Below, in pieces: positions 1-64,000 of a DNA stretch of 64,000 nucleotides (position 1 is the first letter of the stretch; each line of letters opens with the position of its first letter). Under the pieces are notes generated by a model. That model saw only the letters and a program-made list of their open reading frames with translations, was not told the origin of the DNA and ran no database searches. A program made the position numbers and the translations under genes. Source of the stretch: Alphaproteobacteria bacterium (GTDB lineage: Bacteria > Pseudomonadota > Alphaproteobacteria > Geminicoccales > Geminicoccaceae); the NCBI GenBank assembly GCA_027045875.1, contig JALUAG010000018.1, positions 1 to 64,000 on the forward strand. Direction: 5' to 3'.

Positions 1-424
1 GGTAGGAGCGCAGGAGACGCGCCCGCCGCCGGGCGATCTCCTCGAGCACATCGGCGGTCTCCTCGTCGGCGTCGTGGGTCAGGGTGGTGCCGTCGCCGTT
101 TTCCTCTCCCTCGCCCTCGGCGGCGGCGCGGCTCTCGAGCTCGCGCTCGAGCCGCTCGAGTTCCTCGCGGTCGGCCTGGGGGATCTGGTAGTAGTCGGGA
201 TGGATCTCGCTGAAGGGCAGGAAGCCGTGGCGGTTGCCACCGTAGTCGATGAAGGCGGCTTGGAGCGAAGGCTCGACCCGGGTCACCTTGGCAAGATAGA
301 TGTTGCCCTTGAGCTGGCGCCTACTGGCGATTTCGACGTCGAAGTCGAGGAGGCGGTCCTCGTCGGCGATCACCACCCGGGTCTCCTCCGGGTGGGTCGC
401 GTCGATAAGCATGCGTTTCGTCAT
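1..424 (-). CDS. rne: Ribonuclease E/G, N-terminal part (gene continues beyond the window)
   Basis: About 141 residues are visible, starting with [18 protein letters not shown], the typical beginning of alphaproteobacterial RNase E. The stretch [20 protein letters not shown] followed by [17 protein letters not shown] is the S1 RNA-binding domain. It is then interrupted by an acidic, charged insertion, as is usual in alphaproteobacteria. The endonuclease core and the degradosome scaffold lie outside the window. RNase E initiates mRNA decay and processes rRNA and tRNA precursors. The gene is divergent from amiC, the same arrangement as in many alphaproteobacteria. The start ATG (422-424) follows no strong ribosome-binding site that I can see. 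Confidence 0.93.
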
Positions 425-855
425 CTGTGAGAAGCTCCGACGGCCGCCCGGGCGGTGCCGAACGGCAGCGCGTCCGGGGGCGGCCATGCATTGCAGGTTG
501 CCGGACCGTCCGCCGCCGCTGGGGCACGGACAGCCGGTTGGGCCGTTGTTCGGTGCGGCGAGCCGGGCACGGCAGCGCATGCGGCGCGGCTCGGATACCC
601 GTCCACGGTGCGACCCGCATGGGGTCCTCGGGTGCACCCGGCGGCGAATGCACGTCCGTATCGAGAACGAAGCGGGATCCGGAAGTCCGACCGGGCGGTT
701 CCCGCAACGAACCCACGCCCGGATTGAATCGACGATCCCGTTCCATCTCGACGTTCACTATAATCCCTGTCACGAGGGGCCACAATCCGTTAATCTCGCC
801 CCGGACGACTGCCGGCTTTCGTGCATCGGACCTGCGAACGGGACAAGACCAGCCG
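425..855. other. Divergent intergenic region between rne and amiC
   Basis: This 431-base gap separates two divergent genes, so it should hold both promoters. It is long enough for a structured rne leader, which in enterobacteria mediates feedback control of rne. I can see many short GC-rich inverted repeats but no conserved leader fold I can name. Frames that stay open here show no recognisable protein and no good ribosome-binding site. The only clear promoter-like element is the TATAAT listed separately. Confidence 0.5.
736..764 (+). promoter_or_regulatory. Candidate promoter for amiC-mrcA
   Basis: A perfect TATAAT hexamer lies at 759-764. This is unusual in such GC-rich DNA. The -35 region at about 736-742 (TCCCGTT) is a poor match, so an activator may be needed. 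Transcription would start near 771 and leave a leader of about 85 bases before the amiC ATG at 856. Confidence 0.4.
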
Positions 856-2154
856 ATGATTTCGGGATGCATGCGGACCCTCCGCCTGCCGAAGGTCCGG
901 CCCGGGCCCGAACGGGTCCGGGTCGCCTCGGCCCTCGGTCCGGTTTTCGCGTTCGGGTTGATGCTCCTCGGCATGCCGCCCGCCGGCGCCGTCGCGGATC
1001 TGCCGGAGGTGCTCGGCATCCGTTTCGGCGTCCACGGAACGCGCACCCGCGTCGTTATGGATATGAGCCGGCGGACCAGTTTCAAGGTGCGGGCCCTCGA
1101 AGCGCCGCCACGGCTGGTGATCGAGCTGCCGGAGGTCCGCTGGCGGGTCCGGCCCCACCCCATGGCGCGACCGCGCGGTCTCGCCACCGCTCAGCGCTAC
1201 GGTCGTCTGCGGCCCGGCGCCTCCCGCCTGGTCGTGGACATCCGTCGCCCCTTCGCGGTGGTCGCCAGCCGGCTGCTGCCGCCGTCCGCCACGAGCCGCT
1301 ACTGGCGACTGGTCGTCGACCTCGCGCCCACTGGCCGCAGTACGCTGCCGCGGGTGGCCCGCGACCGCGGGCGGCGGCCGCCGGTGCCGGTGATGCGTCC
1401 CGACGGCGAGCCCGCCCTCGGAGAAATCGCCCCGGCGGCGCCGCCGGTGGCGCGCACGCTTCCGGAGACCCCCGTCATCGTCCTCGATCCCGGACACGGC
1501 GGCGTCGACCCGGGGACCCGCGGCGTCAACGGGGTCGACGAGAAGGAGGTGACCCTGGCCTTCGCCCGGGCGGTGCGTCGCGAGCTCCTGAAGAGCGGCC
1601 GCTACCGCGTCTTCCTCACCCGTTCCGATGACCGTTTCATCCCACTCCGCGAGCGGGTGCGCTTCGCCCAGGAGCGGGGCGCCGATCTCTTCATGTCGCT
1701 GCACGCCGACAGTATCGCCGACCCGACGATCGCCGGCGCCTCCGTCTACACGCTTTCGGAGACCGCCTCCGATGCGGAAGCAGCGCGGCTGGCGCGCAAG
1801 GAGAACAAGGTCGACATCCTGGCCGGCGTCGATCTCACCGGTCAGGATCCGATCGTCGCCAGCATCCTGATCGATCTCGCCTGGCGGGAGACCAACAACC
1901 GCTCCATCCGCTTCGCCGAACTCCTCACCGAAGAGCTCGGGCGGGTCATCCGTCTGCTGCGGCGCAACCGCCGCTTCGCGGGCTTCGTCGTCCTCAAATC
2001 GCCGGAGACCCCTTCCGTTCTGATCGAACTCGGCTATCTCTCCAACGAGCGGAACGCGGCGCTTCTGACCGAGCCCGGCTATCGCCAGCGGGTGGCGGTG
2101 GCCGTACGGCGAGCCGTCGATCGCTATTTCGACGGCCTGAAGCCGCCGCTCTGA
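856..2154 (+). CDS. amiC: N-acetylmuramoyl-L-alanine amidase, AmiC type (AMIN + Amidase_3)
   Basis: A 432-residue periplasmic enzyme that cleaves the amide bond between MurNAc and the stem peptide to split septal peptidoglycan. It begins with a basic n-region and a hydrophobic stretch (FAFGLMLLGMPPAGAVA) that fits a signal peptide. An AMIN domain follows (about 45-160), which targets division sites, then a proline-rich linker. The C-terminal Amidase_3 domain carries the zinc motifs DPGHGGVDPG, the following Glu, SLHADS, and the catalytic IELGYLSN. I chose ATG 856 because it sits just before the signal peptide; longer in-frame starts give an arginine-rich non-protein-like extension. mrcA starts 27 bases downstream, so the two are probably co-transcribed. 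Confidence 0.92.
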   Translation: MISGCMRTLRLPKVRPGPERVRVASALGPVFAFGLMLLGMPPAGAVADLPEVLGIRFGVHGTRTRVVMDMSRRTSFKVRALEAPPRLVIELPEVRWRVRPHPMARPRGLATAQRYGRLRPGASRLVVDIRRPFAVVASRLLPPSATSRYWRLVVDLAPTGRSTLPRVARDRGRRPPVPVMRPDGEPALGEIAPAAPPVARTLPETPVIVLDPGHGGVDPGTRGVNGVDEKEVTLAFARAVRRELLKSGRYRVFLTRSDDRFIPLRERVRFAQERGADLFMSLHADSIADPTIAGASVYTLSETASDAEAARLARKENKVDILAGVDLTGQDPIVASILIDLAWRETNNRSIRFAELLTEELGRVIRLLRRNRRFAGFVVLKSPETPSVLIELGYLSNERNAALLTEPGYRQRVAVAVRRAVDRYFDGLKPPL

Positions 2155-2181
2155 GATGGTCCGAGCCGAGAGCCCGATGCG

Positions 2182-4599
2182 ATGGCGCGCCGCTTCTTCC
2201 GGCTGATTGCAGGTCTGGCCCTGACGAGCCTGACCCTCCTGCTGCTGGCGGGCGGGGGGCTCGCCTATCTGGTCTGGCGCTACGACCGGGATCTTCCCGA
2301 CTATCGTCAGCTCGCCGACTACCGGCCGCCCACGGTGACCCGCGTCCACGCCGGCGACGGCCGGCTGCTGGCCGAATACGCCCGCGAGAAGCGGGTCTTC
2401 GTGCCCGTCTCGGCGATCCCGGCACGTGTCAAGAACGCCTTCGTCGCCGCCGAGGACAAGAACTTTTACCGGCATTTCGGCATCGACCCGCTGGGGATCG
2501 TCCGGGCGGCGATCGACAATCTGCGCCGGCTGCGCGAAAACCGGCGGCCGGTGGGCGCCTCCACAATCACCCAGCAGGTGGCCAAGAACTTCCTGCTCAG
2601 CAACGAGGTCTCGATCGAGCGCAAGATCAGGGAAGCGATCCTGGCGATCCGCATGGAGCGGACCTTCACCAAGGATCACATCCTCGAGCTCTACCTGAAC
2701 CAGATTTTCCTCGGCCGGCGCTCCTACGGCGTCGCTGCGGCGGCCCTCAACTATTTCGACAAATCCCTGGACGAGCTCACGATCGGCGAGGCGGCGTTCC
2801 TCGCCGGCCTGCCCAAGGCCCCCTCGCGCTACGATCCCGAGCGCAACCCCGAGGCCGCCTACCAGCGCCGCGACTACGTCATCGGCCGCATGCTGGAGGA
2901 CGGCTACATCACCCCCGAAGAGGCCGCGGCCGCCCGCGCCGAGCCGCTGGTGCTGCGTGCCCGCGGCGCCACCGAGATCGCGCGCGCCGACTTCTTCGTC
3001 GAAGAGGTGCGGCGCCGGCTCGTCGAACAGTTCGGCGAGGAGGGGTTCTACGAGGGCGGCCTGTCGGTGCGCACCACCGTCCTGCCCAGACTGCAGGAGA
3101 TCGCCGACCGCGCCCTCCGCGACGGGCTCGCCGCTTACGACCGCCGGCGCGGCGGCTGGCGCGGCCCGCTCGGCCGCATCGACCTCGCCGCGGAGACCGA
3201 CTGGGCCGCCGCCCTGCGGCGTTTCGATCCCGGCTTCGAGCTCCTCCACTGGCGCAAGGCGATGGTCCTGGAGGCGAGCGCCGAGCGCGCCCGGCTCGGC
3301 TTCGCGGACGGCTCGACGGGTGAACTGCCCTTCGAAGGGGTCGCCTGGGCGCGTCCGCGGCTCGAGAACGGCGGTCTCGGCGCCGAACCGCGCCGCGTCA
3401 CCGACGTGCTGGCGCCGGGCGACGTGATCCTCGTCGAAGCGCACGGCGAGCGAGGCTGGGCGCTGCGGCAGCGGCCGCAGGTGGAGGGGGCGCTGGTGGC
3501 GATGGATCCGCACACCGGCCGGGTCCTGGCCATGAGCGGCGGCTTCAGCTTCCGTCAGAGCCAGTTCAACCGGGCGACCCAGGCCAAGCGACAGCCGGGT
3601 TCGGCCTTCAAGCCCTTCGTCTATCTGGCGGCCCTCGAGGCCGGCCTGACGCCGGCCAGCATCATCCTCGACGCGCCCATCGTGGTGGACCAGGGGCCGG
3701 GTCTGCCGAAATGGAAGCCCGCCAACTACAGCGACCGGTTCTACGGTCCCTCGACCCTGCGCCTCGGCCTCGAGAAATCGCGCAATCTGATGACCGTGCG
3801 TCTGGCGCAGGAGATCGGCATGGAGCGGGTGGCGGAGGTCGCCGGCCGCTTCGGCATCGGCGAGGGGATGACGCCGCTGCTGTCCTCCGCCCTCGGCTCC
3901 AACGAGGTGACGCTCCTGCGTCTGACGACCGCCTACGCCATGCTGGTCAACGGCGGTCGGCGCGTGGAGCCGCTGTTCGTCGAACGCATCCAGGACCGCT
4001 TCGGCCGCACCGTGCTCCGGGCCGACCCGCGCCCCTGCGAGGGCTGCGCCGCCGAGTCCTGGAACGGCGGCCCGCCCCCGCCCCTACCCGAGCGGCGCGA
4101 GAGGGTTGTCGACCCGCGGATCGCCTACCAGATCGTGCACATGCTCGAAGGGGTCGTGGAGCGCGGCACCGGTCGCCGGGCCCGGGATCTCGGCCGCCCG
4201 CTGGCGGGCAAGACGGGCACCACCAACGAGAGCCGCGATGCCTGGTTCATGGGCTTTTCGCCCGATCTCGCCGTGGGGGTGTGGGTCGGCTTCGACGTAC
4301 CGAAAAGCCTCGGCCGCCGCGAGACCGGGGCCAGCGTGGCCCTGCCCATCTGGAAGGAATTCATGGGCGAGGCCCTCGAAGGACAGCCCCCGACGCCGTT
4401 CCGCATGCCGCCCGGGGTGGTCAACGTGCGGATCGACGCCGACACCGGCCTCCTGCCCGGACCGGGCACCGAGCGGGTGATCGTCGAGGCCTTCCTGCCC
4501 GGCACCGAGCCTGTTAAGACCAGCCCGCCGCGTCTGGCGGCCGAGAGCGGCCCCGGCCTGCCGGCGCAACCGGAGGCGGCGACCGGCGGCCTCTACTGA
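2182..4599 (+). CDS. mrcA: Penicillin-binding protein 1A, bifunctional glycosyltransferase/transpeptidase
   Basis: An 805-residue class A PBP that polymerises lipid II and cross-links the glycan strands. One N-terminal membrane helix (about 8-30) is followed by a GT51 transglycosylase domain with EDKNFYRHFGIDPLGIVRA and STITQQVAKN. An OB-like insert separates it from the penicillin-binding domain. All three transpeptidase motifs are present: SAFK (nucleophile Ser), SRN, and KTGTT. Length and order match the PBP1A family. It lies between amiC and prfB, the common alphaproteobacterial arrangement, so cell-wall synthesis and hydrolysis are transcribed together. Confidence 0.96.
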   Translation: MARRFFRLIAGLALTSLTLLLLAGGGLAYLVWRYDRDLPDYRQLADYRPPTVTRVHAGDGRLLAEYAREKRVFVPVSAIPARVKNAFVAAEDKNFYRHFGIDPLGIVRAAIDNLRRLRENRRPVGASTITQQVAKNFLLSNEVSIERKIREAILAIRMERTFTKDHILELYLNQIFLGRRSYGVAAAALNYFDKSLDELTIGEAAFLAGLPKAPSRYDPERNPEAAYQRRDYVIGRMLEDGYITPEEAAAARAEPLVLRARGATEIARADFFVEEVRRRLVEQFGEEGFYEGGLSVRTTVLPRLQEIADRALRDGLAAYDRRRGGWRGPLGRIDLAAETDWAAALRRFDPGFELLHWRKAMVLEASAERARLGFADGSTGELPFEGVAWARPRLENGGLGAEPRRVTDVLAPGDVILVEAHGERGWALRQRPQVEGALVAMDPHTGRVLAMSGGFSFRQSQFNRATQAKRQPGSAFKPFVYLAALEAGLTPASIILDAPIVVDQGPGLPKWKPANYSDRFYGPSTLRLGLEKSRNLMTVRLAQEIGMERVAEVAGRFGIGEGMTPLLSSALGSNEVTLLRLTTAYAMLVNGGRRVEPLFVERIQDRFGRTVLRADPRPCEGCAAESWNGGPPPPLPERRERVVDPRIAYQIVHMLEGVVERGTGRRARDLGRPLAGKTGTTNESRDAWFMGFSPDLAVGVWVGFDVPKSLGRRETGASVALPIWKEFMGEALEGQPPTPFRMPPGVVNVRIDADTGLLPGPGTERVIVEAFLPGTEPVKTSPPRLAAESGPGLPAQPEAATGGLY

Positions 4600-4638
4600 G
4601 GCGGTGTGGCGGGCGAGCGGAGAGACGAGAGGACCATC

Positions 4639-5782
4639 ATGCGCGCCGAACATGCCCATCTGGTCGACGAGGTCCGACAGGGACTGACCCTCCTGCGGAG
4701 GCATCTTTAACTGGGATCGGGCCCTCCTGCGCCTCCAGGAACTGGACAGTCTGGCCGAGGATCCGAAGCTCTGGGAGGATCCCGAGCGGGCCCAGCAGCT
4801 GATGCGCGAGCGCACGCGTCTCGCCCAGGCCGTCGAGCGCCAGAAGGCCCTCGAGAAGGCCCTCGAGGACGCGGTCGATCTCGCCGAGCTGGCGGAGGCC
4901 GAGGCGGACGAGGCGATCCTCGAGGAGGTGGGGCGGGAACTCGCCGACCTGCGCGAGAAGGTGCAGCGGCTGCAGCTCGAGAGTCTGCTCTCGGGCGAGG
5001 CCGACCGCAACGACTGCTATCTCCAGGTCAACGCCGGCGCCGGCGGCACCGAATCGCAGGACTGGGCGGAGATGCTCCTGCGCATGTACGTGCGCTGGGC
5101 CGAGGCGCACGGCTACAAGGTGGAGCTGGTCGAGGAGACGCCGGGCGAGGAGGCGGGGATCAAGTCCGCCACCATCAAGATCGTCGGCGACAACGCCTAC
5201 GGCTGGCTCAAGCACGAATCGGGCGTGCACCGGCTGGTGCGGATCTCCCCCTTCGACAGCCAGGCGCGGCGGCACACGAGCTTCGCCAGCGTCTGGGTCT
5301 ATCCGGTGATCGACGATTCGATCGAGGTGCAGATCGACGAGAAGGACCTCAAGATCGACACCTACCGCGCCTCGGGGGCCGGCGGGCAGCACGTCAACCG
5401 GACCGATTCGGCGGTCCGCATCACCCATCTGCCCACCGGCATCGTGGTCCAGTGCCAGAACGACCGCTCCCAGCACCGCAACCGGGCGCAGGCGATGGCC
5501 ATGCTCAAGGCGCGGCTCTACGAGCTCGAACTGCAGAAGCGGCGCGCCGAACAGGAGGCGCAGGAGGCGCAGAAGACGGACATCGGCTGGGGCCACCAGA
5601 TCCGGTCCTACGTCCTCCATCCCTACAAGATGGTCAAGGATCTGCGCACCGGGGTGGAGACCGGCAACGCCCAGGCGGTCCTCGACGGCGATCTCGATCC
5701 CTTCCTCGAGGCGGCGCTGGCCCTCGGCGTTTCGAACAAGCGTCCCGAGGAGGCCCGGGCGGAGGGGGCCGCGGCCTCCTAG
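4639..5782 (+). CDS. prfB: Peptide chain release factor 2, expressed by programmed +1 frameshift
   Basis: RF2 terminates translation at UGA and UAA. The first 23 codons start at ATG 4639 and stop at an in-frame UAA (4708-4710). The rest is read in the +1 frame from 4709, giving about 380 residues. The joined product reads RRHL then [10 protein letters not shown], which aligns with the family pattern L-(D/N)-(Y/W)-D at this point. The body carries the RF2 discriminator SPF (in [12 protein letters not shown]) and the GGQ catalytic motif ([16 protein letters not shown]). The frameshift cassette is described separately. The stop is UAA rather than the usual UGA, so the product carries Asn where the canonical shift gives Asp. 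An internal ATG at 4802 also opens the frame but would drop the conserved N-terminal domain. Confidence 0.95.
4696..4711 (+). promoter_or_regulatory. prfB +1 recoding signal: internal Shine-Dalgarno, CTT slip codon, TAA stop
   Basis: CGGAGG (4696-4701) is an internal Shine-Dalgarno sequence. Three bases (CAT) separate it from CTT (4705-4707), followed by TAA C. Spacing is identical to the well-known E. coli cassette (SD-UAU-CUU-UGA-C). Slippage of the CUU-decoding tRNA to UUU skips one base. The stop here is UAA instead of UGA. Confidence 0.9.
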
Positions 5783-5810
5783 GACCGCGCCCGTTCTTCC
5801 CCACCGATCC

Positions 5811-7115
5811 ATGACGCGCGCGAACGATCCGCTGGCGGCGCTGCTGGCTGGGCGCATGCCCGACCCCGACGGCGGGGGCGTGCTGCCGCCGCCCACCACC
5901 CGCGTCGCCATCGCCGACAGCCTCGCCGGCCGCGAGGCGGAGCTCGTCTGCGAGCTCGGTTTCGACGGGCGCCTGGCGATCGTCTTCGATCCGGATACCG
6001 AACGGGCGCTGGGCCGGCGGGTGGCGGCGGCGCTCTCGCGCATCGCGCGGACCGAGGTGCTGCGCCTTCCCCGCCGCCCTCACGCCGATCTCGCCATTGC
6101 CGAGCGGATCGCCGCGGAGGCCGGCGGCTGCCGCGCTCTCGTCGCCGTCGGCTCGGGCACGGTCAACGATCTCTGCAAGCTCGCCGCCGCCCGCCTCGGC
6201 CGTCCCTGCGCCGTCTTCGCCACGGCGCCCTCGATGAACGGCTACGTTTCGGCCAACGCCGCCATCACCGTGGCGGGGCACAAGCGTTCGCTGGCGGCGG
6301 TTCCGCCCGCCGGCGCCTTCTTCGATCTCGAGGTGCTGGCGGCGGCGCCGGTGCGGCTGATCCGGGCCGGGCTCGGCGACAGCCTGTGCCGGAGCACCGC
6401 CCAGGCCGACTGGCTGCTCTCCCACCTCCTGCTCGGCACTCCCTACCGCGAGGCGCCCTTCGCCCTGCTCGCCGCCGACGAGCCCGCCCTTCTCGAGGGG
6501 GCGGCGGCACTGGCGGCGGGGGACCGCGAGGCGGTGCGCCGTCTCGTCCGCACCCTGCTCCTGTCGGGCTTCGGCATGACCCTCTGCGGCGGCAGTCAGC
6601 CGGCGAGCCAGGGGGAACATCTGATCAGCCACCATATCGAGATGATGGCACCGCGCGGACGGGCGCTGCCGCTCCACGGCGAGCAGATCGCCGTCACCAC
6701 CCTGACGATGGCGCGTCTGCAGGAGCGCATGCTGGCCGACGGGCCGCCGCCCCTGCTGCCGACCCGCATCGACCGTGCCGCGCTCGAGGCCCATTTCGGC
6801 CGGGAGCTCGGCCGCTCCTGCTGGCGGGCCTTCGCTCCCAAGCGCCTCGATGCCGCCCGCGCGGCCCGGCTCGGGGAACGGCTGCGGGAGATCTGGCCCG
6901 GGCTCGCGGCCCGCATCGAAGCCGTCGCGGTGCCCTCGAACCGGCTCGACGCCGTCCTCGCGGCGGCCGGCGCGCCGCGCCGTCCCGCCGATCTCGGCTG
7001 GTCGGACGGCTTCTATCGCGACGCGGTGCGCTACGCGCGCACCCTGCGCGACCGCTTCGGTTTTCTCGATCTGGCCGCCGAGAGCGGCCGTCTCGAGCGA
7101 TTCCTCGCGGACTGA
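5811..7115 (+). CDS. sn-glycerol-1-phosphate dehydrogenase-like protein (EgsA/AraM family)
   Basis: A 434-residue member of the iron/zinc alcohol dehydrogenase superfamily. The family reduces dihydroxyacetone phosphate to glycerol-1-phosphate with NAD(P)H. The nucleotide-binding motif GSGTVNDLCK, the metal-ligand region AGLGDSL, the second histidine in GEHLISHHIE and the third in LHGEQI are all visible, so the site looks intact. The stretch ATAPSMNGYVSANAAIT is characteristic of this subfamily. It follows prfB by 28 bases on the same strand and converges with fliP. Homologues occur in Rhodospirillales, but the physiological role there is not known to me. A relative acting on another glycerol-like substrate cannot be excluded. 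Confidence 0.8.
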   Translation: MTRANDPLAALLAGRMPDPDGGGVLPPPTTRVAIADSLAGREAELVCELGFDGRLAIVFDPDTERALGRRVAAALSRIARTEVLRLPRRPHADLAIAERIAAEAGGCRALVAVGSGTVNDLCKLAAARLGRPCAVFATAPSMNGYVSANAAITVAGHKRSLAAVPPAGAFFDLEVLAAAPVRLIRAGLGDSLCRSTAQADWLLSHLLLGTPYREAPFALLAADEPALLEGAAALAAGDREAVRRLVRTLLLSGFGMTLCGGSQPASQGEHLISHHIEMMAPRGRALPLHGEQIAVTTLTMARLQERMLADGPPPLLPTRIDRAALEAHFGRELGRSCWRAFAPKRLDAARAARLGERLREIWPGLAARIEAVAVPSNRLDAVLAAAGAPRRPADLGWSDGFYRDAVRYARTLRDRFGFLDLAAESGRLERFLAD

Positions 7116-7127
7116 AGGGGCGCGCCG

Positions 7128-7871
7128 TCAACCGCCGAACCCCTCCACCAGATTGCCCACCACGAGGTACCAGCCGTCCACCAGCACGAAGAAGATGAGC
7201 TTGAAGGGCATGGAGATCATGATGGGCGGCAGCATCATCATGCCCATCGACATGAGGATCGAGGCGATCACGAGATCGATGACGAGGAACGGCAGATAGA
7301 GCAGGAAGCCGATCTCGAAGGCCTTCCTGAGCTCGCTGATCATGAAGGCGGGCACCAGCACCCGGTAGGGGGTGGCCTCGGGATCCTCGCCGGGCTCGAT
7401 GCCGGCGATGCCGTAGAAGAGGGCCAGATCCTTCTCCCGCGTCTGCTTGAGCATGAAGCTGCGGAAAGGCGCCGCCGAACGCTCGAGGGCGGTGGCGGTG
7501 TCGATCTGCTCCCGCATCAGGGGCTCGATCCCCTCCCGCCAGGACTGCTCGAAGGTCGGCGCCATGACGAAGAAGGTCAGGAACAGGGCGAGCCCCAGCA
7601 GCACCACGTTGGGGGGCGACTGCTGCAGGCCGATGGCGCTGCGCAGGAAGGACAGGGCGATGACGATGCGGGTGAAGGAAGTCACCATCACCAGCACCGA
7701 GGGGGCGAGACTGAGCCCGGTGATCAGCAGCACGAGGCGGACGAGCTGGCCGGTCAGGGTGCCCTGGTCGGCGCCGAGATCGAGGGTCAGGGACTGGGCG
7801 CCGGCCTCGCCCGCCGCGAGCAGCAGCAAAAGGCCCGCGCCGAGCAGCGCAGGGACGTCAGCCCGCCGCAT
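7128..7871 (-). CDS. fliP: Flagellar type III export gate protein FliP
   Basis: A 247-residue inner-membrane protein of the flagellar export gate. An N-terminal signal-like segment (ALLGAGLLLLLAAGEAGAQS) is followed by the conserved FliP core: SLAPSVLVMVTSFTRIVIAL, LRSAIGLQQSPPNVVLLGL, FMLKQTREKDLALF, and SELRKAFEIGFLLYLPFLVI. The ending MSMGMMMLPPIMISMPFKL is diagnostic. I chose ATG 7869-7871 rather than an upstream start, giving a normal signal peptide and a 14-base overlap with fliO. It is the last gene of the short flagellar cluster that starts at 8814. Confidence 0.96.
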   Translation of the reverse strand: MRRADVPALLGAGLLLLLAAGEAGAQSLTLDLGADQGTLTGQLVRLVLLITGLSLAPSVLVMVTSFTRIVIALSFLRSAIGLQQSPPNVVLLGLALFLTFFVMAPTFEQSWREGIEPLMREQIDTATALERSAAPFRSFMLKQTREKDLALFYGIAGIEPGEDPEATPYRVLVPAFMISELRKAFEIGFLLYLPFLVIDLVIASILMSMGMMMLPPIMISMPFKLIFFVLVDGWYLVVGNLVEGFGG

Positions 7872-8163
7872 CGGCCGCCTTCCCCTCCCCGGCTTCCCGG
7901 TCGGCGTAGCTGTCCAGGAGACAGGCACCGCCCGCGGTGGTCACCACCAGATAGCGCCTGCCACCGCAGCGCAGAAGGCTCGCCCGGCTGCGGTTGTCGA
8001 GGATGCGCGTGGCCAGGAGCTCGATCCGCTGGTCGCCGCCCGGCGTCATCGAGAACCGGGGCGCGAGCCAGCGCAGCCCGGCGGCCAGCAGCAGCATGAG
8101 GCCGAGGACCAGCGCCAGGGCCAGCAGGGTGTCCACACCGAAGAGCGTGGGCGCCTCGCCCAT
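7858..8163 (-). CDS. fliO: Flagellar biosynthesis protein FliO (MopB family)
   Basis: A 101-residue protein with one membrane helix (LLALALVLGLMLLLAAGLRWL) and a short cytoplasmic domain ending QRIELLATRILDNRSRASLL and RYLVVTTAGG, as in FliO. FliO helps FliP assemble into the export gate. It overlaps fliP and sits five bases after the upstream small gene, consistent with translational coupling. The sequence is weakly conserved in general, so context carries part of the call. Confidence 0.85.
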   Translation of the reverse strand: MGEAPTLFGVDTLLALALVLGLMLLLAAGLRWLAPRFSMTPGGDQRIELLATRILDNRSRASLLRCGGRRYLVVTTAGGACLLDSYADREAGEGKAADAAG

Positions 8164-8168
8164 GCCCG

Positions 8169-8525
8169 TCAGCCCTCGCCCCGGTTGCCGGCGTAGGCGG
8201 CGATCGCCTGCCGCCGCGTCCCCAGATCGGCGAGCTGACCGCCGAGCCGGTCGCGCATCTCGGTCGCGCCGACGACGAGAGCCGACACCTCGTCGAGAAG
8301 GCCGAGCAGCTTGAGCCGGGCGGAGGGAAGCTGCTCCGCCGTCGCCTCCCCGAGGGCCGCCAACGCGCGATCGACGAGGCTCGCCGTGGCCTCGAGGTCC
8401 GGCACCTCCCCGGCGGCCAGGGCGGCGCGCGCCCGCGCCACCGCCGCCACCGCCTCCTCCAGCAGCTCGCCGAGGCCGGGCGCCGACGGCCCGGAGGCGT
8501 CAGGTGGCCGGCGGTCCTCAGCCAT
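8169..8525 (-). CDS. Small helical protein in the flagellar cluster, function unknown
   Basis: A 118-residue protein rich in Ala, Glu and Leu with long predicted helices (GELLEEAVAAVARARAALAA; LPSARLKLLGLLDEVSALVV). No catalytic motif, signal peptide or membrane segment is visible. It starts inside the end of the FlhB-like gene (ATG 8523-8525) and stops five bases before fliO, so it is part of the operon. Size, helical content and position suggest a flagellar export chaperone such as a FlgN or FliT analogue, but no sequence feature proves this. I prefer the MAEDRR start because the longer version begins inside the preceding gene with an arginine-rich stretch. Confidence 0.65.
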   Translation of the reverse strand: MAEDRRPPDASGPSAPGLGELLEEAVAAVARARAALAAGEVPDLEATASLVDRALAALGEATAEQLPSARLKLLGLLDEVSALVVGATEMRDRLGGQLADLGTRRQAIAAYAGNRGEG

Positions 8526-8814
8526 CGCCCCGCCCTCCCTCGGGCGCCTCCGCCCTACGCTCGGCATCCAGCCGGTACAGCGCCGCCAGGATCGCGGCCA
8601 CGGCGGCGAAGGCCTCCGTCGGAATGGCGGAACCCGGCGCGATCCGTGCCAGCAGTTCGGCGAGACCCGGATCCCGGCGCACCGGAATGCCGTGCTCGGC
8701 CGCCAGTTTCAGGATCTGTTCGGCGATCAGGCCGCGACCACGCGCCGTCACGCAGGGCAGTTCGCCGCCCCCCGGATCGTAGCGCAGGGCCACCGCCGTG
8801 GTCTCGTCGGGCAC
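8518..8814 (-). CDS. Stand-alone FlhB C-terminal domain protein (FlhX/YlqH-like)
   Basis: About 98 residues matching only the cytoplasmic C-terminal domain of FlhB/YscU export-switch proteins: AVALRYDPGGGELPCVTARG, then AEQILKLAAEHGIPVRRDP and AIPTEAFAAVAAILAALYRL. The self-cleaving NPTH motif of true FlhB is absent: the loop reads RYDPG after a missing segment. No membrane part is encoded. I place the start at GTG 8812-8814, which has AAGGAG eight bases upstream. An ATG at 8874 would overlap the CtrA site. Such small FlhB homologues can partly replace the FlhB C-domain in other bacteria. It is the first gene of the operon. Confidence 0.82.
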   Translation of the reverse strand: MPDETTAVALRYDPGGGELPCVTARGRGLIAEQILKLAAEHGIPVRRDPGLAELLARIAPGSAIPTEAFAAVAAILAALYRLDAERRAEAPEGGRGDG

Positions 8815-8867
8815 GCTCGCCACTCCTTGCCGTCGTCTGCGGGCGAGGCAAATATCCGCCGGTGTGG

Positions 8868-8883
8868 TTAACATCCGATTAAC
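8868..8883 (-). promoter_or_regulatory. CtrA binding site (TTAA-N7-TTAAC) before the flagellar export operon
   Basis: TTAA (8868-8871), seven bases, then TTAAC (8879-8883) is a perfect full CtrA site, readable in both orientations. It is centred about 60 bases upstream of the FlhB-like start (8814), a position typical for CtrA-activated flagellar class II promoters. It also lies about 70 bases before moeB on the other strand, but flagellar genes are the likelier target. Confidence 0.75.
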
Positions 8884-8948
8884 GCTGACGTGCGGAGGCG
8901 GCCTGCCCCGTGCGCCGCGCGGGACCGGAAAAGGGGCGGCCGGCGGTC

Positions 8949-9746
8949 ATGAGCCTTTCCGAAACCGACATCGAGCGCTTCGCCCGGCAGATCGTGCTGC
9001 CCGAGATCGGCGGTGCCGGCCAGGCGAAGCTCCGGCGGGCCCGGGTGCTGGTGATCGGTGCCGGCGGCCTCGGTTCGCCGCTGCTGCTCTATCTGGCCGC
9101 CGCCGGCATCGGCCATCTCGGCCTCGTCGACGACGACCGGGTCGACGCGAGCAACCTGCACCGGCAGATCCTGTTCGATACCGCCGACGTGGGCCGGGCC
9201 AAGGTGGAGGCGGCGCGCGAACGGCTGCGCGCCCTCGCGCCCGATGTCGACATCCGCACCTTCCCCGAACGCCTGACGGCCGCCAACGCGGTGCGGCTCG
9301 TCGAAGGCTACGATCTGGTCGCCGACGGCAGCGACAATTTCGCCACCCGCAGTGCCGTCCACGCCGCCTGCCTCGCCGCCGGCATTCCCCTCGTGAGCGC
9401 CGCCGTCCAGGGCATGGACGGCCAGCTCACCACCTTCAAGGCCCATCTCGGTCCGCCCCACCCCTGCTTCGCCTGCCTGTTCCCCGAGGAACCCGCGGCC
9501 GGTGCCCTGCCGAGCTGCGCCCAGGGCGGGGTTCTGGGACCGGCGGCCGGGGTGATGGGTGCCCTGCAGGCGGTGGAGGTGATCAAGGAGCTCCTGGGCG
9601 GATTCGAATCGCTGTCCGGCTGGCTGCTGCTCTATGACGCACGCCGCAGCGCCTTCGAGCGCCTGCGGGTGCCGCGGCGGGCGGACTGCCCGCTGTGCGG
9701 GGAATACCCCGGTAGGGAGGCGGGGGCCGTCGCCGTACCCGGATGA
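8949..9746 (+). CDS. moeB: Molybdopterin-synthase adenylyltransferase (MoeB/ThiF/HesA family)
   Basis: A 265-residue E1-like enzyme that adenylates the C-terminal glycine of the small molybdopterin synthase subunit (or ThiS). The ATP-binding loop GAGGLGSPLLLYLAAAG, DDDRVDASNLHRQ and DGSDNFATR are present. Two CxxC pairs (CFAC and CPLC) form the structural zinc site. There is no rhodanese domain, so this is the short MoeB form. ATG 8949 matches the family start. No other molybdopterin genes are nearby, though a molybdenum hydroxylase subunit is at 33.5 kb. Confidence 0.9.
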   Translation: MSLSETDIERFARQIVLPEIGGAGQAKLRRARVLVIGAGGLGSPLLLYLAAAGIGHLGLVDDDRVDASNLHRQILFDTADVGRAKVEAARERLRALAPDVDIRTFPERLTAANAVRLVEGYDLVADGSDNFATRSAVHAACLAAGIPLVSAAVQGMDGQLTTFKAHLGPPHPCFACLFPEEPAAGALPSCAQGGVLGPAAGVMGALQAVEVIKELLGGFESLSGWLLLYDARRSAFERLRVPRRADCPLCGEYPGREAGAVAVPG

Positions 9747-9892
9747 AGGAGTCGGTCGCTTTCTGCACCCAGCATATTGCCAGTCCGAAGGCATATGCGC
9801 TAATGGCCTGCGCGCAAAGGAATTGTGCCGGAACGCCGGCTTCGGCCGGCAGGCCGCCGAACGCGCGCGGAGCGAGGTGCCGAGGAGGGTCG

Positions 9893-10309
9893 ATGACGGT
9901 CGATATCACCGACGAGTATCGCCCGAGCGAAGACGAGCCGTACATGAACCCGCGCCAGCGGGAGTACTTCCGGCGCAAGCTGTTGCGCTGGCGCGAGGAA
10001 ATCCTGCGCGGCTCGGGTCTCACCCTGCGCCAGCTCCAGGAGGAGACGGATCGCCCCGCCGATGCCACCGACTGGGCGTCGAGCGAGATGCAGCGCTATT
10101 TCGAACTGCGCACGCGCGATCGTGAACGCAAGCTGCTGAGCAAGATCGACGCCGCCCTCAAGCGCATCGAGGAAGGCACCTACGGCTATTGCGAGGAGAC
10201 CAACGAGCCGATCGGCATCCGTCGCCTCGAGGCGCGACCCATCGCCACCCTGAGCATCGAGGCGCAGGAGCGCCACGAGCGCCGCGAGAAGACCCACCGC
10301 AGCGACTGA
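9893..10309 (+). CDS. dksA: RNA polymerase-binding transcription factor DksA
   Basis: A 138-residue coiled-coil protein that enters the RNA polymerase secondary channel and, with ppGpp, controls stringent promoters. The helical hairpin carries the tip residues DATDWAS (the functional Asp-x-x-Asp-x-Ala region). The C-terminal zinc-finger region reads YGYCEETNEPIGIRRLEARP then ATLSIEAQERHERRE. Only one of the four classical cysteines remains. This degenerate finger is the normal state in alphaproteobacterial DksA, as I recall it. ATG 9893 has GAGGAGGG upstream. Confidence 0.93.
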   Translation: MTVDITDEYRPSEDEPYMNPRQREYFRRKLLRWREEILRGSGLTLRQLQEETDRPADATDWASSEMQRYFELRTRDRERKLLSKIDAALKRIEEGTYGYCEETNEPIGIRRLEARPIATLSIEAQERHERREKTHRSD

Positions 10310-10541
10310 CCGCCGCACCGTCGCGGACCTCGGCCCTCGACAGGCCGGCGGCCGGGCGGTCGATTCATGGGCTGACAGACCCGCACCCACCTATGTTACA
10401 AAAGGGCGGAGACGCCGAAGCCCGGGCGGTCCGGCGAGAGGGTCTTCTCGGGGTCGATCGGGTGCGGCGTGCGGAAACGGAAGGGCGGCGGCCGGCGGCC
10501 GTGGGCGCGGTGCCGGTCCGGCTTCGGAGGCGCGAGCGGCC

Positions 10542-11216
10542 ATGCAGATGCGGGAGGAGCATTACGCCATTCTCCGCCGGCACATGGTGGAGGTGGTGGA
10601 GATCTACACCGATCTCTCGGCGGCGGAGCTGGGCAAGAGCCGGCTCGACGCCCGGGTGCTCGAGGCGATGCAGCGGGTGCCGCGCCACCTCTTCGTACCG
10701 GATGTCCTGAAGCCCTTCGCCTACAACAACTCGCCGCTGCCGATCGGCTTCGACAAGACCATTTCCCAGCCCTTCATCGTCGCGGTGATGACCGATCTGC
10801 TGCAGATCGGCCCCGGCCACCGCGTGCTCGAGGTGGGGACCGGCCTCGGCTATCACGCGGCGGTGCTGGCCGAGCTCGCGGCCGAGGTGTTCACGGTCGA
10901 GATCATCGAGGAGCTGGCGGCGGCGGCGGAGGAAAGGCTGCGGGAGCTGGGCTACGGCAACATCACCATCCGCGTCGGCGACGGCTCCCTGGGCTGGCCC
11001 GAATATGCCCCCTTCGACCGCATCCTGGTGACCGCCGGTGCCGAGCTCGTCCCCGCCGCCCTCGTCGAGCAGCTCGCCCCGGGCGGTCGCATGGTGCTGC
11101 CGGCCGGCCTCGCCGACGAGCAGAAGCTGAGCCTGGTGGAGAAGGACAGGAGCGGTCGCAGCCGGGTGTCGGAGATCATGCCGGTGCGCTTCGGCGAGCT
11201 CGAGACCGTGCGCTGA
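10542..11216 (+). CDS. pcm: Protein-L-isoaspartate O-methyltransferase family protein
   Basis: A 224-residue SAM-dependent methyltransferase. The family repairs isoaspartyl residues in aged proteins. The N-terminal region has RVPRHLFVP and PLPIGFDKTISQPFIVAVM. This is followed by SAM motif I VLEVGTGLGYHAAVLA, then YAPFDRILVTAGAELVP and the C-terminal GGRMVLPAG. The ATG at 10542 gives the expected length. The upstream gap (10310-10541) shows no gene. It converges with dnaE2, with 43 bases between the stops. Confidence 0.92.
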   Translation: MQMREEHYAILRRHMVEVVEIYTDLSAAELGKSRLDARVLEAMQRVPRHLFVPDVLKPFAYNNSPLPIGFDKTISQPFIVAVMTDLLQIGPGHRVLEVGTGLGYHAAVLAELAAEVFTVEIIEELAAAAEERLRELGYGNITIRVGDGSLGWPEYAPFDRILVTAGAELVPAALVEQLAPGGRMVLPAGLADEQKLSLVEKDRSGRSRVSEIMPVRFGELETVR

Positions 11217-11259
11217 GGGCGGCGCGGACGGGCGCCCACCTCCCGCCCCGGTTCGCCCG

Positions 11260-14200
11260 TCACTTGAAGTTGCGCCCTTCCGGCAGCTTGCGGGCGATCG
11301 CCGCGGCGGCCGCCGGTTCGCTCCCGGCTCCCGCCTCGACCAGCCGGGCCAGCATCGGCGTCCAGTCGAACAGGCGTTCCGCCACCAGATGCAGCACCCT
11401 CCCTTCCCGCTGGATGCGGCCCCGCGCCGCCAGCAGGCGGGCGGCCATCAGCGCCGGCCGGAAGGCCTCGAACACCCGCGCCCAGACGACGAGGTTGGCG
11501 AACCCGGTCTCGTCCTCGAGGGTGAGGAAGACGACCCCCTTGGCGCTGCCCGGCCGCTGGCGGACGATCACCAGCCCGGCCGTCGTCACCCGTTCCCCCG
11601 GCGCCTTCTCCCGGAGCCCGCGGGCGGTGACCACGCCCCGGCGACGCAGGGAGGCGCGCAGCAGCGCCAGCGGATGGGCGCGCAGCGAGAGGCGCAGGCG
11701 CGCGTAGTCCTCCACCACCTCCTCGCCGGTCGAGGCCGCGGGCGGCCCCGAGCGGGGATCCCCGCCGCCTTCCGGGAGCGATGTGCCGGATCCGCCCTCC
11801 CGCCCCTGCTCGGCGTGATCGAACAGCGGCAGCGGCACCTCGGCCAGCCCCCGTACCGCCCACAGCGCCCGGCGGCGATCGAGCCCCAGGGAGGCGAAGG
11901 CGTCCGCCTCGGCCAGGCGTTCGAGCGCGGCCCGGGAGAGCCCGCTCCGCCGGTACAGATCGGCGACATCGCGCCAGGGACGGGTGCGGGCCGCCACCAG
12001 CCGGCGCGCGTCCTCCTCGGCAAATCCCTTGACCATGCGGAAACCGAGGCGGACCGCCGTCCTGAGCGGTCCCCGACGGCAGGGCAGCGGTTCCAGCGTG
12101 CACTCCCAGAGGCTGTGGGAAACGTCCACCGGGCGGACCTCGACCCCGTGCTCGCGGGCGTCCCGGACGAGCTGGGCGGGGGCGTAGAAGCCCATCGGCT
12201 GGGCGTCGAGGATGGCGGCGCAGAAGACGTCCGGCCAGTGGCACTTGAGCCAGGCCGAGACGTAGACGAGATGGGCGAAGCTGGCGGCGTGGCTTTCCGG
12301 GAAGCCGTAGTAGCCGAAGCCCTCGATCTGGCGGAAGCAGCGCTCGGCGAACTCCCGGTCGTAGCCGCGGGCCGTCATGCCCTCGAGAAAGCGGGTCCGG
12401 TAGCGGTCGAGAGCGCCCCGGCGCCGGAAGGCGGCCATGGCGCGGCGGAGGCCGTCCGCCTCGGCGGCGGTGAAGCCGGCGGCCACCATGGCGATCTTCA
12501 TCGCCTGTTCCTGGAAGAGCGGGACCCCGAGCGTCCGGCCGAGCACCGCCTCGAGCTCCTTCGAGGGGCAGCTCACCGGCTCCTCGCCGTTGCGGCGGCG
12601 GAGATAGGGGTGCACCATGTCGCCCTGGATGGGACCGGGGCGGACGATCGCCACCTCGATCACCAGATCGTAGAAGCAGCGGGGCCGCAGCCGCGGCAGC
12701 ATCGACATCTGCGCCCGGCTCTCCACCTGGAAGACGCCGATCGCGTCGCCCTCGCAGAGCATGGCGTAGACCGCCGGATCCTCGGCCGGCACCCGCGCCA
12801 GATCCATGGCGATGCCGTAATGCCGCTCCAGAAGGTCGAAGGCACGGCGGATGCAGGAGAGCATGCCGAGGGCGAGGATGTCGATCTTGAGCATGCCGAG
12901 GGCCTCGAGATCGTCCTTGTCCCACTCGACCACGGTGCGCCCCTCCATGGCCGCGTTCTCGATCGGCACCAGCTCGTGGAGGGGGCTCCGGGCGATCACG
13001 AAGCCGCCCACGTGCTGGGAGAGATGGCGCGGGAAATCGAGCAGCTCGGCGGCCAGTTCGAGAGTGGTGCGCAGCCGCCGGTCGCCGGGATCGAGCCCGA
13101 CCTCGCGCAGCCGGGCGGCATCCAGCGGGCGCCGCTCGACCCCCCAGACGGTGCGGGACAGGGCGTCGAGGGTGTCGGTGGAAAGCCCCATCGCCTTGCC
13201 GACATCCCGCAGGGCGCTGCGCGTGCGGTAGCGGATCACCGTGGCCGCCAGCGCCGCATGGTCGCGGCCGTAGGTCTCGTAGATGTGCCGGATCACCTCC
13301 TCGCGCCGCTCGTGCTCGAAATCGACGTCGATGTCCGGCGGCTCGCCGCGTTCGGCGGAAACGAAGCGCTCGAACAGGAGATCCATGCGGGCGGGATCGA
13401 CACTGGTGATGCCGAGCACGAAGCAGACCGCGGAGTTGGCCGCCGACCCCCGCCCCTGACAGAGGATGCCGCGGGATCTCGCGAAGCGCACGATGTCGTG
13501 GACGGTCAGGAAATAGGGGGCGTAGCCGAGCTCGGCGATCAGCGCGAGCTCGTGGCGGATCTGGGCTTCCACCTTGGGCGGGATTCCCCCGCCGTAGCGC
13601 TCGCGGATCCCCTCGCGGACCCGGTGCTCGAGCTCCTCCTGGGGCGTGCGTCCCCGCTCCCCGGTCCGGACCGGATAGTCGTAGGCGAGCTGGTCGAGGG
13701 AGAAGCGGCAGCGCTCCAGGATCTCCGGACCGGCGGCGAGGGCCTCGGGATAGCCGGCGAACAGCCGGGCCATCTCCGCCGGGGTCTTGAGATGGCGTTC
13801 GGCATGGGCGAACAGGCGCCCGCCCGCCTCGTCGATGGTGCAGTGCTCGCGGATGCAGGTCAGGACGTCCTGCAGCCGCCGCCGTTCGGGACGGTGGTAG
13901 TGGACGTCGTTGGTGGCGAGCAGAGGGACCCGGACCTCGGCGGCGATCCCGGCGAGATGCTCGATGCGCGCGGCGTCGTCGCCGCGGTAGAGATGGTGGA
14001 CGACCAGCCACAGCCGGCCCCGCCAGCGGCGGGCGAGATCGCGGAGCCGTTCCCGGAAGACGGCCTCGGGCCCGTCGGGCGGCAGGATCGCGAAGAGCTG
14101 GCCCTCGTCGTGGGCCAGTACGTCGGCGAGGCGCAGCCGGCACCGCCCCTTGGGGGCCCGCCGCTTGCCCAGGGTCAGCAGGGTCGAGAGACGGGCGTAG

Positions 14201-14454
14201 GCGGCGCGATCCGCCGGCCAGCAGAGGAGCGAGGGGGCATCCTCGAGATCGAGCCGCACCCCGGGCAGGAAACGGACACCGAGCTCCTTCGCCTTCACAT
14301 GGGCACGGACCAGACCGGCGAAGCTGTTGCGGTCGGTGAGGGCGATGCCGGCGAGGCCGAGGGCGTGAGCCTGCTCCACCAGCTCCTCGGGATGCGAGGC
14401 GCCGCGCAGGAAGGAGAAATTGGAGGTCACCTGGAGCTCGGCGTAGGACGACAT
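11260..14454 (-). CDS. dnaE2: Error-prone DNA polymerase DnaE2
   Basis: A 1064-residue C-family polymerase used for SOS mutagenesis and lesion bypass. The N-terminal PHP domain starts with MSSYAELQVTSNFSFLRGAS, typical of DnaE2 rather than the replicative DnaE1. The palm carries the catalytic PDIDVDFEHERREEV. The C-terminal OB region (RVTTAGLVIVRQRPGSAKG, FLTLEDETGFANLVVW) is present and the long DnaE1 tail is absent. It starts six bases after the imuB stop. Together with imuA and imuB it forms the classical mutasome operon, transcribed from LexA-controlled sequence near 16.7 kb. Confidence 0.96.
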   Translation of the reverse strand: MSSYAELQVTSNFSFLRGASHPEELVEQAHALGLAGIALTDRNSFAGLVRAHVKAKELGVRFLPGVRLDLEDAPSLLCWPADRAAYARLSTLLTLGKRRAPKGRCRLRLADVLAHDEGQLFAILPPDGPEAVFRERLRDLARRWRGRLWLVVHHLYRGDDAARIEHLAGIAAEVRVPLLATNDVHYHRPERRRLQDVLTCIREHCTIDEAGGRLFAHAERHLKTPAEMARLFAGYPEALAAGPEILERCRFSLDQLAYDYPVRTGERGRTPQEELEHRVREGIRERYGGGIPPKVEAQIRHELALIAELGYAPYFLTVHDIVRFARSRGILCQGRGSAANSAVCFVLGITSVDPARMDLLFERFVSAERGEPPDIDVDFEHERREEVIRHIYETYGRDHAALAATVIRYRTRSALRDVGKAMGLSTDTLDALSRTVWGVERRPLDAARLREVGLDPGDRRLRTTLELAAELLDFPRHLSQHVGGFVIARSPLHELVPIENAAMEGRTVVEWDKDDLEALGMLKIDILALGMLSCIRRAFDLLERHYGIAMDLARVPAEDPAVYAMLCEGDAIGVFQVESRAQMSMLPRLRPRCFYDLVIEVAIVRPGPIQGDMVHPYLRRRNGEEPVSCPSKELEAVLGRTLGVPLFQEQAMKIAMVAAGFTAAEADGLRRAMAAFRRRGALDRYRTRFLEGMTARGYDREFAERCFRQIEGFGYYGFPESHAASFAHLVYVSAWLKCHWPDVFCAAILDAQPMGFYAPAQLVRDAREHGVEVRPVDVSHSLWECTLEPLPCRRGPLRTAVRLGFRMVKGFAEEDARRLVAARTRPWRDVADLYRRSGLSRAALERLAEADAFASLGLDRRRALWAVRGLAEVPLPLFDHAEQGREGGSGTSLPEGGGDPRSGPPAASTGEEVVEDYARLRLSLRAHPLALLRASLRRRGVVTARGLREKAPGERVTTAGLVIVRQRPGSAKGVVFLTLEDETGFANLVVWARVFEAFRPALMAARLLAARGRIQREGRVLHLVAERLFDWTPMLARLVEAGAGSEPAAAAAIARKLPEGRNFK

Positions 14455-14460
14455 GGCGGC

Positions 14461-15984
14461 TCAGTCGAAGCTGCCGTGCAGTTTCCAGCGGGGCGGAAGG
14501 GGATCGCCGTAGGCGCCCTCGCGGAATACCCAGAGCGTCCCCCCCTCGGCGGTGACGACCCGGTAGTAGTCGCGCAGTGGCGCCTCCGCCCCCTCGGGAC
14601 GCCACCACTCCGGCAGGATGCGCTCGGGTCCCTCGGCCCGGCGGAGGCGGAGCGGCCTTCCCCCGAGCTCGAGGAGACGGGGCGGTCCGTCCGGTACCGC
14701 AGCCACCGCCCCCACCGGCCGCGGCCGCGCGAGGAGGCGCAGGGGACGCGGTCCGGGGGCGAGCCAGCGCCCCGCCGCCGGTTCCCCGCCGCCCGGGACC
14801 ATCCGCACCGCCCGTTCGGGAAGATGGCTTTCCACCGGCTCGGGACGGAGCACCCGCCCTCGACCGAGGCGCTGGCTCAGGACCTCCACCAGCCGTCCGA
14901 AGGCGCCCTCCGTCTCCGCCGATGCGAGGCTCGCCTGCCTCGGGGCGAGGGGTTCGGTGCGGGTGGCCTCGAGCAGCATCAGCTCGCAGCCGAAGCCGGG
15001 ATCGGGCCGCTCCCGCTCGAAGCGCAGCCGGAAGAGGCGGAGGAGATCCCCGGGCTCCCGCAGCGGCCGGCCGGTCCGCAGCAGGATCTCGCGGGCCGCC
15101 CCGTCGAGACGGAGCAGCCGCAGCCGGAGTTCGCGCGCTCCCCGCTCGGCCCGCTCCAGCCGCCGGTGGAGATCGCCCAGCAGCCGCCCGAGGGCGGCCT
15201 CGAGGGCGCGCCGTCGCGTCACCGGCTCGGCGAACAGGAGGCGGGCGGCGAAGGTCTCCGGTTCCGGCAGGGGCACGAAGGGGGCCTCCCCCGCACCCAG
15301 CAGGGCATCCAGCCGCCGCACCGGCTCCTCGCCGAAGCGCAGGAGAAGGGAGGCACGCGGCAGCCGGGCGAGCTCGCCGATCCGGCGGAAGCCCAGCCGT
15401 TCCAGCCGCCGCCGCGGTTCGGGGGAAAGACGCAGGGCGGCGACCGGCAGGGCCTCGAGCGCGGCACGGGCGGACGGTCCCGCGAGGATCCCGCCGCCAC
15501 CGAAGCGCGCCCAGGCCCAGGCCGCGAGCGCCCCCTCGGCGATGGCGGGAACGGCGGTGTAGCCGAGCCCGGCGAGGCGGCGGCGGAGATCCTCCAGAAG
15601 CCGCGCCTCGCCGCCGAAGAGATGGGCGCATCCGGTGATGTCGAGGCGGATGCCGTCCTCGCCGTCGACCGCCACCCGCGGAGCGTAGCGGCGGCACCAG
15701 TGGGCGAGGGCCTCGAGGGCGGCAGCATCGGCCTCCGGCTCGGCGGGCCGGCAGCACAGCTCCGGCAGGATCGCCCGGGCGTCGGCGAGCCCCATGCCGG
15801 GCCGGATTCCCAGCCGCCGGGCCGTCGCGTCGACGGTCCGGATCCGTTCGCCGTTCTTCCCGGTCGCGGTCAGGGCCAGCGGCAGGCCAGCGGCGGGCAG
15901 GGCCTCACCCCGCCGCCGCGCGGCCCGCCGCATCCGTTCGATCGCGAAGGCCGGCAGCCAGAGCGAAAGACAGCGTCCGCCCAT
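14461..15984 (-). CDS. imuB: ImuB, catalytically inactive Y-family polymerase-like protein
   Basis: A 507-residue DinB/UmuC-like protein that links DnaE2 to the sliding clamp. The usual first catalytic motif is replaced by CLSLWLPAFAIERM, so the acidic residues are missing, as in other ImuB proteins. Fold markers remain: GMGLADARAILPEL, RYAPRVAVDGEDGIRLDITG with LFGGE, and RLGFRRIGELARLPR. The ATG at 15982-15984 lies inside imuA, an 80-base overlap. The C-terminal third is arginine- and leucine-rich and would carry the partner-binding region. Confidence 0.93.
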   Translation of the reverse strand: MGGRCLSLWLPAFAIERMRRAARRRGEALPAAGLPLALTATGKNGERIRTVDATARRLGIRPGMGLADARAILPELCCRPAEPEADAAALEALAHWCRRYAPRVAVDGEDGIRLDITGCAHLFGGEARLLEDLRRRLAGLGYTAVPAIAEGALAAWAWARFGGGGILAGPSARAALEALPVAALRLSPEPRRRLERLGFRRIGELARLPRASLLLRFGEEPVRRLDALLGAGEAPFVPLPEPETFAARLLFAEPVTRRRALEAALGRLLGDLHRRLERAERGARELRLRLLRLDGAAREILLRTGRPLREPGDLLRLFRLRFERERPDPGFGCELMLLEATRTEPLAPRQASLASAETEGAFGRLVEVLSQRLGRGRVLRPEPVESHLPERAVRMVPGGGEPAAGRWLAPGPRPLRLLARPRPVGAVAAVPDGPPRLLELGGRPLRLRRAEGPERILPEWWRPEGAEAPLRDYYRVVTAEGGTLWVFREGAYGDPLPPRWKLHGSFD

Positions 15985-16657
15985 CCCATGCCACCACGCC
16001 GTTCCAGGGGCCCCCGCCCCGTACCCGCCACAGATCGACCAGAAAGGCCCGTTTCCCGGGCAGGAAGAAGGGATCCACCCGCAACCGGGTCGCCGCCGCG
16101 AGGGGAGCCGGATCGGGCATCCCGGTGCCGAGCAGGAGGCCGAGGCCGCCGCCCCGTTCGGCGGCGAGCTGCAGGCGCCGGCTGGCCCGCAGATCGACCC
16201 CCTCGCCTTCGCCCAGCACACAGGCCACCGCCGGACAGCGCAGGGCCTCCTCCATCGCCCAGAGCAGCGACCGCCGATCCGGGCAGCGGACCAGGAGCAG
16301 CCGCCGGTGATCGAGCCCCAGCGCGGCGAGACCGGGGGGATAGGGATCACCCCGCTCCCGCGCCCGTGCATCCAGCGTGCACCAGACGCACCGCCCGCCT
16401 CCGGCGAGAGCGCGGGCGGCCAGGGCGACGGCGAAGCCGGTCGCCGCCGGTCCCGCCACCTCGTGCAGGGCATGGCGGGCGAGCCCGCCCCGCGGCAGGC
16501 GCTCGTCGAGGGGCGCACAGCCGGTGCGCAGGGGCTCCTCGGCGAAAGCCGCCCGGCTTCCGTCCCGGATGGCGATCTCCCGCCGCAGCCGGACGAGGGT
16601 TTCCCGGTCCGGCCCGCGGCGGACCGGATCCTGCCGTCGACCGTCCGTCCCGACCAT
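15905..16657 (-). CDS. imuA: ImuA, RecA/SulA-like SOS mutagenesis accessory protein
   Basis: A 250-residue protein of the RecA-like ImuA family. TGCAPLDERLPRGGLARHALHE is followed by AGPAATGFAVALAARALAGG, then CVWCTLDARARERGDPYPPG and LAALGLDHRRLLLVRCPDRR. The last 27 codons overlap imuB. The frame opens with GTG (16658-16660) then ATG (16655-16657); I use the ATG. Little Shine-Dalgarno sequence exists because a LexA box lies only a few bases upstream, so the start could be read from a nearly leaderless mRNA. Two LexA boxes precede the gene. Confidence 0.9.
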   Translation of the reverse strand: MVGTDGRRQDPVRRGPDRETLVRLRREIAIRDGSRAAFAEEPLRTGCAPLDERLPRGGLARHALHEVAGPAATGFAVALAARALAGGGRCVWCTLDARARERGDPYPPGLAALGLDHRRLLLVRCPDRRSLLWAMEEALRCPAVACVLGEGEGVDLRASRRLQLAAERGGGLGLLLGTGMPDPAPLAAATRLRVDPFFLPGKRAFLVDLWRVRGGGPWNGVVAWDGRTLSFALAAGLRDRTDAAGRAAAG

Positions 16658-16664
16658 CACTCGC

Positions 16665-16679
16665 GTTCCCGTTTCGTTC
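16665..16679. promoter_or_regulatory. LexA (SOS) box GTTC-N7-GTTC, proximal to imuA
   Basis: GTTC (16665-16668), seven bases, GTTC (16676-16679) is an exact match to the alphaproteobacterial LexA operator. It lies five to eight bases before the imuA start codons, so bound LexA would block the promoter or the transcription start of imuA-imuB-dnaE2. Confidence 0.85.
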
Positions 16680-16729
16680 TTCTACGGGAACGCGTTTTAG
16701 CCGGGCGGATTGTCGCCGGTCAAGTCGAT

Positions 16730-16744
16730 GTTCTCTCTATGTTC
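16730..16744. promoter_or_regulatory. Second LexA box GTTC-N7-GTTC
   Basis: GTTC (16730-16733), seven bases, GTTC (16741-16744) is a second exact alphaproteobacterial LexA operator. It lies 65 bases from the first (start to start), about six helical turns. It sits between the 43-codon gene at 16796-16927 and imuA, so it could serve a promoter further upstream or cooperate with the first box. Confidence 0.75.
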
Positions 16745-16795
16745 GAAAGAGGCCGGAGCCGATCCTCCCGGGGCTTCGCCGACCGTCGTCCCGTC

Positions 16796-16927
16796 TCACC
16801 AGACCACGAAGAGCACCGCGGCCAGGCCGCCCCAGAAGAGCATGCTGATCTGCACCCCCCGATAGATTCCGAGCATCGGGTTGGCCTTCGGTCGATCCCG
16901 CTCGAACGTCCTGCGATGTACCGCCAT
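16796..16927 (-). CDS. 43-residue single-pass membrane protein, unknown function
   Basis: A short gene beginning at ATG 16925-16927. The product has a basic N-terminus (MAVHRRTFERDRPKANPM) and one strong membrane helix (GVQISMLFWGGLAAVLFVVW) that runs to the stop TGA (16796-16798). GGGGAG precedes the start at short spacing. The sharp basic/hydrophobic split is what a genuine small membrane protein looks like and is not expected by chance in this GC-rich DNA. It precedes the LexA-controlled imuA operon on the same strand and is divergent from metZ. I do not recognise the family. Confidence 0.6.
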   Translation of the reverse strand: MAVHRRTFERDRPKANPMLGIYRGVQISMLFWGGLAAVLFVVW

Positions 16928-17118
16928 CTTCTCCCCGCCCGCGGTCCCCCGACCCCGATAGATGGCGTTTCGTCCTCGCGTCCCGCGGCGGCGCCCTTCG
17001 ATACGGACGCACTTCGATTTCTACTTATCATCCGCGAAACGGTTGCACCCGTCAACCATTCCCGAGGCCTCCGGCCTCGCCCCTTGACCGTCCCCGCCCC
17101 CTGCGCCTATGCAGCCTC

Positions 17119-17181
17119 CCACGTGGTGATTTGCGCCGGCCGGCTTGCGGACCACGGAAAACATGCCGCTAAAAGGCCGGG
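17119..17181 (+). ncRNA. SAM-II riboswitch (metA-type) controlling metZ
   Basis: The conserved SAM-II strings are present in order: CGTGGTGATTTG (17122-17133), GGCTTGC (17142-17148), ACCACG (17151-17156), and CCGCTAAAAGG (17166-17176). P1 is CGTGGT (17122-17127) with ACCACG. The pseudoknot helix P2 pairs CCGGCC (17136-17141) with GGCCGG (17175-17180). SAM-II elements bind S-adenosylmethionine and repress methionine synthesis genes in alphaproteobacteria. metZ starts 66 bases downstream. Confidence 0.9.
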
Positions 17182-17185
17182 ACAG

Positions 17186-17225
17186 CGAGCGCCCCGGCCG
17201 TCTCCGGCCGGGGCGCTCGGTGTTT
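17186..17225 (+). terminator. Attenuator hairpin between the SAM-II riboswitch and metZ
   Basis: A perfect 15-bp GC stem, CGAGCGCCCCGGCCG (17186-17200) with 17205-17219 and a TCTC loop, is followed by GTGTTT. It resembles an intrinsic terminator with a weak T tract. GGCCGGG of the riboswitch 3' strand (17175-17181) is exactly complementary to CCCGGCC (17193-17199) inside the left arm, so an antiterminator can form when SAM is absent. Confidence 0.65.
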
Positions 17226-17246
17226 CCACCCGCTGCGGGGAGGACG

Positions 17247-18422
17247 ATGGCGACCACACCCGGCCTGCGCACCCGCCTCGTCCAAGAGGGGATCGTACGC
17301 AGCCCCCACGGCGAGACCTCGGAGGCCCTCTATCTCACCTCCGGCTTCGTCTACGCCTCCGCCGCCGAGGCCGCCGCCCGCTTCGCCGGCGAAGCCGAAG
17401 GGTACACCTATTCGCGGCTGGGCAACCCCACCCTTCGGATGTTCGAACGCCGCATGGCCGCCCTCGAGGGGGCGGAGGTGGCGATCGCCACCGCCTCCGG
17501 CATGGCCGCCGTCCACGCCGTGCTCATGGCCCAGCTCGCGGCCGGCGACCATGTGGTGGCGAGCCGCCTGCTGTTCGGCTCCAGCCACTACATCCTACAC
17601 GAGATCCTGCCCCGCTTCGGGATCGCCGTCACCACCGTCGACGGCACCGACCTCGGGGCCTGGGAACGCGCCCTCGCCCGCCCCACCCGTCTCGTCCTGC
17701 TCGAGAGCCCGGGCAACCCGACCCTGGAGCTCGTCGATATCGCGGCCGTGGCCGGTCTCGCCCACGCCGCCGGCGCGAGGCTCGTCGTCGACAACGTGCT
17801 GGCCACCCCCCTGCTGCAGCGGCCTCTCGCGCTCGGCGCCGATCTCGTCGTCTATTCGGCCACCAAGCACATCGACGGCCAGGGGCGCTGCCTCGGCGGG
17901 GTGATCCTGGGCGAGCACCGCCTGATCGAGAAGACCCTCGTGCCCTACCTCAAGCACACCGGGCCGGCCCTGAGCCCCTTCAACGCCTGGGTGCTGCTCA
18001 AGGGCCTCGAGACGCTCGCCCTGCGGATCGACGCGCAGACCGCGACGGCGGCGCGCATCGCCGCCTTCCTCGAAGGCCATCCGCGGGTCGCGCGGGTGCT
18101 CTACCCCGGTCTCGAATCGCACCCCCAGCACGCGCTCGCCCGCCGGCAGATGCGGGGTGGCGGCACGGTGCTGGCCTTCCGGACGGGCGGCGGCCGGGCA
18201 CGGGCCTTTTCGGTCCTCGACCGGCTGCGGCTGATCGCCATCTCCAACAACCTCGGCGATGCCAAGAGCCTCGCCACCCATCCCGCCAGCACCACCCATT
18301 CGCGCATCCCCGAAGCGGAACGGGCGGCGATGGGGATCGCCGAGGATTTGATCCGCGTCTCGGTGGGGCTCGAGGAGGCGGAGGATCTGATCGCCGATCT
18401 CGACCGGGCGCTCGTGCCATGA
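17247..18422 (+). CDS. metZ: O-succinylhomoserine sulfhydrylase
   Basis: A 391-residue PLP enzyme of the Cys/Met metabolism family that makes homocysteine from O-succinylhomoserine and sulfide. Visible motifs are YSRLGNPTLRMFERR, the glycine-rich SGMAAVHAV, LLESPGNPTLELVDI, and the PLP lysine in VYSATKHIDGQGR. The C-terminal NNLGDAKSLATHPASTTH is typical of the MetZ/MetB group. Start ATG 17247 has GGGGAGG at the right distance. The SAM-II riboswitch upstream confirms a methionine pathway role. The stop overlaps the next gene (ATGA). Confidence 0.94.
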   Translation: MATTPGLRTRLVQEGIVRSPHGETSEALYLTSGFVYASAAEAAARFAGEAEGYTYSRLGNPTLRMFERRMAALEGAEVAIATASGMAAVHAVLMAQLAAGDHVVASRLLFGSSHYILHEILPRFGIAVTTVDGTDLGAWERALARPTRLVLLESPGNPTLELVDIAAVAGLAHAAGARLVVDNVLATPLLQRPLALGADLVVYSATKHIDGQGRCLGGVILGEHRLIEKTLVPYLKHTGPALSPFNAWVLLKGLETLALRIDAQTATAARIAAFLEGHPRVARVLYPGLESHPQHALARRQMRGGGTVLAFRTGGGRARAFSVLDRLRLIAISNNLGDAKSLATHPASTTHSRIPEAERAAMGIAEDLIRVSVGLEEAEDLIADLDRALVP

Positions 18423-19279
18423 CCGATCTCGACGCCTTCGATCCCGGCCCCTGGCTCGGCCGCAGCCGCAGCCTCGAGGTCCGCCTCGATCCCTTCCCGG
18501 CGGCCGCCTTCGCCGCCGCCCTCGATCGCGAGGACGCGCCCGGAGAGGGCGATCCGCTGCCCCCCTTCTGGCACCACCTCTATACCGGCGAGCCGGTACG
18601 GGCCGCCGATACCGGCGCCGACGGCCACCCCCGCCTCGGCCTGTTCCTGCCGCCGGTGCCGTTGCCCCGTCGCATGTGGGCGGGCGGCCGTCTCGCCGTC
18701 CGGCGCCTGCCGCGCATCGGACAGGTCTTGCGGCGGGTCTCGACCATCCGCGCCGTGACGCCGAAACGGGGCCGTTCCGGCACCCTCGTGTTCGTGCTGG
18801 TGGAACATCGGTTCACCGACGAGGAGGGCGCGCTCTTCACCGAGGAGCAGGACATCGTCTATCGCGAGCCGCGGCCGCTGGCTGCCGCCGCCGAGCCCTG
18901 GCCGCTGCCTGGCCCGCCTGCTGCCGAACGCCGCTGGACTCCCGACGAGGTGCTGCTCTTCCGCTATTCGGCCCTCACCTACAACGGCCATCGCATCCAC
19001 TACGATCTGGCCTACGCCCGCGAGGTGGAGGGCTACCCGGGGCTGGTCGTGCACGGTCCGCTCATCGCCACCCTGATGCTCGATCTGCTGCGCGACCGCT
19101 GGCCCGGGGCACGGCTCGTCCGTTTCGCCTTCCGGGCGGTGGCACCGCTGTTCGCGGGCCGGCCGCTCCGGGTCGCGGCCTTCGTCGGAGATGCCGCGGA
19201 GGAGCGGGTGACCCTGGTGGCCTTCGGCGATACGGGCCGGCTCGCCATGAGGGGCGAGGCCGTCCTCGCCCGTCCCTAG
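18419..19279 (+). CDS. Acyl-CoA dehydratase of the HTD2/FAS1-like hot-dog family
   Basis: A 286-residue double hot-dog protein similar to mesaconyl-C4-CoA/itaconyl-CoA hydratases and other HTD2-type (3R)-hydroxyacyl-CoA dehydratases. The N-terminal half has PLPRRMWAGGRLAVRRLPRI and VTPKRGRSGTLVFV. The C-terminal half carries the catalytic-type motif FRYSALTYNGHRIHYD and YPGLVVHGPLIATLMLDLL. It starts in a four-base overlap with metZ, so both are probably translated from the riboswitch-controlled mRNA. The natural substrate cannot be told from sequence. Confidence 0.85.
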   Translation: MTDLDAFDPGPWLGRSRSLEVRLDPFPAAAFAAALDREDAPGEGDPLPPFWHHLYTGEPVRAADTGADGHPRLGLFLPPVPLPRRMWAGGRLAVRRLPRIGQVLRRVSTIRAVTPKRGRSGTLVFVLVEHRFTDEEGALFTEEQDIVYREPRPLAAAAEPWPLPGPPAAERRWTPDEVLLFRYSALTYNGHRIHYDLAYAREVEGYPGLVVHGPLIATLMLDLLRDRWPGARLVRFAFRAVAPLFAGRPLRVAAFVGDAAEERVTLVAFGDTGRLAMRGEAVLARP

Positions 19280-19299
19280 GGCCGGGGCGGAGGATTGCG

Positions 19300-21681
19300 G
19301 TGTCCGGTCCGCGCCGCGTCGGTCTCGCATTGCTGGCGGCCCCCTTCGAGCTGCTGGCCCTCGGCGTGGTGGCGGTGGCCCTCCCGCTCCTGCTTTCCCC
19401 GCCGCGTCTCGACGGCACGGTGGCGGTTACCGGCCTCCGCGAACCGGTCCTCGTCGAGCGGGATGCCTTCGGCATCCCCACCGTCCGTGCCGCCAACGAA
19501 CGGGATCTCTATTTCGGTCTCGGCTTCGTCCATGCCCAGGACCGGCTGTGGCAGATGGAGTTCCACCGCCGCCTCGGCCAGGGACGCCTCGCCGAGATCC
19601 TGGGTCCGGCCGCCCTGCCCAGCGACCGGCTGATGCGTACCCTCGGCCTCTACCGGCGTGCCGAGGCCGATGTCGCGGCCCTCGACCCGAGCGCACGCGA
19701 GCTGGTGGAAGCCTATGTGGCGGGCGTCAACGCCGCCATCGCCGCCCGCACGGTGCTGCCCCCCGAATTCCTGATCTTCGGCCTCCGCCCGGAGCCCTGG
19801 CAAGCCGCCGACACCCTCGTCTGGGCACGGGTGATGGCGCTCGACCTCGAGAACGACTGGCGCCGGGAACTGCTGCGCGCGCGCCTCCTCGGGGCGCTGG
19901 GACCCGAGCGCTACGCCGATCTCTGGCCCGCCCCCGGGATCCGCCGCGCCGATGCCGGCGGCACACCGGGTACGGCCGGCGGAACGGCGCTGTTCGCGGC
20001 GCTCGCCGACGCCCTGCCCGATCTCGGCCGCGACGGTGGCGCCTCCAACGGCTGGGTGGTGGCCGGCGGCCGCAACGGCGCGCCCCTGCTGGCCAACGAT
20101 CCCCATCTGCGACTGCAGCTGCCGGGACTCTGGTATCTCGTCCGCCTGCGCAGCCCCCATCTCACGATCACCGGCGCCACGCTGCCGCCCCTCGGGGTGG
20201 TGGTGGTCGGCCGCAACCGGGAGATCGCCTGGGGGTTCACCGCCACCGGCGCCGATACCCAGGACCTGTTCCTCGAAGAGCTCGACACCGAGGGGCGGCG
20301 GTATCGCACCGCCGACGGCTGGGCCGAACTCGGGCGCCGGACCGAGACCCTGGCCGTGCGGAACGGGCGGCCGGTGACCATGGAGATCCGCGAAACGCGC
20401 CACGGGCCGCTGGTCTCCGATCTGGCCCCGGCCATCGCCGAGCTCGCCGGTCCCCGTCGCGGGCTGGCCCTCGCCTGGACCGCGCTCCGCGGACCCAACC
20501 GCTCGGTGGCCGCCGGGCTGGCGCTCGCCCGTGCCCGCGACTGGCGGCAGGCGCGCGCCGCCGTCGAGAGACTCGACAGCCCGGTCCAGAACTTCCTCTA
20601 CGCCGACCGTCGGGGTCGCATCGTGCTCCGGGTGGTGGGCCGCGTGCCGCTGCGGGGCCGGGGCGACGGCACCCTGCCGGTACCCGGCTGGGATCCCGCC
20701 TACGACTGGCGGGGCGATGTCCCCTTCGCGGCGCTGCCGGAGTTCCTCGATCCGCCCGCCGGGCAGCTCGTCAATGCCAACGAGCGGATCGGCGACGGTC
20801 GCGCGAGCGCCCTGCTCGCCCGTTTCTGGCCGCCGCCGCTGCGCGCCGATCGCATCCGCGAACTCCTCGACGCCCTGCCCTCGCCGCAGGCCACGGACAT
20901 GGCGCGCATCCAGCTCGACATCCGCTCGGGGCTGTTCCCGCTGTTCCGTGATTGGCTGCTGGCGGCGCGGCCGGAGGACCGCGAGGCGCGGGCGCTGCTC
21001 GCCGCCCTCGCCGCCTGGGACGGCGAGATGGAGGCCGGGCGGCCGGAGCCGCTCCTGTTCGCCGCCTGGTACCGCGAGCTCGCCGAGGCGGTCTACGCCG
21101 ACGAGCTGCAAGAGCTCTTTCCCGCCTATCGCGACATCCGCGCCGACTTCATGCTGCGCGTGCTGTCCGAACGCCCCGTCTGGTGCGACGACATCCGCAC
21201 GCCGGAGGTCGAGGACTGCGCCATGGCGAGCAGCCGCGCCTTCGCCGCCGCCCTCGCCGAGCTTCGCGCCCGCTGGGGCGAGGACTGGCGGCGCTGGCGC
21301 TGGGGACACGCCCACCCCGCCCGGCTCGCGCACCCCCTCCTGGGCGACGTGCCCCTTCTCGGCCGTCTGTTCGGATGGACCCCGGCCAGCCCCGGCGGCG
21401 CCACCACCGTCAACGTCGGACGCTGGAGTCCGGACCGTCCGTTTGCCAGCATCCACGGGCCCGGCCTGCGTCTGATCGCCGACCTCGCCTCGCCGGAGAC
21501 GGTGCTCGCGATCACCGCCGGCGGACAGTCGGAACACCCCTTCTCGCCCCACTACGACGATCTCGCGCGGCGCTGGCTCGCGGGCCAATATCTGCGTCTC
21601 GACGACGCGGCCGCCGGTCGCCCGCGTCATGTGCTGCTGCTGCGGCCGGCCGGGGGCGGCAACTCCGAGTTGAAGCCTTGA
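19300..21681 (+). CDS. Penicillin acylase family protein (Ntn hydrolase)
   Basis: A 793-residue periplasmic Ntn-hydrolase precursor. GTG 19300 has CGGAGG six bases upstream and is followed by a hydrophobic signal region (VGLALLAAPFELLALGVVAV). The alpha part has VERDAFGIPTVRAANERDLY and GFVHAQDRLWQMEFHRRLGQ. Self-cleavage should expose Ser249 in DGGASNGWVVAG as the beta-chain N-terminal nucleophile. Beta-chain markers follow: LLANDPHLRLQLPGLWY and EIAWGFTATGADTQD. Many such proteins hydrolyse N-acyl-homoserine lactones, but the substrate here is unknown. It lies 20 bases after the dehydratase gene. Confidence 0.92.
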   Translation: MSGPRRVGLALLAAPFELLALGVVAVALPLLLSPPRLDGTVAVTGLREPVLVERDAFGIPTVRAANERDLYFGLGFVHAQDRLWQMEFHRRLGQGRLAEILGPAALPSDRLMRTLGLYRRAEADVAALDPSARELVEAYVAGVNAAIAARTVLPPEFLIFGLRPEPWQAADTLVWARVMALDLENDWRRELLRARLLGALGPERYADLWPAPGIRRADAGGTPGTAGGTALFAALADALPDLGRDGGASNGWVVAGGRNGAPLLANDPHLRLQLPGLWYLVRLRSPHLTITGATLPPLGVVVVGRNREIAWGFTATGADTQDLFLEELDTEGRRYRTADGWAELGRRTETLAVRNGRPVTMEIRETRHGPLVSDLAPAIAELAGPRRGLALAWTALRGPNRSVAAGLALARARDWRQARAAVERLDSPVQNFLYADRRGRIVLRVVGRVPLRGRGDGTLPVPGWDPAYDWRGDVPFAALPEFLDPPAGQLVNANERIGDGRASALLARFWPPPLRADRIRELLDALPSPQATDMARIQLDIRSGLFPLFRDWLLAARPEDREARALLAALAAWDGEMEAGRPEPLLFAAWYRELAEAVYADELQELFPAYRDIRADFMLRVLSERPVWCDDIRTPEVEDCAMASSRAFAAALAELRARWGEDWRRWRWGHAHPARLAHPLLGDVPLLGRLFGWTPASPGGATTVNVGRWSPDRPFASIHGPGLRLIADLASPETVLAITAGGQSEHPFSPHYDDLARRWLAGQYLRLDDAAAGRPRHVLLLRPAGGGNSELKP

Positions 21682-21726
21682 GCGGCTAGAGCTATTCTCG
21701 TCGCACACCCACCGCGTGAGTCGGCC

Positions 21727-22329
21727 ATGTACGCCAGCGAGCTTTCGAGTTTCGGCGCCCGGCTGCGAGCCCTCCGGCACGCCAAGGGCCTCAGTCAGGT
21801 CCAGCTGGCACGCCTCATCGGACGTCACCAGACGGTCATCGGTCCCTACGAACGCGACGAGTACATGCCGCCCCGGGCGATCGTCGAAAAACTCGCCGCG
21901 GCGCTGCAATCGAGCCCCGAATACCTGCTGTTCGGACGCTCGCCCCACCGCCCGCAGATCCCCGTCATCGGCACCCTCGGGCCGGGAGGCCTCGTGAGCA
22001 CCGGCCGGGGCGTCCATCCGGCGCTGTCGATCCGGAGCGAGCAGCTCGCGGCCCTGGCCATAGAGGACGATACCATGGCACCCGTGTACCGGCCCGGCTG
22101 GGTGGCGCTGCTGGCCGCCCAGGAAAGCGAGCGGCCGGAGCAGTTCCTGGGCCGCGACGTGCTGGCCGAACTGGCCGACGGTCGCCTGCTGCTGCGACGG
22201 CTGCTGCCGGCGACCCGCGAGGACCGCTTCGATCTGTACGCCTACGGCGGGCTACCGCTGACGGCGGTGGCGGTCGTCCGGGCGCGACCGGCGGTGGGCT
22301 GCATCGAACGGCAGGCGCTGGCCGGCTGA
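21727..22329 (+). CDS. XRE-type HTH regulator with an S24-like C-terminal domain
   Basis: A 200-residue DNA-binding protein. Residues 9-65 form a lambda-repressor-like HTH (LRALRHAKGLSQVQLARLIG, then QTVIGPYERDEYMPP). The second half looks like the LexA/CI S24 domain (PVIGTLGPGGLV, AIEDDTMAPVYRPGW, LADGRLLLRRLLP). The usual active-site Ser is Thr116 in DDTM, and the usual Lys position reads Arg in LLLRRLL. Self-cleavage therefore seems unlikely, and the domain may serve for dimerisation or ligand sensing. No phage genes lie nearby. The start ATG 21727 is the first in frame. Confidence 0.85.
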   Translation: MYASELSSFGARLRALRHAKGLSQVQLARLIGRHQTVIGPYERDEYMPPRAIVEKLAAALQSSPEYLLFGRSPHRPQIPVIGTLGPGGLVSTGRGVHPALSIRSEQLAALAIEDDTMAPVYRPGWVALLAAQESERPEQFLGRDVLAELADGRLLLRRLLPATREDRFDLYAYGGLPLTAVAVVRARPAVGCIERQALAG

Positions 22330-22502
22330 TCGGCCGGGCGGGTCGAGCGGAGCTCGTGCGGTTGATGGGTTTTTCTCTTTTTGCTGGAAGTTTAAAAAGT
22401 CGTGAGTATTTTAACCAAATGTAGCCAGCATCCTAGCGGTGGCCAACAGCATAGGTGCAGTCTCAGCCTTCCCAGCCCATTCGTGCGTGGAGTTCCCGAT
22501 CC

Positions 22503-22934
22503 ATGACGCAACTCGCAAACAAGATTGCCGGTCGCGGCACCGGAGGGAGGAGCAGAGCCCTCGATGTCGACCATTTCGTCAGCCTGCGCATCCGCCAGCG
22601 GCGCATCATGCTCGGGCTGACCCAGCAGCAGATGGCCGAACTGATCGGGGTGACCTACCAGCAGGCCCACAAGTACGAAACCGGCATCAACCGGATCTCG
22701 GCCGGTCGTCTCTACCAGATCGCCCAGGCGCTGGGTGTCGACATCGGTTATTTCTTCGAGGACGTCGAGCCGACCCGCACCCGCGCCACACGCGAGCAGG
22801 AGCTGATGCCGCAGCAGCGCATGCTGCTGGAGCTCGCCCGCAACTTCGCCAGCATCCAGAACCGCAAGCACCAGGAAGCGGTCTGCAACCTCGCCCGCGC
22901 GCTCGCCAGCGCCGAACAGAGCGTGGCAAAATAA
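22503..22934 (+). CDS. XRE-family HTH regulator, alphaproteobacterial type
   Basis: A 143-residue protein with a single HTH (IRQRRIMLGLTQQQMAELIG, TYQQAHKYETGINRISAGRL) and YQIAQALGVDIGYFFEDV after it. A helical tail (LLELARNFASIQNRKHQEAV) probably mediates oligomerisation. This architecture is very common in alphaproteobacteria, usually in several copies per genome. A GTG at 22455 opens the frame earlier, but I prefer ATG 22503, preceded by GGAG at ten bases. The upstream gap (22330-22502) is AT-rich for this DNA and probably holds the promoter. Confidence 0.85.
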   Translation: MTQLANKIAGRGTGGRSRALDVDHFVSLRIRQRRIMLGLTQQQMAELIGVTYQQAHKYETGINRISAGRLYQIAQALGVDIGYFFEDVEPTRTRATREQELMPQQRMLLELARNFASIQNRKHQEAVCNLARALASAEQSVAK

Positions 22935-22959
22935 CGACGCGAGTGTTCCCTCGGGAGGC

Positions 22960-23427
22960 TCAGGACGGTCCGGCGGGATCGGAGGTGCGCTCCGACTCGC
23001 CGATTTTCTTCGCCGCCAGGTGCACGATCCGCTTGGTCTCCTCCCATAGCGGCAGGGCCACGATCTCCCCGGGCGTGAACCAGGCGAGCGCCGCCGCATC
23101 GCTGGCCGCCTCGCCCGTCCCGCCCACGGCCCGGCCGGTCACCTCGACCAGCGTGTAATGGTAGCGCACGCGTCCTTCGGCGTCGCGCTCCACCAGATCC
23201 ACCACATCGACGATCCGCGGATCGACCAGGGCGAGGCCGGTCTCCTCCCGCACCTCGCGCACCGCCGCCTCGAGGACCGTCTCGCCGAGCTTCTGGGCGC
23301 CTCCGGGAAGCGACCACTGTCCCTGCCGCGGCGGTTTGCCGCGGCGCACGAGCGCGACGCGCCCCTGGCGCCAGAGCACGATTCCGACTCCCACCACGGG
23401 CCGGTCGGGATAGCGGCGCTCACCCAT
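22960..23427 (-). CDS. NUDIX hydrolase
   Basis: A 155-residue NUDIX enzyme. The NUDIX box GGAQKLGETVLEAAVREVRE followed by ETGL matches G-x5-E-x7-R-E-U-x-E-E-x-G-U exactly, so metal binding is intact. PVVGVGIVLWRQGRVALVRR and QGQWSLPGG fit the subgroup similar to ADP-ribose pyrophosphatases or MutT-like proteins; the substrate is unknown. I use ATG 23425-23427 (MGERRYPDRP), as an earlier start adds a glycine-rich stretch without similarity. It converges with the HTH gene, with 25 bases between stops. Confidence 0.88.
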   Translation of the reverse strand: MGERRYPDRPVVGVGIVLWRQGRVALVRRGKPPRQGQWSLPGGAQKLGETVLEAAVREVREETGLALVDPRIVDVVDLVERDAEGRVRYHYTLVEVTGRAVGGTGEAASDAAALAWFTPGEIVALPLWEETKRIVHLAAKKIGESERTSDPAGPS

Positions 23428-23614
23428 GGCACCGGTCCCGCCCAGCGCAACCGTCCGTCCCGCGCTCTCCGGCACGGGTCCGGTCCGCCGTTCCTCGCCT
23501 CATCGTCGTGACCCTCTTGACGATATTTCAACCATAGGTTACCCTACCTTTCGCGTTGGTACGCGGAAATTGAATCGGCGGCCAACGTGTCAGACTGATG
23601 AGATGGGACCCTGG

Positions 23615-23640
23615 GGGGACTGTTCGCGCGAACAGTCCCC
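23615..23640. repeat. 26-bp perfect palindrome, candidate terminator or operator
   Basis: The sequence GGGGACTGTTCGC followed directly by its exact inverse forms two 13-bp arms with no spacer. It lies 43 bases past the stop of the ZorB-like gene (minus strand) and about 190 bases before the NUDIX gene. On the plus strand it is followed by TTCCCGTTTC. A hairpin terminator is the simplest reading, though there is no good T tract on the minus strand. A dimeric repressor site is the alternative. Confidence 0.45.
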
Positions 23641-23682
23641 TTCCCGTTTCGCGAACCGTGAAAGCGACGAGTGGCGGGACGG

Positions 23683-24588
23683 TCAGGGCGTGGCCGGACG
23701 CACACCGGCCGCCTCCATCTCCCGCCGCACCGCCGCCAGCTCCTCCGGCGAGGGCGCCGCCAGCAGAAACCGGATGTCGATGCGCCGGTTGAGCCGCCGC
23801 GCATCCGTCGTGTGCGACCAGGAAACCGGCCGCCGGTCGGCGTAGCTGCTGACCCCCAGCAGCGCCTCGCCGCGGCCGTTGCGGAAACGGTCGAGCAGCG
23901 GCTCGTACTCGACGAGCGTCTTGAAGGTGTTGACTCCGCGGGCCGCGCCCAGCTCCCAGTTGTCGCGATAGGGACCGGCGTGGATGGGCAGATCGTCGGT
24001 GTGTCCCTCGATCAGCACCGATTCGAGCACCGGCCGGGAGCCGGCCGGACAGCTCGCTTCCGTACCCGCCGGCGCCAGGGCGTAGCAGGGCAACACCCGG
24101 GCGAGGACCGCCGCCAGCTCCCGCAGCGCCCGCCGGCCCTCGGCCGTGAACTCCGCCCGGCCGGAGGGGAACAGCAGTTCCTCGGGCAGGCGCAGGATGC
24201 CCTTTTCCGGTTCCAGCGCCATCCGCACGTCGCGGGCCGCCAGCATGCCCGCCACCCTCTGCAGCATCTCGGCACGGACCACCTGCCGCTCGGCGAAACG
24301 TGCCACCAGCTCCTGCAGGGCGTTCTGCTGGGCCAGCAGCTCGTCCCGCTCGGCCGCCAGCCGCTCCCGCTGGGCGCGGATCCGGTCGCGTTCGGCGGCC
24401 ACCTCCGCGAGCTCGGCCTCGAGATCGCGCTTGACGGTCTTCGCTTCCTGTTCGGCCGAACGGAAGTTGAGGGCGAAGGCCATCAGCATGATGATGAAGA
24501 CGAACAACAGCCCCACCAGGAGATCGCTTACCGAGGCGAGATAGCTGTCCTCGCCCGGCTCCCGGGACCAGGATCGCTGGCCGATCAC
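23683..24588 (-). CDS. zorB: ZorB-like MotB/OmpA-domain stator protein
   Basis: A 301-residue protein with one N-terminal membrane helix (SVSDLLVGLLFVFIIMLMAF). Asp22 in this helix is in the position of the proton-carrying Asp of MotB and ZorB. A long charged coiled coil (about 43-105) follows. The C-terminal OmpA-like peptidoglycan-binding domain carries VLIEGHTDDLPIH, NWELGAARGVNTFKTLV and NRRIDIRFLL. The ATG overlaps the stop of the ZorA-like gene, so the two are translationally coupled. It resembles the B subunit of Zorya anti-phage systems more than flagellar MotB. No ZorC, ZorD or ZorE lies beside it. Confidence 0.8.
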   Translation of the reverse strand: MIGQRSWSREPGEDSYLASVSDLLVGLLFVFIIMLMAFALNFRSAEQEAKTVKRDLEAELAEVAAERDRIRAQRERLAAERDELLAQQNALQELVARFAERQVVRAEMLQRVAGMLAARDVRMALEPEKGILRLPEELLFPSGRAEFTAEGRRALRELAAVLARVLPCYALAPAGTEASCPAGSRPVLESVLIEGHTDDLPIHAGPYRDNWELGAARGVNTFKTLVEYEPLLDRFRNGRGEALLGVSSYADRRPVSWSHTTDARRLNRRIDIRFLLAAPSPEELAAVRREMEAAGVRPATP

Positions 24589-26024
24589 CGCTCCTCTCCG
24601 GGTGCACCCTCCAGGCCCTCGGCGAGGCCGGCCAGCGCCTGGCGCGACCGCCTGAGCCCGTCGTCCAGCTCGCTCAGGGTCTGGCGCAGTGCCGGAGGCA
24701 CGGCGGTACCTTCTTCCCCGCCGGTGCGGTCGAGATATTCCGCGAGCGCGCCGAGGCTGTGACGGGCGTCGCGGATCCGTTCGTGGAGCTCGCCGACGAT
24801 GGTGCGCAGCTCGCGGCGACGCAGGGCGAGTTCGCGGTCGCCGAGCCTGCCGGTCGCCCGCTCGACCGCCGCCGCCAGCCGGTCGAGCCGCAGCCGCAGC
24901 ATTCTGAGACCGCCTCCGATGCCGTCGACGGGACCGCCCGCCGGCCGCGGCGGCGAGACCTCGGACGGTGCCGCCTCGCGGTGCGGCGCGGCGTGGTCCC
25001 GTTCCTCGAGCAGGCTGCGGATCGCCCGCAGTTCGGCCAGCAGCGGCTGCCAGGGATCACGGTGCTGGACGCTGGCCACCGGGTCGAGCCCGCCGCGTGG
25101 GCGTGCGCGGCCACCGCCCTCGCCACTCCCTGCGAGCTCGCGGCGAGCGGCTCCCAGAACGCCCTCGCCGTCCGCCAGCCGGTCGGCGAGGCGTCGCACC
25201 GAATCGCGGAGCGGCGCGAAGGCCGCCGCCAGCTCCTCGCCCAGCCTCGCCTCCACGTTCTCCGGCAGATGCACCAGCATGCCGCGCCCGAGACGGCCCA
25301 GTTCCTGGCGCTGTTGGCGCAGCTCGTCGAGCTGGACCGCCGCCAGCCCGGCAGTGGTGATCGGCACGGTACGCGCCTCGAGGGCGTGGCAGAAGCGCGC
25401 GAGGCGCCCGTAGAAACGGTGCAGATGGGCCTTTTCCCGCCAGGAGAACAGCAGCGAGCTGCCGAGGCCGGCGATGGAGGTGGCGAACTTGAAGGTGGCG
25501 GCGCCGAGCAGGTCCCGCAATGCCGCCTGGGCCGTGCGCACGTCTTCCGCCGCCACCCCGCCACTCGCGAAATAGAGCGCTCCGACGAGGCCGATGAAGG
25601 TGAAGAACAGGCCGAGCCCGACGAGAAGGTTGGGAAAGGCGTTGTAGAAGCGGAGGTCGAGCCCGCTCAGGGCCAGGAGCCCGTCGTTGAAATGCTCGTG
25701 AGGCCGCCGCACGTAGCCGATCGCCTCCTCGGCCCCCGGCGCCGGCCGCAGGGTCGCGGCGTAGGCGCGCCAGGCCTCCCCGAGCACGGGGTTCTCGGCG
25801 AGGGCCTTGAAGATGGAGGTGAAGCGCTGGCGGAAGGCGGCGGGCCCCTCGGTCTCCTCGACGACGGCGATGGCCCGGTCGAGGGCCCGCAGCACCGGCC
25901 GCAGGCCGGCCCGGAAGCGCTGCCAGACGAGCAGCGCCACGAGCACGATCACCGCCGACAGCGCCCAGGGCAGAACGGGGCTCGCCAGCAGGGCGAAGAG
26001 GGCGGTCATCGGCGCTGGGTCCAT
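24585..26024 (-). CDS. zorA: ZorA-like MotA/ExbB proton-channel protein with long cytoplasmic tail
   Basis: A 479-residue inner-membrane protein. TM1 is PWALSAVIVLVALLVWQRF, TM2 is NLLVGLGLFFTFIGLVGALY and TM3 is ATFKFATSIAGLGSSLLFSW, the MotA/TolQ/ExbB core layout. The loop HEHFNDGLLALSGLDLRFYN between TM1 and TM2 is typical of ZorA. The last 270 residues are charged and mostly helical, forming the long tail that in Zorya signals to effectors. I use ATG 26022-26024, with GAGG eight bases upstream; an ATG at 26030 is possible. The tail is shorter than in described type I ZorA, as I remember it. Confidence 0.8.
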   Translation of the reverse strand: MDPAPMTALFALLASPVLPWALSAVIVLVALLVWQRFRAGLRPVLRALDRAIAVVEETEGPAAFRQRFTSIFKALAENPVLGEAWRAYAATLRPAPGAEEAIGYVRRPHEHFNDGLLALSGLDLRFYNAFPNLLVGLGLFFTFIGLVGALYFASGGVAAEDVRTAQAALRDLLGAATFKFATSIAGLGSSLLFSWREKAHLHRFYGRLARFCHALEARTVPITTAGLAAVQLDELRQQRQELGRLGRGMLVHLPENVEARLGEELAAAFAPLRDSVRRLADRLADGEGVLGAARRELAGSGEGGGRARPRGGLDPVASVQHRDPWQPLLAELRAIRSLLEERDHAAPHREAAPSEVSPPRPAGGPVDGIGGGLRMLRLRLDRLAAAVERATGRLGDRELALRRRELRTIVGELHERIRDARHSLGALAEYLDRTGGEEGTAVPPALRQTLSELDDGLRRSRQALAGLAEGLEGAPGEER

Positions 26025-26069
26025 CGGCATGCCCTCGGACGCGCGGTACCGCGGGATGCGTCACCGCTC

Positions 26070-26099
26070 TTGCTTCGCTGGAGCCGGCACGGATATAAT
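26070..26099 (+). promoter_or_regulatory. Candidate promoter upstream of the RpfG-like/EAL gene
   Basis: A perfect TATAAT (26094-26099) with TTGCTT (26070-26075) at 18-base spacing. Transcription would leave a leader of about 190 bases before ATG 26297. A second possible pair lies closer, TTGCAC (26187-26192) and TATCCT (26211-26216), also 18 bases apart. Either could drive the two-gene signalling operon. Confidence 0.45.
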
Positions 26100-26296
26100 G
26101 CCAAGTCATTCGACCAACCAGAGCGGAGGCCCGGGCACGATCGGCGCCTATCTCTCGAGCGTTGCATATGAAGGCCGCTGTTCACCTTGCACTTGCCTCC
26201 GCTTTGCGCCTATCCTAAGGATGCCGTAGAGCGCAGCAGTTCCTCGGCACCGGATCTGTTCTCGGCGGGAGATCCCGAAGCGCGGTGCGGGAAACC

Positions 26297-28435
26297 ATGT
26301 CGCATATAGTGGTCATCGACGACCGTGTGACCAACCGGAACATTCTTACGCGGCTCGCCCAGTCCGTCGAGGAAGGTCTTCAGGTGCGCGCCTTCGGCAA
26401 TGCCCGCGAGGCCCTCGAGGCGATGCGCGCCGGTCCGCCGCCGGATCTTATCATCACCGACTACAACATGCCCGAGATGGACGGCGCGACCTTCATCACC
26501 CTGGTACGCTCCGATCCCCGTTTCGAGGACGTTCCCATCATCGTCGTCACCGTCTACGAGGACCGCGATTTCTGCTACCGGGCACTCGAGGCCGGCGCCA
26601 CCGACTTCCTGCTGAGCCCGGTCGATCACGTGGAGTTCCGGGCCCGGGCCCGCAACCTGCTGACCCTCAGACGCCAGCAGAAGCTGCTCGCCGCCCGGGC
26701 CGAGCGGCTCGAACAGGCGCTGCGCGAGCATCAGGTACCGTTCGCCGGCACCGACCCGAGCCTCGGAGAGATCCTCGACGCCCTGCCGGCGGGGATCAGC
26801 GTGACCGACCGGCAGGGCCGTCTCGTCTACGTCAACGAGGCCTACGCCCGCCTCTTCGACAGCAGCCGCGAGGAACTGTGCGGTCGGCTGATGGCGGAGG
26901 TCCACGACGAGGACTATGCCACCCGGCACGGCGTCCTCAACGAGAAGGTGCTGGAGGCACGGCGGCCGCTGAGCGTGCCGCGGCCGGAAACCCTGGAGGC
27001 GGCCACCGGGCCGCGCAATCTGCTCAGCGTCAAGGCGCCGCTGCTGAGCGAGACCCTGGCGGCGCCCCGGGTAGTGTCGCTGTGCCTCGATGTGACCGCG
27101 CTCGAGAATGCCCGTCAGGCGGGCAGCGCGCAGGTGCACGATCCGCTCACCGGACTGCCGGGTCCCGAGCTGCTGCGCGAGCGTCTCGCCGAGGAACTCG
27201 GCCGCGCCCGCCGTCACGGTCTCAAGCTCGCCGTGCTGCTGCTCGACCTCGACCGCTTCAAGGGGATCAACGACGCCTTCGGCGAGGCCTTCGGCGACGA
27301 GCTGCTGGCCAAGATCGCCGAGCGGTTGAGTCAGCGGCTGCGCGAGACCGACCATATCGGCCGCTGGCGCAGCGACGAGTTCGTGATCCTGCAGAGCGGC
27401 GTGCGGCGCAACGACGACGCCGCCGAACTCTGCCACCGGCTGAACGAGGCCTTCGCCGAACCCTTCCACAACGCCGGCAAGGAGCTCCATCTGAGCGCGA
27501 GCATCGGCATCACCATCTTCCCCAACGACGCCAAGACGCCGGAGGGGCTGCTCAAGAACGCCGATCTCGCCATGTACCGGGCCAAGAAGGCGGGCCGGGA
27601 CACCTATCGCTTCTTCTCCGCCGAGATGAACGCCGCCGCCCGGCGCGCGGTGGCCCTCGAGCGCGAGCTGCGCCAGGCCCTGGCCGCCGAACAGTTCATG
27701 GTCTACTACCAGCCGCAGCTCGACCTCCGCACCGGCGGCATCGTCGGCATGGAGGCGCTCATTCGCTGGAACCATCCCCGACGGGGCATCGTCCGGCCGG
27801 GCGAGTTCATCGGCCTCGCCGAGGAGATCGGGCTGATGGCGCCGCTCACCGCCTGGGTGCTGCGGACCGCCTGTGCCCAACATCGTGCCTGGCTCGACCA
27901 GGGCTTCGAGGGCCGCCAGCTGTCGGTCAACTTCTCGCCCGTCCAGTTCCGCGAGCGGGGGGTCGAGCTGCTGATCGAGCGGGTGCTGGAACAGACCGGT
28001 CTCGAACCCGACCGCCTCGACGTCGAGCTCACCGAGAACGCGGTGCTCGGCAACGACAAGGCGGCCCAGGCCTGTCTCCGTTACCTCCAGCGTCTCGGCG
28101 TGCGTCTTTCCATCGACGATTTCGGCACCGGCTACTCCTCCCTCTCCTACCTGCGACGCCTGCCCGTCCACCGCCTCAAGATCGACCAGTCCTTCATCCG
28201 CAATCTCGACCGGGACAAGAACGACGAGGTGATCATCCGGGCCATCATCGGCCTCGGCCACAGCCTCGGGCTGCGGGTGATCGCCGAAGGGGTGGAGACC
28301 GAGGACCAGCTCCGCCGGCTGGTCGAGCTCGGCTGCGACGAGGCCCAGGGCGACCTGATCAGCCCGCCGCTCAGCGCCGCCCAGTTCGAGACCCAGGCGG
28401 TGCGCGCGCCGCTGCGTCTGGTCAGCTGCGGCTGA
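26297..28435 (+). CDS. RpfG-like receiver fused to PAS-GGDEF-EAL (c-di-GMP phosphodiesterase)
   Basis: A 712-residue response regulator. Residues 1-125 form a receiver with phospho-acceptor Asp55 (LIITDYNMPEMDG); the usual Lys is Ser107 in FLLSPVD. The receiver, including its ending RARARNLLTLRRQQ, resembles that of Xanthomonas RpfG as I recall it. A PAS domain (about 160-275) follows. The GGDEF domain (about 276-445) has RSDEF at 358-362, so cyclase activity is probably lost. The EAL domain keeps EALIRW (486-491), ELTEN, DDFGTGYSSL, KIDQSF and EGVET, so it should hydrolyse c-di-GMP. The next gene, an RpfC-like kinase, starts four bases after the stop. In classical DSF loci this partner has an HD-GYP output instead. 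ATG 26297 is used; a GTG lies four codons upstream. Confidence 0.9.
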   Translation: MSHIVVIDDRVTNRNILTRLAQSVEEGLQVRAFGNAREALEAMRAGPPPDLIITDYNMPEMDGATFITLVRSDPRFEDVPIIVVTVYEDRDFCYRALEAGATDFLLSPVDHVEFRARARNLLTLRRQQKLLAARAERLEQALREHQVPFAGTDPSLGEILDALPAGISVTDRQGRLVYVNEAYARLFDSSREELCGRLMAEVHDEDYATRHGVLNEKVLEARRPLSVPRPETLEAATGPRNLLSVKAPLLSETLAAPRVVSLCLDVTALENARQAGSAQVHDPLTGLPGPELLRERLAEELGRARRHGLKLAVLLLDLDRFKGINDAFGEAFGDELLAKIAERLSQRLRETDHIGRWRSDEFVILQSGVRRNDDAAELCHRLNEAFAEPFHNAGKELHLSASIGITIFPNDAKTPEGLLKNADLAMYRAKKAGRDTYRFFSAEMNAAARRAVALERELRQALAAEQFMVYYQPQLDLRTGGIVGMEALIRWNHPRRGIVRPGEFIGLAEEIGLMAPLTAWVLRTACAQHRAWLDQGFEGRQLSVNFSPVQFRERGVELLIERVLEQTGLEPDRLDVELTENAVLGNDKAAQACLRYLQRLGVRLSIDDFGTGYSSLSYLRRLPVHRLKIDQSFIRNLDRDKNDEVIIRAIIGLGHSLGLRVIAEGVETEDQLRRLVELGCDEAQGDLISPPLSAAQFETQAVRAPLRLVSCG

Positions 28436-28439
28436 CGTC

Positions 28440-31061
28440 ATGACCGGCCGCGACGGTGGCGCCACGCCCTCCCGCGAGCCCCGGCAAACGACGTCGCCAC
28501 CCCGGTCGCCGCCGTGGCGCGGCCTTCTGGGCCGCCTGCGGGCGCGTCTCGCCGGACGCGAGGACAGCGAACACGAGCAGGCGCTCATTCGTTTCGGCGT
28601 CATCGCCGGCATGTACGCCTACATGCTGCTGGCCCCCTTCCCGGAGGAGGACCGCGCGCGGGTCTTCTTCTGGAGCAGCGTGCTGTTCGCCGGAGGGACT
28701 CTCTCCGCGCTGCTGCTGTTCCTCGACATCCTGCGCCGGCCGCGGCCCTCGCCGGCCCGACGGGTGGCCGGGATCCTCGTCGATACCACCGGCGTCAACG
28801 CCGCCATGCTCATCGGCGGCCATCTCGCCACCCCCTTCTATCCCCTTCTGCTGTGGCTGATCTTCGGCCACGGCTTCCGCTACGGCCGCGCCTATCTGTT
28901 CACCGCCGCCGGCCTGTCGCTGGTGATGTTCGGCGGGGTGGTGGTTCTGAGCCGCGACTGGCGCGCCTACCCGGTGCTCGACGCCTCGCTGATCCTGGCC
29001 CTCGTCGTGCTCCCGGCCTACGTCTCGGTGCTCCAGCAGCGGCTCGCCGACGCCCTCGCCCGCGCCCGCGAGGCGAACGAGGCGAAGAGCCGTTTCCTCG
29101 CCACCATGAGCCACGAATTCCGCACCCCGCTCAACGCCATCATCGGCATGAGCGAGCTCCTGCGCACCACCCGGCTCGACCACGAACAGGAGGAGATGGC
29201 CGCCACCATCCGCAGCGCCGCCCACAGTCTCCTCGGTCTGGTGAACGCGGTGCTCGATCTCTCGCGGCTCGAATCCCGCGGGCTCGAGGTGGTACCGGTG
29301 ACCTTCGACCTCGACCGCCGGCTCGCCACCCTGCGGGCGATGCTGCTGCCGGCCGCGACCGAGAAGGGGCTCTATCTGCGGCTCGAGCTCGATCCCGCGA
29401 CCCCCGTCCACCTGCGCGGTGGCGAGCAGCCCCTGCACCAGGTGCTGGTCAATCTGGTGGCCAATGCCATCCGCTTCACCGAGCGCGGCGGGGTGGTGGT
29501 GGCGGTGCGGCCGAGCGCCGTCGAGGAGGGAACGGTGCGGCTGCGGTTCGAGGTGCGCGATACCGGCATCGGCATCGCGCCGGAGGCGCAGGAGCGGATC
29601 TTCGAACGTTTCGAACAGGCGGGTGACGGTACCGCGCACCGCTTCGGCGGTACCGGACTGGGGCTCAGCATCGCTCGCGAGCTGGTGGACCTGATGGGCG
29701 GCCGGATCGGTGTGGAAAGCCAACCCGGACGCGGATCGACCTTCTGGTGCGAGCTGCCCTTCACCGCGCTCCCCGAAGGGGACCTGGCGCTGCCCGCCCA
29801 GACCTTCGCCGTCTGCCTCGGGGACCCGCTCGAAGCGGTGGCCCTGTCCCAGCGGCTGTCGGCCTTCGGCGTCCGGACCCGGGCGGTGAGCGCTCTCGAG
29901 GAGGCGGTGGCCACCGTGGAACGGGTCACCTGTCGACGGGCCGTGCTGGTGACCGGAACACGTCCGCCGGTGGACCTCGCCCGCCTCGCCGACGCCCTGC
30001 TGCCGCTCTGCCGGGCCGAGCCCGTGGACATCGTCACCGTCGGCGTCGCCGGTGACGGCGACCACCCCTGCTGCCTCGCCCGCCTGCCCGCCGAGGTGGA
30101 GGATCGGGTGCTGCGCCGCGTCCTGCACGCCGCCTTCGCCCCCGCGGGCATCACCGACGGCCCGCAGACGGCGGCGCGGTCCATCCCCCGCGCGACGCGG
30201 CGGGCACGGGTGCTGGTGGCCGAGGACAACCGCACCAATCAGATCGTGATCGAGCGGGTCCTCGAACATGCCGGGCACGAGGTGGTGCTGGTCGCCGACG
30301 GGCACGAGGTGATCGAACGGCTCGAACGCGAGCGTTTCGACCTCGTGCTGCTGGACATCAACATGCCCGAGATGAGTGGCCCGGAGACCGTCAAGCTGCT
30401 GCGCTTCACCCACGCTCCGGCCGACCTGCCGCCGCTCGTGGCCCTGAGCGCGGACGCCACCGCCGAGACCCGCCGGCGCTGCCTCGAGCTGGGCTTCACC
30501 GACTATCTGACGAAACCCCTCGATGCCGCGGCCCTGATCGAGACCATCGATCAGCTGATCACGGCACGCGACCACGGGCGTCCGGCGGCGGCGCGCAGGC
30601 TGTGCCGGCCGGCGGCGGAACGGCCGGCGGCGGCCGAGAGTGCGGTGGTCGTGCCCCATCCCGCGACCCGTCGTCCGCGCCATTCGAGCGTGCTCGACGA
30701 GCGCAAGCTCGCGGCGCTCGCCGAACTCGACCGGGGCGACGGATTCCTGGCCGGTCTGGTGCGGGAATTCCTGGCCGACGCGGAGAACCTGATCGACCAG
30801 CTGGCAACGGCCGCCGATGCCGGAGACAGCCGCACCTTCCGCGATGTCGCCCATGCGCTGCGCAGCAGTGCCGCGCACATCGGCGCCCAGGCCCTCTTCG
30901 ACCACTGCATGTCCTGGCGCAAGCTGGACGACCACGCGCTCGTCATGCGCGGCCCGCAGGAGGTGGCCAGGGCGCGACAGGAACTCGAGCGGGTGCGCGA
31001 GGCCCTGCGGCGCTACCAGGCGGGTGGCCGCGGCGCCGGGCTGCGGGCACCGGGCAACTGA
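28440..31061 (+). CDS. rpfC: RpfC-type hybrid sensor histidine kinase (DSF receptor homologue)
   Basis: An 873-residue membrane kinase. The N-terminus AGREDSEHEQALIRF and the following five or six membrane helices (about 48-205, including the motif FGHGFRYG) match the DSF-sensing input region of RpfC. The order after that is HisKA with His225 in TMSHEFRTPLNAIIGM, HATPase_c (VNLVANAIRF, DTGIGI, GGTGLGLSIA), receiver with Asp639 (LVLLDINMPEMSG), and HPt with His805 in DVAHALRSSAAHIGA. All phosphorelay residues are present. It is co-transcribed with the RpfG-like/EAL gene and converges with the rpfF homologue, so all parts of a DSF circuit lie together. Confidence 0.93.
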   Translation: MTGRDGGATPSREPRQTTSPPRSPPWRGLLGRLRARLAGREDSEHEQALIRFGVIAGMYAYMLLAPFPEEDRARVFFWSSVLFAGGTLSALLLFLDILRRPRPSPARRVAGILVDTTGVNAAMLIGGHLATPFYPLLLWLIFGHGFRYGRAYLFTAAGLSLVMFGGVVVLSRDWRAYPVLDASLILALVVLPAYVSVLQQRLADALARAREANEAKSRFLATMSHEFRTPLNAIIGMSELLRTTRLDHEQEEMAATIRSAAHSLLGLVNAVLDLSRLESRGLEVVPVTFDLDRRLATLRAMLLPAATEKGLYLRLELDPATPVHLRGGEQPLHQVLVNLVANAIRFTERGGVVVAVRPSAVEEGTVRLRFEVRDTGIGIAPEAQERIFERFEQAGDGTAHRFGGTGLGLSIARELVDLMGGRIGVESQPGRGSTFWCELPFTALPEGDLALPAQTFAVCLGDPLEAVALSQRLSAFGVRTRAVSALEEAVATVERVTCRRAVLVTGTRPPVDLARLADALLPLCRAEPVDIVTVGVAGDGDHPCCLARLPAEVEDRVLRRVLHAAFAPAGITDGPQTAARSIPRATRRARVLVAEDNRTNQIVIERVLEHAGHEVVLVADGHEVIERLERERFDLVLLDINMPEMSGPETVKLLRFTHAPADLPPLVALSADATAETRRRCLELGFTDYLTKPLDAAALIETIDQLITARDHGRPAAARRLCRPAAERPAAAESAVVVPHPATRRPRHSSVLDERKLAALAELDRGDGFLAGLVREFLADAENLIDQLATAADAGDSRTFRDVAHALRSSAAHIGAQALFDHCMSWRKLDDHALVMRGPQEVARARQELERVREALRRYQAGGRGAGLRAPGN

Positions 31062-31107
31062 AGCCGGACAGCCGTCACGGACGGGGCGCCGGCTGCGGGA
31101 CCCGGCC

Positions 31108-32064
31108 TCACGCCGCGGCCCGGCGCCGCTGCTGGTGACGGGCGAGGCAGTCCATCCGCCGCAGGTCCTGTTCCTCGAGCGTCAGCGCCAGATCCACCCA
31201 CAGCTCGACGATGTCGACGAGCTCGGACTTGGTCACCGGCTCCACCCGGTTGCGCATCCGCCGCAGCGCGAGTTCGGTCCGGAAACGCCGCGGGTTGGCC
31301 CGGACATGCTCGCGCAGGCGGTCGCGGCCCTCGCCCTTCTCGCAGACGATGTCGACGAGACCGAGCTGGTGCAGCTCGTCGGCGCTGCGCGTGCGACCGT
31401 CCTCGATCAGACGCCGCGCCTCCACCTCGCCCACACGGCGACGCAGGAAGCTGTAGGCGCCCATGCCGGGGAACAGGTTGAACAGGATCTCCGGCAGACC
31501 GAACTTGGCACCCCGTTCGGCGACCACGAAATCGTTGGTCAGCATGGCCTCGAAGCCGCCGCCGACGGCATCCCCCTCGATCACCGCCGCGGTGATGATG
31601 GGCAGCTCGAGGCCGCAGTAGTTGTCGTGGAGGACGTCGATGGAGAGATGGGCGTAGGCCCTGAGCCCTTCCCGGTCCTGGGCGCGGATGAGGGCCGTGA
31701 ACACGGAGAGATCGCCACCCAGGCTCCAGGCCCCCTTGGCCCGCGAGACCCAGGCGAGATAGCGGAACGGCATCTCTTCGGGGCTGGCGCCCTGATAGAG
31801 GCGCTTCAGATAGAGCTGGAACTCGCGACCGTCCCGCATCAGCGGGCGGGTGAAGCAGGCCCGCTCGAGATGGTGCATTTCGGCCCAGAGGATGCCGGTT
31901 TTCTCTTCGAGCGTGGCGGTCAGGTTCTCGAAGGCGATGTCGGGCCGGCCCCGCTCGCGCTTGAACGGAAGGATCGCCGCCGAAGCCGCCGCGGCCGCCG
32001 GCCGCGCGAGCTCCTGCTCCACCTTTCCCAGAAGCGCCCGAAGATCCCGCCGTGATACCGCCAT
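31108..32064 (-). CDS. rpfF: DSF-family autoinducer synthase RpfF (crotonase fold)
   Basis: A 318-residue crotonase-superfamily enzyme. RpfF proteins convert 3-hydroxyacyl-ACP to cis-2-unsaturated fatty acid signals by dehydration and thioester hydrolysis. The two catalytic glutamates are Glu172 (GDAVGGGFEAML) and Glu192 (FGLPEILFNLFPGMGAYSF), 20 residues apart as in Xanthomonas RpfF (Glu141/Glu161). The oxyanion region WSLGGDLSVF is present. The phrase LFNLFPGMGAYSFL separates RpfF from ordinary enoyl-CoA hydratases. The ATG (32062-32064) has AAAGGAGAG six bases upstream. About 30 extra N-terminal residues make it slightly longer than the Xanthomonas enzyme. Confidence 0.94.
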   Translation of the reverse strand: MAVSRRDLRALLGKVEQELARPAAAAASAAILPFKRERGRPDIAFENLTATLEEKTGILWAEMHHLERACFTRPLMRDGREFQLYLKRLYQGASPEEMPFRYLAWVSRAKGAWSLGGDLSVFTALIRAQDREGLRAYAHLSIDVLHDNYCGLELPIITAAVIEGDAVGGGFEAMLTNDFVVAERGAKFGLPEILFNLFPGMGAYSFLRRRVGEVEARRLIEDGRTRSADELHQLGLVDIVCEKGEGRDRLREHVRANPRRFRTELALRRMRNRVEPVTKSELVDIVELWVDLALTLEEQDLRRMDCLARHQQRRRAAA

Positions 32065-32154
32065 GACCGCTCTCCTTTGGTTAGTGCGCCGCCGTCTGGT
32101 GGACCCGCCGAGGGCGACGACCGGTGTCCCTCTCGATGCTCTACAGAAGAAAGG

Positions 32155-32170
32155 TTAACGTTACTTTAAC
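32155..32170 (-). promoter_or_regulatory. CtrA binding site in the rpfF promoter region
   Basis: TTAA (32155-32158), seven bases, TTAAC (32166-32170) is a full CtrA consensus site, about 95 bases upstream of the rpfF start. The surrounding 120 bases are much more AT-rich than the rest of the window, as expected of a regulated promoter. Confidence 0.65.
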
Positions 32171-32213
32171 GGTGACGCAATACGGTAAATGATTAAAGAA
32201 GAGTTACTTTAAC
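32160..32213 (-). repeat. Two copies of GTTACTTTAAC, 43 bp apart, upstream of rpfF
   Basis: GTTACTTTAAC occurs at 32160-32170 and again at 32203-32213. Each copy is itself a dyad (GTTA-N3-TAAC when read on the other strand). The 43-bp distance is about four helical turns, so bound dimers would face the same side of the DNA. The first copy overlaps the CtrA site. These look like operators for a dimeric regulator of rpfF. Confidence 0.55.
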
Positions 32214-32286
32214 ATACAAGACGACGACAATTGCAGCGTCATTTGGATAAAAATTTCCGGAAACGCGCGTGGTTCGGCGACGGCCG

Positions 32287-32638
32287 TCAGGGCGCCGCTG
32301 CCTCCGGCCAGCCGGCGAACCGCAGGCCGTCGAAGGCGGCCACGCCCAGCAGAAACGCCGCCCCCCGGCAAGAAGCAGTTCCGGGAGCGGGCCGGGCGGC
32401 GCTTGCGGGAGCCTGCCGACGAAGCGTCCGCGGGTCGCGAGGACGCGGAGGCCGGCGGCCTTCAGCAGCGTGCCCGTGGCCACGAACCCCGCCGCCGCCC
32501 GGGAGAGTCCCGACGTGCCGGGGCCGCCGTAACCGAGGCGTTCCCCCCCGGACCGAAACCCATCACGGTGACGGCGGTGCGGATCCAGGCGAGACAGGTC
32601 CGTCCCTCGGCCGCATGGTCGGGGAAGCGCTCGATCAC
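32287..32638 (-). pseudogene. DUF202 (YidH-like) membrane protein gene broken by two frameshifts
   Basis: Three pieces in three frames read in order as one DUF202 protein. The first, from GTG 32636-32638, contains AAEGRTCLAWIRTAVTVMGF, the family signature (ERTFLAWIRT). It shifts at a run of seven C (32543-32549). The second contains AAAGFVATGTLLKAAGLRVL and shifts at a run of six C (32361-32366). The third reads AAFLLGVAAFDGLRFAGW and ends at TGA 32287-32289. Adding one base to each homopolymer restores a single frame of about 117 residues, the normal size of the family. This is either a recent pseudogene or two under-called homopolymers in the assembly. Confidence 0.65.
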
Positions 32639-32722
32639 CTTCCCGCTCCGACCCTCCGGCCGCTTCCCACATTGCTCACGCCGCTTCCTTCCCGCTTTCC
32701 CCCGGTGGCGGCCGCTACCTCC

Positions 32723-33427
32723 TCAGCCCCAGGGGCCGGGACGTCGCGGCGGCGGTCCGCGGGAGATTCCGCCTCTCACCAGACCGGCCACCACCACACC
32801 GAAGACGAAACCGCCGATGTGGGCCCACCAGGCGACGCCGGCGGCGGTGGCCGGCGTCATCAGGGCGCTCAGAATCTGGAAGAAGAACCAGAAGCCGAGG
32901 AGCCAGCCCGCCGGCAGCGTGTAGATGAACATGAATCCCACCGGGATGAGCACCAGCACGCGGGCGCGCGGAAAGAACACGAGATAGGCGCCGAGCACCC
33001 CCGAGATGGCGCCGCTAGCCCCCACCATCGGCGTCTCCGCGGCGGGATCGGGAAGGATCTGCACCGCCGCCGCGGCGAGCCCCGAAGCGAGGTAGAACAC
33101 GAGGAAGGCGAAGTGGCCGAGGCGGTCCTCCACGTTGTTGCCGAAGATCCAGAGGTACAGCATGTTGCCGATCAGGTGCATCCAGCCGCCGTGCAGGAAC
33201 ATGGAGGTGAAGAGGGTGGCCCAGGGAGCGACCATCTCGAGGCCGGCGGCCAGTCGCGCCTGTCCGGTGAGCACCGCGGGGATCATGCCCAGCCCGTAGA
33301 CCGAGCGCTGGAAGCCGTGGGCGCCGCCCGAGATCTGCCAGAGGAACACGATCACGCAGAGGACGAGGATGGTGACGGTGACGATCGGCCGGCGCCGGGT
33401 CGGATTGTAGTCCTTGAGCGGGATCAT
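32723..33427 (-). CDS. Rhomboid family intramembrane serine protease
   Basis: A 234-residue protein with six or seven membrane helices. The catalytic serine is in VGASGAISGVLGAYLVFFPR and the catalytic histidine in WWAHIGGFVFGVVVAGLV. HGGWMHLIGNMLYLWIFGNN is the conserved second-helix region containing the His/Asn oxyanion residues. Rhomboids cut substrates within the membrane; the substrate is unknown. The start MIPLKDYNPTRRRP is the usual form for this bacterial subgroup. It is divergent from the molybdenum hydroxylase gene. Confidence 0.95.
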   Translation of the reverse strand: MIPLKDYNPTRRRPIVTVTILVLCVIVFLWQISGGAHGFQRSVYGLGMIPAVLTGQARLAAGLEMVAPWATLFTSMFLHGGWMHLIGNMLYLWIFGNNVEDRLGHFAFLVFYLASGLAAAAVQILPDPAAETPMVGASGAISGVLGAYLVFFPRARVLVLIPVGFMFIYTLPAGWLLGFWFFFQILSALMTPATAAGVAWWAHIGGFVFGVVVAGLVRGGISRGPPPRRPGPWG

Positions 33428-33520
33428 GAGGCTCGCATCCTCGCCCGATCGGGGCTATGGCAGCGCCGTCGACCGCCGGCGGGCAGTTCCTGCCGGCCCA
33501 GCATAGGAGCGGGGGAAGCA

Positions 33521-35824
33521 ATGGGCCAGTTCGGTCTCGGACAAGCCGTCGCGCGCAAGGAGGACGCCCGCCTGGTCACCGGTCGGGGATGTTTCACCGA
33601 CGACATCCAGCCGCCGGGCTGTGCCCATGCGGCGTTTCTGCGCTCGCCCCACGCCCATGCCCGCATTCTCACCGTCGACTGCGAGGAGGCACGCCGCATG
33701 CCCGGGGTGCTCGCGGTCTACACCAGCGCCGAGCTCGATGCCGCCGGCATCGGCCCGCTGCCCTGCGTGACCCTCTACGAAAACCGCGACGGCACCCCGA
33801 TGGCGGCGCCCGAGCGACCGGTGCTGGCCCGCGAGCGGGTGCGTTTCGTCGGCGATCCGGTGGTGGCGGTGATCGCCGAGACAGCGCACGCGGCGCGCGA
33901 TGCCCTCGAGGCGGTCACGGTCGAATACGCACCCCTCGAGGCGGTGGTGGAAACCGACCGCGCCCTCGATCCCGACGCCCCGACCATCTGGCCCGAGGCG
34001 CCCGGCAATCTCGCCCTCGACTGGGAGACCGGCGATGCCGGGGCGGTGGACCGCCTGTTCGCCGCCGCCCGGCGGGTGGTGGAGCTGACCCTCGTCAACA
34101 ACCGGATCGTCGTCAATCCGATGGAGACCCGCGCCTGCCTCGCCGAATACGACGGCGAGCGCGATCGGCTGACGCTGACCGTCGGCAGCCAGGGCGTGCA
34201 CAGCATGCAGCGCATCCTGGCGGAGAACGTGCTGCGCATCCCGAAGGAGAAGCTCCGCGTGGTGACGCGCGACGTGGGCGGCGCCTTCGGCATGAAGATC
34301 TTCGTCTTCCCGGAATACCCGGTGTGCCTGCACGCCGCCCGCACCCTCGGCCGGCCGGTCAAATGGGTGGCCGATCGCGGCGAATCCTTTCTCGCCGACA
34401 GCCACGGCCGCGACCATGTGACGACGGTCGCCATCGCCGTCGACGAGAACGGCCGCATGACCGCCCTCCGCGCCTCGGCGATCGCCAATCTCGGCGCCTA
34501 TCTCTCCCAGGTGGGCCCCTTCATCCCCACCGAATGCGGCGCCTACATGTACACCGGCGTCTACGCCTTCGAGGCCGCCCACTACCGAGTGCGCTGCGTC
34601 TTCACCAACACCGCGCCGGTGGACGCCTACCGCGGCGCCGGGCGTCCCGAGGCGGCCTACGCGGTGGAACGGGCGGTCGACTACGCGGCCCGCGAGCTCC
34701 GCTGCGATCCGATCGAGTTCCGGCGCCGGAACCTGATCCGGCCCGAAGCCATGCCGTTCCGCACCGCGCTCGGCTACACCTACGATTCGGGCGATTTCCC
34801 GCGCCTCCTCGATACCGCTCTCGCCCGTGCCGACGCGGCCGGCTTCGCCGCCCGCAGGGAGGCGGCGAGAGCCTCGGGGCGGCTCCTCGGCCTCGGCGTC
34901 GCCTGCTACATCGAGCGCTGTGCCGGGGGCTCGGAGGAGGACGCCCGCCTCGAGCTGCGGCCCGACGGGAGGCTCCGCATCTACATCGGCACCCAGAACA
35001 ACGGGCAGGGCCACGAGACCGCCTATGCCCAGATCGCCGCCGACCGGCTCGGCCTCCCCTTCGCCGACATCGAGGTGGTCCAAGGCGACACCGATCTCGT
35101 CGCCACCGGGCGGGGCACCGGGGGCTCGCGCTCCATTCCCATCGGCGGCGCGGCGGTATTGCAGGCGAGCGAGCGGCTCGTCGAACGGGCGAAGGCGATC
35201 GCCGCCGAGATGCTGGAGGCGGCCACCACCGACATCGCCTTCGAGGACGGTGTGTTCCGGATCGTCGGTACCGACCGGCGGACGACGCTCGTGGAGGTGG
35301 CGGCGACGGCTGGCGGGCTCGAAGAGAACGGGCGGTTCAAGCCCGAGGCGCCCACCTTTCCGAACGGTTGTCACGTCTGCGAGCTGTCCATCGACCTCGC
35401 CACCGGCGTGCCCCGCATCGAGCGGTATACGGTGGTGGACGATTTCGGGGTGGTGGTGAACCCGGCCCTGCTCGCGGGGCAGGTCCACGGCGGCCTCGCC
35501 CAGGGGATCGGGCAGGCGCTCCTCGAGCACACCGTCTACGACGGGAGCAGCGGACAGCTCCTCTCCGGATCGCTGATGGACTACGTGCTGCCGCGGGCGG
35601 ACGATCTTCCGACCTTCGATTTCGAATGGGTGGTGATCCCCTGCCGCACCAATCCTCTCGGGGTGAAGGGAGCCGGCGAGGCGGGGGCGATCGGGGCGCC
35701 GCCGGCGGTGATCAACGCCGTCGTCGACGCGCTCTCCGGCTTCGGCATCCACCATGTCGACATGCCGGCGACACCGGCCCGGCTGTGGCGACTGCTGCTT
35801 CGGGCGGGAGCGCTGGCCGCCTGA
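33521..35824 (+). CDS. Xanthine dehydrogenase/CO dehydrogenase-like molybdenum subunit
   Basis: A 767-residue large subunit of the molybdenum hydroxylase family. The N-terminal hammerhead domain starts FGLGQAVARKEDARLVTGRG. Cofactor-binding regions include DVGGAFGMKIFVFPEY, YRGAGRPEAAYAVERAVDYA and IYIGTQNNGQGHETAYAQIA. The catalytic Glu is in VKGAGEAGAIGAPPAV. The active-site loop reads AYRGAGR, not the AYRCSFR of true form I CO dehydrogenase, so the substrate is probably an aldehyde, purine or other heterocycle. No FAD or [2Fe-2S] subunit gene is adjacent. ATG 33521 follows a GGGGGAAG sequence. Confidence 0.9.
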   Translation: MGQFGLGQAVARKEDARLVTGRGCFTDDIQPPGCAHAAFLRSPHAHARILTVDCEEARRMPGVLAVYTSAELDAAGIGPLPCVTLYENRDGTPMAAPERPVLARERVRFVGDPVVAVIAETAHAARDALEAVTVEYAPLEAVVETDRALDPDAPTIWPEAPGNLALDWETGDAGAVDRLFAAARRVVELTLVNNRIVVNPMETRACLAEYDGERDRLTLTVGSQGVHSMQRILAENVLRIPKEKLRVVTRDVGGAFGMKIFVFPEYPVCLHAARTLGRPVKWVADRGESFLADSHGRDHVTTVAIAVDENGRMTALRASAIANLGAYLSQVGPFIPTECGAYMYTGVYAFEAAHYRVRCVFTNTAPVDAYRGAGRPEAAYAVERAVDYAARELRCDPIEFRRRNLIRPEAMPFRTALGYTYDSGDFPRLLDTALARADAAGFAARREAARASGRLLGLGVACYIERCAGGSEEDARLELRPDGRLRIYIGTQNNGQGHETAYAQIAADRLGLPFADIEVVQGDTDLVATGRGTGGSRSIPIGGAAVLQASERLVERAKAIAAEMLEAATTDIAFEDGVFRIVGTDRRTTLVEVAATAGGLEENGRFKPEAPTFPNGCHVCELSIDLATGVPRIERYTVVDDFGVVVNPALLAGQVHGGLAQGIGQALLEHTVYDGSSGQLLSGSLMDYVLPRADDLPTFDFEWVVIPCRTNPLGVKGAGEAGAIGAPPAVINAVVDALSGFGIHHVDMPATPARLWRLLLRAGALAA

Positions 35825-35836
35825 AGGGACCCCGGC

Positions 35837-36982
35837 TCACGCCCGACGGCGGCGCAGCCGCGACAGCTCCACCGCACCGAAGCCGAGGATCGCCAGCAGC
35901 AGGGGCAGCATGTAGTAGACGGCGCGGAACATGATCAGCGAACTGATGAGCGGCGCCGCGAGGCCCGGCGACGGGCTGATCAGCAGTACCACCGCGCCTT
36001 CGAACACACCGAGGCTGCCCGGCACGTTGCTGACGAGGCCGAGCGCCAGCGCTGCGACGAAGATGTTCAAGGTCTGGAAGAAGCCGAGATGGAGGTCTGC
36101 CGGCAGCAGCACGTGCAGGGCGGCGGCGATGCCGAGGAGATCGCCCACGCCCAGGGAGATCAGCGCGAGCGTGGCCATGACGCCCGGCAGGTCCACGAGA
36201 TGGCCGAAGATTCGGAAGCGCCGGTGCAACACGGCACCGACCAGCACCACCGCCGCCACCGCGACCAGCAGCAGACCGCCCAGGATACGCCACCAGACGG
36301 TGGCGAGCCCGGTGGCGGCGGCGAGCGGTCCCGGATCCAGCAGCAGCGCCAGCCCGCCCACCGTGAAGACGGCGAGGCCGAAGGCGGTGGTGAAGTAGAT
36401 CTGGATCTTGGCCACGTCCACGAGATCGAAGCCGCGGGCACTGTACAGCTTGTAGCGTACCGTCGCCCCAACCAGGATGGCGAAGCCGGTGGCGTGCGCG
36501 ATGCCCTGGGTGATGAAGGAATAGAGCGCCACCAGCGGCGCCGAGAGCCGCCGCCGGGTGAACTGCACGGCATAGAACTCGTAGCCGATCAGGGCCACGA
36601 AGCTGAGCGCGGTGAAGCCGACCGCGAGACCGACCTGGGTCGGGCCGATCTCATCCATCTCGCGCAGCAGCTCCTCGAGGGTGACATGCGCCGCCCAGCG
36701 CTGGAAGATCCAGCCCGCGAACAGCAGCAGCGCGCCGCCGACGGCGAGGGAGAGGATGCGCTTGCGGCGCGCACGCCGACGCAGACGTTCGGTGAGTCCC
36801 CGCTCCTCTTCCGCGGTCGCCGGATCCGGGATCGGCGAGGCGCCGGCGATCGCCGTTTCGCCCGTCTGCGGCGCGGCCGGCGGTGCGGCCGCGGTGGGCC
36901 GTTCCGGAGCCTCCTTCCGCGGCATCAGGGCCGTCGCCGCCTCGCCGGGGCCGGCCGCTCCCTCACCACCCAGCCTGGTCAA
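35837..36982 (-). CDS. Lysylphosphatidylglycerol synthase-like / YbhN-type membrane protein
   Basis: A 381-residue protein with a Pro/Ala-rich cytoplasmic N-terminus of about 70 residues and then eight or so membrane helices. IGYEFYAVQFTRRRLSAPLV, GFAILVGATVRYKLYSARGF, NVPGSLGVFEGAVVLL and FRAVYYMLPLLLAILGFGA match the UPF0104/YbhN membrane domain. There is no C-terminal lysyl-transfer domain, so it is not a full MprF; it may act as a lipid flippase. It converges with the molybdenum subunit gene, with 12 bases between stops. A shorter start at the second Met (about residue 20) is possible. Confidence 0.85.
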   Translation of the reverse strand: MTRLGGEGAAGPGEAATALMPRKEAPERPTAAAPPAAPQTGETAIAGASPIPDPATAEEERGLTERLRRRARRKRILSLAVGGALLLFAGWIFQRWAAHVTLEELLREMDEIGPTQVGLAVGFTALSFVALIGYEFYAVQFTRRRLSAPLVALYSFITQGIAHATGFAILVGATVRYKLYSARGFDLVDVAKIQIYFTTAFGLAVFTVGGLALLLDPGPLAAATGLATVWWRILGGLLLVAVAAVVLVGAVLHRRFRIFGHLVDLPGVMATLALISLGVGDLLGIAAALHVLLPADLHLGFFQTLNIFVAALALGLVSNVPGSLGVFEGAVVLLISPSPGLAAPLISSLIMFRAVYYMLPLLLAILGFGAVELSRLRRRRA

Positions 36983-37060
36983 TCCACCCTCTCCGAACTC
37001 CGGCCCGTCTGGTACCGCCGCATGCTATGCGTTCGTGGTTAGCGAAAGGTGAAGATCCCA

Positions 37061-38593
37061 TCACTCGCCGCCCCGCGCCCGCCGCTCGCGCACGGCGATC
37101 CAGTCCCGCACGCGGTACTTGAGCACCTTGCCCATGGCGTTCCTGGGCAGCTCGTCCATGAAGACGACGGCGCGCGGATGCTTGAAGCGCGCGAGCCGCC
37201 CCTCGAACAGCGCCAGCACCTCCTCCTCGGTGAGACCGGGATCGCCGCGCACCACCACCGCCACCGGCACCTCGCCCCAGCGCGCGTCCGGGCGCCCCAC
37301 CACCACCGCGTCGCGGATACCCCGATGCTCGTGCAAGACCGCCTCGAGCTCCGCCGGATAGATGTTCTCGCCGCCCGATATGACCACGTCCTTCTTGCGG
37401 TCGACGATCCAGAGATCTCCCTCCGCGTCCAGATAGCCGATATCGCCGGTGTGAAGCCACCCCTCGACGAGCGCCTCGCGGGTCGCCGCCTCGTCGCCCC
37501 AGTATTCGAACATCACGTTCGGACCGCGCACCAGCACCTCGCCCGGCTCGCCGGGCGGCACCTCGCGTCCCTGCCGATCAATGAGGCGCAGTTCGGCGTG
37601 CAGCGCCACCTTGCCGGTGGCCCCGGGCTTGGCGAGGGCGTCTCCGGCCCGCTGATAGACGGCGATCGGACAGGTCTCGGTGGAACCGTAGACCTGGGCC
37701 GCCGGCACGCCGCGGTCGTTGAAGGCGTCGAGCAGCGGGCGCGGCACCACCTGCGAGCCACAGGCGATCATCCGCAGGCAGGAGAGGTCCGTGGCCTCCC
37801 ACTGCGGATGCTCGATCAGCGCCCGCATGGTGGCCGGTACCAGCACCGTGAGGGTGGGCCGCAGGCGGGCGATGGCCTCGAGGGTGCGTCCGGCGTCGAA
37901 CCGGTCGAGCAGCGTCACCTCGGCGCCGGCGTGCAGGGCCGGCGTGGTCTGGATGTTGAGCCCGCCCACATGGAACAGCGGCAGCACGGTGAGCACGTGA
38001 TCGCGGCTCGTCAGATCGTGCATGTGGGCGGCGTTGAGGGCGTTCCAGAAAAGCGCCTCCTGACGCAGCACGGCGCCCTTGGGCCGCCCCGTGGTGCCCG
38101 AGGTGTAGACCACGAGAAGCGGGTTCCCGAGATCGACGTGCGGGTTTCCGGCATCTCCGCCCGTACCCAGAAGCTCGTCGAGGGCGACCATCCCCGGCCG
38201 CTCCCCGTCCACCGCCACCAGCCGCACGCCGGCGACCACCTCCGCGAGGCGTTGCGCCTCGGCCGCGAACGCGGCGGTGGCGAGGACCGTCTCGACGCCG
38301 GCGTTGCGCAGGATGTAGGCGTTCTCGGCGGTGGCGAGACGCCAGTTCAGGGGCACCATCATCACCCCGAGGCGGGCGCAGGCGAAGAGAAGGGTCAGGA
38401 AGTCCGGATGATTGTAGCCGAGGAAGGCGACCCGATCGCCGCGGCCGACCCCGAGGCCGTGCTTGAGCCCCCGGGCCATGGCCCGGATCCGCTCGGCGAA
38501 CTCGGCGTAGGTCAGCGTCCGCTGCTCGGATCGGATCGCCGTTCGCGCCGGGTCGAAGGCGGCGTGGCGTTCGATCCAGAGACTGAGATCCAT
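37061..38593 (-). CDS. Acyl-CoA synthetase (AMP-forming), FadD-like
   Basis: A 510-residue ANL-superfamily ligase that activates a carboxylic acid to acyl-AMP and then acyl-CoA. The P-loop VYTSGTTGRPKG, PLFHVGGLNIQTT, YGSTETC, HTGDIGYLD and RKKDVVISGGENIYPAELEA are all intact. The C-terminal catalytic Lys is in ELPRNAMGKVLKYRVR. Sequence does not settle chain length; similarity is to medium/long-chain or fatty-acid ligases. I use ATG 38591-38593 because an earlier start adds only Gly/Arg residues. It is divergent from the flavin oxidoreductase operon, 164 bases apart. Confidence 0.9.
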   Translation of the reverse strand: MDLSLWIERHAAFDPARTAIRSEQRTLTYAEFAERIRAMARGLKHGLGVGRGDRVAFLGYNHPDFLTLLFACARLGVMMVPLNWRLATAENAYILRNAGVETVLATAAFAAEAQRLAEVVAGVRLVAVDGERPGMVALDELLGTGGDAGNPHVDLGNPLLVVYTSGTTGRPKGAVLRQEALFWNALNAAHMHDLTSRDHVLTVLPLFHVGGLNIQTTPALHAGAEVTLLDRFDAGRTLEAIARLRPTLTVLVPATMRALIEHPQWEATDLSCLRMIACGSQVVPRPLLDAFNDRGVPAAQVYGSTETCPIAVYQRAGDALAKPGATGKVALHAELRLIDRQGREVPPGEPGEVLVRGPNVMFEYWGDEAATREALVEGWLHTGDIGYLDAEGDLWIVDRKKDVVISGGENIYPAELEAVLHEHRGIRDAVVVGRPDARWGEVPVAVVVRGDPGLTEEEVLALFEGRLARFKHPRAVVFMDELPRNAMGKVLKYRVRDWIAVRERRARGGE

Positions 38594-38757
38594 CGGTGCC
38601 CGTTCCCTCCCCGCCCCATGGCTGCCGCGCCCGCGTCCCCCCGTCAAGCGCGAGGGCGGGCGGCGGTCGCCCGCCGGCCATTGCCCGGCGGCGAGCGGGG
38701 TTGTAACAGGGATCCACCTCCGGAGTCATTCGGCCCGGACGGGAGGAAGCGCGCCAG

Positions 38758-40803
38758 ATGCCGACCGCCGATCCGCTGCTCCAGCCCTTCCGGCTGAAGG
38801 GGCTCGTGCTGAAGAACCGCATCATGAGCACGAGCCACGAGCCGGCCTATGCCGAGGGTGGCCTGCCCAAGACCCGCTACCGCCTCTATCACCTCGAGAA
38901 GGCCCGGGGCGGGATCGCGCTCACCATGATCGGCGGCTCGGCCGTCGTCGACCGCGACAGCCCGCCGGCATTCGGCAACCTCCATCTCTACCGCGACGAG
39001 ATCGTCCCCTGGCTGCGCGAGCTCGCCGATGCGCTGCACGAGGAGGGCTGCGCGGTGATGTGCCAGATCACCCATCTCGGCCGCCGCTCCTCCAACTATA
39101 CCGGCGACTGGCTGCCGCTCGTCTGGCCCTCGCCGCTCCGCGAGCCGGCGCACCGGGCCTTTCCCAAGGAGATCGAGGACTTCGACATCGAGCGCATCGT
39201 CCGTGCCTATGCCGCGGCGGCGGCCCGCTGCCGCGAGGCGGGCCTCGACGGTGTCGAGATCGAGGCCTACGGCCATCTCCTCGACGCCTTCTGGTCGCCC
39301 GCCTGGAACCGCCGGCGGGACGCCTACGGCGGCGCCCTCGGCAACCGCATGCGCTTCTCCCTCGAGGTGATCGAGGCGGTGCGCGAGGCGGTGGGCGAGG
39401 ATTTCGTGCTCGGCATCCGCATGGTGGTGGACGAGCATTTCGAGGGCGGGCTCACGAGGGAGGAGGGGCTCGAGATCGCCCGCCGCCTGTTCGCCACCGG
39501 CCGGCTCGACTTCCTCAACGTGATCCGCGGCCACATCGACACCGACATGGCGCTGTCCCGGGTGATCCCCAACATGGGCACCCCCATCGCCCCCCATCTG
39601 GCCTTCGCCGGCGAAGTGCGGCGCGAACTGGGCGACGTGCCGGTGTTCCACGCGGCCCGCATCAACGACGTGGCGACGGCCCGCTTCGCGATCCGCCAGG
39701 GGCTGCTCGACATGGTGGGCATGACCCGGGCCCACATGGCCGATCCCCACATCGTCGCCAAGATCGCCCGCGGCGAGGAGGACCGCATCCGCCCCTGCGT
39801 GGGTGCCGGCTACTGCATCGACCGCATCTACGAGGGCGCCGAGGCGCTCTGCCTGCACAATCCGGCCACCGGTCGCGAGGCCCACCTGCCGCACGAGATC
39901 GCCGCCGGATCCGGACCGCGCAAGCGGGTGGTGGTGGTGGGAGCCGGTCCGGCCGGGCTGGAGGCGGCGCGGGTCGCCGCCGGCCGCGGCCACGAGGTGA
40001 CGGTGCTCGAGGCGGCCGATCGGCCGGGTGGCCAGATCCGGCTGTCGATGGCCCTCGATCGCCGGATCGAGCTCATGGGGATCGTCGACTGGCGGATCGC
40101 CGAGTGCGAGCGCCTGGGCGTAGGCTTCCGCTACAATCTGCTGGCCGAGGCGGAGGACGTGCTGGCCCTCGATCCGGACATCGTCGTGATCGCCACCGGC
40201 GGCCTGCCGCGGACCGGCGATCTGCGCGAGGGCGAGGAGCTGGTGACGACCAGCTGGGACATCCTGAGTGGAGCCGAACAGCCCCGCGACCATGTGCTGC
40301 TGTTCGACGACAACGGCGCCCATCCCGGTCTCGTGACCGCCGAGGTGATCGCCCGCGCCGGCGCGCGCCTCGAGTACGTCACGCCGGAACGCGCGTTCGC
40401 CCCGTTCGTGGGCGGCACCAACTACCCGGCCTATGTCACCGCCTTCACCGAGCGGGAGGTGCAGGTCACGCTGTTCGAGCGGCTGGTGGCGGTGCGGCGG
40501 CAGGGCAACCGCCTCGAGGCCGAGCTCTTCAACGAGTACGCCCAGCGCCATACCACCCGCCTCGTCGATCAGGTGGTGGTGGAATGCGGGACCCTGCCCA
40601 ACGATTCGCTCTACCACGAGCTGCGGCCGGGCTCCGTCAACCGCGGCGCCATCGACCTGCCGGCGCTGCTCGCCGGCCGACCGCAGACCCTCTGTCGCAA
40701 TCCCGACGGCCGCTACCGGCTCTACCGCGTCGGCGATGCGGTGAGCTCCCGCAACATCCATGCCGCGGTGCTGGACGCACTGCGGCTGTGCATGGCGTTC
40801 TGA
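38758..40803 (+). CDS. NADH:flavin oxidoreductase, N-methyl amine demethylase-like (TMADH family)
   Basis: A 681-residue protein with an FMN-binding TIM barrel (1-370) and a C-terminal FAD/NAD(P) fold (VVVVGAGPAGLEAARVAAGR). The family oxidatively demethylates N-methylated amino acids or betaines, such as N-methylproline or dimethylglycine. EIEAYGHLLDAFWSPAWNRR is in the substrate pocket region. Iron-sulfur ligands are Cys347, Cys353 and Cys365; the fourth position is Ala350 (in RPCVGAGYC). The RidA and DUF1028 genes follow 61 bases and zero bases later, suggesting a small catabolic operon in which RidA clears reactive imines. Confidence 0.88.
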   Translation: MPTADPLLQPFRLKGLVLKNRIMSTSHEPAYAEGGLPKTRYRLYHLEKARGGIALTMIGGSAVVDRDSPPAFGNLHLYRDEIVPWLRELADALHEEGCAVMCQITHLGRRSSNYTGDWLPLVWPSPLREPAHRAFPKEIEDFDIERIVRAYAAAAARCREAGLDGVEIEAYGHLLDAFWSPAWNRRRDAYGGALGNRMRFSLEVIEAVREAVGEDFVLGIRMVVDEHFEGGLTREEGLEIARRLFATGRLDFLNVIRGHIDTDMALSRVIPNMGTPIAPHLAFAGEVRRELGDVPVFHAARINDVATARFAIRQGLLDMVGMTRAHMADPHIVAKIARGEEDRIRPCVGAGYCIDRIYEGAEALCLHNPATGREAHLPHEIAAGSGPRKRVVVVGAGPAGLEAARVAAGRGHEVTVLEAADRPGGQIRLSMALDRRIELMGIVDWRIAECERLGVGFRYNLLAEAEDVLALDPDIVVIATGGLPRTGDLREGEELVTTSWDILSGAEQPRDHVLLFDDNGAHPGLVTAEVIARAGARLEYVTPERAFAPFVGGTNYPAYVTAFTEREVQVTLFERLVAVRRQGNRLEAELFNEYAQRHTTRLVDQVVVECGTLPNDSLYHELRPGSVNRGAIDLPALLAGRPQTLCRNPDGRYRLYRVGDAVSSRNIHAAVLDALRLCMAF

Positions 40804-40864
40804 TGCCGGCCCGCCGCCGTTCCGTCCGCCCCCGACCACCCGACCTCGGTGCCGGAACGACCCC

Positions 40865-41293
40865 ATGAGCCACGAGCGACTGCGCAAGTTCAACACCCGC
40901 GACACCTATCCCGAGCAGCGCCTCGACAACGACCTCTGCCAGCTGGTCAAGGCGCGGGGCACCCTCGTCTTCCTGCGCGGTCAGGTGGGACAGGACCTGG
41001 AGACCGGGGAAAGCGTGGCGATCGGCGATGCGGCGGCGCAGGCCGACCGGGCGATGGCCAATGTGGCGAGACTGCTCGAGGAGGCGGGAAGCGGTCTCGG
41101 CGACATCTGCAAGATCACGATCTATCTCGTCGACCCGCGCTATCGCGAGGCGGTGTACCGGGTGGTGGGACGCTGGCTGCGGGGCGTGTTCCCGGTCTCC
41201 ACCGGTCTCGTGGTGAGCGGCCTCGCGCGACCGGAGTGGCTGGTGGAGATCGAGGTGATGGCGGTGATCCCGGAGGAGCGGGAGCGAGGATGA
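40865..41293 (+). CDS. RidA family enamine/imine deaminase
   Basis: A 142-residue YjgF/YER057c/UK114 family protein. Family members hydrolyse reactive 2-aminoacrylate and related imines. Visible features are LVFLRGQVGQDLETGE, AAAQADRAMANVARLLEEAG, ICKITIYLVDPRYREAVYRV and the end VEIEVMAVIPEE. The usual substrate-binding Arg of the canonical RidA motif lies near HxRP; here the region reads SGLARPEWLVEIEV, with Arg preserved. It stops within the start of the DUF1028 gene (ATGA), so both are coupled. An imine-forming demethylase upstream fits its role. Confidence 0.88.
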   Translation: MSHERLRKFNTRDTYPEQRLDNDLCQLVKARGTLVFLRGQVGQDLETGESVAIGDAAAQADRAMANVARLLEEAGSGLGDICKITIYLVDPRYREAVYRVVGRWLRGVFPVSTGLVVSGLARPEWLVEIEVMAVIPEERERG

Positions 41294-41946
41294 CCCTTTC
41301 GCTGGTGGCACGCTGTACACGGACGGGCCAGTTCGGCGCCGTCATCGCCTCCTCCTCGATGGCGGTGGCGGCCCGCTGCATCCACGTCCGGGCGGGCGCC
41401 GGTGCGGTGGCCACCCAGAACGTCACCGATCCGCGGCTCGGTCCCCGGGCGCTCGCACTGCTGGAGCGCGGGCAGGGGGCGCAGCGCACCCTCGACGAGC
41501 TGGTCCGCACCTCCCGCGCCATCGAATGGCGCCAGCTCGCGATCGTCGACGCCCAGGGGCGGGCGGCGGCCTTCACCGGCGAGCGGGCGCTCGGGCTGCA
41601 CGCCGCGGCCACCGCCGACAACGCTGTCGCCGCCGGCAATCTGCTGGCCAACGCGACGGTCCCCAAACGCATGCTGGAGGCCTTTCTCGACGGCGAGGGG
41701 GAACTCGCCGATCGTCTGGTGGCAGCGCTCCGTGCGGGGCGCGACGCCGGCGGCGAGCACCGTCCCCTGCGTGCCGCCGGCCTTCTGGTGGCCGATCGCG
41801 TGAGCTGGCCAGTGACCGATCTGCGGGTGGACTGGAGCGACGGCGATCCGGTGGCCGATCTCGAGGCCCTCTGGCGGCGCTGGCGGCCCCAATACCGCGA
41901 CTATGTGCTGCGGGCGCTGGAGCCGGAAGCGGCGCCCGACTTCTGA
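41290..41946 (+). CDS. DUF1028 domain protein (Ntn-hydrolase-like)
   Basis: A 218-residue protein covering the whole DUF1028 domain: MTLSLVARCTRTGQFGAVIA, SSSMAVAARCIHVRAGAGAV, ATQNVTDPRLGPRALALLER, QLAIVDAQGRAAAFTG and NLLANATVPKRMLEAF. Structures of the family suggest an Ntn-hydrolase fold. Its genes often sit next to RidA and amine/amino-acid catabolic genes, as here. The reaction is unknown. No signal peptide is seen, so it should be cytoplasmic. Confidence 0.88.
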   Translation: MTLSLVARCTRTGQFGAVIASSSMAVAARCIHVRAGAGAVATQNVTDPRLGPRALALLERGQGAQRTLDELVRTSRAIEWRQLAIVDAQGRAAAFTGERALGLHAAATADNAVAAGNLLANATVPKRMLEAFLDGEGELADRLVAALRAGRDAGGEHRPLRAAGLLVADRVSWPVTDLRVDWSDGDPVADLEALWRRWRPQYRDYVLRALEPEAAPDF

Positions 41947-41977
41947 CCCCGCCCGCCGTGTTCCGCGCTGTCCCGGT

Positions 41978-43228
41978 TTACTGGAACAGGCGCTGGTAGA
42001 GTTCCGGCATGAGCGAACCGCCGCGCGGAATGCGGGCCAGTTCCGGCGGCGGTGGCAGCGGCCTTCCATCGGCGCCGAACAGGGCGCGGACGGCGGCCAC
42101 CGCCCGCTCCAGATCGCGCATCGGCGGCGGGTTCCTGTCCTCCGGCCACGGCTGCCCGAGCCACACCGCCCGTCCCGCCTGTACCTGACGGGCATGGATC
42201 AGCGTCACGTCGCGGGTCAGCCGCCGCGGGCCGATGGCCATGCCGATGCGGTAGATCACCGGTCGGGGATGAAAGTCGGCGAGGCGCTCGAGGAGCGACC
42301 GCCCGCGGATGGCGGCGTCGCGCGGCACCGGGGGCCGCTTCGAACCCCGCCCGCGCAGCAGATCGAAGATGAAGACGGGTTTCCCGGTGGAACAGGCCTC
42401 GGCCAGCATGGACATGCTGTCGCAGGTGACGATCAGCCGCTCGGCGAGGGCCAGGAAGGCGAAGTAGGGGTTGTCGGGATCGTTCGGTCGCCAGCGATAG
42501 ACGAAGGCGGGCGCGTCGATCTGGGCCTCGAGGGCGGCGAGCGCCTTTTTCGGCGTGCGGGCACTGGTCGTCACCAGCAGCGAGCCCCCCGCCTCCCGCG
42601 CCATGCGGCTCGCCCAGTAGCCGAGAAGCGCCCCGTTCTCGCGATCGAAATTGTAGGGACCGGCATTGCCGCCGACCATCACCGCGACACGGGGCCGCGG
42701 CAGATGGGCGAGCCGCTCCGCCCATTTCTCGCCCGCCTCGCGCAGCCGCTCGGGTCGCACGCGGTGCAGCGGCAGCTCGTTGTGCAGGATGTTGGGTTTC
42801 TTCGGCAGACGGTACTGCGGCGTGGTGACGATGAGGTCGTAGCACTCGTGCAGCGCCCACGGACGACCGACGTGGACGAGCTTGATCCGCTCGCGGCCAC
42901 CGGCCCGGGTCTGGATCCATCGGATGAGGGGTTCGTTGCGCCGGCCGGCAGAGATGACGAGCTCGGGCCAGGGCGGCTCGAGCGGGCTCGATTTCTCGCG
43001 CACGAGACCCATCAGCGTCGGCCCCGCGAGGAGGTTGGTCAGCAGCTCCGAACGACGGTAGACGAGCCGTTTGATCTCGAACGGCCAGCCGAGCGCTTCC
43101 GCCAGCGCCAGGATCTGGGAATTGTCGCCCGCCTTGTGGCCCATCATGAGCCAGGTCCGTGGCGGCCGGAACTCCGGAGCGCGGGTTTCCGCGGGCGCTG
43201 GTGCCGCGTTCCCCGTCTCGAGGCTCAT
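41978..43228 (-). CDS. Mitochondrial fission ELM1-like protein (DUF1022)
   Basis: A 416-residue protein with the family's features: RTWLMMGHKAGDNSQILALA, PPWPELVISAGRRNEPLIRW, KLVHVGRPWALHECYDLIV, RVAVMVGGNAGPYNFDREN, and TCDSMSMLAEACSTGKPVFI. The fold looks like a GT-B glycosyltransferase; plant ELM1 recruits dynamin, but the bacterial role is unproven. The ATG overlaps the stop of the LpxL-like gene by four bases. This pairing points to a job in the cell envelope, such as glycosyl transfer to lipid A or another lipid. Confidence 0.85.
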   Translation of the reverse strand: MSLETGNAAPAPAETRAPEFRPPRTWLMMGHKAGDNSQILALAEALGWPFEIKRLVYRRSELLTNLLAGPTLMGLVREKSSPLEPPWPELVISAGRRNEPLIRWIQTRAGGRERIKLVHVGRPWALHECYDLIVTTPQYRLPKKPNILHNELPLHRVRPERLREAGEKWAERLAHLPRPRVAVMVGGNAGPYNFDRENGALLGYWASRMAREAGGSLLVTTSARTPKKALAALEAQIDAPAFVYRWRPNDPDNPYFAFLALAERLIVTCDSMSMLAEACSTGKPVFIFDLLRGRGSKRPPVPRDAAIRGRSLLERLADFHPRPVIYRIGMAIGPRRLTRDVTLIHARQVQAGRAVWLGQPWPEDRNPPPMRDLERAVAAVRALFGADGRPLPPPPELARIPRGGSLMPELYQRLFQ

Positions 43229-44199
43229 GCCGCCACCTCCGCCGACCGGACGTCCTCTCCGGGTGGGCGACGGCCCTCCTTCGGCCAGCGCCGCTTGACA
43301 CAGAGCCACTGTTCCGGTCGCTCGCGGATCCACGCCTCGAACAGCCGATTGACCCGCGCTGTCATGCCGAAGGCGGCCCGCCGCGGATGGCCGCAGTCGC
43401 GATCGGGTTCCACCGGCGAATGGATGGTGATCCGAAACCGCACGCCCTCGAGACGCTCGGTGCGTACGGGAACGAACGGTACCCCCGTCCTGAGGGCGAG
43501 CCGGGCGGGGCCGGTGGCGGTCGCCGCCGGGATGCCGAAGAAGGGCACGGGCTCGCCGTCGTCGTCCCGCTGGTCCATCAGCAGACCGACGCAGCGCCCG
43601 GCCCGCAGCTCCCGCAGGAGCTGCCGCGATGCCCCCTCGACTTCGAGAAAACGGCAGGGCAGGCGGCCGCGCAGGCCGGCGATGGCGGTCTCGAGATAGC
43701 GGTTGGCGAGAGGTGAATAGAGGGCGGTGAGGGGGAAACCCAGGCGCCGGGGTGTGGTCTGGGTGAGCTCCCAGTTGCCGAGATGGGCACCCACCAGAAT
43801 GGCCGCCCGTCCCCTGCGCAGCGGCTCGAGCCAGCCGGCGTCCACGATCTCGATCCGGTCCTGCAGCCGGTCGCAGAAATCGGCCAGAAAGGCCATCTCC
43901 CCGAGCACGCGGCCGACGTTGCGCCACATCTCCCTGGCCGTCCGTTCGATCTCCGCCTCGTCCCATTCGGGGAACGCCCGCCGATAGTTGGCGAGCACGT
44001 GGCGGTGCTTGGCGAGACGGGGGCCGATGCGGGCCGTGAGCTCGCCGCCGAGCGCCGACGCCCGGTCCACCGACAGGCAGCGGGCGGCCCGCAGCATCAC
44101 CCCGAGAATCCAGGCCTCGCCGCGCCAGATCCCCCTCTGCAGCCAGGGCAGCCGGCGGGCGAGAGGATCGAGAGAGTGACCGATGATCAGACGCGGCAC
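43225..44199 (-). CDS. Lysophospholipid/lipid A acyltransferase (LpxL/HtrB family)
   Basis: A 324-residue inner-membrane acyltransferase. The catalytic H-x4-E motif is in [66 protein letters not shown] and [20 protein letters not shown] are family blocks. It would add a secondary acyl chain to lipid A or make a related lipid. The start is uncertain: GTG 44197-44199 ([10 protein letters not shown]) looks best, while an ATG about 50 codons further in would lose the amphipathic N-terminus. It is the first gene of a two-gene operon with the ELM1-like gene. Confidence 0.85.
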
Positions 44200-44434
44200 G
44201 TCTGCGCCCGTTCCCCGAAGTTTCCCTCTTCCGCCGACCGGTCCCTGCCGGACCGAGGCGCGGACAGGAGATAGAAGAAAGGGCGGAGGGCGAAAAGTCC
44301 ATTCCGGCCGATTGTCGCGGGCGGATTCGGGGCCGCCCGCCGGACGGTCGCGCGCCCTCGCGTCTTGCGTCGGTGGCACGGCATGGCGCAGGATAAGGTC
44401 GTGGCCGGAAGGCCCGCGGATCAGGGAGGGAACC

Positions 44435-45214
44435 ATGCCGCGCTTCGCCGCCAATCTCAGCACGATGTTTCACGAGGTGGGCTTTCTCGAACGTTTCACG
44501 GCGGCGGCCCGGGCCGGCTTTCGCGGCGTCGAGTTTCTCTTTCCCTACGCCTTCGACGCCGCCGCCCTGCGCTCCAAGCTCGACGCCGCCGGCGTTCAGC
44601 AGGTGCTCTTCAATCTGCCGCCCGGCGACTGGGAGGCGGGCGAACGGGGCATCGGCGCCCTGCCCGGACGCGAGGAGGAGTTCGCGCGCGGCATCCATCA
44701 GGCCCTGGACTACGCGGTGGAACTGGACTGCCGGCTCCTGCACGCGATGGCCGGCATCCCCGGCGAGGGGGTGTCGCGGGCGGACGCCGAGAAGGTGTAT
44801 GTCGAGAACCTCCAGCGGGCGACCGCCGCCGCCGCCGAGCACGGGCGCACGATCCTGATCGAACCCATCAACACCCGCGACATCCCGGGCTATTTCCTGC
44901 ACTACCAGCGGGACGCCCGGCGCATCATCGACCGGGTGGGCGCCGACAATCTGCGACTCCAGCTCGATCTCTACCACTGCCAGATCATGGAGGGCGATCT
45001 GGCGATGCACATCCGCGAATACCTGCCGCTGGTCGCCCACATTCAGATCGCCGGCGTGCCGGAACGCCACGAGCCGGACGTGGGCGAGGTCAACTATCCC
45101 TATCTCTTCGCCCTTCTCGACGACCTCGGCTACGAGGGCTGGATCGGCTGCGAATACCGGCCGGCACACGGTACAGAGGCCGGGCTCGGCTGGTTCGTCT
45201 CCTACCGCGGCTGA
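44435..45214 (+). CDS. hyi: Hydroxypyruvate isomerase
   Basis: A 259-residue TIM-barrel enzyme interconverting hydroxypyruvate and tartronate semialdehyde. [20 protein letters not shown] is the classic start. Metal and catalytic residues are in [55 protein letters not shown] and [20 protein letters not shown]. The ATG has GGGAGGG upstream. No glyoxylate carboligase or tartronate semialdehyde reductase lies nearby, so it may act in glyoxylate or sugar-acid metabolism encoded elsewhere. Confidence 0.93.
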
Positions 45215-45340
45215 GCCTCCGTCCGATCGTCCCGCCGACGGCCGGCAACCGGTGCCGGGGTTGGCTGCCCGCGGGCTTGAAGACCGGCCGCTTCGGCCCT
45301 ATGCCCGGGCATGTCGGGAGCCGCGGGAGGTATCAGCGCC

Positions 45341-45823
45341 ATGATCGGACGGCCCTACGGCGTCCTCTTCGTCTGTACCGGCAACATCTGCCGCTCGCCC
45401 ATGGCCGAGGCGGTGCTCCTCCACCGGCTCGACGGTCGCGGGCTCGCCTTGCGTGTCGACAGCGCCGGTACCAGCGCCGAGGAGGAGGGCAATCCGCTGG
45501 ACCGGCGCGCGCGGATCGTCGCCGAACGGCGCGGCTACGCGATACCCGACCGGCGGGCGCGGCCGATCCGCCGCGAGGACTTCGTGACCTTCGACCTGAT
45601 CCTGCCCGCGACCCGGGCCCATGCGCGCCATCTCCTGCGCCTCAGGCCGCATCGCAGCAGGGCCGAGGTCCGCCCGCTCATGGAGTTCGCCGAGAATCCG
45701 CCCTGCATCGACATCCCCGATCCCTGGTACGGCGACCTTCCGGACTACGAATACGCCCTCGACCTGATCGAGCAGGCGGTGGACGGTCTCATGATCGAGC
45801 TCGAACGCCGCCTCCGGCAGTGA
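45341..45823 (+). CDS. Low-molecular-weight protein tyrosine phosphatase family protein
   Basis: A 160-residue phosphatase. The P-loop VCTGNICRSPMAEAVLLHRL carries the nucleophilic Cys and Arg (C-x5-R). The general acid Asp is in DIPDPWYGDLPDYEYALDLI. The stop TGA overlaps the ATG of the fructosamine kinase gene by one base. LMW phosphatases can act on phosphorylated ketosamines on proteins, and this coupling suggests that activity rather than tyrosine signalling. I use ATG 45341, preceded by GGGAGG; an ATG ten codons earlier is possible. Confidence 0.92.
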   Translation: MIGRPYGVLFVCTGNICRSPMAEAVLLHRLDGRGLALRVDSAGTSAEEEGNPLDRRARIVAERRGYAIPDRRARPIRREDFVTFDLILPATRAHARHLLRLRPHRSRAEVRPLMEFAENPPCIDIPDPWYGDLPDYEYALDLIEQAVDGLMIELERRLRQ

Positions 45824-46686
45824 TGGCGGATCTCGCCGCGCGCACCGAAGCGCTCCTCGGGCGGCGGCCCGAACGCTTCGTGCCGCTCGCCGGCGGCTGC
45901 ATCGCGGAAGTGTTCCGGGCCGAGCTGCCGGGCGGCGAACGCGTGGTCATAAAACGCTCCCGCGCATCCGGTCCCGATCTCTCCATCGAGGCCTGGATGC
46001 TGTGGGAGCTGCGGCGGCTGAGCGACCTGCCGGTGCCTTCGGTGCTGGCCAGTGCCCGCGACCTCCTGGTGATCACGTACATCGAGCACGAGGATCGCGC
46101 GCCCGACGCGGGGGCGCAGCGGCACGCGGCCGAGCTGCTCGCCGCCCTGCACCGGGTCGCCGCCCCCGCCTTCGGCCTCGAAAGGGACACCCTGATCGGG
46201 CCCCTGCCCCAGCCCAACGGCCCGATGGCGCGCTGGCTGCCCTTCTTCCGCGAACGGCGCCTCCTCCACATGGCCCGCCTCGCCCGCCGTTCGGGCCGGT
46301 TGCCGGCCGCCACCTTCGCGCGCATCGAGCGCCTCGCCGCCGACCTCGGGCGCTGGCTCGAGGAACCGCCCCGGCCCGCCCTGCTCCACGGCGACGTCTG
46401 GTCGGGCAACATCCTGGTGCGCGGCAGCCGCATCGCCGCCTTCCTCGATCCCGCGATCTACTTCGGCCATCCGGAAATCGAACTGGCCTTCACCACCCTG
46501 TTCGGGCCCTTCGACCGCACCTTCTACGACCGCTACGCCGAGCTCGCCGGCATCGCCCCCGGCTTCTTCGAGCTCCGCCGGGACATCTACAACCTCTATC
46601 CGCTGCTGGTGCATCTGCACCTCTTCGGCGGCGGCTATCTGCGGCCGATCACCGCCCTGCTCGACCGTCTCGGCATCCGGTCCTGA
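45823..46686 (+). CDS. Fructosamine/ribulosamine 3-kinase family protein
   Basis: A 287-residue kinase-fold protein. It has FVPLAGGCIAEVFRAELPGG, the ATP lysine in VVIKRSR, the catalytic loop LLHGDVWSGNILVRG and the metal site AFLDPAIYFGHPEIELAFTT, typical of the fructosamine-3-kinase family. Bacterial members mostly phosphorylate ribulosamines or erythrulosamines on proteins, which then break down and free the lysine. The one-base overlap with an LMW phosphatase gene supports a protein-deglycation module. Confidence 0.92.
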   Translation: MADLAARTEALLGRRPERFVPLAGGCIAEVFRAELPGGERVVIKRSRASGPDLSIEAWMLWELRRLSDLPVPSVLASARDLLVITYIEHEDRAPDAGAQRHAAELLAALHRVAAPAFGLERDTLIGPLPQPNGPMARWLPFFRERRLLHMARLARRSGRLPAATFARIERLAADLGRWLEEPPRPALLHGDVWSGNILVRGSRIAAFLDPAIYFGHPEIELAFTTLFGPFDRTFYDRYAELAGIAPGFFELRRDIYNLYPLLVHLHLFGGGYLRPITALLDRLGIRS

Positions 46687-46905
46687 ACTCCGTTCCGGAG
46701 ACCCGCCCGCATCGTCGGCCGAAAGGAAAGGGCGCCCGACGGCGGGGCGCGGCTTCGGGAGGGCGAGAGACGACGCGCGTCGGGGGGCCGCGCGGGGCCA
46801 TGGTTTCGGCGCCGTTAACCTTAATGAAACCTTTTGGTGGTGGAATGCGCACGGCAGGGGCCGGAACGGACAGGGCTCCGCTGGGGACAGGCGATCGGAG
46901 GCGTC

Positions 46906-47280
46906 ATGGCACGGATCCTGGTGATCGACGACGACGAGCTGCTGGTGGATCTGCTGCGCTTCACCCTGGAAGCGCACGGTCACGAACTGCTGACCGCCGG
47001 CGATGGGGAGGAAGGACTCGAAATCGCCGCCCGCGAGCCGCTCGATCTCGTGGTGCTCGACGGGATGCTGCCGGGGCTCGACGGGCTCGAGGTCCTGAAG
47101 CGCCTGCGCGCGGCCCCGGAGACCTCCGACATCCCGGTGATCATGCTCAGCGCCCGCAAACAGGAACGCGACGTGGTGGGCGGGCTCTCCCTCGGGGCCG
47201 AGGACTATCTCGTGAAGCCCTTCATCCCCGAGGAACTGGCCGTTCGCATCACCAAGACCCTGGCCCGGCACGCCGCCTGA
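46906..47280 (+). CDS. Single-domain CheY-like response regulator
   Basis: A 124-residue receiver with no output domain. Acidic pocket DDD (8-10), phospho-acceptor Asp52 in LVVLDGMLPGLDG, and Lys104 in DYLVKPFIPEE are intact. It starts an apparent four-gene operon, being only 15 bases before the YaiO/TPR gene. The 219-base gap upstream contains an AT-rich patch (46812-46835) that may hold the promoter. A partner histidine kinase is not encoded nearby. Confidence 0.9.
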   Translation: MARILVIDDDELLVDLLRFTLEAHGHELLTAGDGEEGLEIAAREPLDLVVLDGMLPGLDGLEVLKRLRAAPETSDIPVIMLSARKQERDVVGGLSLGAEDYLVKPFIPEELAVRITKTLARHAA

Positions 47281-47294
47281 GCAGCGACCGTCCG

Positions 47295-48638
47295 ATGCCC
47301 CTCCCGTCGAGGCGCCCGTGCGGCCGCGCCGCGGCGTTCGCGCTCGCCCTGCTGGTCGCCGCCTCTTTCCTGCCGCCGCCCGCCGCGGCCGCCGCGCCCG
47401 ATCTCGCGCTGCTGCGCGCGCTCCGCGAGCAGGGCCGGCAGGAGGAGGCGCTCGCGCGCCTGCGCCGCGCCGCCCCGACGGTCGCCGAGGACGCCGATCT
47501 GCTGCTGATGGAAGGGCAGCTCCTGACCGACCTCGGCCGCTACGCGGAGGCGGTCGGAGTGCTCACGCGCGCCATCGCCCTCGCTCCGGACTACCCCGAT
47601 CTCCATCTCGCCCGCGCCCGGGCGCTGTTCTTCGGCGGCCGCCACGAGGCCGCGCTCGCCGCCCTGCGCCCGCTGCAGGCGACCGAGGATGCGCGGGCCT
47701 GGCTGCTGGCGGCCCGTATCCACTTCGCGGCCGGCGCCCTCGACCGGGCGGCGACGGCGATCGCGCGCTTCCGCGGGCTCGCCCCCGACGATCCGGACGG
47801 TCTCCTCACCGCCGCCGATATCGCCCGCCGGCAGGGCCGTGTCGAGCTCGCCTCGGCCTACTACGAACGCGTCCTCGAGGCGCCCGGCTACGAGGACCTC
47901 GTGCGCCGCCGCCTCGCCGGGCTGGAGGCGGAACGCCGCCGCTTCCGCCTCACGGTGCGAGGCGGCGTCGGATCCTACGATGACGGCGACCGGGATTCCC
48001 GGCGCGAAGGCTCCGTGGAACTCGCCTGGCGCTGGGCCGAGGGCAGCTGGCTGCGCGGCAGGCTCGAGCTGCGCCACCGCTTCGGCGCCACCGACACCGG
48101 CTTCTTCCTGTCGATGGAACGTCCGCTGCGGGACGGCACCACCCTGGAACTCGGGCTGGGCGCCACGCCGGATGCCGATTTCTCGCCCCGGATCGAGGCG
48201 CTGCTCGGGATCGGTCACCGGCTGCGCGAGGGCGAAGGCGCCTTGGGGGATACGGTGGGCTCGGCGAAGCTGCGGCTCCGGCGCTACTCCGACGGGCCGG
48301 TGGCCACACTGGAACTCGGCGTCACCCAGTATCTCCGCGACGGGGCGATCTGGCTGACCACCGCCCTCGTGCAGACCCGCGACGCGGACGGCGGTCGCGA
48401 CCTCGGCCTCGCCGCCCGCATCGACGCCGTCCCGCGCCCCGGCCTGCGGGTCTTCGCCGGCACGACGCTCGAACGGGACGAGCTCGCGCGGGGCACGACG
48501 CGCGCGCGCACGGTCTTCGCCGGGATCGCCGTCGATCTCGACGATCGCCTGCGTCTCTTCCTCGACCTCGGGATCACCGACCGCGACGACGGCGGTCTGC
48601 GCCGCGATCTCGGGCTCGGCCTCGTGCTGGCCTTCTGA
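47295..48638 (+). CDS. TPR protein with C-terminal YaiO-like outer-membrane beta-barrel
   Basis: A 447-residue exported protein. The signal peptide is FALALLVAASFLPPPAAAAA. TPR-like helical repeats follow (about 35-205): LGRYAEAVGVLTRAIALAPD, ALDRAATAIARFRGLAPDDP and RQGRVELASAYYERVLEAPG. From about 220 the sequence alternates polar and hydrophobic residues in strands and ends LRRDLGLGLVLAF, with the terminal Phe typical of outer-membrane barrels. TPR plus barrel is the layout of PgaA-type polysaccharide porins. It lies between the CheY-like gene and the HEAT/GT2 genes. Confidence 0.85.
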   Translation: MPLPSRRPCGRAAAFALALLVAASFLPPPAAAAAPDLALLRALREQGRQEEALARLRRAAPTVAEDADLLLMEGQLLTDLGRYAEAVGVLTRAIALAPDYPDLHLARARALFFGGRHEAALAALRPLQATEDARAWLLAARIHFAAGALDRAATAIARFRGLAPDDPDGLLTAADIARRQGRVELASAYYERVLEAPGYEDLVRRRLAGLEAERRRFRLTVRGGVGSYDDGDRDSRREGSVELAWRWAEGSWLRGRLELRHRFGATDTGFFLSMERPLRDGTTLELGLGATPDADFSPRIEALLGIGHRLREGEGALGDTVGSAKLRLRRYSDGPVATLELGVTQYLRDGAIWLTTALVQTRDADGGRDLGLAARIDAVPRPGLRVFAGTTLERDELARGTTRARTVFAGIAVDLDDRLRLFLDLGITDRDDGGLRRDLGLGLVLAF

Positions 48639-48652
48639 GAGGGCGTGCCGCG

Positions 48653-49657
48653 ATGCTCCTGAGCGCCCCGCTGGTCGACGCCCTTTCCCGGTTGATCTGG
48701 CAGCTCACGCTGGTGCTGGTGCTGGCGGCGTTGCTGGTGCTGCTGGTGCTGGTCCTGCGCCGCCTGCTCGAGGAGCTGCGGCGCGAGACGCTGGCCCGCA
48801 GGCAGGCGCACGCCCGCCGCCTGCTGCTGGAACGCCTGCGCGATCCCGCGGCCGCCCCCGGGTTCCCGGATCTCCCCGAACTGCCGGCGGACTATCTGAT
48901 CGAGCTCGTCGACGAACTCGCGCAGATGGTGCGCGGCGAGGGCCGCGAGCGTCTCGCCGCGCTCGGTGAACGGCTGGGGCTGCTCGACCGGCTGCTGCGC
49001 TCGCTGCGTGCCTGGCGCCCCGGTCTTCGGGTCGAGGCCGCACGGCGGCTCGCCATCTACCGCGGCGAGCGGGTGGTCCGGGCCCTGTGCCGGGCGCTCT
49101 TCGACCGTGCACCGCAGGTCCGGCTGGCGGCGGCGACGGCGCTCCTCGATCAGGATGGCCTGCCGGTCGATCTCCTGCACCATGCGCGCCACGATCCGGC
49201 GTTCTCGCGGCCGGGCGCCATCGGCTTCTGGCAGCGCCTCGCCGAGACGCGCCCCGACGCCTTCCTGCGGCTGTTCGAGGAACCCTGCCCGGTGGAACGC
49301 CGCGTGCCCATGCTGCGGGCGGCCGGGGTCGCCGGCCTGACCCATCTCGCCGAACGGATGATCGCCGACACCGCGGCGCCCGAGCCCGCGGTCCGCCGCG
49401 CCGCCGTCATGGCCCTCCTGGATCTCAAGCACCCGCTGGCCCTCGATGCCCTCGCGCGACTGCTCGCCGATCCCGATCCCCGGCTGCGGGCGGATGCCGT
49501 GGTCGCGGTGGGGCGGCGGAGACTCCTCGCCCTGCTGGGCATGGTCCGCGACCGGCTCGACGATCCGGATCCCGCGGTGCGTTTCCGCGCCGGCGAAGCG
49601 GTGCTGCGGCTGGGCCAGGGCGGCGGCGTGCCAGCCGGCGGGAGGGGCGGCCCGTGA
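48653..49657 (+). CDS. HEAT-repeat protein with N-terminal membrane anchor
   Basis: A 334-residue protein. One membrane helix (LIWQLTLVLVLAALLVLLVL) is followed by a charged helical region and then HEAT repeats: LRVEAARRLAIYRGERVVRA, VRLAAATALLDQDGLPVDLL, VRRAAVMALLDLKHPLALDA and LRADAVVAVGRRRLLALLGM. HEAT repeats are protein-binding scaffolds. Its stop overlaps the start of the GT2 gene (GTGA), so the two proteins are made together and probably form a complex at the inner membrane. Confidence 0.88.
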   Translation: MLLSAPLVDALSRLIWQLTLVLVLAALLVLLVLVLRRLLEELRRETLARRQAHARRLLLERLRDPAAAPGFPDLPELPADYLIELVDELAQMVRGEGRERLAALGERLGLLDRLLRSLRAWRPGLRVEAARRLAIYRGERVVRALCRALFDRAPQVRLAAATALLDQDGLPVDLLHHARHDPAFSRPGAIGFWQRLAETRPDAFLRLFEEPCPVERRVPMLRAAGVAGLTHLAERMIADTAAPEPAVRRAAVMALLDLKHPLALDALARLLADPDPRLRADAVVAVGRRRLLALLGMVRDRLDDPDPAVRFRAGEAVLRLGQGGGVPAGGRGGP

Positions 49658-51075
49658 CCGCCCCTCTCTGGCCCGCCTTCCTCCTCCTCGCCCAGCTCGT
49701 GGCGCTCCTCGTGCTGCTGGTCGGCGTCGCCCAGAATCTCCTCTACGTCGCCCTCATGGTGACCGCCCTCTGGGTCATGGCCACGCGGCCGCCGGCGCGG
49801 CGCAGCCGGGCGCTGTGGGCCGGCATGGTGGATGTGGCCCCGCCGCTGTCGGTGATCGTTCCCGCCTACGACGAGGAGCTGACGATCGAGGATTCGGTGC
49901 GGGCGCTGCTCTCCCTCCAGTATCCCGACTTCGAGGTGATCGTCGTCAACGACGGCTCCACCGACGGCACACTCGACCGGCTGGTGGAACGCTTCGCCCT
50001 GGAGCCGGAGGAGAGCGCCGGAGCCGGACCGCTGCCCCACGCGCCGGTGCGTCGGGTCTACCGCTCCGCCACCAATCCCGCGCTGCGGGTGGTGGACAAG
50101 GAGAACGGCGGCAAGGCCGACGCCCTCAACGCCGGCATCAACCTCGCCGAGGGAGAGCTCTTCTGCGCCGCCGACGCCGACAGTCTGCTCGAGGCCGACA
50201 GCCTGCTGCGGGCGGTGCAGCCGTTCGTCGAAGGCGGCGAGGAAACGATCGCCGTCGGCGGCACGGTGCGGGTCGCCAACGGCTGTCCGGTGCGCGGCGG
50301 CCGCGTGGTCGAGGTCCGTCTGCCGCGGCACCCGCTGGCGCTGCTGCAGACGGTCGAATACATGCGCGCCTTCACCATGGCCCGGCTCGCCTTCGAGCGT
50401 TTCGGCGCCCTGTTCATCATCTCCGGCGCCTTCGGCATCTTCCGGCGCGAGGCGGTGCTGGAGGTGGGCGGCTACAGCACCGCCACCGTCGGCGAGGACA
50501 TGGAGCTCGTGCTCCGGCTGCACCGTTTCATGCGCGAGCGCGGGCGCCGCTACGAAATCCGCTTCGTGCCCGAGCCCGTCTGCTGGACCCAGGTGCCGGA
50601 GCGGCTCCGCGCCCTCGCCCGGCAGCGCATCCGCTGGCATCGCGGCGCGCTCGAGAGCCTCGCCGCCCACCGCCGGATGCTGGCCCGCAGACGGTACGGC
50701 ACGCCGGGTTCGCTCGGCCTCGTGACCCTGTTCCTGCTCGACGTGCTGGGGCCCGCGGTGGAGGCCGTGGGCTACCTCCTGATGCCGTTTCTTTGGGCGG
50801 CGGGCATGCTGGATACCGGCTTCCTGCTCGCCTGGCTGGCGATGACCTTCGCCTTCGGCGTGGTGGTCTCCATCGGCGCCCTGGTGCTCGAGGAAATGGA
50901 GCTGCGCCGCTTCCCGCGGGCCTCCCATCTGGCGCTGCTCGCGGTGACCGCGATCCTCGAGAACTTCGGCTACCGGCAGCTCAACAACCTCTGGCGGATC
51001 GCCGGTCACCTGGCCTATCTCCGCGGCGTGCGCGGCTGGGGACGCCAGACCCGGCGGGCCTTCGTCCGCGCCTGA
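49654..51075 (+). CDS. Processive family 2 glycosyltransferase, membrane-bound (PgaC/BcsA-like)
   Basis: A 473-residue polysaccharide synthase. One or two N-terminal membrane helices precede the GT2 domain. Motifs are complete: VVNDGSTDGT, DKENGGKADALNAGINLAEG, AADADS (DxD), TVGEDMEL (the catalytic ED) and ARQRIRWHRGALES (the QxxRW translocation motif). Two or three C-terminal helices form the transmembrane channel. The GTG start overlaps the HEAT gene stop. With the upstream TPR/barrel protein it suggests synthesis and export of an exopolysaccharide. The sugar cannot be told from sequence, and there is no PilZ domain. Confidence 0.93.
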   Translation: MTAPLWPAFLLLAQLVALLVLLVGVAQNLLYVALMVTALWVMATRPPARRSRALWAGMVDVAPPLSVIVPAYDEELTIEDSVRALLSLQYPDFEVIVVNDGSTDGTLDRLVERFALEPEESAGAGPLPHAPVRRVYRSATNPALRVVDKENGGKADALNAGINLAEGELFCAADADSLLEADSLLRAVQPFVEGGEETIAVGGTVRVANGCPVRGGRVVEVRLPRHPLALLQTVEYMRAFTMARLAFERFGALFIISGAFGIFRREAVLEVGGYSTATVGEDMELVLRLHRFMRERGRRYEIRFVPEPVCWTQVPERLRALARQRIRWHRGALESLAAHRRMLARRRYGTPGSLGLVTLFLLDVLGPAVEAVGYLLMPFLWAAGMLDTGFLLAWLAMTFAFGVVVSIGALVLEEMELRRFPRASHLALLAVTAILENFGYRQLNNLWRIAGHLAYLRGVRGWGRQTRRAFVRA

Positions 51076-51120
51076 GCGAACGGTCGGAACCGCCGTCCGC
51101 CGGCGCACCTCCGCCGGACC

Positions 51121-51149
51121 TTGACATCGCTTCGGGGCGATCCCATACA
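51121..51149 (+). promoter_or_regulatory. Promoter of tRNA-Ala
   Basis: A perfect TTGACA (51121-51126) with a 17-base spacer and CATACA (51144-51149). Transcription would start about 7 bases later, leaving a short leader before the tRNA at 51163. The weak -10 with a perfect -35 is common in alphaproteobacterial stable-RNA promoters. Confidence 0.65.
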
Positions 51150-51162
51150 CACCGCCGATCAC

Positions 51163-51238
<76 letters not shown>

Positions 51239-51452
51239 AGACACCCGAAGCCGTCGCCTCTCCGATTGCCGGCAGTGTACTGCCGCGCCCCTCGGTCGGC
51301 ACGCTCCGAGACACCGCCACCCGCCCACCTCACAAGTTCGTGAGCGATCCCCGTCGGCACTTGTGGTTTTCCGCCTGCCCGGACAAGGAAGCCTCGGGGA
51401 GGACCCCTACATGCGCACCCGACCCGTGATCTGCACAACGAGGCAAGAAACG
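51239..51452. other. Gap between tRNA-Ala and the cytochrome c' gene
   Basis: No gene is seen. Two inverted repeats stand out: CGGCAGT-GT-ACTGCCG (51270-51285) and CTCAC-N6-GTGAG (51329-51344). The first could terminate or process the tRNA transcript, and either could be an operator for the cytochrome operon. No T tract follows. Confidence 0.4.
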
Positions 51453-51923
51453 ATGAAGCGGACCATTCTCGCAGCGGCAGCGATCGTCACCGCGGGCCTG
51501 GCGGCCCCGGCACCGCTCTCGGCCCAGGAAAAGGTCGAGCCCAAGGGGATCGTGGCCTACCGCATAGCGGTCATGCGCACACTCGGTGCCCAGATGATGG
51601 CCATCAAGACGGCGCTCACCGAGACGCCGGAATTCCGGACCAACATTCTCTGGCACGGGCAGATCATCGCCGACGCCTCCAAGAACCTGGTGGACCTCTT
51701 TCCCGAAGGCAGCAACGAGCCGCCTAGCACCACCCTGGACGTGGTGTGGCAGAAGTGGAGCGACTTCGAGGCCGCCGCCGGCGAGCTCGAGAAGCTGTCG
51801 GCCGCCTTCCTCGACGTGGCATCCAGGGGCAATCCCGAGGCCACCCTCCAGGCGTTCGCCCGCATGGGCAAGCAGGGCTGCGGCGGCTGCCACGAAAACT
51901 TCCGCAGGAAGCGAGGCGGCTGA
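51453..51923 (+). CDS. Cytochrome c' (class II c-type cytochrome)
   Basis: A 156-residue periplasmic protein. The signal peptide is MKRTILAAAAIVTAGLAAPA with cleavage near APLSAQ. The mature part is four-helical, starting VAYRIAVMRTLGAQMMAIKT. The C-terminal haem motif CGGCH is in KQGCGGCHENFRRKR, with the basic residues after the His typical of cytochrome c'. These proteins bind NO and CO and protect against nitrosative stress. ATG 51453 is preceded by GAGG; an ATG 14 codons earlier would lengthen the signal peptide. It is coupled to the dihaem cytochrome gene. Confidence 0.92.
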   Translation: MKRTILAAAAIVTAGLAAPAPLSAQEKVEPKGIVAYRIAVMRTLGAQMMAIKTALTETPEFRTNILWHGQIIADASKNLVDLFPEGSNEPPSTTLDVVWQKWSDFEAAAGELEKLSAAFLDVASRGNPEATLQAFARMGKQGCGGCHENFRRKRGG

Positions 51924-52786
51924 TCCGTCACCGTCCGCCGCTTCCGACGCGGATCCTCGCAGGGGTCTGCGCTCTGCTGGCCTTGCCGCTGGTGGCGCGG
52001 ACATCCGCGGAGCCGCTTTCGGGCGAACAGCTCGCCGCCATCGGCGGTTGCACCAACTGCCATACGGCCAAGGGCGGGGCCTATCTTGCCGGCGGCGATC
52101 CCATCGTCACGCCCTACGGCGTCTTCTACGCCCCCAACATCACGCCGGATCCGGCAACCGGCATCGGCGACTGGCAGGAAATCGACTTCGTTCGGGCCAT
52201 GCGGGCCGGCCGAGCACCCGACGGGACGCCCTACTATCCGGCGTTTCCGTACACTTCCTACCACCGCATGACGGATGCCGATCTCGCGGCCCTGTTCACC
52301 CATCTCCGCAGCGTTCCGGCGGTGCGCGCGCCCCGGCGCGAGCATCGGCTGCGTTTTCCCTACGGGTTCCGCTTCACCTTGCGGCTCTGGCAGTGGCTGT
52401 TCCACGAGCCGCGTCCCTTCGAGCCGGACCCGACGCGTGATCCCCTCTGGAACCGCGGTGCCTATCTCGTACTCGGGCCGGGTCACTGCGCCGAATGCCA
52501 CACGCCGCGCGGCCCGTTCGGCCAGCTCGACTGGAGCCGGGCCTTCGCCGGCAATCCGGACGGTCCCGAGGGGGGCGATGTCCCGAACATCACCGGCGAT
52601 CCCGAACGGGGCATCGGAAGCTGGAGCCTCGACCAGCTCGTCCTGTATCTGGAGATCGGCATGCGGCCGGATGGCGATTTCGCCGGCGGCCCGATGGCCA
52701 AGATCATCGAGATCGGAACGGGCCGCCTGCCGCCCCGGGATCGCCTCGCCATCGCCACCTATCTGCGAAGCCTGCCAGGACACTGA
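51920..52786 (+). CDS. Dihaem cytochrome c
   Basis: About 288 residues with two CxxCH haem sites, CTNCH and CAECH, each followed by a similar pattern (PNITPDPATGIGDW; PNITGDPERGIGSW), so it is an internal duplication. It resembles the cytochrome subunits of alcohol or gluconate dehydrogenases. The signal peptide reads IRHRPPLPTRILAGVCALLA then LPLVARTSA. No ATG, GTG or TTG lies before this n-region without deep overlap with the preceding gene. The best start is CTG 51920, whose last two bases overlap the cytochrome c' stop (CTGA), preceded by AGGAAGCGAGG. An upstream start at 51746 is unlikely. It probably exchanges electrons with cytochrome c'. Confidence 0.82.
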   Translation: MIRHRPPLPTRILAGVCALLALPLVARTSAEPLSGEQLAAIGGCTNCHTAKGGAYLAGGDPIVTPYGVFYAPNITPDPATGIGDWQEIDFVRAMRAGRAPDGTPYYPAFPYTSYHRMTDADLAALFTHLRSVPAVRAPRREHRLRFPYGFRFTLRLWQWLFHEPRPFEPDPTRDPLWNRGAYLVLGPGHCAECHTPRGPFGQLDWSRAFAGNPDGPEGGDVPNITGDPERGIGSWSLDQLVLYLEIGMRPDGDFAGGPMAKIIEIGTGRLPPRDRLAIATYLRSLPGH

Positions 52787-52998
52787 CCGCATCGTCACCG
52801 TGCAGGGAAACCGTCGAGCCGGGGGCGACGCGGATCCGGGGCCGACCGGGCGTCCCCGATCGTGCGGTCCCCGAGGACCGCGATCCGCATCGGGAATTCC
52901 ACGCTCCGGGCCCGTTCAGCCTTTCTTAAGCTTTCGCGACTAGCGTCGTCGGAAAGCCGGCCCGGGACCTCCCACAGCTCCATAATCGGCGGATACCG
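52787..52998. other. Gap before the degenerate GGDEF response-regulator gene
   Basis: No gene is seen. GCGGTCC-CCGA-GGACCGC (52864-52881) is a perfect seven-bp hairpin that could end the cytochrome operon, though no T tract follows. The AT-richer patch TTTCTTAAGCTTTCG (52921-52935) may be part of the promoter of the next gene. Confidence 0.4.
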
Positions 52999-53919
52999 AT
53001 GCTCGATACCTATTCGATCCTGCTGGTCGAGGACATGGCATCCGACGCGGCCCTCGTCGAAATCTGCCTGCGGGAATGCGGCGCCGAGCGGATCGCGATC
53101 GCCGGAACCCTGCGCGAAGCCTTCGCGCGCATCGACGGCGACCCGCCCGACGTGGTGCTGCTGGACCTGAACCTGCCCGATTCCCACGGGCTGCGCACCG
53201 TCGAGACCATGGTACGGCTGCACCCCGAACTGCCGATCGTCGTGCTCACCGGCTTCGGTGCCGACGACATGGTGATCGCCGCCGAGGCGGTCCGCGGCGG
53301 CGCCCAGGATTTCATCACCAAGGACAATGTGGAGCCCACGGCACTGCAGCGCGCCATCATGTTCGCCATCGAGCGCAAACAGCAGGAACGCCGCCGGCTC
53401 CACCATCTGGATCACGACGAGCTCACGGGTCTGCCACGGCCGCATGTGCTCGCACGGCTGTTCGCCACTTCGGCCAGCCGCTGCGCCCGTTCCGGCAGGA
53501 GCCTGGCGCTCGCCAGCCTCGGCATCCGCGCCTTCGGGCAGCTGCGCGACGAGCGGGGCGCCGAATGGGCCGATGCCCTGATCGCGGCGGTGGCGGCGCG
53601 GCTGCGCAAGAAGATCCGCCGCCACGATGCCCTCGCTCGGCAGGAGGACGCCCGCTTCCTTGCGCTCCTCGACAATCTGCCCGATCCCGGACATGCGGAG
53701 ACCGCGGCCCGCCGCCTGCTGGCGGTCACCGCCGAACCCTTCTCCTTCCAGGACAGCTTCTGCGAGGTACAGGTCTGCATCGGGCTCAGCCGCTGGGACG
53801 CGAGCCTGCCCCGTCCGTTCGAGGAACTCCGCGAGGCGGCCGACCGTGCACTGGAGCAGGCGCTGCGGCGAGGGGTGGCCGTCCATCTCGAGAACGGCGA
53901 GATGCTGGCCACCTCGTGA
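52999..53919 (+). CDS. Response regulator with degenerate GGDEF domain
   Basis: A 306-residue protein. The receiver (1-125) carries VVLLDLNLPDSHG with the phospho-acceptor Asp and DFITKDN with the Lys. A GGDEF-like domain follows, beginning HDELTGLPRPHVLARLF, but the signature GGDEF is replaced by RQEDARF. It cannot be a diguanylate cyclase, and the inhibitory RxxD site is also absent. It may sense c-di-GMP or GTP or act as a docking protein. It converges with rlmE, with seven bases between the stops. Confidence 0.82.
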   Translation: MLDTYSILLVEDMASDAALVEICLRECGAERIAIAGTLREAFARIDGDPPDVVLLDLNLPDSHGLRTVETMVRLHPELPIVVLTGFGADDMVIAAEAVRGGAQDFITKDNVEPTALQRAIMFAIERKQQERRRLHHLDHDELTGLPRPHVLARLFATSASRCARSGRSLALASLGIRAFGQLRDERGAEWADALIAAVAARLRKKIRRHDALARQEDARFLALLDNLPDPGHAETAARRLLAVTAEPFSFQDSFCEVQVCIGLSRWDASLPRPFEELREAADRALEQALRRGVAVHLENGEMLATS

Positions 53920-53925
53920 CGCGTC

Positions 53926-54606
53926 TCAGCCCCCGTTCCCCTCCCCGCCCGTTTCCGCTCCGGCCGGCCCGCCCCTGAAATCCAGACCGACGAGATAGAT
54001 CTCGGTCGAACCGCTGCGTGTCGCCGCCGGCCGCACCAGCTTGCAGCGCCCGAACAGTGGCCGCGCCATCCCCGTCACCAGCGTATCGGCGCCGTGGAGG
54101 AGCTTGAGCACCAGGGCACCGCCCGGTCGGAGCACGGAGCTCGCGAACGCCAGCACCGCCTCGGCCGCAGCCTCGGCCCGCAGCCGGTCGACCGTGCGGC
54201 GCCCGGTGGCGTCGGGCGCGAGGTCGCTCAGTACGAGGTCGCAGCCGCCGCCGAGCATCCGGTGAAGCCGTGCCCGGGTTTTCTCCTCGAGAAAATCCCC
54301 CCGCAGGAAGCGGACGCCTTCGACGGATCGCATCGGCAGCAGGTCGACCGCCACCACGCGACAGCCACGGCCGGCCGCGTACTGGCTCCAGCTACCCGGC
54401 GCCGCCCCGAGATCGAGCACCGTCGCCCCCCTGCGCAGCAGGCGGAACCGGCGGTCGATCTCCTCGAGCTTGTAGACCGAGCGGGCGCGATAGCCCTGTT
54501 CCTTCGCCCGCCGTACCAGCGGATCCCGGTGCTGGCGCTGTAACCAGCGGGAGGAGGAGGCGCTGCGGCCGCGCCGGCGCGGCCGCCGGACACCGGTTCC
54601 GCTCAT
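53926..54606 (-). CDS. rlmE: 23S rRNA (uridine2552-2'-O)-methyltransferase RlmE (FtsJ/RrmJ)
   Basis: A 226-residue methyltransferase that modifies U2552 in the ribosomal A loop. The catalytic tetrad K-D-K-E is visible in YRARSVYKLEEID, DLVLSDLAPDATG, LVLKLLHG and SGSTEIYLVGLDF. The SAM motif is VLDLGAAPGSWSQYA. The N-terminus is an Arg/Ser-rich tail usual in alphaproteobacteria. Its ATG overlaps the stop of the ppx/gppA gene (ATGA); the two genes form a conserved alphaproteobacterial pair. Confidence 0.95.
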   Translation of the reverse strand: MSGTGVRRPRRRGRSASSSRWLQRQHRDPLVRRAKEQGYRARSVYKLEEIDRRFRLLRRGATVLDLGAAPGSWSQYAAGRGCRVVAVDLLPMRSVEGVRFLRGDFLEEKTRARLHRMLGGGCDLVLSDLAPDATGRRTVDRLRAEAAAEAVLAFASSVLRPGGALVLKLLHGADTLVTGMARPLFGRCKLVRPAATRSGSTEIYLVGLDFRGGPAGAETGGEGNGG

Positions 54607-55625
54607 GCGACCGGGGCGTCCGAGAGGGCGAGATCGAGGTCCTGACCCAGCATCTCGGCGAGAATCCCCTCGCGCACGCCGCGATCCGCCACCCGCAGAC
54701 GCTCCACCGGCCAGCGCCGGTGAACCGCCTCCAGAATGGCGCAGCCGGCCATGACGAGGTCCGCGCGGCCGCGACCGATGCAGGGGTAGGCCGCCCGCCC
54801 CGCCCGATCGAGCCGCCGCAGCCTCTCCGCCACCTCCGAGAGGGCGGCGAAGCTCACCCGCACCCCGTCCACCCGCCGCCGGTCGTAGCGCCGGAGCCCC
54901 AGATGGATGGCCGCCAACGTGGTCACCGTGCCCGACGTCCCCAGCATCTGGATGGTGTGGGCGTCACCGTTGGCCGAGGGCGGCATGCCGCTCGCCTCGA
55001 CGAGGCGGCCGACGATGGCCATCATCTGTCGGTAGGCCCGTTCGTCGGCCCCGTCCCCGCAGCTTTCCGAAAGCGTGACCACCCCCACCGGCAGGGAGTA
55101 GGCGCGGCCCCGGAAGCCGGCGGCGCGGGAGCGCCGCTCGAGCCAGAAGATCTCGGTACTGCCGCCGCCGATGTCGAGGAGCAGCACCCGTTCGGCGTCC
55201 CGTTCGACGAGCGGTGCGCAGCCCAGCATGGCGAGCCGTGCCTCCTCGTCGTGGTCGAGGATCTCGAGGGATAGACCGGTGGCCTCCCGCACCCGCTCCA
55301 CGAACACCCGGCCGTTGGCGGCCCGCCGACAGGCCTCGGTCGCGACGCAGCGCACCCGCTTGGCCCCGGTACCGGCGATCAGCCGTGCGCAGACGGACAG
55401 CGCGGCGATGGTGCGCATCATGGCCGCCTCCTCGAGCCGACCACTGGCGGCCAGCCCCTCGCCCAGCCGGGTGATCCTCGAAAAGCTGCGCACCACCCGA
55501 AAGCCGCGGTCCTCGGGCTCAACCACCAGAAGACGACAGTTGTTGGTGCCGAGATCCAGCGCCGCCAGACGCTCCCGTTCCGGCCGTCGCCGCCCCCCCG
55601 CTCCTGTCGTCCGATGGTTCTTCAT
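54603..55625 (-). CDS. Exopolyphosphatase / pppGpp phosphatase family (Ppx/GppA)
   Basis: A 340-residue member of the ASKHA phosphatase family. AALDLGTNNCRLLVVEP and LLLDIGGGSTEIFWLERRSR are the two phosphate-binding loops; CVATEACRRAANGRVFVERV and MLGTSGTVTTLAAIHLGLR follow. The short alphaproteobacterial form lacks the C-terminal HD-like domains of E. coli Ppx. It degrades polyphosphate and/or converts pppGpp to ppGpp, linking to the stringent response with DksA. The ATG at 55623-55625 follows a repetitive Gly/Arg region upstream. Confidence 0.9.
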   Translation of the reverse strand: MKNHRTTGAGGRRRPERERLAALDLGTNNCRLLVVEPEDRGFRVVRSFSRITRLGEGLAASGRLEEAAMMRTIAALSVCARLIAGTGAKRVRCVATEACRRAANGRVFVERVREATGLSLEILDHDEEARLAMLGCAPLVERDAERVLLLDIGGGSTEIFWLERRSRAAGFRGRAYSLPVGVVTLSESCGDGADERAYRQMMAIVGRLVEASGMPPSANGDAHTIQMLGTSGTVTTLAAIHLGLRRYDRRRVDGVRVSFAALSEVAERLRRLDRAGRAAYPCIGRGRADLVMAGCAILEAVHRRWPVERLRVADRGVREGILAEMLGQDLDLALSDAPVA

Positions 55626-55826
55626 GCCGTGCCTGCCGCCTCCTCGGGCGCGCCATAGTAGAACGCCGTCCGCGCGGCGCAAGCCGTCGCGCCACCGCCA
55701 CACCGCTTGCTGCGAACGTCCCGGACTGCTACGCCGGAGGCGGCCTCGCCGGGGCTCGTCGCCGGGTGCGGACGCGGTTCCGGAACGCCGATGCCGATCG
55801 TCACGCCAAGCCTGGAAGCGGTCCGT

Positions 55827-56399
55827 ATGAGCAGCGCGAACTCCCTGTCCGATCCGGGTGATGCCGTCCGACGCGATGCCCGCCGGCACCGCGCCGGTCG
55901 CGGCCCTGCCGTGGCCGTCGCCCTGGGGTATCTTCTCGTGGCCTGCACGAGCAGTCCCGAGCCGGTGACGGTACGCTGCCCCAAGGTGGCGGTCGTCTAC
56001 GGACTGGATGCCGTCGAGCCGCTGCAGACGCGCGGGCGCAGCCTGCCGGCCGAGGCGCGACTGCAGGGCCTGCAGGGGAGCTGCGGCTACGACGCCGCCG
56101 GACTCGCGCTCGACTACAGCCTGGACATCCTCGTCCGGCCCCGGGCACCGCTGGCACCCACCAGCATCGACCTGCCCTATTTCGTCGCCGTAGCCGCACC
56201 CGACGGTCGGATCATCGACAAGCAGGTGTTCACCGCCCGCATCGCCCTCGATGGCAAGGCCCCCACGGGCAGCCGCGAGCGCATCGTCCAGACGCTCGCA
56301 GGCGTGGGGCCGGACGAAGGACCCGGTTATCGGGTGCTGATCGGCTTCGAACTGCCACGGGAGCGGGCGATCGAGCAGTGGCGCCGGCGCGGGATCTGA
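55827..56399 (+). CDS. Putative lipoprotein of unknown function
   Basis: A 190-residue exported protein. A basic n-region (RRDARRHRAGRG) and hydrophobic core lead to the lipobox LLVACTSSPE, so it should be lipid-anchored. The mature part (CPKVAVVYGLDAVEPLQTRG, GYDAAGLALDYSLDILVRPR, SIDLPYFVAVAAPDGRIIDK) looks like a beta-rich domain found in small alphaproteobacterial lipoproteins. I do not recognise a function. I chose ATG 55827; ATG 55791 and earlier starts give a longer n-region. Confidence 0.75.
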   Translation: MSSANSLSDPGDAVRRDARRHRAGRGPAVAVALGYLLVACTSSPEPVTVRCPKVAVVYGLDAVEPLQTRGRSLPAEARLQGLQGSCGYDAAGLALDYSLDILVRPRAPLAPTSIDLPYFVAVAAPDGRIIDKQVFTARIALDGKAPTGSRERIVQTLAGVGPDEGPGYRVLIGFELPRERAIEQWRRRGI

Positions 56400-56434
56400 G
56401 GCGTGCGGCCGCCTCCCCCGGCGACTGGCTGGGA

Positions 56435-57169
56435 GTGCGACCGCCACACGGTGCCTACATCCTCCTTCTCCGCACCTCCCGACCGGTACCGGTACCGGCG
56501 CGGCTCCCGGGCGGCCCCCTGCCGCCGGGTCTCTACGCCTATTGCGGAAGCGCGCGCGGAGCAGGTGGCATCCGGGCCCGCTGCCTGCGACACCTGCGCG
56601 GGACGGTGCGGCCACACTGGCACGTCGACCGGCTGTGCCGGGCGGCGATCGCCGGCCTCGCGCTGCCCTTTCCCGGCGATCGGGAATGCCGGCTTCTGGC
56701 CGTCCTCCTGGAGCAGCCCGGTACGCAGGTCGCCCGCCCGCGCTTCGGCAGCAGCGACTGCCGGCGCTGCCCGAGCCATCTGCTGGCCCTCGAAGACCCG
56801 GATCCGGTGCTGGCGGTGCGCGCCCGCCACGACGCCGGCTCAGCGCTGCCGGCTCTCGCCTTCCGGCGCGGGCGGCGTGGGCGGCGGCTCTTCGTCGTCG
56901 AACAGGATGCGCTCGGCGGCGCCGTCGAGATCCTCGAACTGGCCGCTGCGCAGGGCCCAAAGGAAGGCGAGCAGGCCGGCGAGACCCAGTGCCAGCGCGA
57001 TCGGCACGAGATAGACCAGAACGTCCATGCGTCTCGCCCCCGAAGGTTGCCGCGAACGGACCTAACTTGGCCCCGGCCGGCCGCCGGGCAAGACGGGGGC
57101 GTCGGCCCGAACGGTGCGACCGAAGCGCCCGCCGGACCCTTCGGATCGTTGCATCCGGGCCGCCGCTGA
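56435..57169 (+). CDS. DUF123 (GIY-YIG-like nuclease) frame with antisense C-terminal extension
   Basis: The first 130 residues are a complete DUF123 domain: GAYILLLRTSRPVPV, LPPGLYAYCGSARGAGGIRA, RHLRGTVRPHWHVDRLCRAA and GSSDCRRCPSHLLAL. The family is related to GIY-YIG nucleases. The domain should end near 56830, but no stop occurs until 57169, so about 110 further residues are encoded opposite ccoS. Those residues look like antisense noise. The start is uncertain: GTG 56435 fits family length, GTG 56378 would overlap the lipoprotein gene. The natural stop may have been lost. Confidence 0.65.
   Translation: MRPPHGAYILLLRTSRPVPVPARLPGGPLPPGLYAYCGSARGAGGIRARCLRHLRGTVRPHWHVDRLCRAAIAGLALPFPGDRECRLLAVLLEQPGTQVARPRFGSSDCRRCPSHLLALEDPDPVLAVRARHDAGSALPALAFRRGRRGRRLFVVEQDALGGAVEILELAAAQGPKEGEQAGETQCQRDRHEIDQNVHASRPRRLPRTDLTWPRPAAGQDGGVGPNGATEAPAGPFGSLHPGRR
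56840..57028 (-). CDS. ccoS: cbb3-type cytochrome oxidase assembly protein CcoS
   Basis: A 62-residue membrane protein. MDVLVYLVPIALALGLAGLL followed by AFLWALRSGQFEDLDGAAER is the diagnostic CcoS/FixS sequence (short helix plus FxWAxxxGQFEDL). CcoS is needed to insert haem and copper into cbb3 oxidase. GGGGGCGAG precedes the ATG. Normally it follows ccoI (copper ATPase) in ccoGHIS, but no other cbb3 gene is in the window. No FNR-like TTGAT-N4-ATCAA site is visible upstream. Confidence 0.9.
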   Translation of the reverse strand: MDVLVYLVPIALALGLAGLLAFLWALRSGQFEDLDGAAERILFDDEEPPPTPPAPEGESRQR

Positions 57170-57209
57170 CGCAATGAACGGGGCGAACGGGAGGGAGTTC
57201 CGCGAAAAG

Positions 57210-58292
57210 ATGCCACGCTTCCATCCACTCATCGTCGCCGAGGTCCGCAGGGAGACCCCGGACTGCGTTTCCGTCTCCTTTTCGGTGCCGACGGACTTGC
57301 GGGAACGGTTCCGTTTCACCCAGGGCCAGCACGTGATCCTGCGTGCGGAGATCGATGGCGAGGAGCTGAGGCGGACCTATTCCATCTGCTCCGCGGTCGA
57401 CGAGGGCGAGCTCCGCATCGCCGTCAAGCGGCAGCCGCACGGGCGTTTCTCGGGCTGGTTCCACGACCGCCTCCGTCCGGGCGACCGGATCGACGTCATG
57501 CCGCCGCGGGGTCGCTTCTTCGTGCCGCTGGACCCGGACGCGGCGCGCACCTACGTGGCCTTCGTCGCCGGCTCGGGCATCACGCCGGTGATCTCCATCC
57601 TCAAGACCACGCTCGCCCGCGAGCCTCGGAGCCGCTTCGTCCTCTTCTACGGCAACCGCGACGTCGGATCGATCATCTTCCGGGAGGAGCTCGAGGACCT
57701 CAAGAACCGCTACATGACCCGCTTCGCCCTCCATCACGTGCTGTCGGCCGAGGTCTCGGACGTGATGGAGCTGTTCTCCGGCCGCATCACTCCGGACAAG
57801 CTGCGTGCCTGGTCCGGCCGCCTGTTCCGCCCGGCCGAGGTCGATGCCTGGTTCCTCTGCGGCCCGGCCCCGATGATCCAGGACCTGGCCGACACCCTGG
57901 TCGAACTCGGGGTCGAGAAACCGCGGCTGCACTACGAGTACTTCACCACCGCCGGCAACCGGCCGCGCCAGGCCCGCCATGCTTCGCCGCCCGTCGAGGC
58001 CGTCGGCGAGGAGGCTGAGGTCACGCTCCTCCTGGACGGCCAGCGCCACGGCTTCACCCTCGCCTTCAACAGCGAGACGATCCTGGACGCGGCCATCGCG
58101 CGGGGGATCGAGCCACCCTATTCCTGCAAGGCGGGGGTCTGCTCGACCTGCCGGGCCCGGGTCGTCGAGGGCAAGGTGGACATGGCGGTGAACTACGCCC
58201 TCGAGGACCGGGAGGTGGAGCGGGGCTTCGTCCTCACCTGCCAGGCCCGCCCGCTGACCGCGCGGATCACGCTCGACTACGACGAGAGCTGA
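57210..58292 (+). CDS. paaE: Phenylacetyl-CoA epoxygenase reductase-like protein (PaaE)
   Basis: A 360-residue oxidoreductase. The N-terminal ferredoxin-NADP reductase part has MPRFHPLIVAEVRRETPDCV, RTYSICSAVDEGELRIAVKR and FVAGSGITPVISILKTTLAR, ending LCGPAPMIQDLADTLVELG. The C-terminal plant-type [2Fe-2S] ferredoxin has YSCKAGVCSTCRARV and a distant LTCQA for the fourth Cys. PaaE passes electrons from NADPH to the PaaABC(D) oxygenase. No other paa gene is present. ATG 57210 fits the family; an ATG at 57174 has no ribosome-binding site. Confidence 0.88.
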   Translation: MPRFHPLIVAEVRRETPDCVSVSFSVPTDLRERFRFTQGQHVILRAEIDGEELRRTYSICSAVDEGELRIAVKRQPHGRFSGWFHDRLRPGDRIDVMPPRGRFFVPLDPDAARTYVAFVAGSGITPVISILKTTLAREPRSRFVLFYGNRDVGSIIFREELEDLKNRYMTRFALHHVLSAEVSDVMELFSGRITPDKLRAWSGRLFRPAEVDAWFLCGPAPMIQDLADTLVELGVEKPRLHYEYFTTAGNRPRQARHASPPVEAVGEEAEVTLLLDGQRHGFTLAFNSETILDAAIARGIEPPYSCKAGVCSTCRARVVEGKVDMAVNYALEDREVERGFVLTCQARPLTARITLDYDES

Positions 58293-59184
58293 TCCGGCGC
58301 CGCCGGCGGATCCACGAGCCGCCGGCGAACACCGTCGCGAGGCCCGCCCAGATCAGAACGAGGGCGAGCCCTTCCCCCGGCCGCAACGGACCGGAAAGCA
58401 CCGCGCCGTGGAACGCACGGCGCAGCTCGAGGCTCGTCCAGAGCAGGACCATGAGCGCCGCCGCCCCACCGGCGAGGCGCGAGGGGATGCGTTCTCCCGC
58501 AGGTCGGCCGCGGGCGAGGCGGGCCAGCAGCAGGGCCGGTACGAGATAGCCGGGCAGCAGCGCGTTGGCGATCGGCCAGAGCCCCACCTCGAAGCCGGAG
58601 AGGAGCGGATTGGCCCCGCCGGCGAGCAGCGCCGCCAGGGGTTCCACCGTCGGCAGCAGGGCGGCCACCGCCATCCGGCGGAGAACATGTGGCGCGGCCG
58701 TCTCCCGGCCCAGGGCGTCGAGGGTGCCGGCGAGCAGCAGCCAGACGGAAAGCCGCAGGCCGGCGAAGACGAGAGCATGGTCCGGAACCGCCAGCGCGAG
58801 ACCGTTGACCACCACGATCGCCACCGCCAGCGCGGTGAGGAACGCGAGGTCACGGGCGGCCCCCACGATCCGCGCCGCCCACGGGGCCGTCGCGGCGAGG
58901 CTCCGGACCGCCGGGATCAGCAGAACGGCCGGCGGCAGGTAGGCGGCGGTCAGGGTCGCGAGGTTCTCGCCTCCCGCCGTCCCGGCGCGCCACGCCCGCC
59001 ACAGCAGCAGCAGGGTGGCGGCGACGGCGGCGCTCGCCGCGCCTGCGGCGAGCGCCGAGCGCGGCAGACGCCGGCAGGTGGAGGCCATGAGGCAGGCGGC
59101 GAGCGCGAGCGCGAGGGAGGGCCAGCCGTCGAGGAAGGCGGACAGGAACAGCCGGGCGAGGGATGTCGCCGAAGCACCCGTCAC
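58267..59184 (-). CDS. DUF2339-like membrane protein, short form
   Basis: A 305-residue, very hydrophobic protein with about eight membrane helices. The C-terminal block VLLWTSLELRRAFHGAVL followed by a helix resembles the conserved end of DUF2339 proteins, which are usually two to three times longer. The N-terminal two-thirds of such proteins is missing, and the sequence stops in RRRRRISSRRSRA, overlapping the end of paaE by 26 bases on the opposite strand. It is either a short family member or a decayed remnant. Function is unknown. Confidence 0.6.
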   Translation of the reverse strand: MTGASATSLARLFLSAFLDGWPSLALALAACLMASTCRRLPRSALAAGAASAAVAATLLLLWRAWRAGTAGGENLATLTAAYLPPAVLLIPAVRSLAATAPWAARIVGAARDLAFLTALAVAIVVVNGLALAVPDHALVFAGLRLSVWLLLAGTLDALGRETAAPHVLRRMAVAALLPTVEPLAALLAGGANPLLSGFEVGLWPIANALLPGYLVPALLLARLARGRPAGERIPSRLAGGAAALMVLLWTSLELRRAFHGAVLSGPLRPGEGLALVLIWAGLATVFAGGSWIRRRRRISSRRSRA

Positions 59185-59297
59185 CGCCGCCGCTCCGGGC
59201 CGGCTCGACAGACGGGGCGGCCTCGATATAGTCCGCAGACGCCACCGCCGGCGGGACCGGCATCGCGACGGGCAGGACAGGCAGCGGGGGGAGTATC

Positions 59298-59738
59298 ATG
59301 CGCTATCTTCATACGATGGTCCGCATCAGCGACATGGAGGAGTCCCTGGACTTCTACTGCAACAAGCTCGGCATGGTGGAAGTCCGCCGCATCGACAACG
59401 AGAAGGGACGCTTCACCCTGATCTTCCTTGCCGCGCCCGAGGACGAGGCGAGCGGTCGCGAGCGCCGCTCCCCCCTGCTCGAGCTCACCTACAACTGGGA
59501 TCCCGAGACGTACACGGGCGGGCGCAACTTCGGCCATCTCGCCTACGAGGTGGAGAACATCTACGAGTTCTGTCGGCGCCTGATGGACCAGGGAGTGACC
59601 ATCAACCGGCCGCCGCGGGACGGGCGCATGGCCTTCATCCGCTCTCCGGACGGCATCTCCATCGAGCTCCTGCAGCGCGGCGAGGCGCTGCCCGTGGAGG
59701 AGCCCTGGGCCTCGATGCCCAACGTCGGGACCTGGTAG
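59298..59738 (+). CDS. gloA: Lactoylglutathione lyase (glyoxalase I)
   Basis: A 146-residue VOC-fold enzyme that converts the methylglyoxal-glutathione hemithioacetal to S-lactoylglutathione. [20 protein letters not shown] has the first metal His. [20 protein letters not shown] has the Glu, NFGHLAYEV the second His, and [13 protein letters not shown] the final Glu, so all four metal ligands are present. The start follows GGGGGGAG. Methylglyoxal detoxification fits with the deglycation genes at 45-46 kb, though they are not linked. Confidence 0.95.
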
Positions 59739-59750
59739 GAGCGTCCTCAC

Positions 59751-62700
59751 CTACCAGCGATCGCCCGCCTCCACGAGGAGCGTCGCGTTGCCGCCGGCGG
59801 CGGCGGTGTTGGTGGCCACCACCTGCTCCTGGGCGAAGCGTGTCAGATAGGCGGGACCACCCGCCTTGAAGCCGGTCCCGGAGAGGCCGCTGCCACCGAA
59901 GGGCTGGGTGCCGACCACCGCGCCGATCATGTTGCGGTTGACGTAGACGTTGCCGACCGCGAGGCGATCGACGATGCGGTCGATGGTGCGCTGGATGCGG
60001 CTGTGGACGCCGAGGGTTAGGCCGTAGCCGGTGCCGGCGATGGCGTCCAGCAACGGATCGAGGGCGTCCGCACGGTAACGGACGAGGTGCAGGATCGGTC
60101 CGAACACCTCGCTCCGGAGCTCCTCGGCGGCATCGAGCTCGAGGATCTGCGGGGCGAGAAAGAGGCCCTTGCGCGGCAGCGGCATGCGCATCTCGCCGCG
60201 GAAGCGGAACCGCGCCCGTCCTTCCATTGAAGAGAGATGCCGGCGCAGGCGCTCCAGCGCCTCCTCGTCGATCACCGGCCCCATGTCGGTGGCGGGATCG
60301 CGGGGATCGCCGAGACGCAGTTCACGGGCCGCGCCGACGATCATCGTCAGCAACTCGTCCGCGACGTCCTCCTGGATACAGAGCAGCCGCAGGGCGGAAC
60401 AGCGCTGGCCGGTCGAACGGAAGGCGCTCGTGAGCACGTCGTCGGTGACCTGCTCGGCGAGGGCCGTGGCATCCACGATCATGGCGTTGATGCCGCCGGT
60501 TTCGGCGATCAGCGGCACGATCGGGGCGTCGCGCGCCGCGAGGGCCCGGTTGATCCGCCAGGCGGTCTCGGTCGAGCCCGTGAAGGCGACGCCGGCGCAG
60601 CGCGGATGCGCGACCAGCGCGGCCCCGATCGTGCCGTCGCCCGGCAGGTAGTGGAGGGCGTCCGCCGGCACCCCCGCCTCGTGCAGGAGGCGCACCGTCT
60701 CGAAGGCGACGAGGGGCGTCTGCTCGGCCGGCTTGGCGACCACCGCGTTGCCCGCCGCCAGCGCCGCCGCCACCTGGCCGGTGAAGATGGCGAGCGGGAA
60801 GTTCCAGGGGGAGATGCAGACGAACACGCCCCTGCCCCGCCAGCCGTAGAGGTTCTCCTCCCCGGTGGGTCCGGGCATCCTTCGCCGCTCGCCGAAGAGC
60901 CGCCGTGCCCGCGCCGCGTAATAGCGGAGAAAATCCACCGCTTCCCGCACCTCGGCCACCCCGTCGGCGAGCGTCCTGCCGGCCTCGAGGGCGATCAGCC
61001 CCACGAAGCGCGGCCGTCGCGCCTCCAGCAGATCGGCGGCGCGCTCGAGGGCCGACGCCCGCGCCTCGACCGGCCGCCGCGACCAGCGCTCGAACCCGCG
61101 CGCCGCCGCTCGCATGGCGGCATCCACCGCCGCCGCGGACGCTTCTTCCACCGTTCCGATCACGAGCTCGCGGTCGGCGGGGCTGCGGACCTCCCGCGCC
61201 CGACCCGCGAGTTCCCCGCCGTCAACGAGCGGCCTCGCCGGCCGCTCCACCGGCAGCGGCCGCCGCATGCCGGCGAGCAGGCGTTCGAGCGATCGGCGCT
61301 CGCCGAAGTCGATGCCGGCCGAGTTGCGCCGTTCGGGCATGTAGAGGTCGCGCGGCAGCGGGATCTTCGGATGGCGTGCCCGCTTCGGATCGCCGATCAG
61401 TCGCGCCGGCCGCACCAGGAGCCGGTCGATCGGCACCGAGCGGTCGCGCACCACGCTCACGAAGGAGGAATTGGCACCGTTCTCGAGGAGCCGACGCACG
61501 AGATAGGCGAGGAGATCGCGATGGCCGCCGACCGGGGCGTAGATCCGGCAGGGAAGGCGCGGGCCGTTCTCGGACACCGCCTGGTAGAGGGCCTCGCCCA
61601 TGCCGTGGAGGCGCTGGAACTCGTAGTCGCGGTCGCCGCTGCCGGCGAGCTCCATGATGGTGGCCACGGTAAGGGCGTTGTGGGTGGCGAACTGCGGGTA
61701 GATGCGCCGACGGGCGGCGAGCAGCCGGCGCACGCAGGCGAGATAGCAGAGGTCGGTGGCCGACTTGCGGGTGAACACCGGATAGTCCTCGAGACCGCGT
61801 TCCTGGGCGCGCTTGATCTCGGTGTCCCAGTAGGCGCCCTTGACGAGCCGGACCATGAAGCGGCGATCGAGCCGCTCGGCCAGCTCGACGATCCAGTCCA
61901 CCACCGCCGGGGCGCGCTTCTGGTAGGCCTGGACGGCGAGACCGAACCCCTCCCAGCCGGCGAGCGAGGGATCGGCCGCCACGCTGCCGATCACCTCGAG
62001 CGAGATCTCGAGACGGTCCGCCTCCTCGGCGTCGACGGTGAAGCCGAGATCCCGGTCGCGGGCCATGCGGGCGAGCTCGAGCAGCCGCGGCACGAGCTCG
62101 CGCATCACCCGGTCGCGCTGCGGGGCCTCGTAGCGCGGATGGAGGGCCGACAGCTTGACCGAGATGCCCGGACGCTCCGGCAGCGCGAGATCCCCGGCCT
62201 CGGCGGCGATCGCCTCGATGGCGGCGGCATAGGCCGCGTGATAGCGGTCGGCGTCGGCCATGGTACGGGCGCCCTCGCCCAGCATGTCGTAACTGTGGCG
62301 GTAGCCGAGGGAGGCGGCGGCCCGCGCGCGCCGCAGCGCCTCCTCGATGGTCTCGCCGAGCACGAAGTGATGGCCGAGCACGCGCATCGCCTGCCGGGCG
62401 GCGGTGCGCACCGCCGGCTGTCCGAGTCGCCGCACGATGCCGTGCAGGATGGCCTCCGGCGTCTCCTCGGGGCTCACGATGCGGCTGCCCACGCCCAGCG
62501 CCCAGGTGGTCAGCGAGACCAGCCAGGTGTCCGACTTGTGGGGCCGCTCCGCCCATGCGGCGGTGCCGAGCTTGTCCTCGATCAGGCGGTCGGCGGTCTC
62601 GGCGTCCGGCACCCTGAGGAGGGCCTCGGCGAGCACCATCAGCGCGAGGCCTTCCTTGGTGGAAAGGCCGTATTCGGCGAGGAAGTCCTCGAGGGCGCCG

Positions 62701-62897
62701 ACGAGGCCGCCGGTTTCGCGGATGTGACGGATGATGCGCGTGGCCTCGCGGTCGATGCGGGCTTCCGCCCCGGCACCGAGATCGGCCTCCGCCAGGAAAC
62801 CGCCCACGAGGTCCTCGTCGGCGGGCGCGTAGGCGGCGAGGAAGGGCGGCGGTTCCGCCGTCCCGACATCGTTCCGATCGGCTCCGGTCGCGACCAT
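59751..62897 (-). CDS. putA: Bifunctional proline dehydrogenase / delta-1-pyrroline-5-carboxylate dehydrogenase
   Basis: A 1048-residue enzyme oxidising proline to glutamate. The FAD-dependent proline dehydrogenase half (about 60-480) has LPERPGISVKLSALHPRYEA, TVDAEEADRLEISLEVIGSV and RFMVRLVKGAYWDTEIKRAQ. The aldehyde dehydrogenase half (about 540-1020) has ISPWNFPLAIFTGQVAAALA, the Glu in LIAETGGINAMIVDATA and the nucleophile Cys in STGQRCSALRLLCI. It ends GGNATLLVEAGDRW. The N-terminal ribbon-helix-helix DNA-binding domain of E. coli PutA is absent, so it cannot self-repress. It converges with gloA. Confidence 0.96.
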   Translation of the reverse strand: MVATGADRNDVGTAEPPPFLAAYAPADEDLVGGFLAEADLGAGAEARIDREATRIIRHIRETGGLVGALEDFLAEYGLSTKEGLALMVLAEALLRVPDAETADRLIEDKLGTAAWAERPHKSDTWLVSLTTWALGVGSRIVSPEETPEAILHGIVRRLGQPAVRTAARQAMRVLGHHFVLGETIEEALRRARAAASLGYRHSYDMLGEGARTMADADRYHAAYAAAIEAIAAEAGDLALPERPGISVKLSALHPRYEAPQRDRVMRELVPRLLELARMARDRDLGFTVDAEEADRLEISLEVIGSVAADPSLAGWEGFGLAVQAYQKRAPAVVDWIVELAERLDRRFMVRLVKGAYWDTEIKRAQERGLEDYPVFTRKSATDLCYLACVRRLLAARRRIYPQFATHNALTVATIMELAGSGDRDYEFQRLHGMGEALYQAVSENGPRLPCRIYAPVGGHRDLLAYLVRRLLENGANSSFVSVVRDRSVPIDRLLVRPARLIGDPKRARHPKIPLPRDLYMPERRNSAGIDFGERRSLERLLAGMRRPLPVERPARPLVDGGELAGRAREVRSPADRELVIGTVEEASAAAVDAAMRAAARGFERWSRRPVEARASALERAADLLEARRPRFVGLIALEAGRTLADGVAEVREAVDFLRYYAARARRLFGERRRMPGPTGEENLYGWRGRGVFVCISPWNFPLAIFTGQVAAALAAGNAVVAKPAEQTPLVAFETVRLLHEAGVPADALHYLPGDGTIGAALVAHPRCAGVAFTGSTETAWRINRALAARDAPIVPLIAETGGINAMIVDATALAEQVTDDVLTSAFRSTGQRCSALRLLCIQEDVADELLTMIVGAARELRLGDPRDPATDMGPVIDEEALERLRRHLSSMEGRARFRFRGEMRMPLPRKGLFLAPQILELDAAEELRSEVFGPILHLVRYRADALDPLLDAIAGTGYGLTLGVHSRIQRTIDRIVDRLAVGNVYVNRNMIGAVVGTQPFGGSGLSGTGFKAGGPAYLTRFAQEQVVATNTAAAGGNATLLVEAGDRW

Positions 62898-63053
62898 GGC
62901 TCACACCTTCGTGCGTGCGGGAAACCGGCCCGAAGGTAGCATCGCCACGTCCCCGCCGTCATCCGCCGAGACGACGGACCGCCGCCGGGACCGGTCCCGG
63001 CGGCGGCCGCGGGGCGACGACGGTGTCGCGCTCCCTCCTCCTCGGCAGGGCAC

Positions 63054-63815
63054 TCAGTAGGGCAGCAGAATGTCCAGCACCTGGGCGCCCCAGCGCGGCT
63101 GCTGGACGTCGGTGATCTGACCCCGGCCGCCGTAGGCGACCCGGAGCTCGGCGATCTTGTCGTGTCTGATGCTGTTGTCGGGACTGATGTCCTCGGGCCG
63201 CACCACGCCGGCCACGTAGACCTCGCGCACCTCGTAGTTGACCCGCACCTCCTGGCGTCCCTGGACCACGAGATTGCCGTTGGGCAGCACCTGGACGATC
63301 ACCGCCGCCATCTTCAGGTCGATGGTCTCCTCGCGGTCCACCTTGCCGACCCCCTTGTTGAGCATGTCGCTCTTGGCGGCGACCAGCGAGGCGGGATCGA
63401 GGGGCTTGGCGTCGGAGCTCGGGAAGACCTTCTGCAGCTTGTTCTCGAAACCGAACAGATCGGTGAGGCCGAGGCTGTCGGTATTGGTGCGGCCCCGGCT
63501 GGTCTCGTTGTCGAGCTGCGCCTTGTCGGCGATCGACACCTCGATGGTCAGGATGTCCCCCACCCGGCGCGCCCGCTGGTCGCGGAAGAAACCGCGGGCA
63601 CCGCTGCGCCAGAGGGAGTTGGCGCCGGCGGGACGGACGATCTCCGGCTGCGGCATGGGCATGGTCACGGGCTTCCAGCCCGGCGCCGCGGTCGGGTTCT
63701 CGATGGGACGCAGGGGGGGCGCCTTGCCCACCTGGGAAAGGCGGTCGATGGTGTTGCAGCCGGCGAGCAGCAGGACGGCGAACAGCGCCGTGAGGGGGAA
63801 GGGGCGGATGCTCAT
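63054..63815 (-). CDS. flgH: Flagellar L-ring protein FlgH
   Basis: A 253-residue outer-membrane lipoprotein forming the L-ring around the flagellar rod. The lipobox is LLLAGCN. Conserved blocks are SLWRSGARGFFRDQRARRVG, DILTIEVSIADKAQLDNETS, MAAVIVQVLPNGNLVVQGRQ and the ending VYVAGVVRPEDISPDNSI. Its ATG overlaps the flgA stop (ATGA), so the two are translationally coupled. This is a second flagellar block, 54 kb from fliP. Confidence 0.95.
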   Translation of the reverse strand: MSIRPFPLTALFAVLLLAGCNTIDRLSQVGKAPPLRPIENPTAAPGWKPVTMPMPQPEIVRPAGANSLWRSGARGFFRDQRARRVGDILTIEVSIADKAQLDNETSRGRTNTDSLGLTDLFGFENKLQKVFPSSDAKPLDPASLVAAKSDMLNKGVGKVDREETIDLKMAAVIVQVLPNGNLVVQGRQEVRVNYEVREVYVAGVVRPEDISPDNSIRHDKIAELRVAYGGRGQITDVQQPRWGAQVLDILLPY

Positions 63816-64000
63816 CTCGCCTCCGAAGCGATGATGGTTGCGCGGCGGGGACCGGTGACCCGGCCCCGGAGCGGACGTTCGCTGTCCAGATTGACGAGCC
63901 GGATGATCTGTCCCTCGGCGCCGTCCTCGAGCGCCCGGCCGAGGGCGGTCAGTATCAGTCCCGGACGGCTGAACACCAGGGTGACGACGTCGCCGCGGCG
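63812..64000 (-). CDS. flgA: Flagellar basal-body P-ring formation chaperone FlgA, C-terminal part (runs off the window)
   Basis: The last 62 residues of a protein whose start lies past the window edge. VVTLVFSRPGLILTALGRAL followed by EDGAEGQIIRLVNLDSERPL and the ending GRVTGPRRATIIASEAR match the SAF-like C-terminal domain of FlgA. FlgA is a periplasmic chaperone for FlgI P-ring assembly. The stop TGA (63812-63814) overlaps the flgH start. The order flgA-flgH is common in alphaproteobacteria. Confidence 0.88.
   Translation of the reverse strand, partial: RRGDVVTLVFSRPGLILTALGRALEDGAEGQIIRLVNLDSERPLRGRVTGPRRATIIASEAR

Follow-up and report, generated by a model that had tools for sequence, protein, structure and literature searches.

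The window, that is, the whole stretch of 64,000 nucleotides that was analysed, comes from contig JALUAG010000018.1 of a member of the Geminicoccaceae. Three adjacent genes of the DSF (rpf) type, DSF being a fatty-acid quorum signal of Xanthomonas, are found in it: a gene encoding a receiver with a PAS-GGDEF-EAL output (gene 1, here called the output gene), the hybrid histidine kinase gene rpfC, which starts 4 nt past the end of the output gene, and the crotonase gene rpfF (Table 1). A sequence-only reading of this DNA had claimed a three-gene DSF locus at 26297-32213. All three open reading frames are present and each residue named in that reading was found, so the gene trio is real, but the right end was placed too far, as the first ATG of rpfF is at 32064. 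A scan of 25900-32800 for promoters and terminators gave nothing above chance.

Table 1. Features of the rpf locus and of its surroundings in the window (coordinates in the window; aa, amino acids)
Feature	Position	Strand	Details
NUDIX hydrolase	22960-23475	-	matched in 17/40 Geminicoccaceae loci
ZorA-like/ZorB-like (MotA/MotB-type) pair	23683-26030	-	divergent from the EAL gene
REC-PAS-GGDEF-EAL gene (gene 1)	26297-28435	+	712 aa; ATG at 26297, stop ends 28435
RpfG-type receiver (REC)	26297-26662	+	Pfam REC, residues 4-117
PAS_4-type PAS	26774-27103	+	Pfam PAS_4, residues 160-269
GGDEF (degenerate motif) and EAL	27113-28432	+	Pfam GGDEF 280-435, EAL 456-691
rpfC, DSF-sensor-type hybrid histidine kinase	28440-31061	+	873 aa; HisKA, HATPase_c, REC, Hpt (Pfam)
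rpfF, DSF-synthase-type crotonase	31108-32064	-	318 aa; convergent with rpfC
Rhomboid protease	32723-33427	-	matched in 10/40 Geminicoccaceae loci
Acyl-CoA ligase (AMP-binding)	37064-38725	-	5 kb beyond rpfF
REC-GGDEF gene, second c-di-GMP gene in the window	52930-53916	+	329 aa open frame

The host's GTDB order is represented by 31 genomes in the set, all from one family, the Geminicoccaceae. Since NUDIX and rhomboid genes also lie near the trios of relatives, the gene neighbourhood is conserved beyond the trio. The Zor-like pair matches the models ZorB1 (1e-78) and ZorA1 (6e-43, with a short ZorA), and ZorA-like and ZorB-like matches were observed in 11 and nine of the 40 Geminicoccaceae loci, respectively, the window's locus counted. 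In Xanthomonas, RpfB is an acyl-CoA ligase. The acyl-CoA ligase of the window was considered for this role and set aside, with a match in only four of the 40 loci, the window's included; no tie to RpfB was found in the window or in these loci. In the host genome as a whole, ten EAL matches are present.

The synthase contains Glu172 and Glu192 exactly as claimed. This catalytic pair had been taken as the mark of an RpfF-type enzyme, but alone it proves nothing because three of four ordinary enoyl-CoA hydratases of the same genome also carry both residues, and it was dropped as proof. The identity of RpfF is based instead on its tree, in which the four host hydratases are separated from 109 RpfF-like rows (SH-aLRT 99), on its best NCBIfam match, PRK08788 (308.7 bits vs. 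a cut-off of 177), and on its top four PDB matches, which include RpfF structures and are well ahead of the rest. The protein also has in common with other RpfFs the stretch NLFPGMG. Against the strict RpfF equivalog, the protein scores 195 bits, far below the cut-off of 550. Judged by the tree, the window synthase is a true RpfF and does not group with ordinary hydratases.

In RpfC, residues 40-51 read REDSEHEQALIR, with the sensor motif REDSEHEQ at 40-47. Six hydrophobic peaks follow, two of which overlap, and five to six membrane helices are therefore counted. Together with H225, D639 and H805, which are exactly where they had been placed, these features bear out the description of an RpfC-type kinase. 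In Xanthomonas campestris RpfC, R15, D17, S18, E19 and Q22 are reported to be essential for DSF sensing (PMC5391125), and the window protein has R, D, S, E and Q at all five positions; the comparison covers these five residues, while the abstract of that paper counts six. Both sites corresponding to Ala16 and Ala21 of X. campestris are Glu in the window, and Asp at either position is reported to lower the response (PMC5391125). At the Xanthomonas-like loci L212 and L213, the motif is REDSEHAQ, which has the first Glu in common with the window but not the second.

After deduplication by kinase sequence, the sensor Gln is present in 26/26 EAL systems of the Geminicoccaceae, in 21/22 histidine kinase (HK) systems and in 9/15 HD-GYP systems, where the remaining one and six, respectively, did not match the motif pattern. 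Among 37 other EAL systems, the position is Met in 20, Leu in two and Gln in one, and 14 did not match the pattern, which allowed only Gln, Met and Leu at the last place; the 21 unmatched rows include, by eye, some with Ile or Thr. Thus, Met replaces Gln in 20 of the 23 motif-matched EAL systems outside the Geminicoccaceae (37 examined, L227-L340). The Met-bearing RpfCs belong to Rhizobiales-like and some Acetobacteraceae-like systems, the remainder of the motif is similar, and the replacement points to a possible shift of ligand.

The receiver of the output gene retains D8, D9, D55 and T85. Receivers usually carry a switch lysine at the position where this one has Ser107. It had been read as close to RpfG, and the tree agrees: a single clade (SH-aLRT 99) unites 117 receivers, those of HD-GYP RpfG-type proteins among them, and separates them from 33 outgroup rows, so that they do not group with unrelated regulators. 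The outgroup consists of 27 receivers of the host genome and six RpfC receivers, of which 29 are different sequences, as overlapping loci yielded some twice. In this tree, built by a quick method from 122 columns and with 69 of its 143 inner branches open, the HD-GYP RpfGs are basal and an alphaproteobacterial clade (98) contains both HK and EAL forms. The aspartates D8, D9 and D55 are conserved in all 56 rows of the alignment, and at least 90% of them have T85. The switch-lysine site is Ser in 63/65 EAL, 22/25 HK and 9/10 unclassed rows and Lys in 16/17 HD-GYP rows; a looser pattern gave Lys in 30/33 outgroup rows. Judging from these rows, the switch lysine of the DSF receiver is nearly always replaced by serine in Alphaproteobacteria, and without it switching by phosphorylation may be changed or absent.

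The output gene ends in PAS-GGDEF-EAL instead of HD-GYP, as had been read; Pfam confirms GGDEF and EAL, and no HD domain was found. The EAL motifs are present (EALIRW at 486, N545, DDFGTG at 607 and K628) and align with those of solved GGDEF-EAL proteins. The GGDEF motif reads RSDEF, which we take, from established knowledge of the GGDEF family, to mean no cyclase. This form is found in 17 of 27 Geminicoccaceae loci, the window included (one locus per genome with identical ones kept; 13 of 22 when deduplicated by identity), and GGDEF is kept in five of the 27. Outside the family, the motif is intact in 32 of 43 EAL proteins, and both cyclase and phosphodiesterase activities may exist there. 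In the window, the GGDEF looks inactive from its degenerate motif. The net effect is therefore probably to break down c-di-GMP, and a phosphodiesterase output seems the likeliest. The HD-GYP domain of RpfG also breaks down c-di-GMP.

Two DSF signalling types, those of RpfG and RpfR, had been proposed to be merged in this protein. RpfC-type sensing with an EAL output was upheld, but the RpfR part was not, as the protein resembles RpfR in domain order only. In RpfR, the BDSF-contact residues of the PAS are reported as S169, N172, Y183, R187 and N202 (PMC6361424); the window PAS has H, L, P, a gap and K at these sites, i.e., none of the five is kept. The N-terminal FI domain, which binds RpfF in RpfR, is missing, with the receiver at residues 4-117 in its place. 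Among the 48 rows of the GGDEF-EAL tree, five of RpfR type fall into a clade of their own (SH-aLRT 99), and the window protein lies outside it. In the same tree, 26 of the 27 trio rows and one non-trio row (L178) group together (SH-aLRT 92, not starred) among alphaproteobacterial GGDEF-EALs, with Telmatospirillum (L291) apart. By the contact residues, the missing FI domain and this tree, an RpfR origin of the PAS-GGDEF-EAL half was rejected. Two loci of family f71 were also seen to have such genes with no receiver found: in L230 (6012-8387), a PAS-GGDEF-EAL gene is convergent with rpfF, and in L181 (15180-17198), a GGDEF-EAL gene is some 6 kb from rpfF; both proteins fall outside the RpfR clade.

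The structures predicted for REC-PAS and for the PAS were confident (pLDDT 91.5 and 91.6). Compared with the PDB, they returned receivers and generic PAS folds that indicated no ligand; none of the PDB matches listed for these models was named RpfR, which carries no evidential weight. The PAS profile matched 58 PDB sequences, none of which was named RpfR. A PAS_4 domain is reported to bind DSF in Xanthomonas RpfS (PMC4504480), and the window PAS carries the Pfam label PAS_4, which denotes a broad family.

The trio was expected to recur in related genomes, and it is present both in Geminicoccaceae loci and in named genomes. In the host's order, rpfC follows the EAL gene in 27/27 EAL loci (a 28th genome, G006, is outside the count) and rpfF lies in the same stretch in 17/27. 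In genomes G010 and G009 (L066/L067 and L079/L080), rpfF was observed on another long contig, with the rpfC-EAL pair together. Among 385 genomes of the class, RpfF was found in 24, the REC-PAS gene in 26 and both in 22 (Fisher p 1e-29, a naive value that ignores relatedness); RpfF is without the receiver gene in 2/24 genomes and the receiver gene without RpfF in 4/26. Outside the Geminicoccaceae, the REC-PAS gene of 22 class genomes carries a histidine kinase in 20, HisKA_2 in one and GGDEF-EAL in one, the last with no rpfC near. The HK outputs were mostly assigned by BLAST; Pfam, run on three of the HK proteins, gave both HisKA and HATPase_c in two and only HisKA in the third (L168). At the REC-PAS-HK loci, rpfC follows and rpfF is convergent, as a rule.

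Named genomes were scanned with the receiver alignment. Of the best 80 loci, 51 have EAL, 12 HK, 11 HD-GYP and two HisKA_2 outputs and four are unclear or cut; because these are the best 80 loci of a scan centred on the window receiver, the shares are not frequencies in nature. Complete trios were found in 37/51 EAL, 7/12 HK, 8/11 HD-GYP, 2/2 HisKA_2 and 2/4 unclear or cut loci, and some of the incomplete ones stop at a contig edge. In 35 EAL trios of these 80 loci, rpfF is convergent right after rpfC. Carriers of the EAL form include many Rhizobiales families, Acetobacteraceae, Roseomonadaceae, Stappiaceae, a Sphingomonas and Inquilinus, among others, and complete trios are present in cultured genera that include Methylopila, Stappia, Microvirga, Pseudovibrio, Gluconacetobacter, Kaistia and Ancylobacter. 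In Gammaproteobacteria, HD-GYP is joined to the related receiver; in other alphaproteobacteria, the receiver and PAS are found on a histidine kinase. A record titled Mycobacterium (L319) has an rpf trio spaced as in Inquilinus limosus, and Rhizobiales-like copies are present in a MAG titled Burkholderiales (L283, L296); both are likely mislabelled or misbinned.

A joined tree of RpfF, RpfC and the receiver was built from 97 loci with all three genes, 46 of them EAL, by a quick run under a simple LG model with no mixture. In this tree, the hypothesis that all EAL loci form a single clade is rejected (AU p 1e-106) and Telmatospirillum (L291) sits with an HK system (100). One clade of the EAL loci without L291 is also rejected (p 4e-5), in part because the HK row L168 sits among EAL rows. 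From the pairing of L291 with HK and the rejection of one clade, GGDEF-EAL was acquired repeatedly, or else acquired and then lost. More than one output swap is thus a firm reading of these trees, and the number and direction of swaps are not firm. In disagreement with the joined tree, the GGDEF-EAL tree would be consistent with a single origin shared by Geminicoccaceae and Rhizobiales and another, independent one in L291.

Taken together, the trio architecture, the RpfC motif, the RpfG-clade receiver and the RpfF tree agree with kinase-type DSF sensing coupled to an EAL output, as the sequence-only reading had put forward. We consider it probable that this is a DSF-type quorum-sensing locus in which RpfC relays to the receiver and EAL is the output, one receiver-PAS front serving swapped outputs, and, in the same joint judgement, that it arose as an output-domain swap and not as a fusion of RpfG with RpfR. 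DSF would bind RpfC at the N-terminal REDSEHEQ, as suggested by residue identity with Xanthomonas; RpfC would autophosphorylate and relay from H225 to D639 to H805, all of which are present; the phosphorelay would pass to the RpfG-family receiver of the output protein; and its EAL would hydrolyze c-di-GMP. Several observations stand against this model, namely Ser for the switch Lys, the low RpfF equivalog score, Glu at the RpfC Ala16 and Ala21 sites, rpfF on another contig in G010 and G009 and the imperfect co-occurrence of RpfF and the receiver.

The serine that stands for lysine in almost every alphaproteobacterial receiver of the set is what favours a receiver that is no longer phospho-switched and instead docks RpfC or RpfF, with the EAL set by binding or by a PAS ligand. 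Docking by a REC domain has precedent in the DSF pathway, as the REC domain of Xanthomonas RpfC itself is described as holding RpfF (review PMC13220807). Yet, for a dead receiver, one would not expect D8, D9, D55 and T85 to be so conserved, and the relay residues of RpfC are present; this explanation is rather unlikely. A true RpfG/RpfR chimera, with the output half borrowed from RpfR and a PAS that, like that of Burkholderia and Cronobacter, binds the fatty-acid signal, giving two inputs, would account for the domain order and the nearby rpfF and could draw on the DSF-binding PAS_4 of RpfS; it is improbable given a receiver in the position of the FI domain, the absence of all contact residues, the PAS profile matches and a GGDEF-EAL that is nearer to those of its own genome than to the RpfR clade. 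Hardly credible is a housekeeping crotonase next to a two-component pair that senses something else: the low equivalog score and the shared Glu pair would fit it, but the RpfF tree, the NLFPGMG stretch, the DSF-type sensor motif of RpfC and the close co-occurrence of RpfF with the REC-PAS gene all speak against it.

The core DSF routes named in reviews of 2015 and May 2026 (including PMC13220807) are RpfC-RpfG and RpfR, plus accessory sensors, and the rpfF-rpfG-rpfC clusters mentioned outside xanthomonads in the review text consulted are from Methylophaga, Leptospirillum, Thiobacillus and Methylobacillus, with no alphaproteobacterium. No alphaproteobacterial RpfF-RpfC-EAL system is described among the open-licence literature matches listed, a scope that leaves subscription papers and preprints outside, nor in the portions consulted of PMC4504480, PMC8357829, PMC6361424, PMC5391125, PMC13220807, PMC4517397, PMC4698668, PMC9409198 and PMC10226988. 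The novelty is architectural and phylogenetic, and the arrangement is widespread, not a one-off. The locus points to a widespread alphaproteobacterial DSF route with another output and suggests that DSF sensing is modular, with one receiver and several outputs. Two questions become testable, i.e., talk through cis-2 fatty acids and switching by a receiver without the switch lysine. As a tentative proposal, Alphaproteobacteria might have a third core DSF class, in which RpfF/RpfC feeds a lysine-less receiver-PAS socket with HK or GGDEF-EAL plugged in, the PAS would be a second, intracellular input and the change from Gln to Met would reflect another fatty-acid ligand in Rhizobiales-like members.

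Compared with Xanthomonas RpfF/RpfC/RpfG, the window has an RpfF-clade synthase with both Glu (below the strict equivalog cut-off), an RpfC with a membrane input, the His, Asp and Hpt His of the phosphorelay and a near-identical sensor motif (R, D, S, E and Q, with the two flanking Ala replaced by Glu), and an RpfG-clade receiver; the regulator gene adjoins rpfC and rpfF is convergent in both. It differs in its PAS-GGDEF-EAL output, where RpfG has HD-GYP (Pfam finds GGDEF and EAL, no HD), and in the receiver Ser instead of Lys. Burkholderia/Cronobacter RpfF/RpfR has the same PAS-GGDEF-EAL order and a nearby rpfF, but RpfR has the FI domain instead of a receiver, BDSF contacts of which the window PAS has none, and a GGDEF-EAL of another clade, and the likely sensor in the window is the kinase. 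Xanthomonas RpfS, a PAS-histidine kinase, is DSF-linked as well and has a PAS that, like the window's, is of PAS_4 type, a likeness of label only. The nearest comparison for the output protein is the alphaproteobacterial REC-PAS-histidine kinase found here at the same kind of rpfF-rpfC locus, with the same receiver family, a PAS, rpfC and rpfF and, as a rule, the same gene order, and with HisKA-HATPase instead of GGDEF-EAL as output. Judged by its domains and trees, the locus would work like RpfFCG with EAL in place of HD-GYP, and its output protein is neither a strict RpfG nor an RpfR member.
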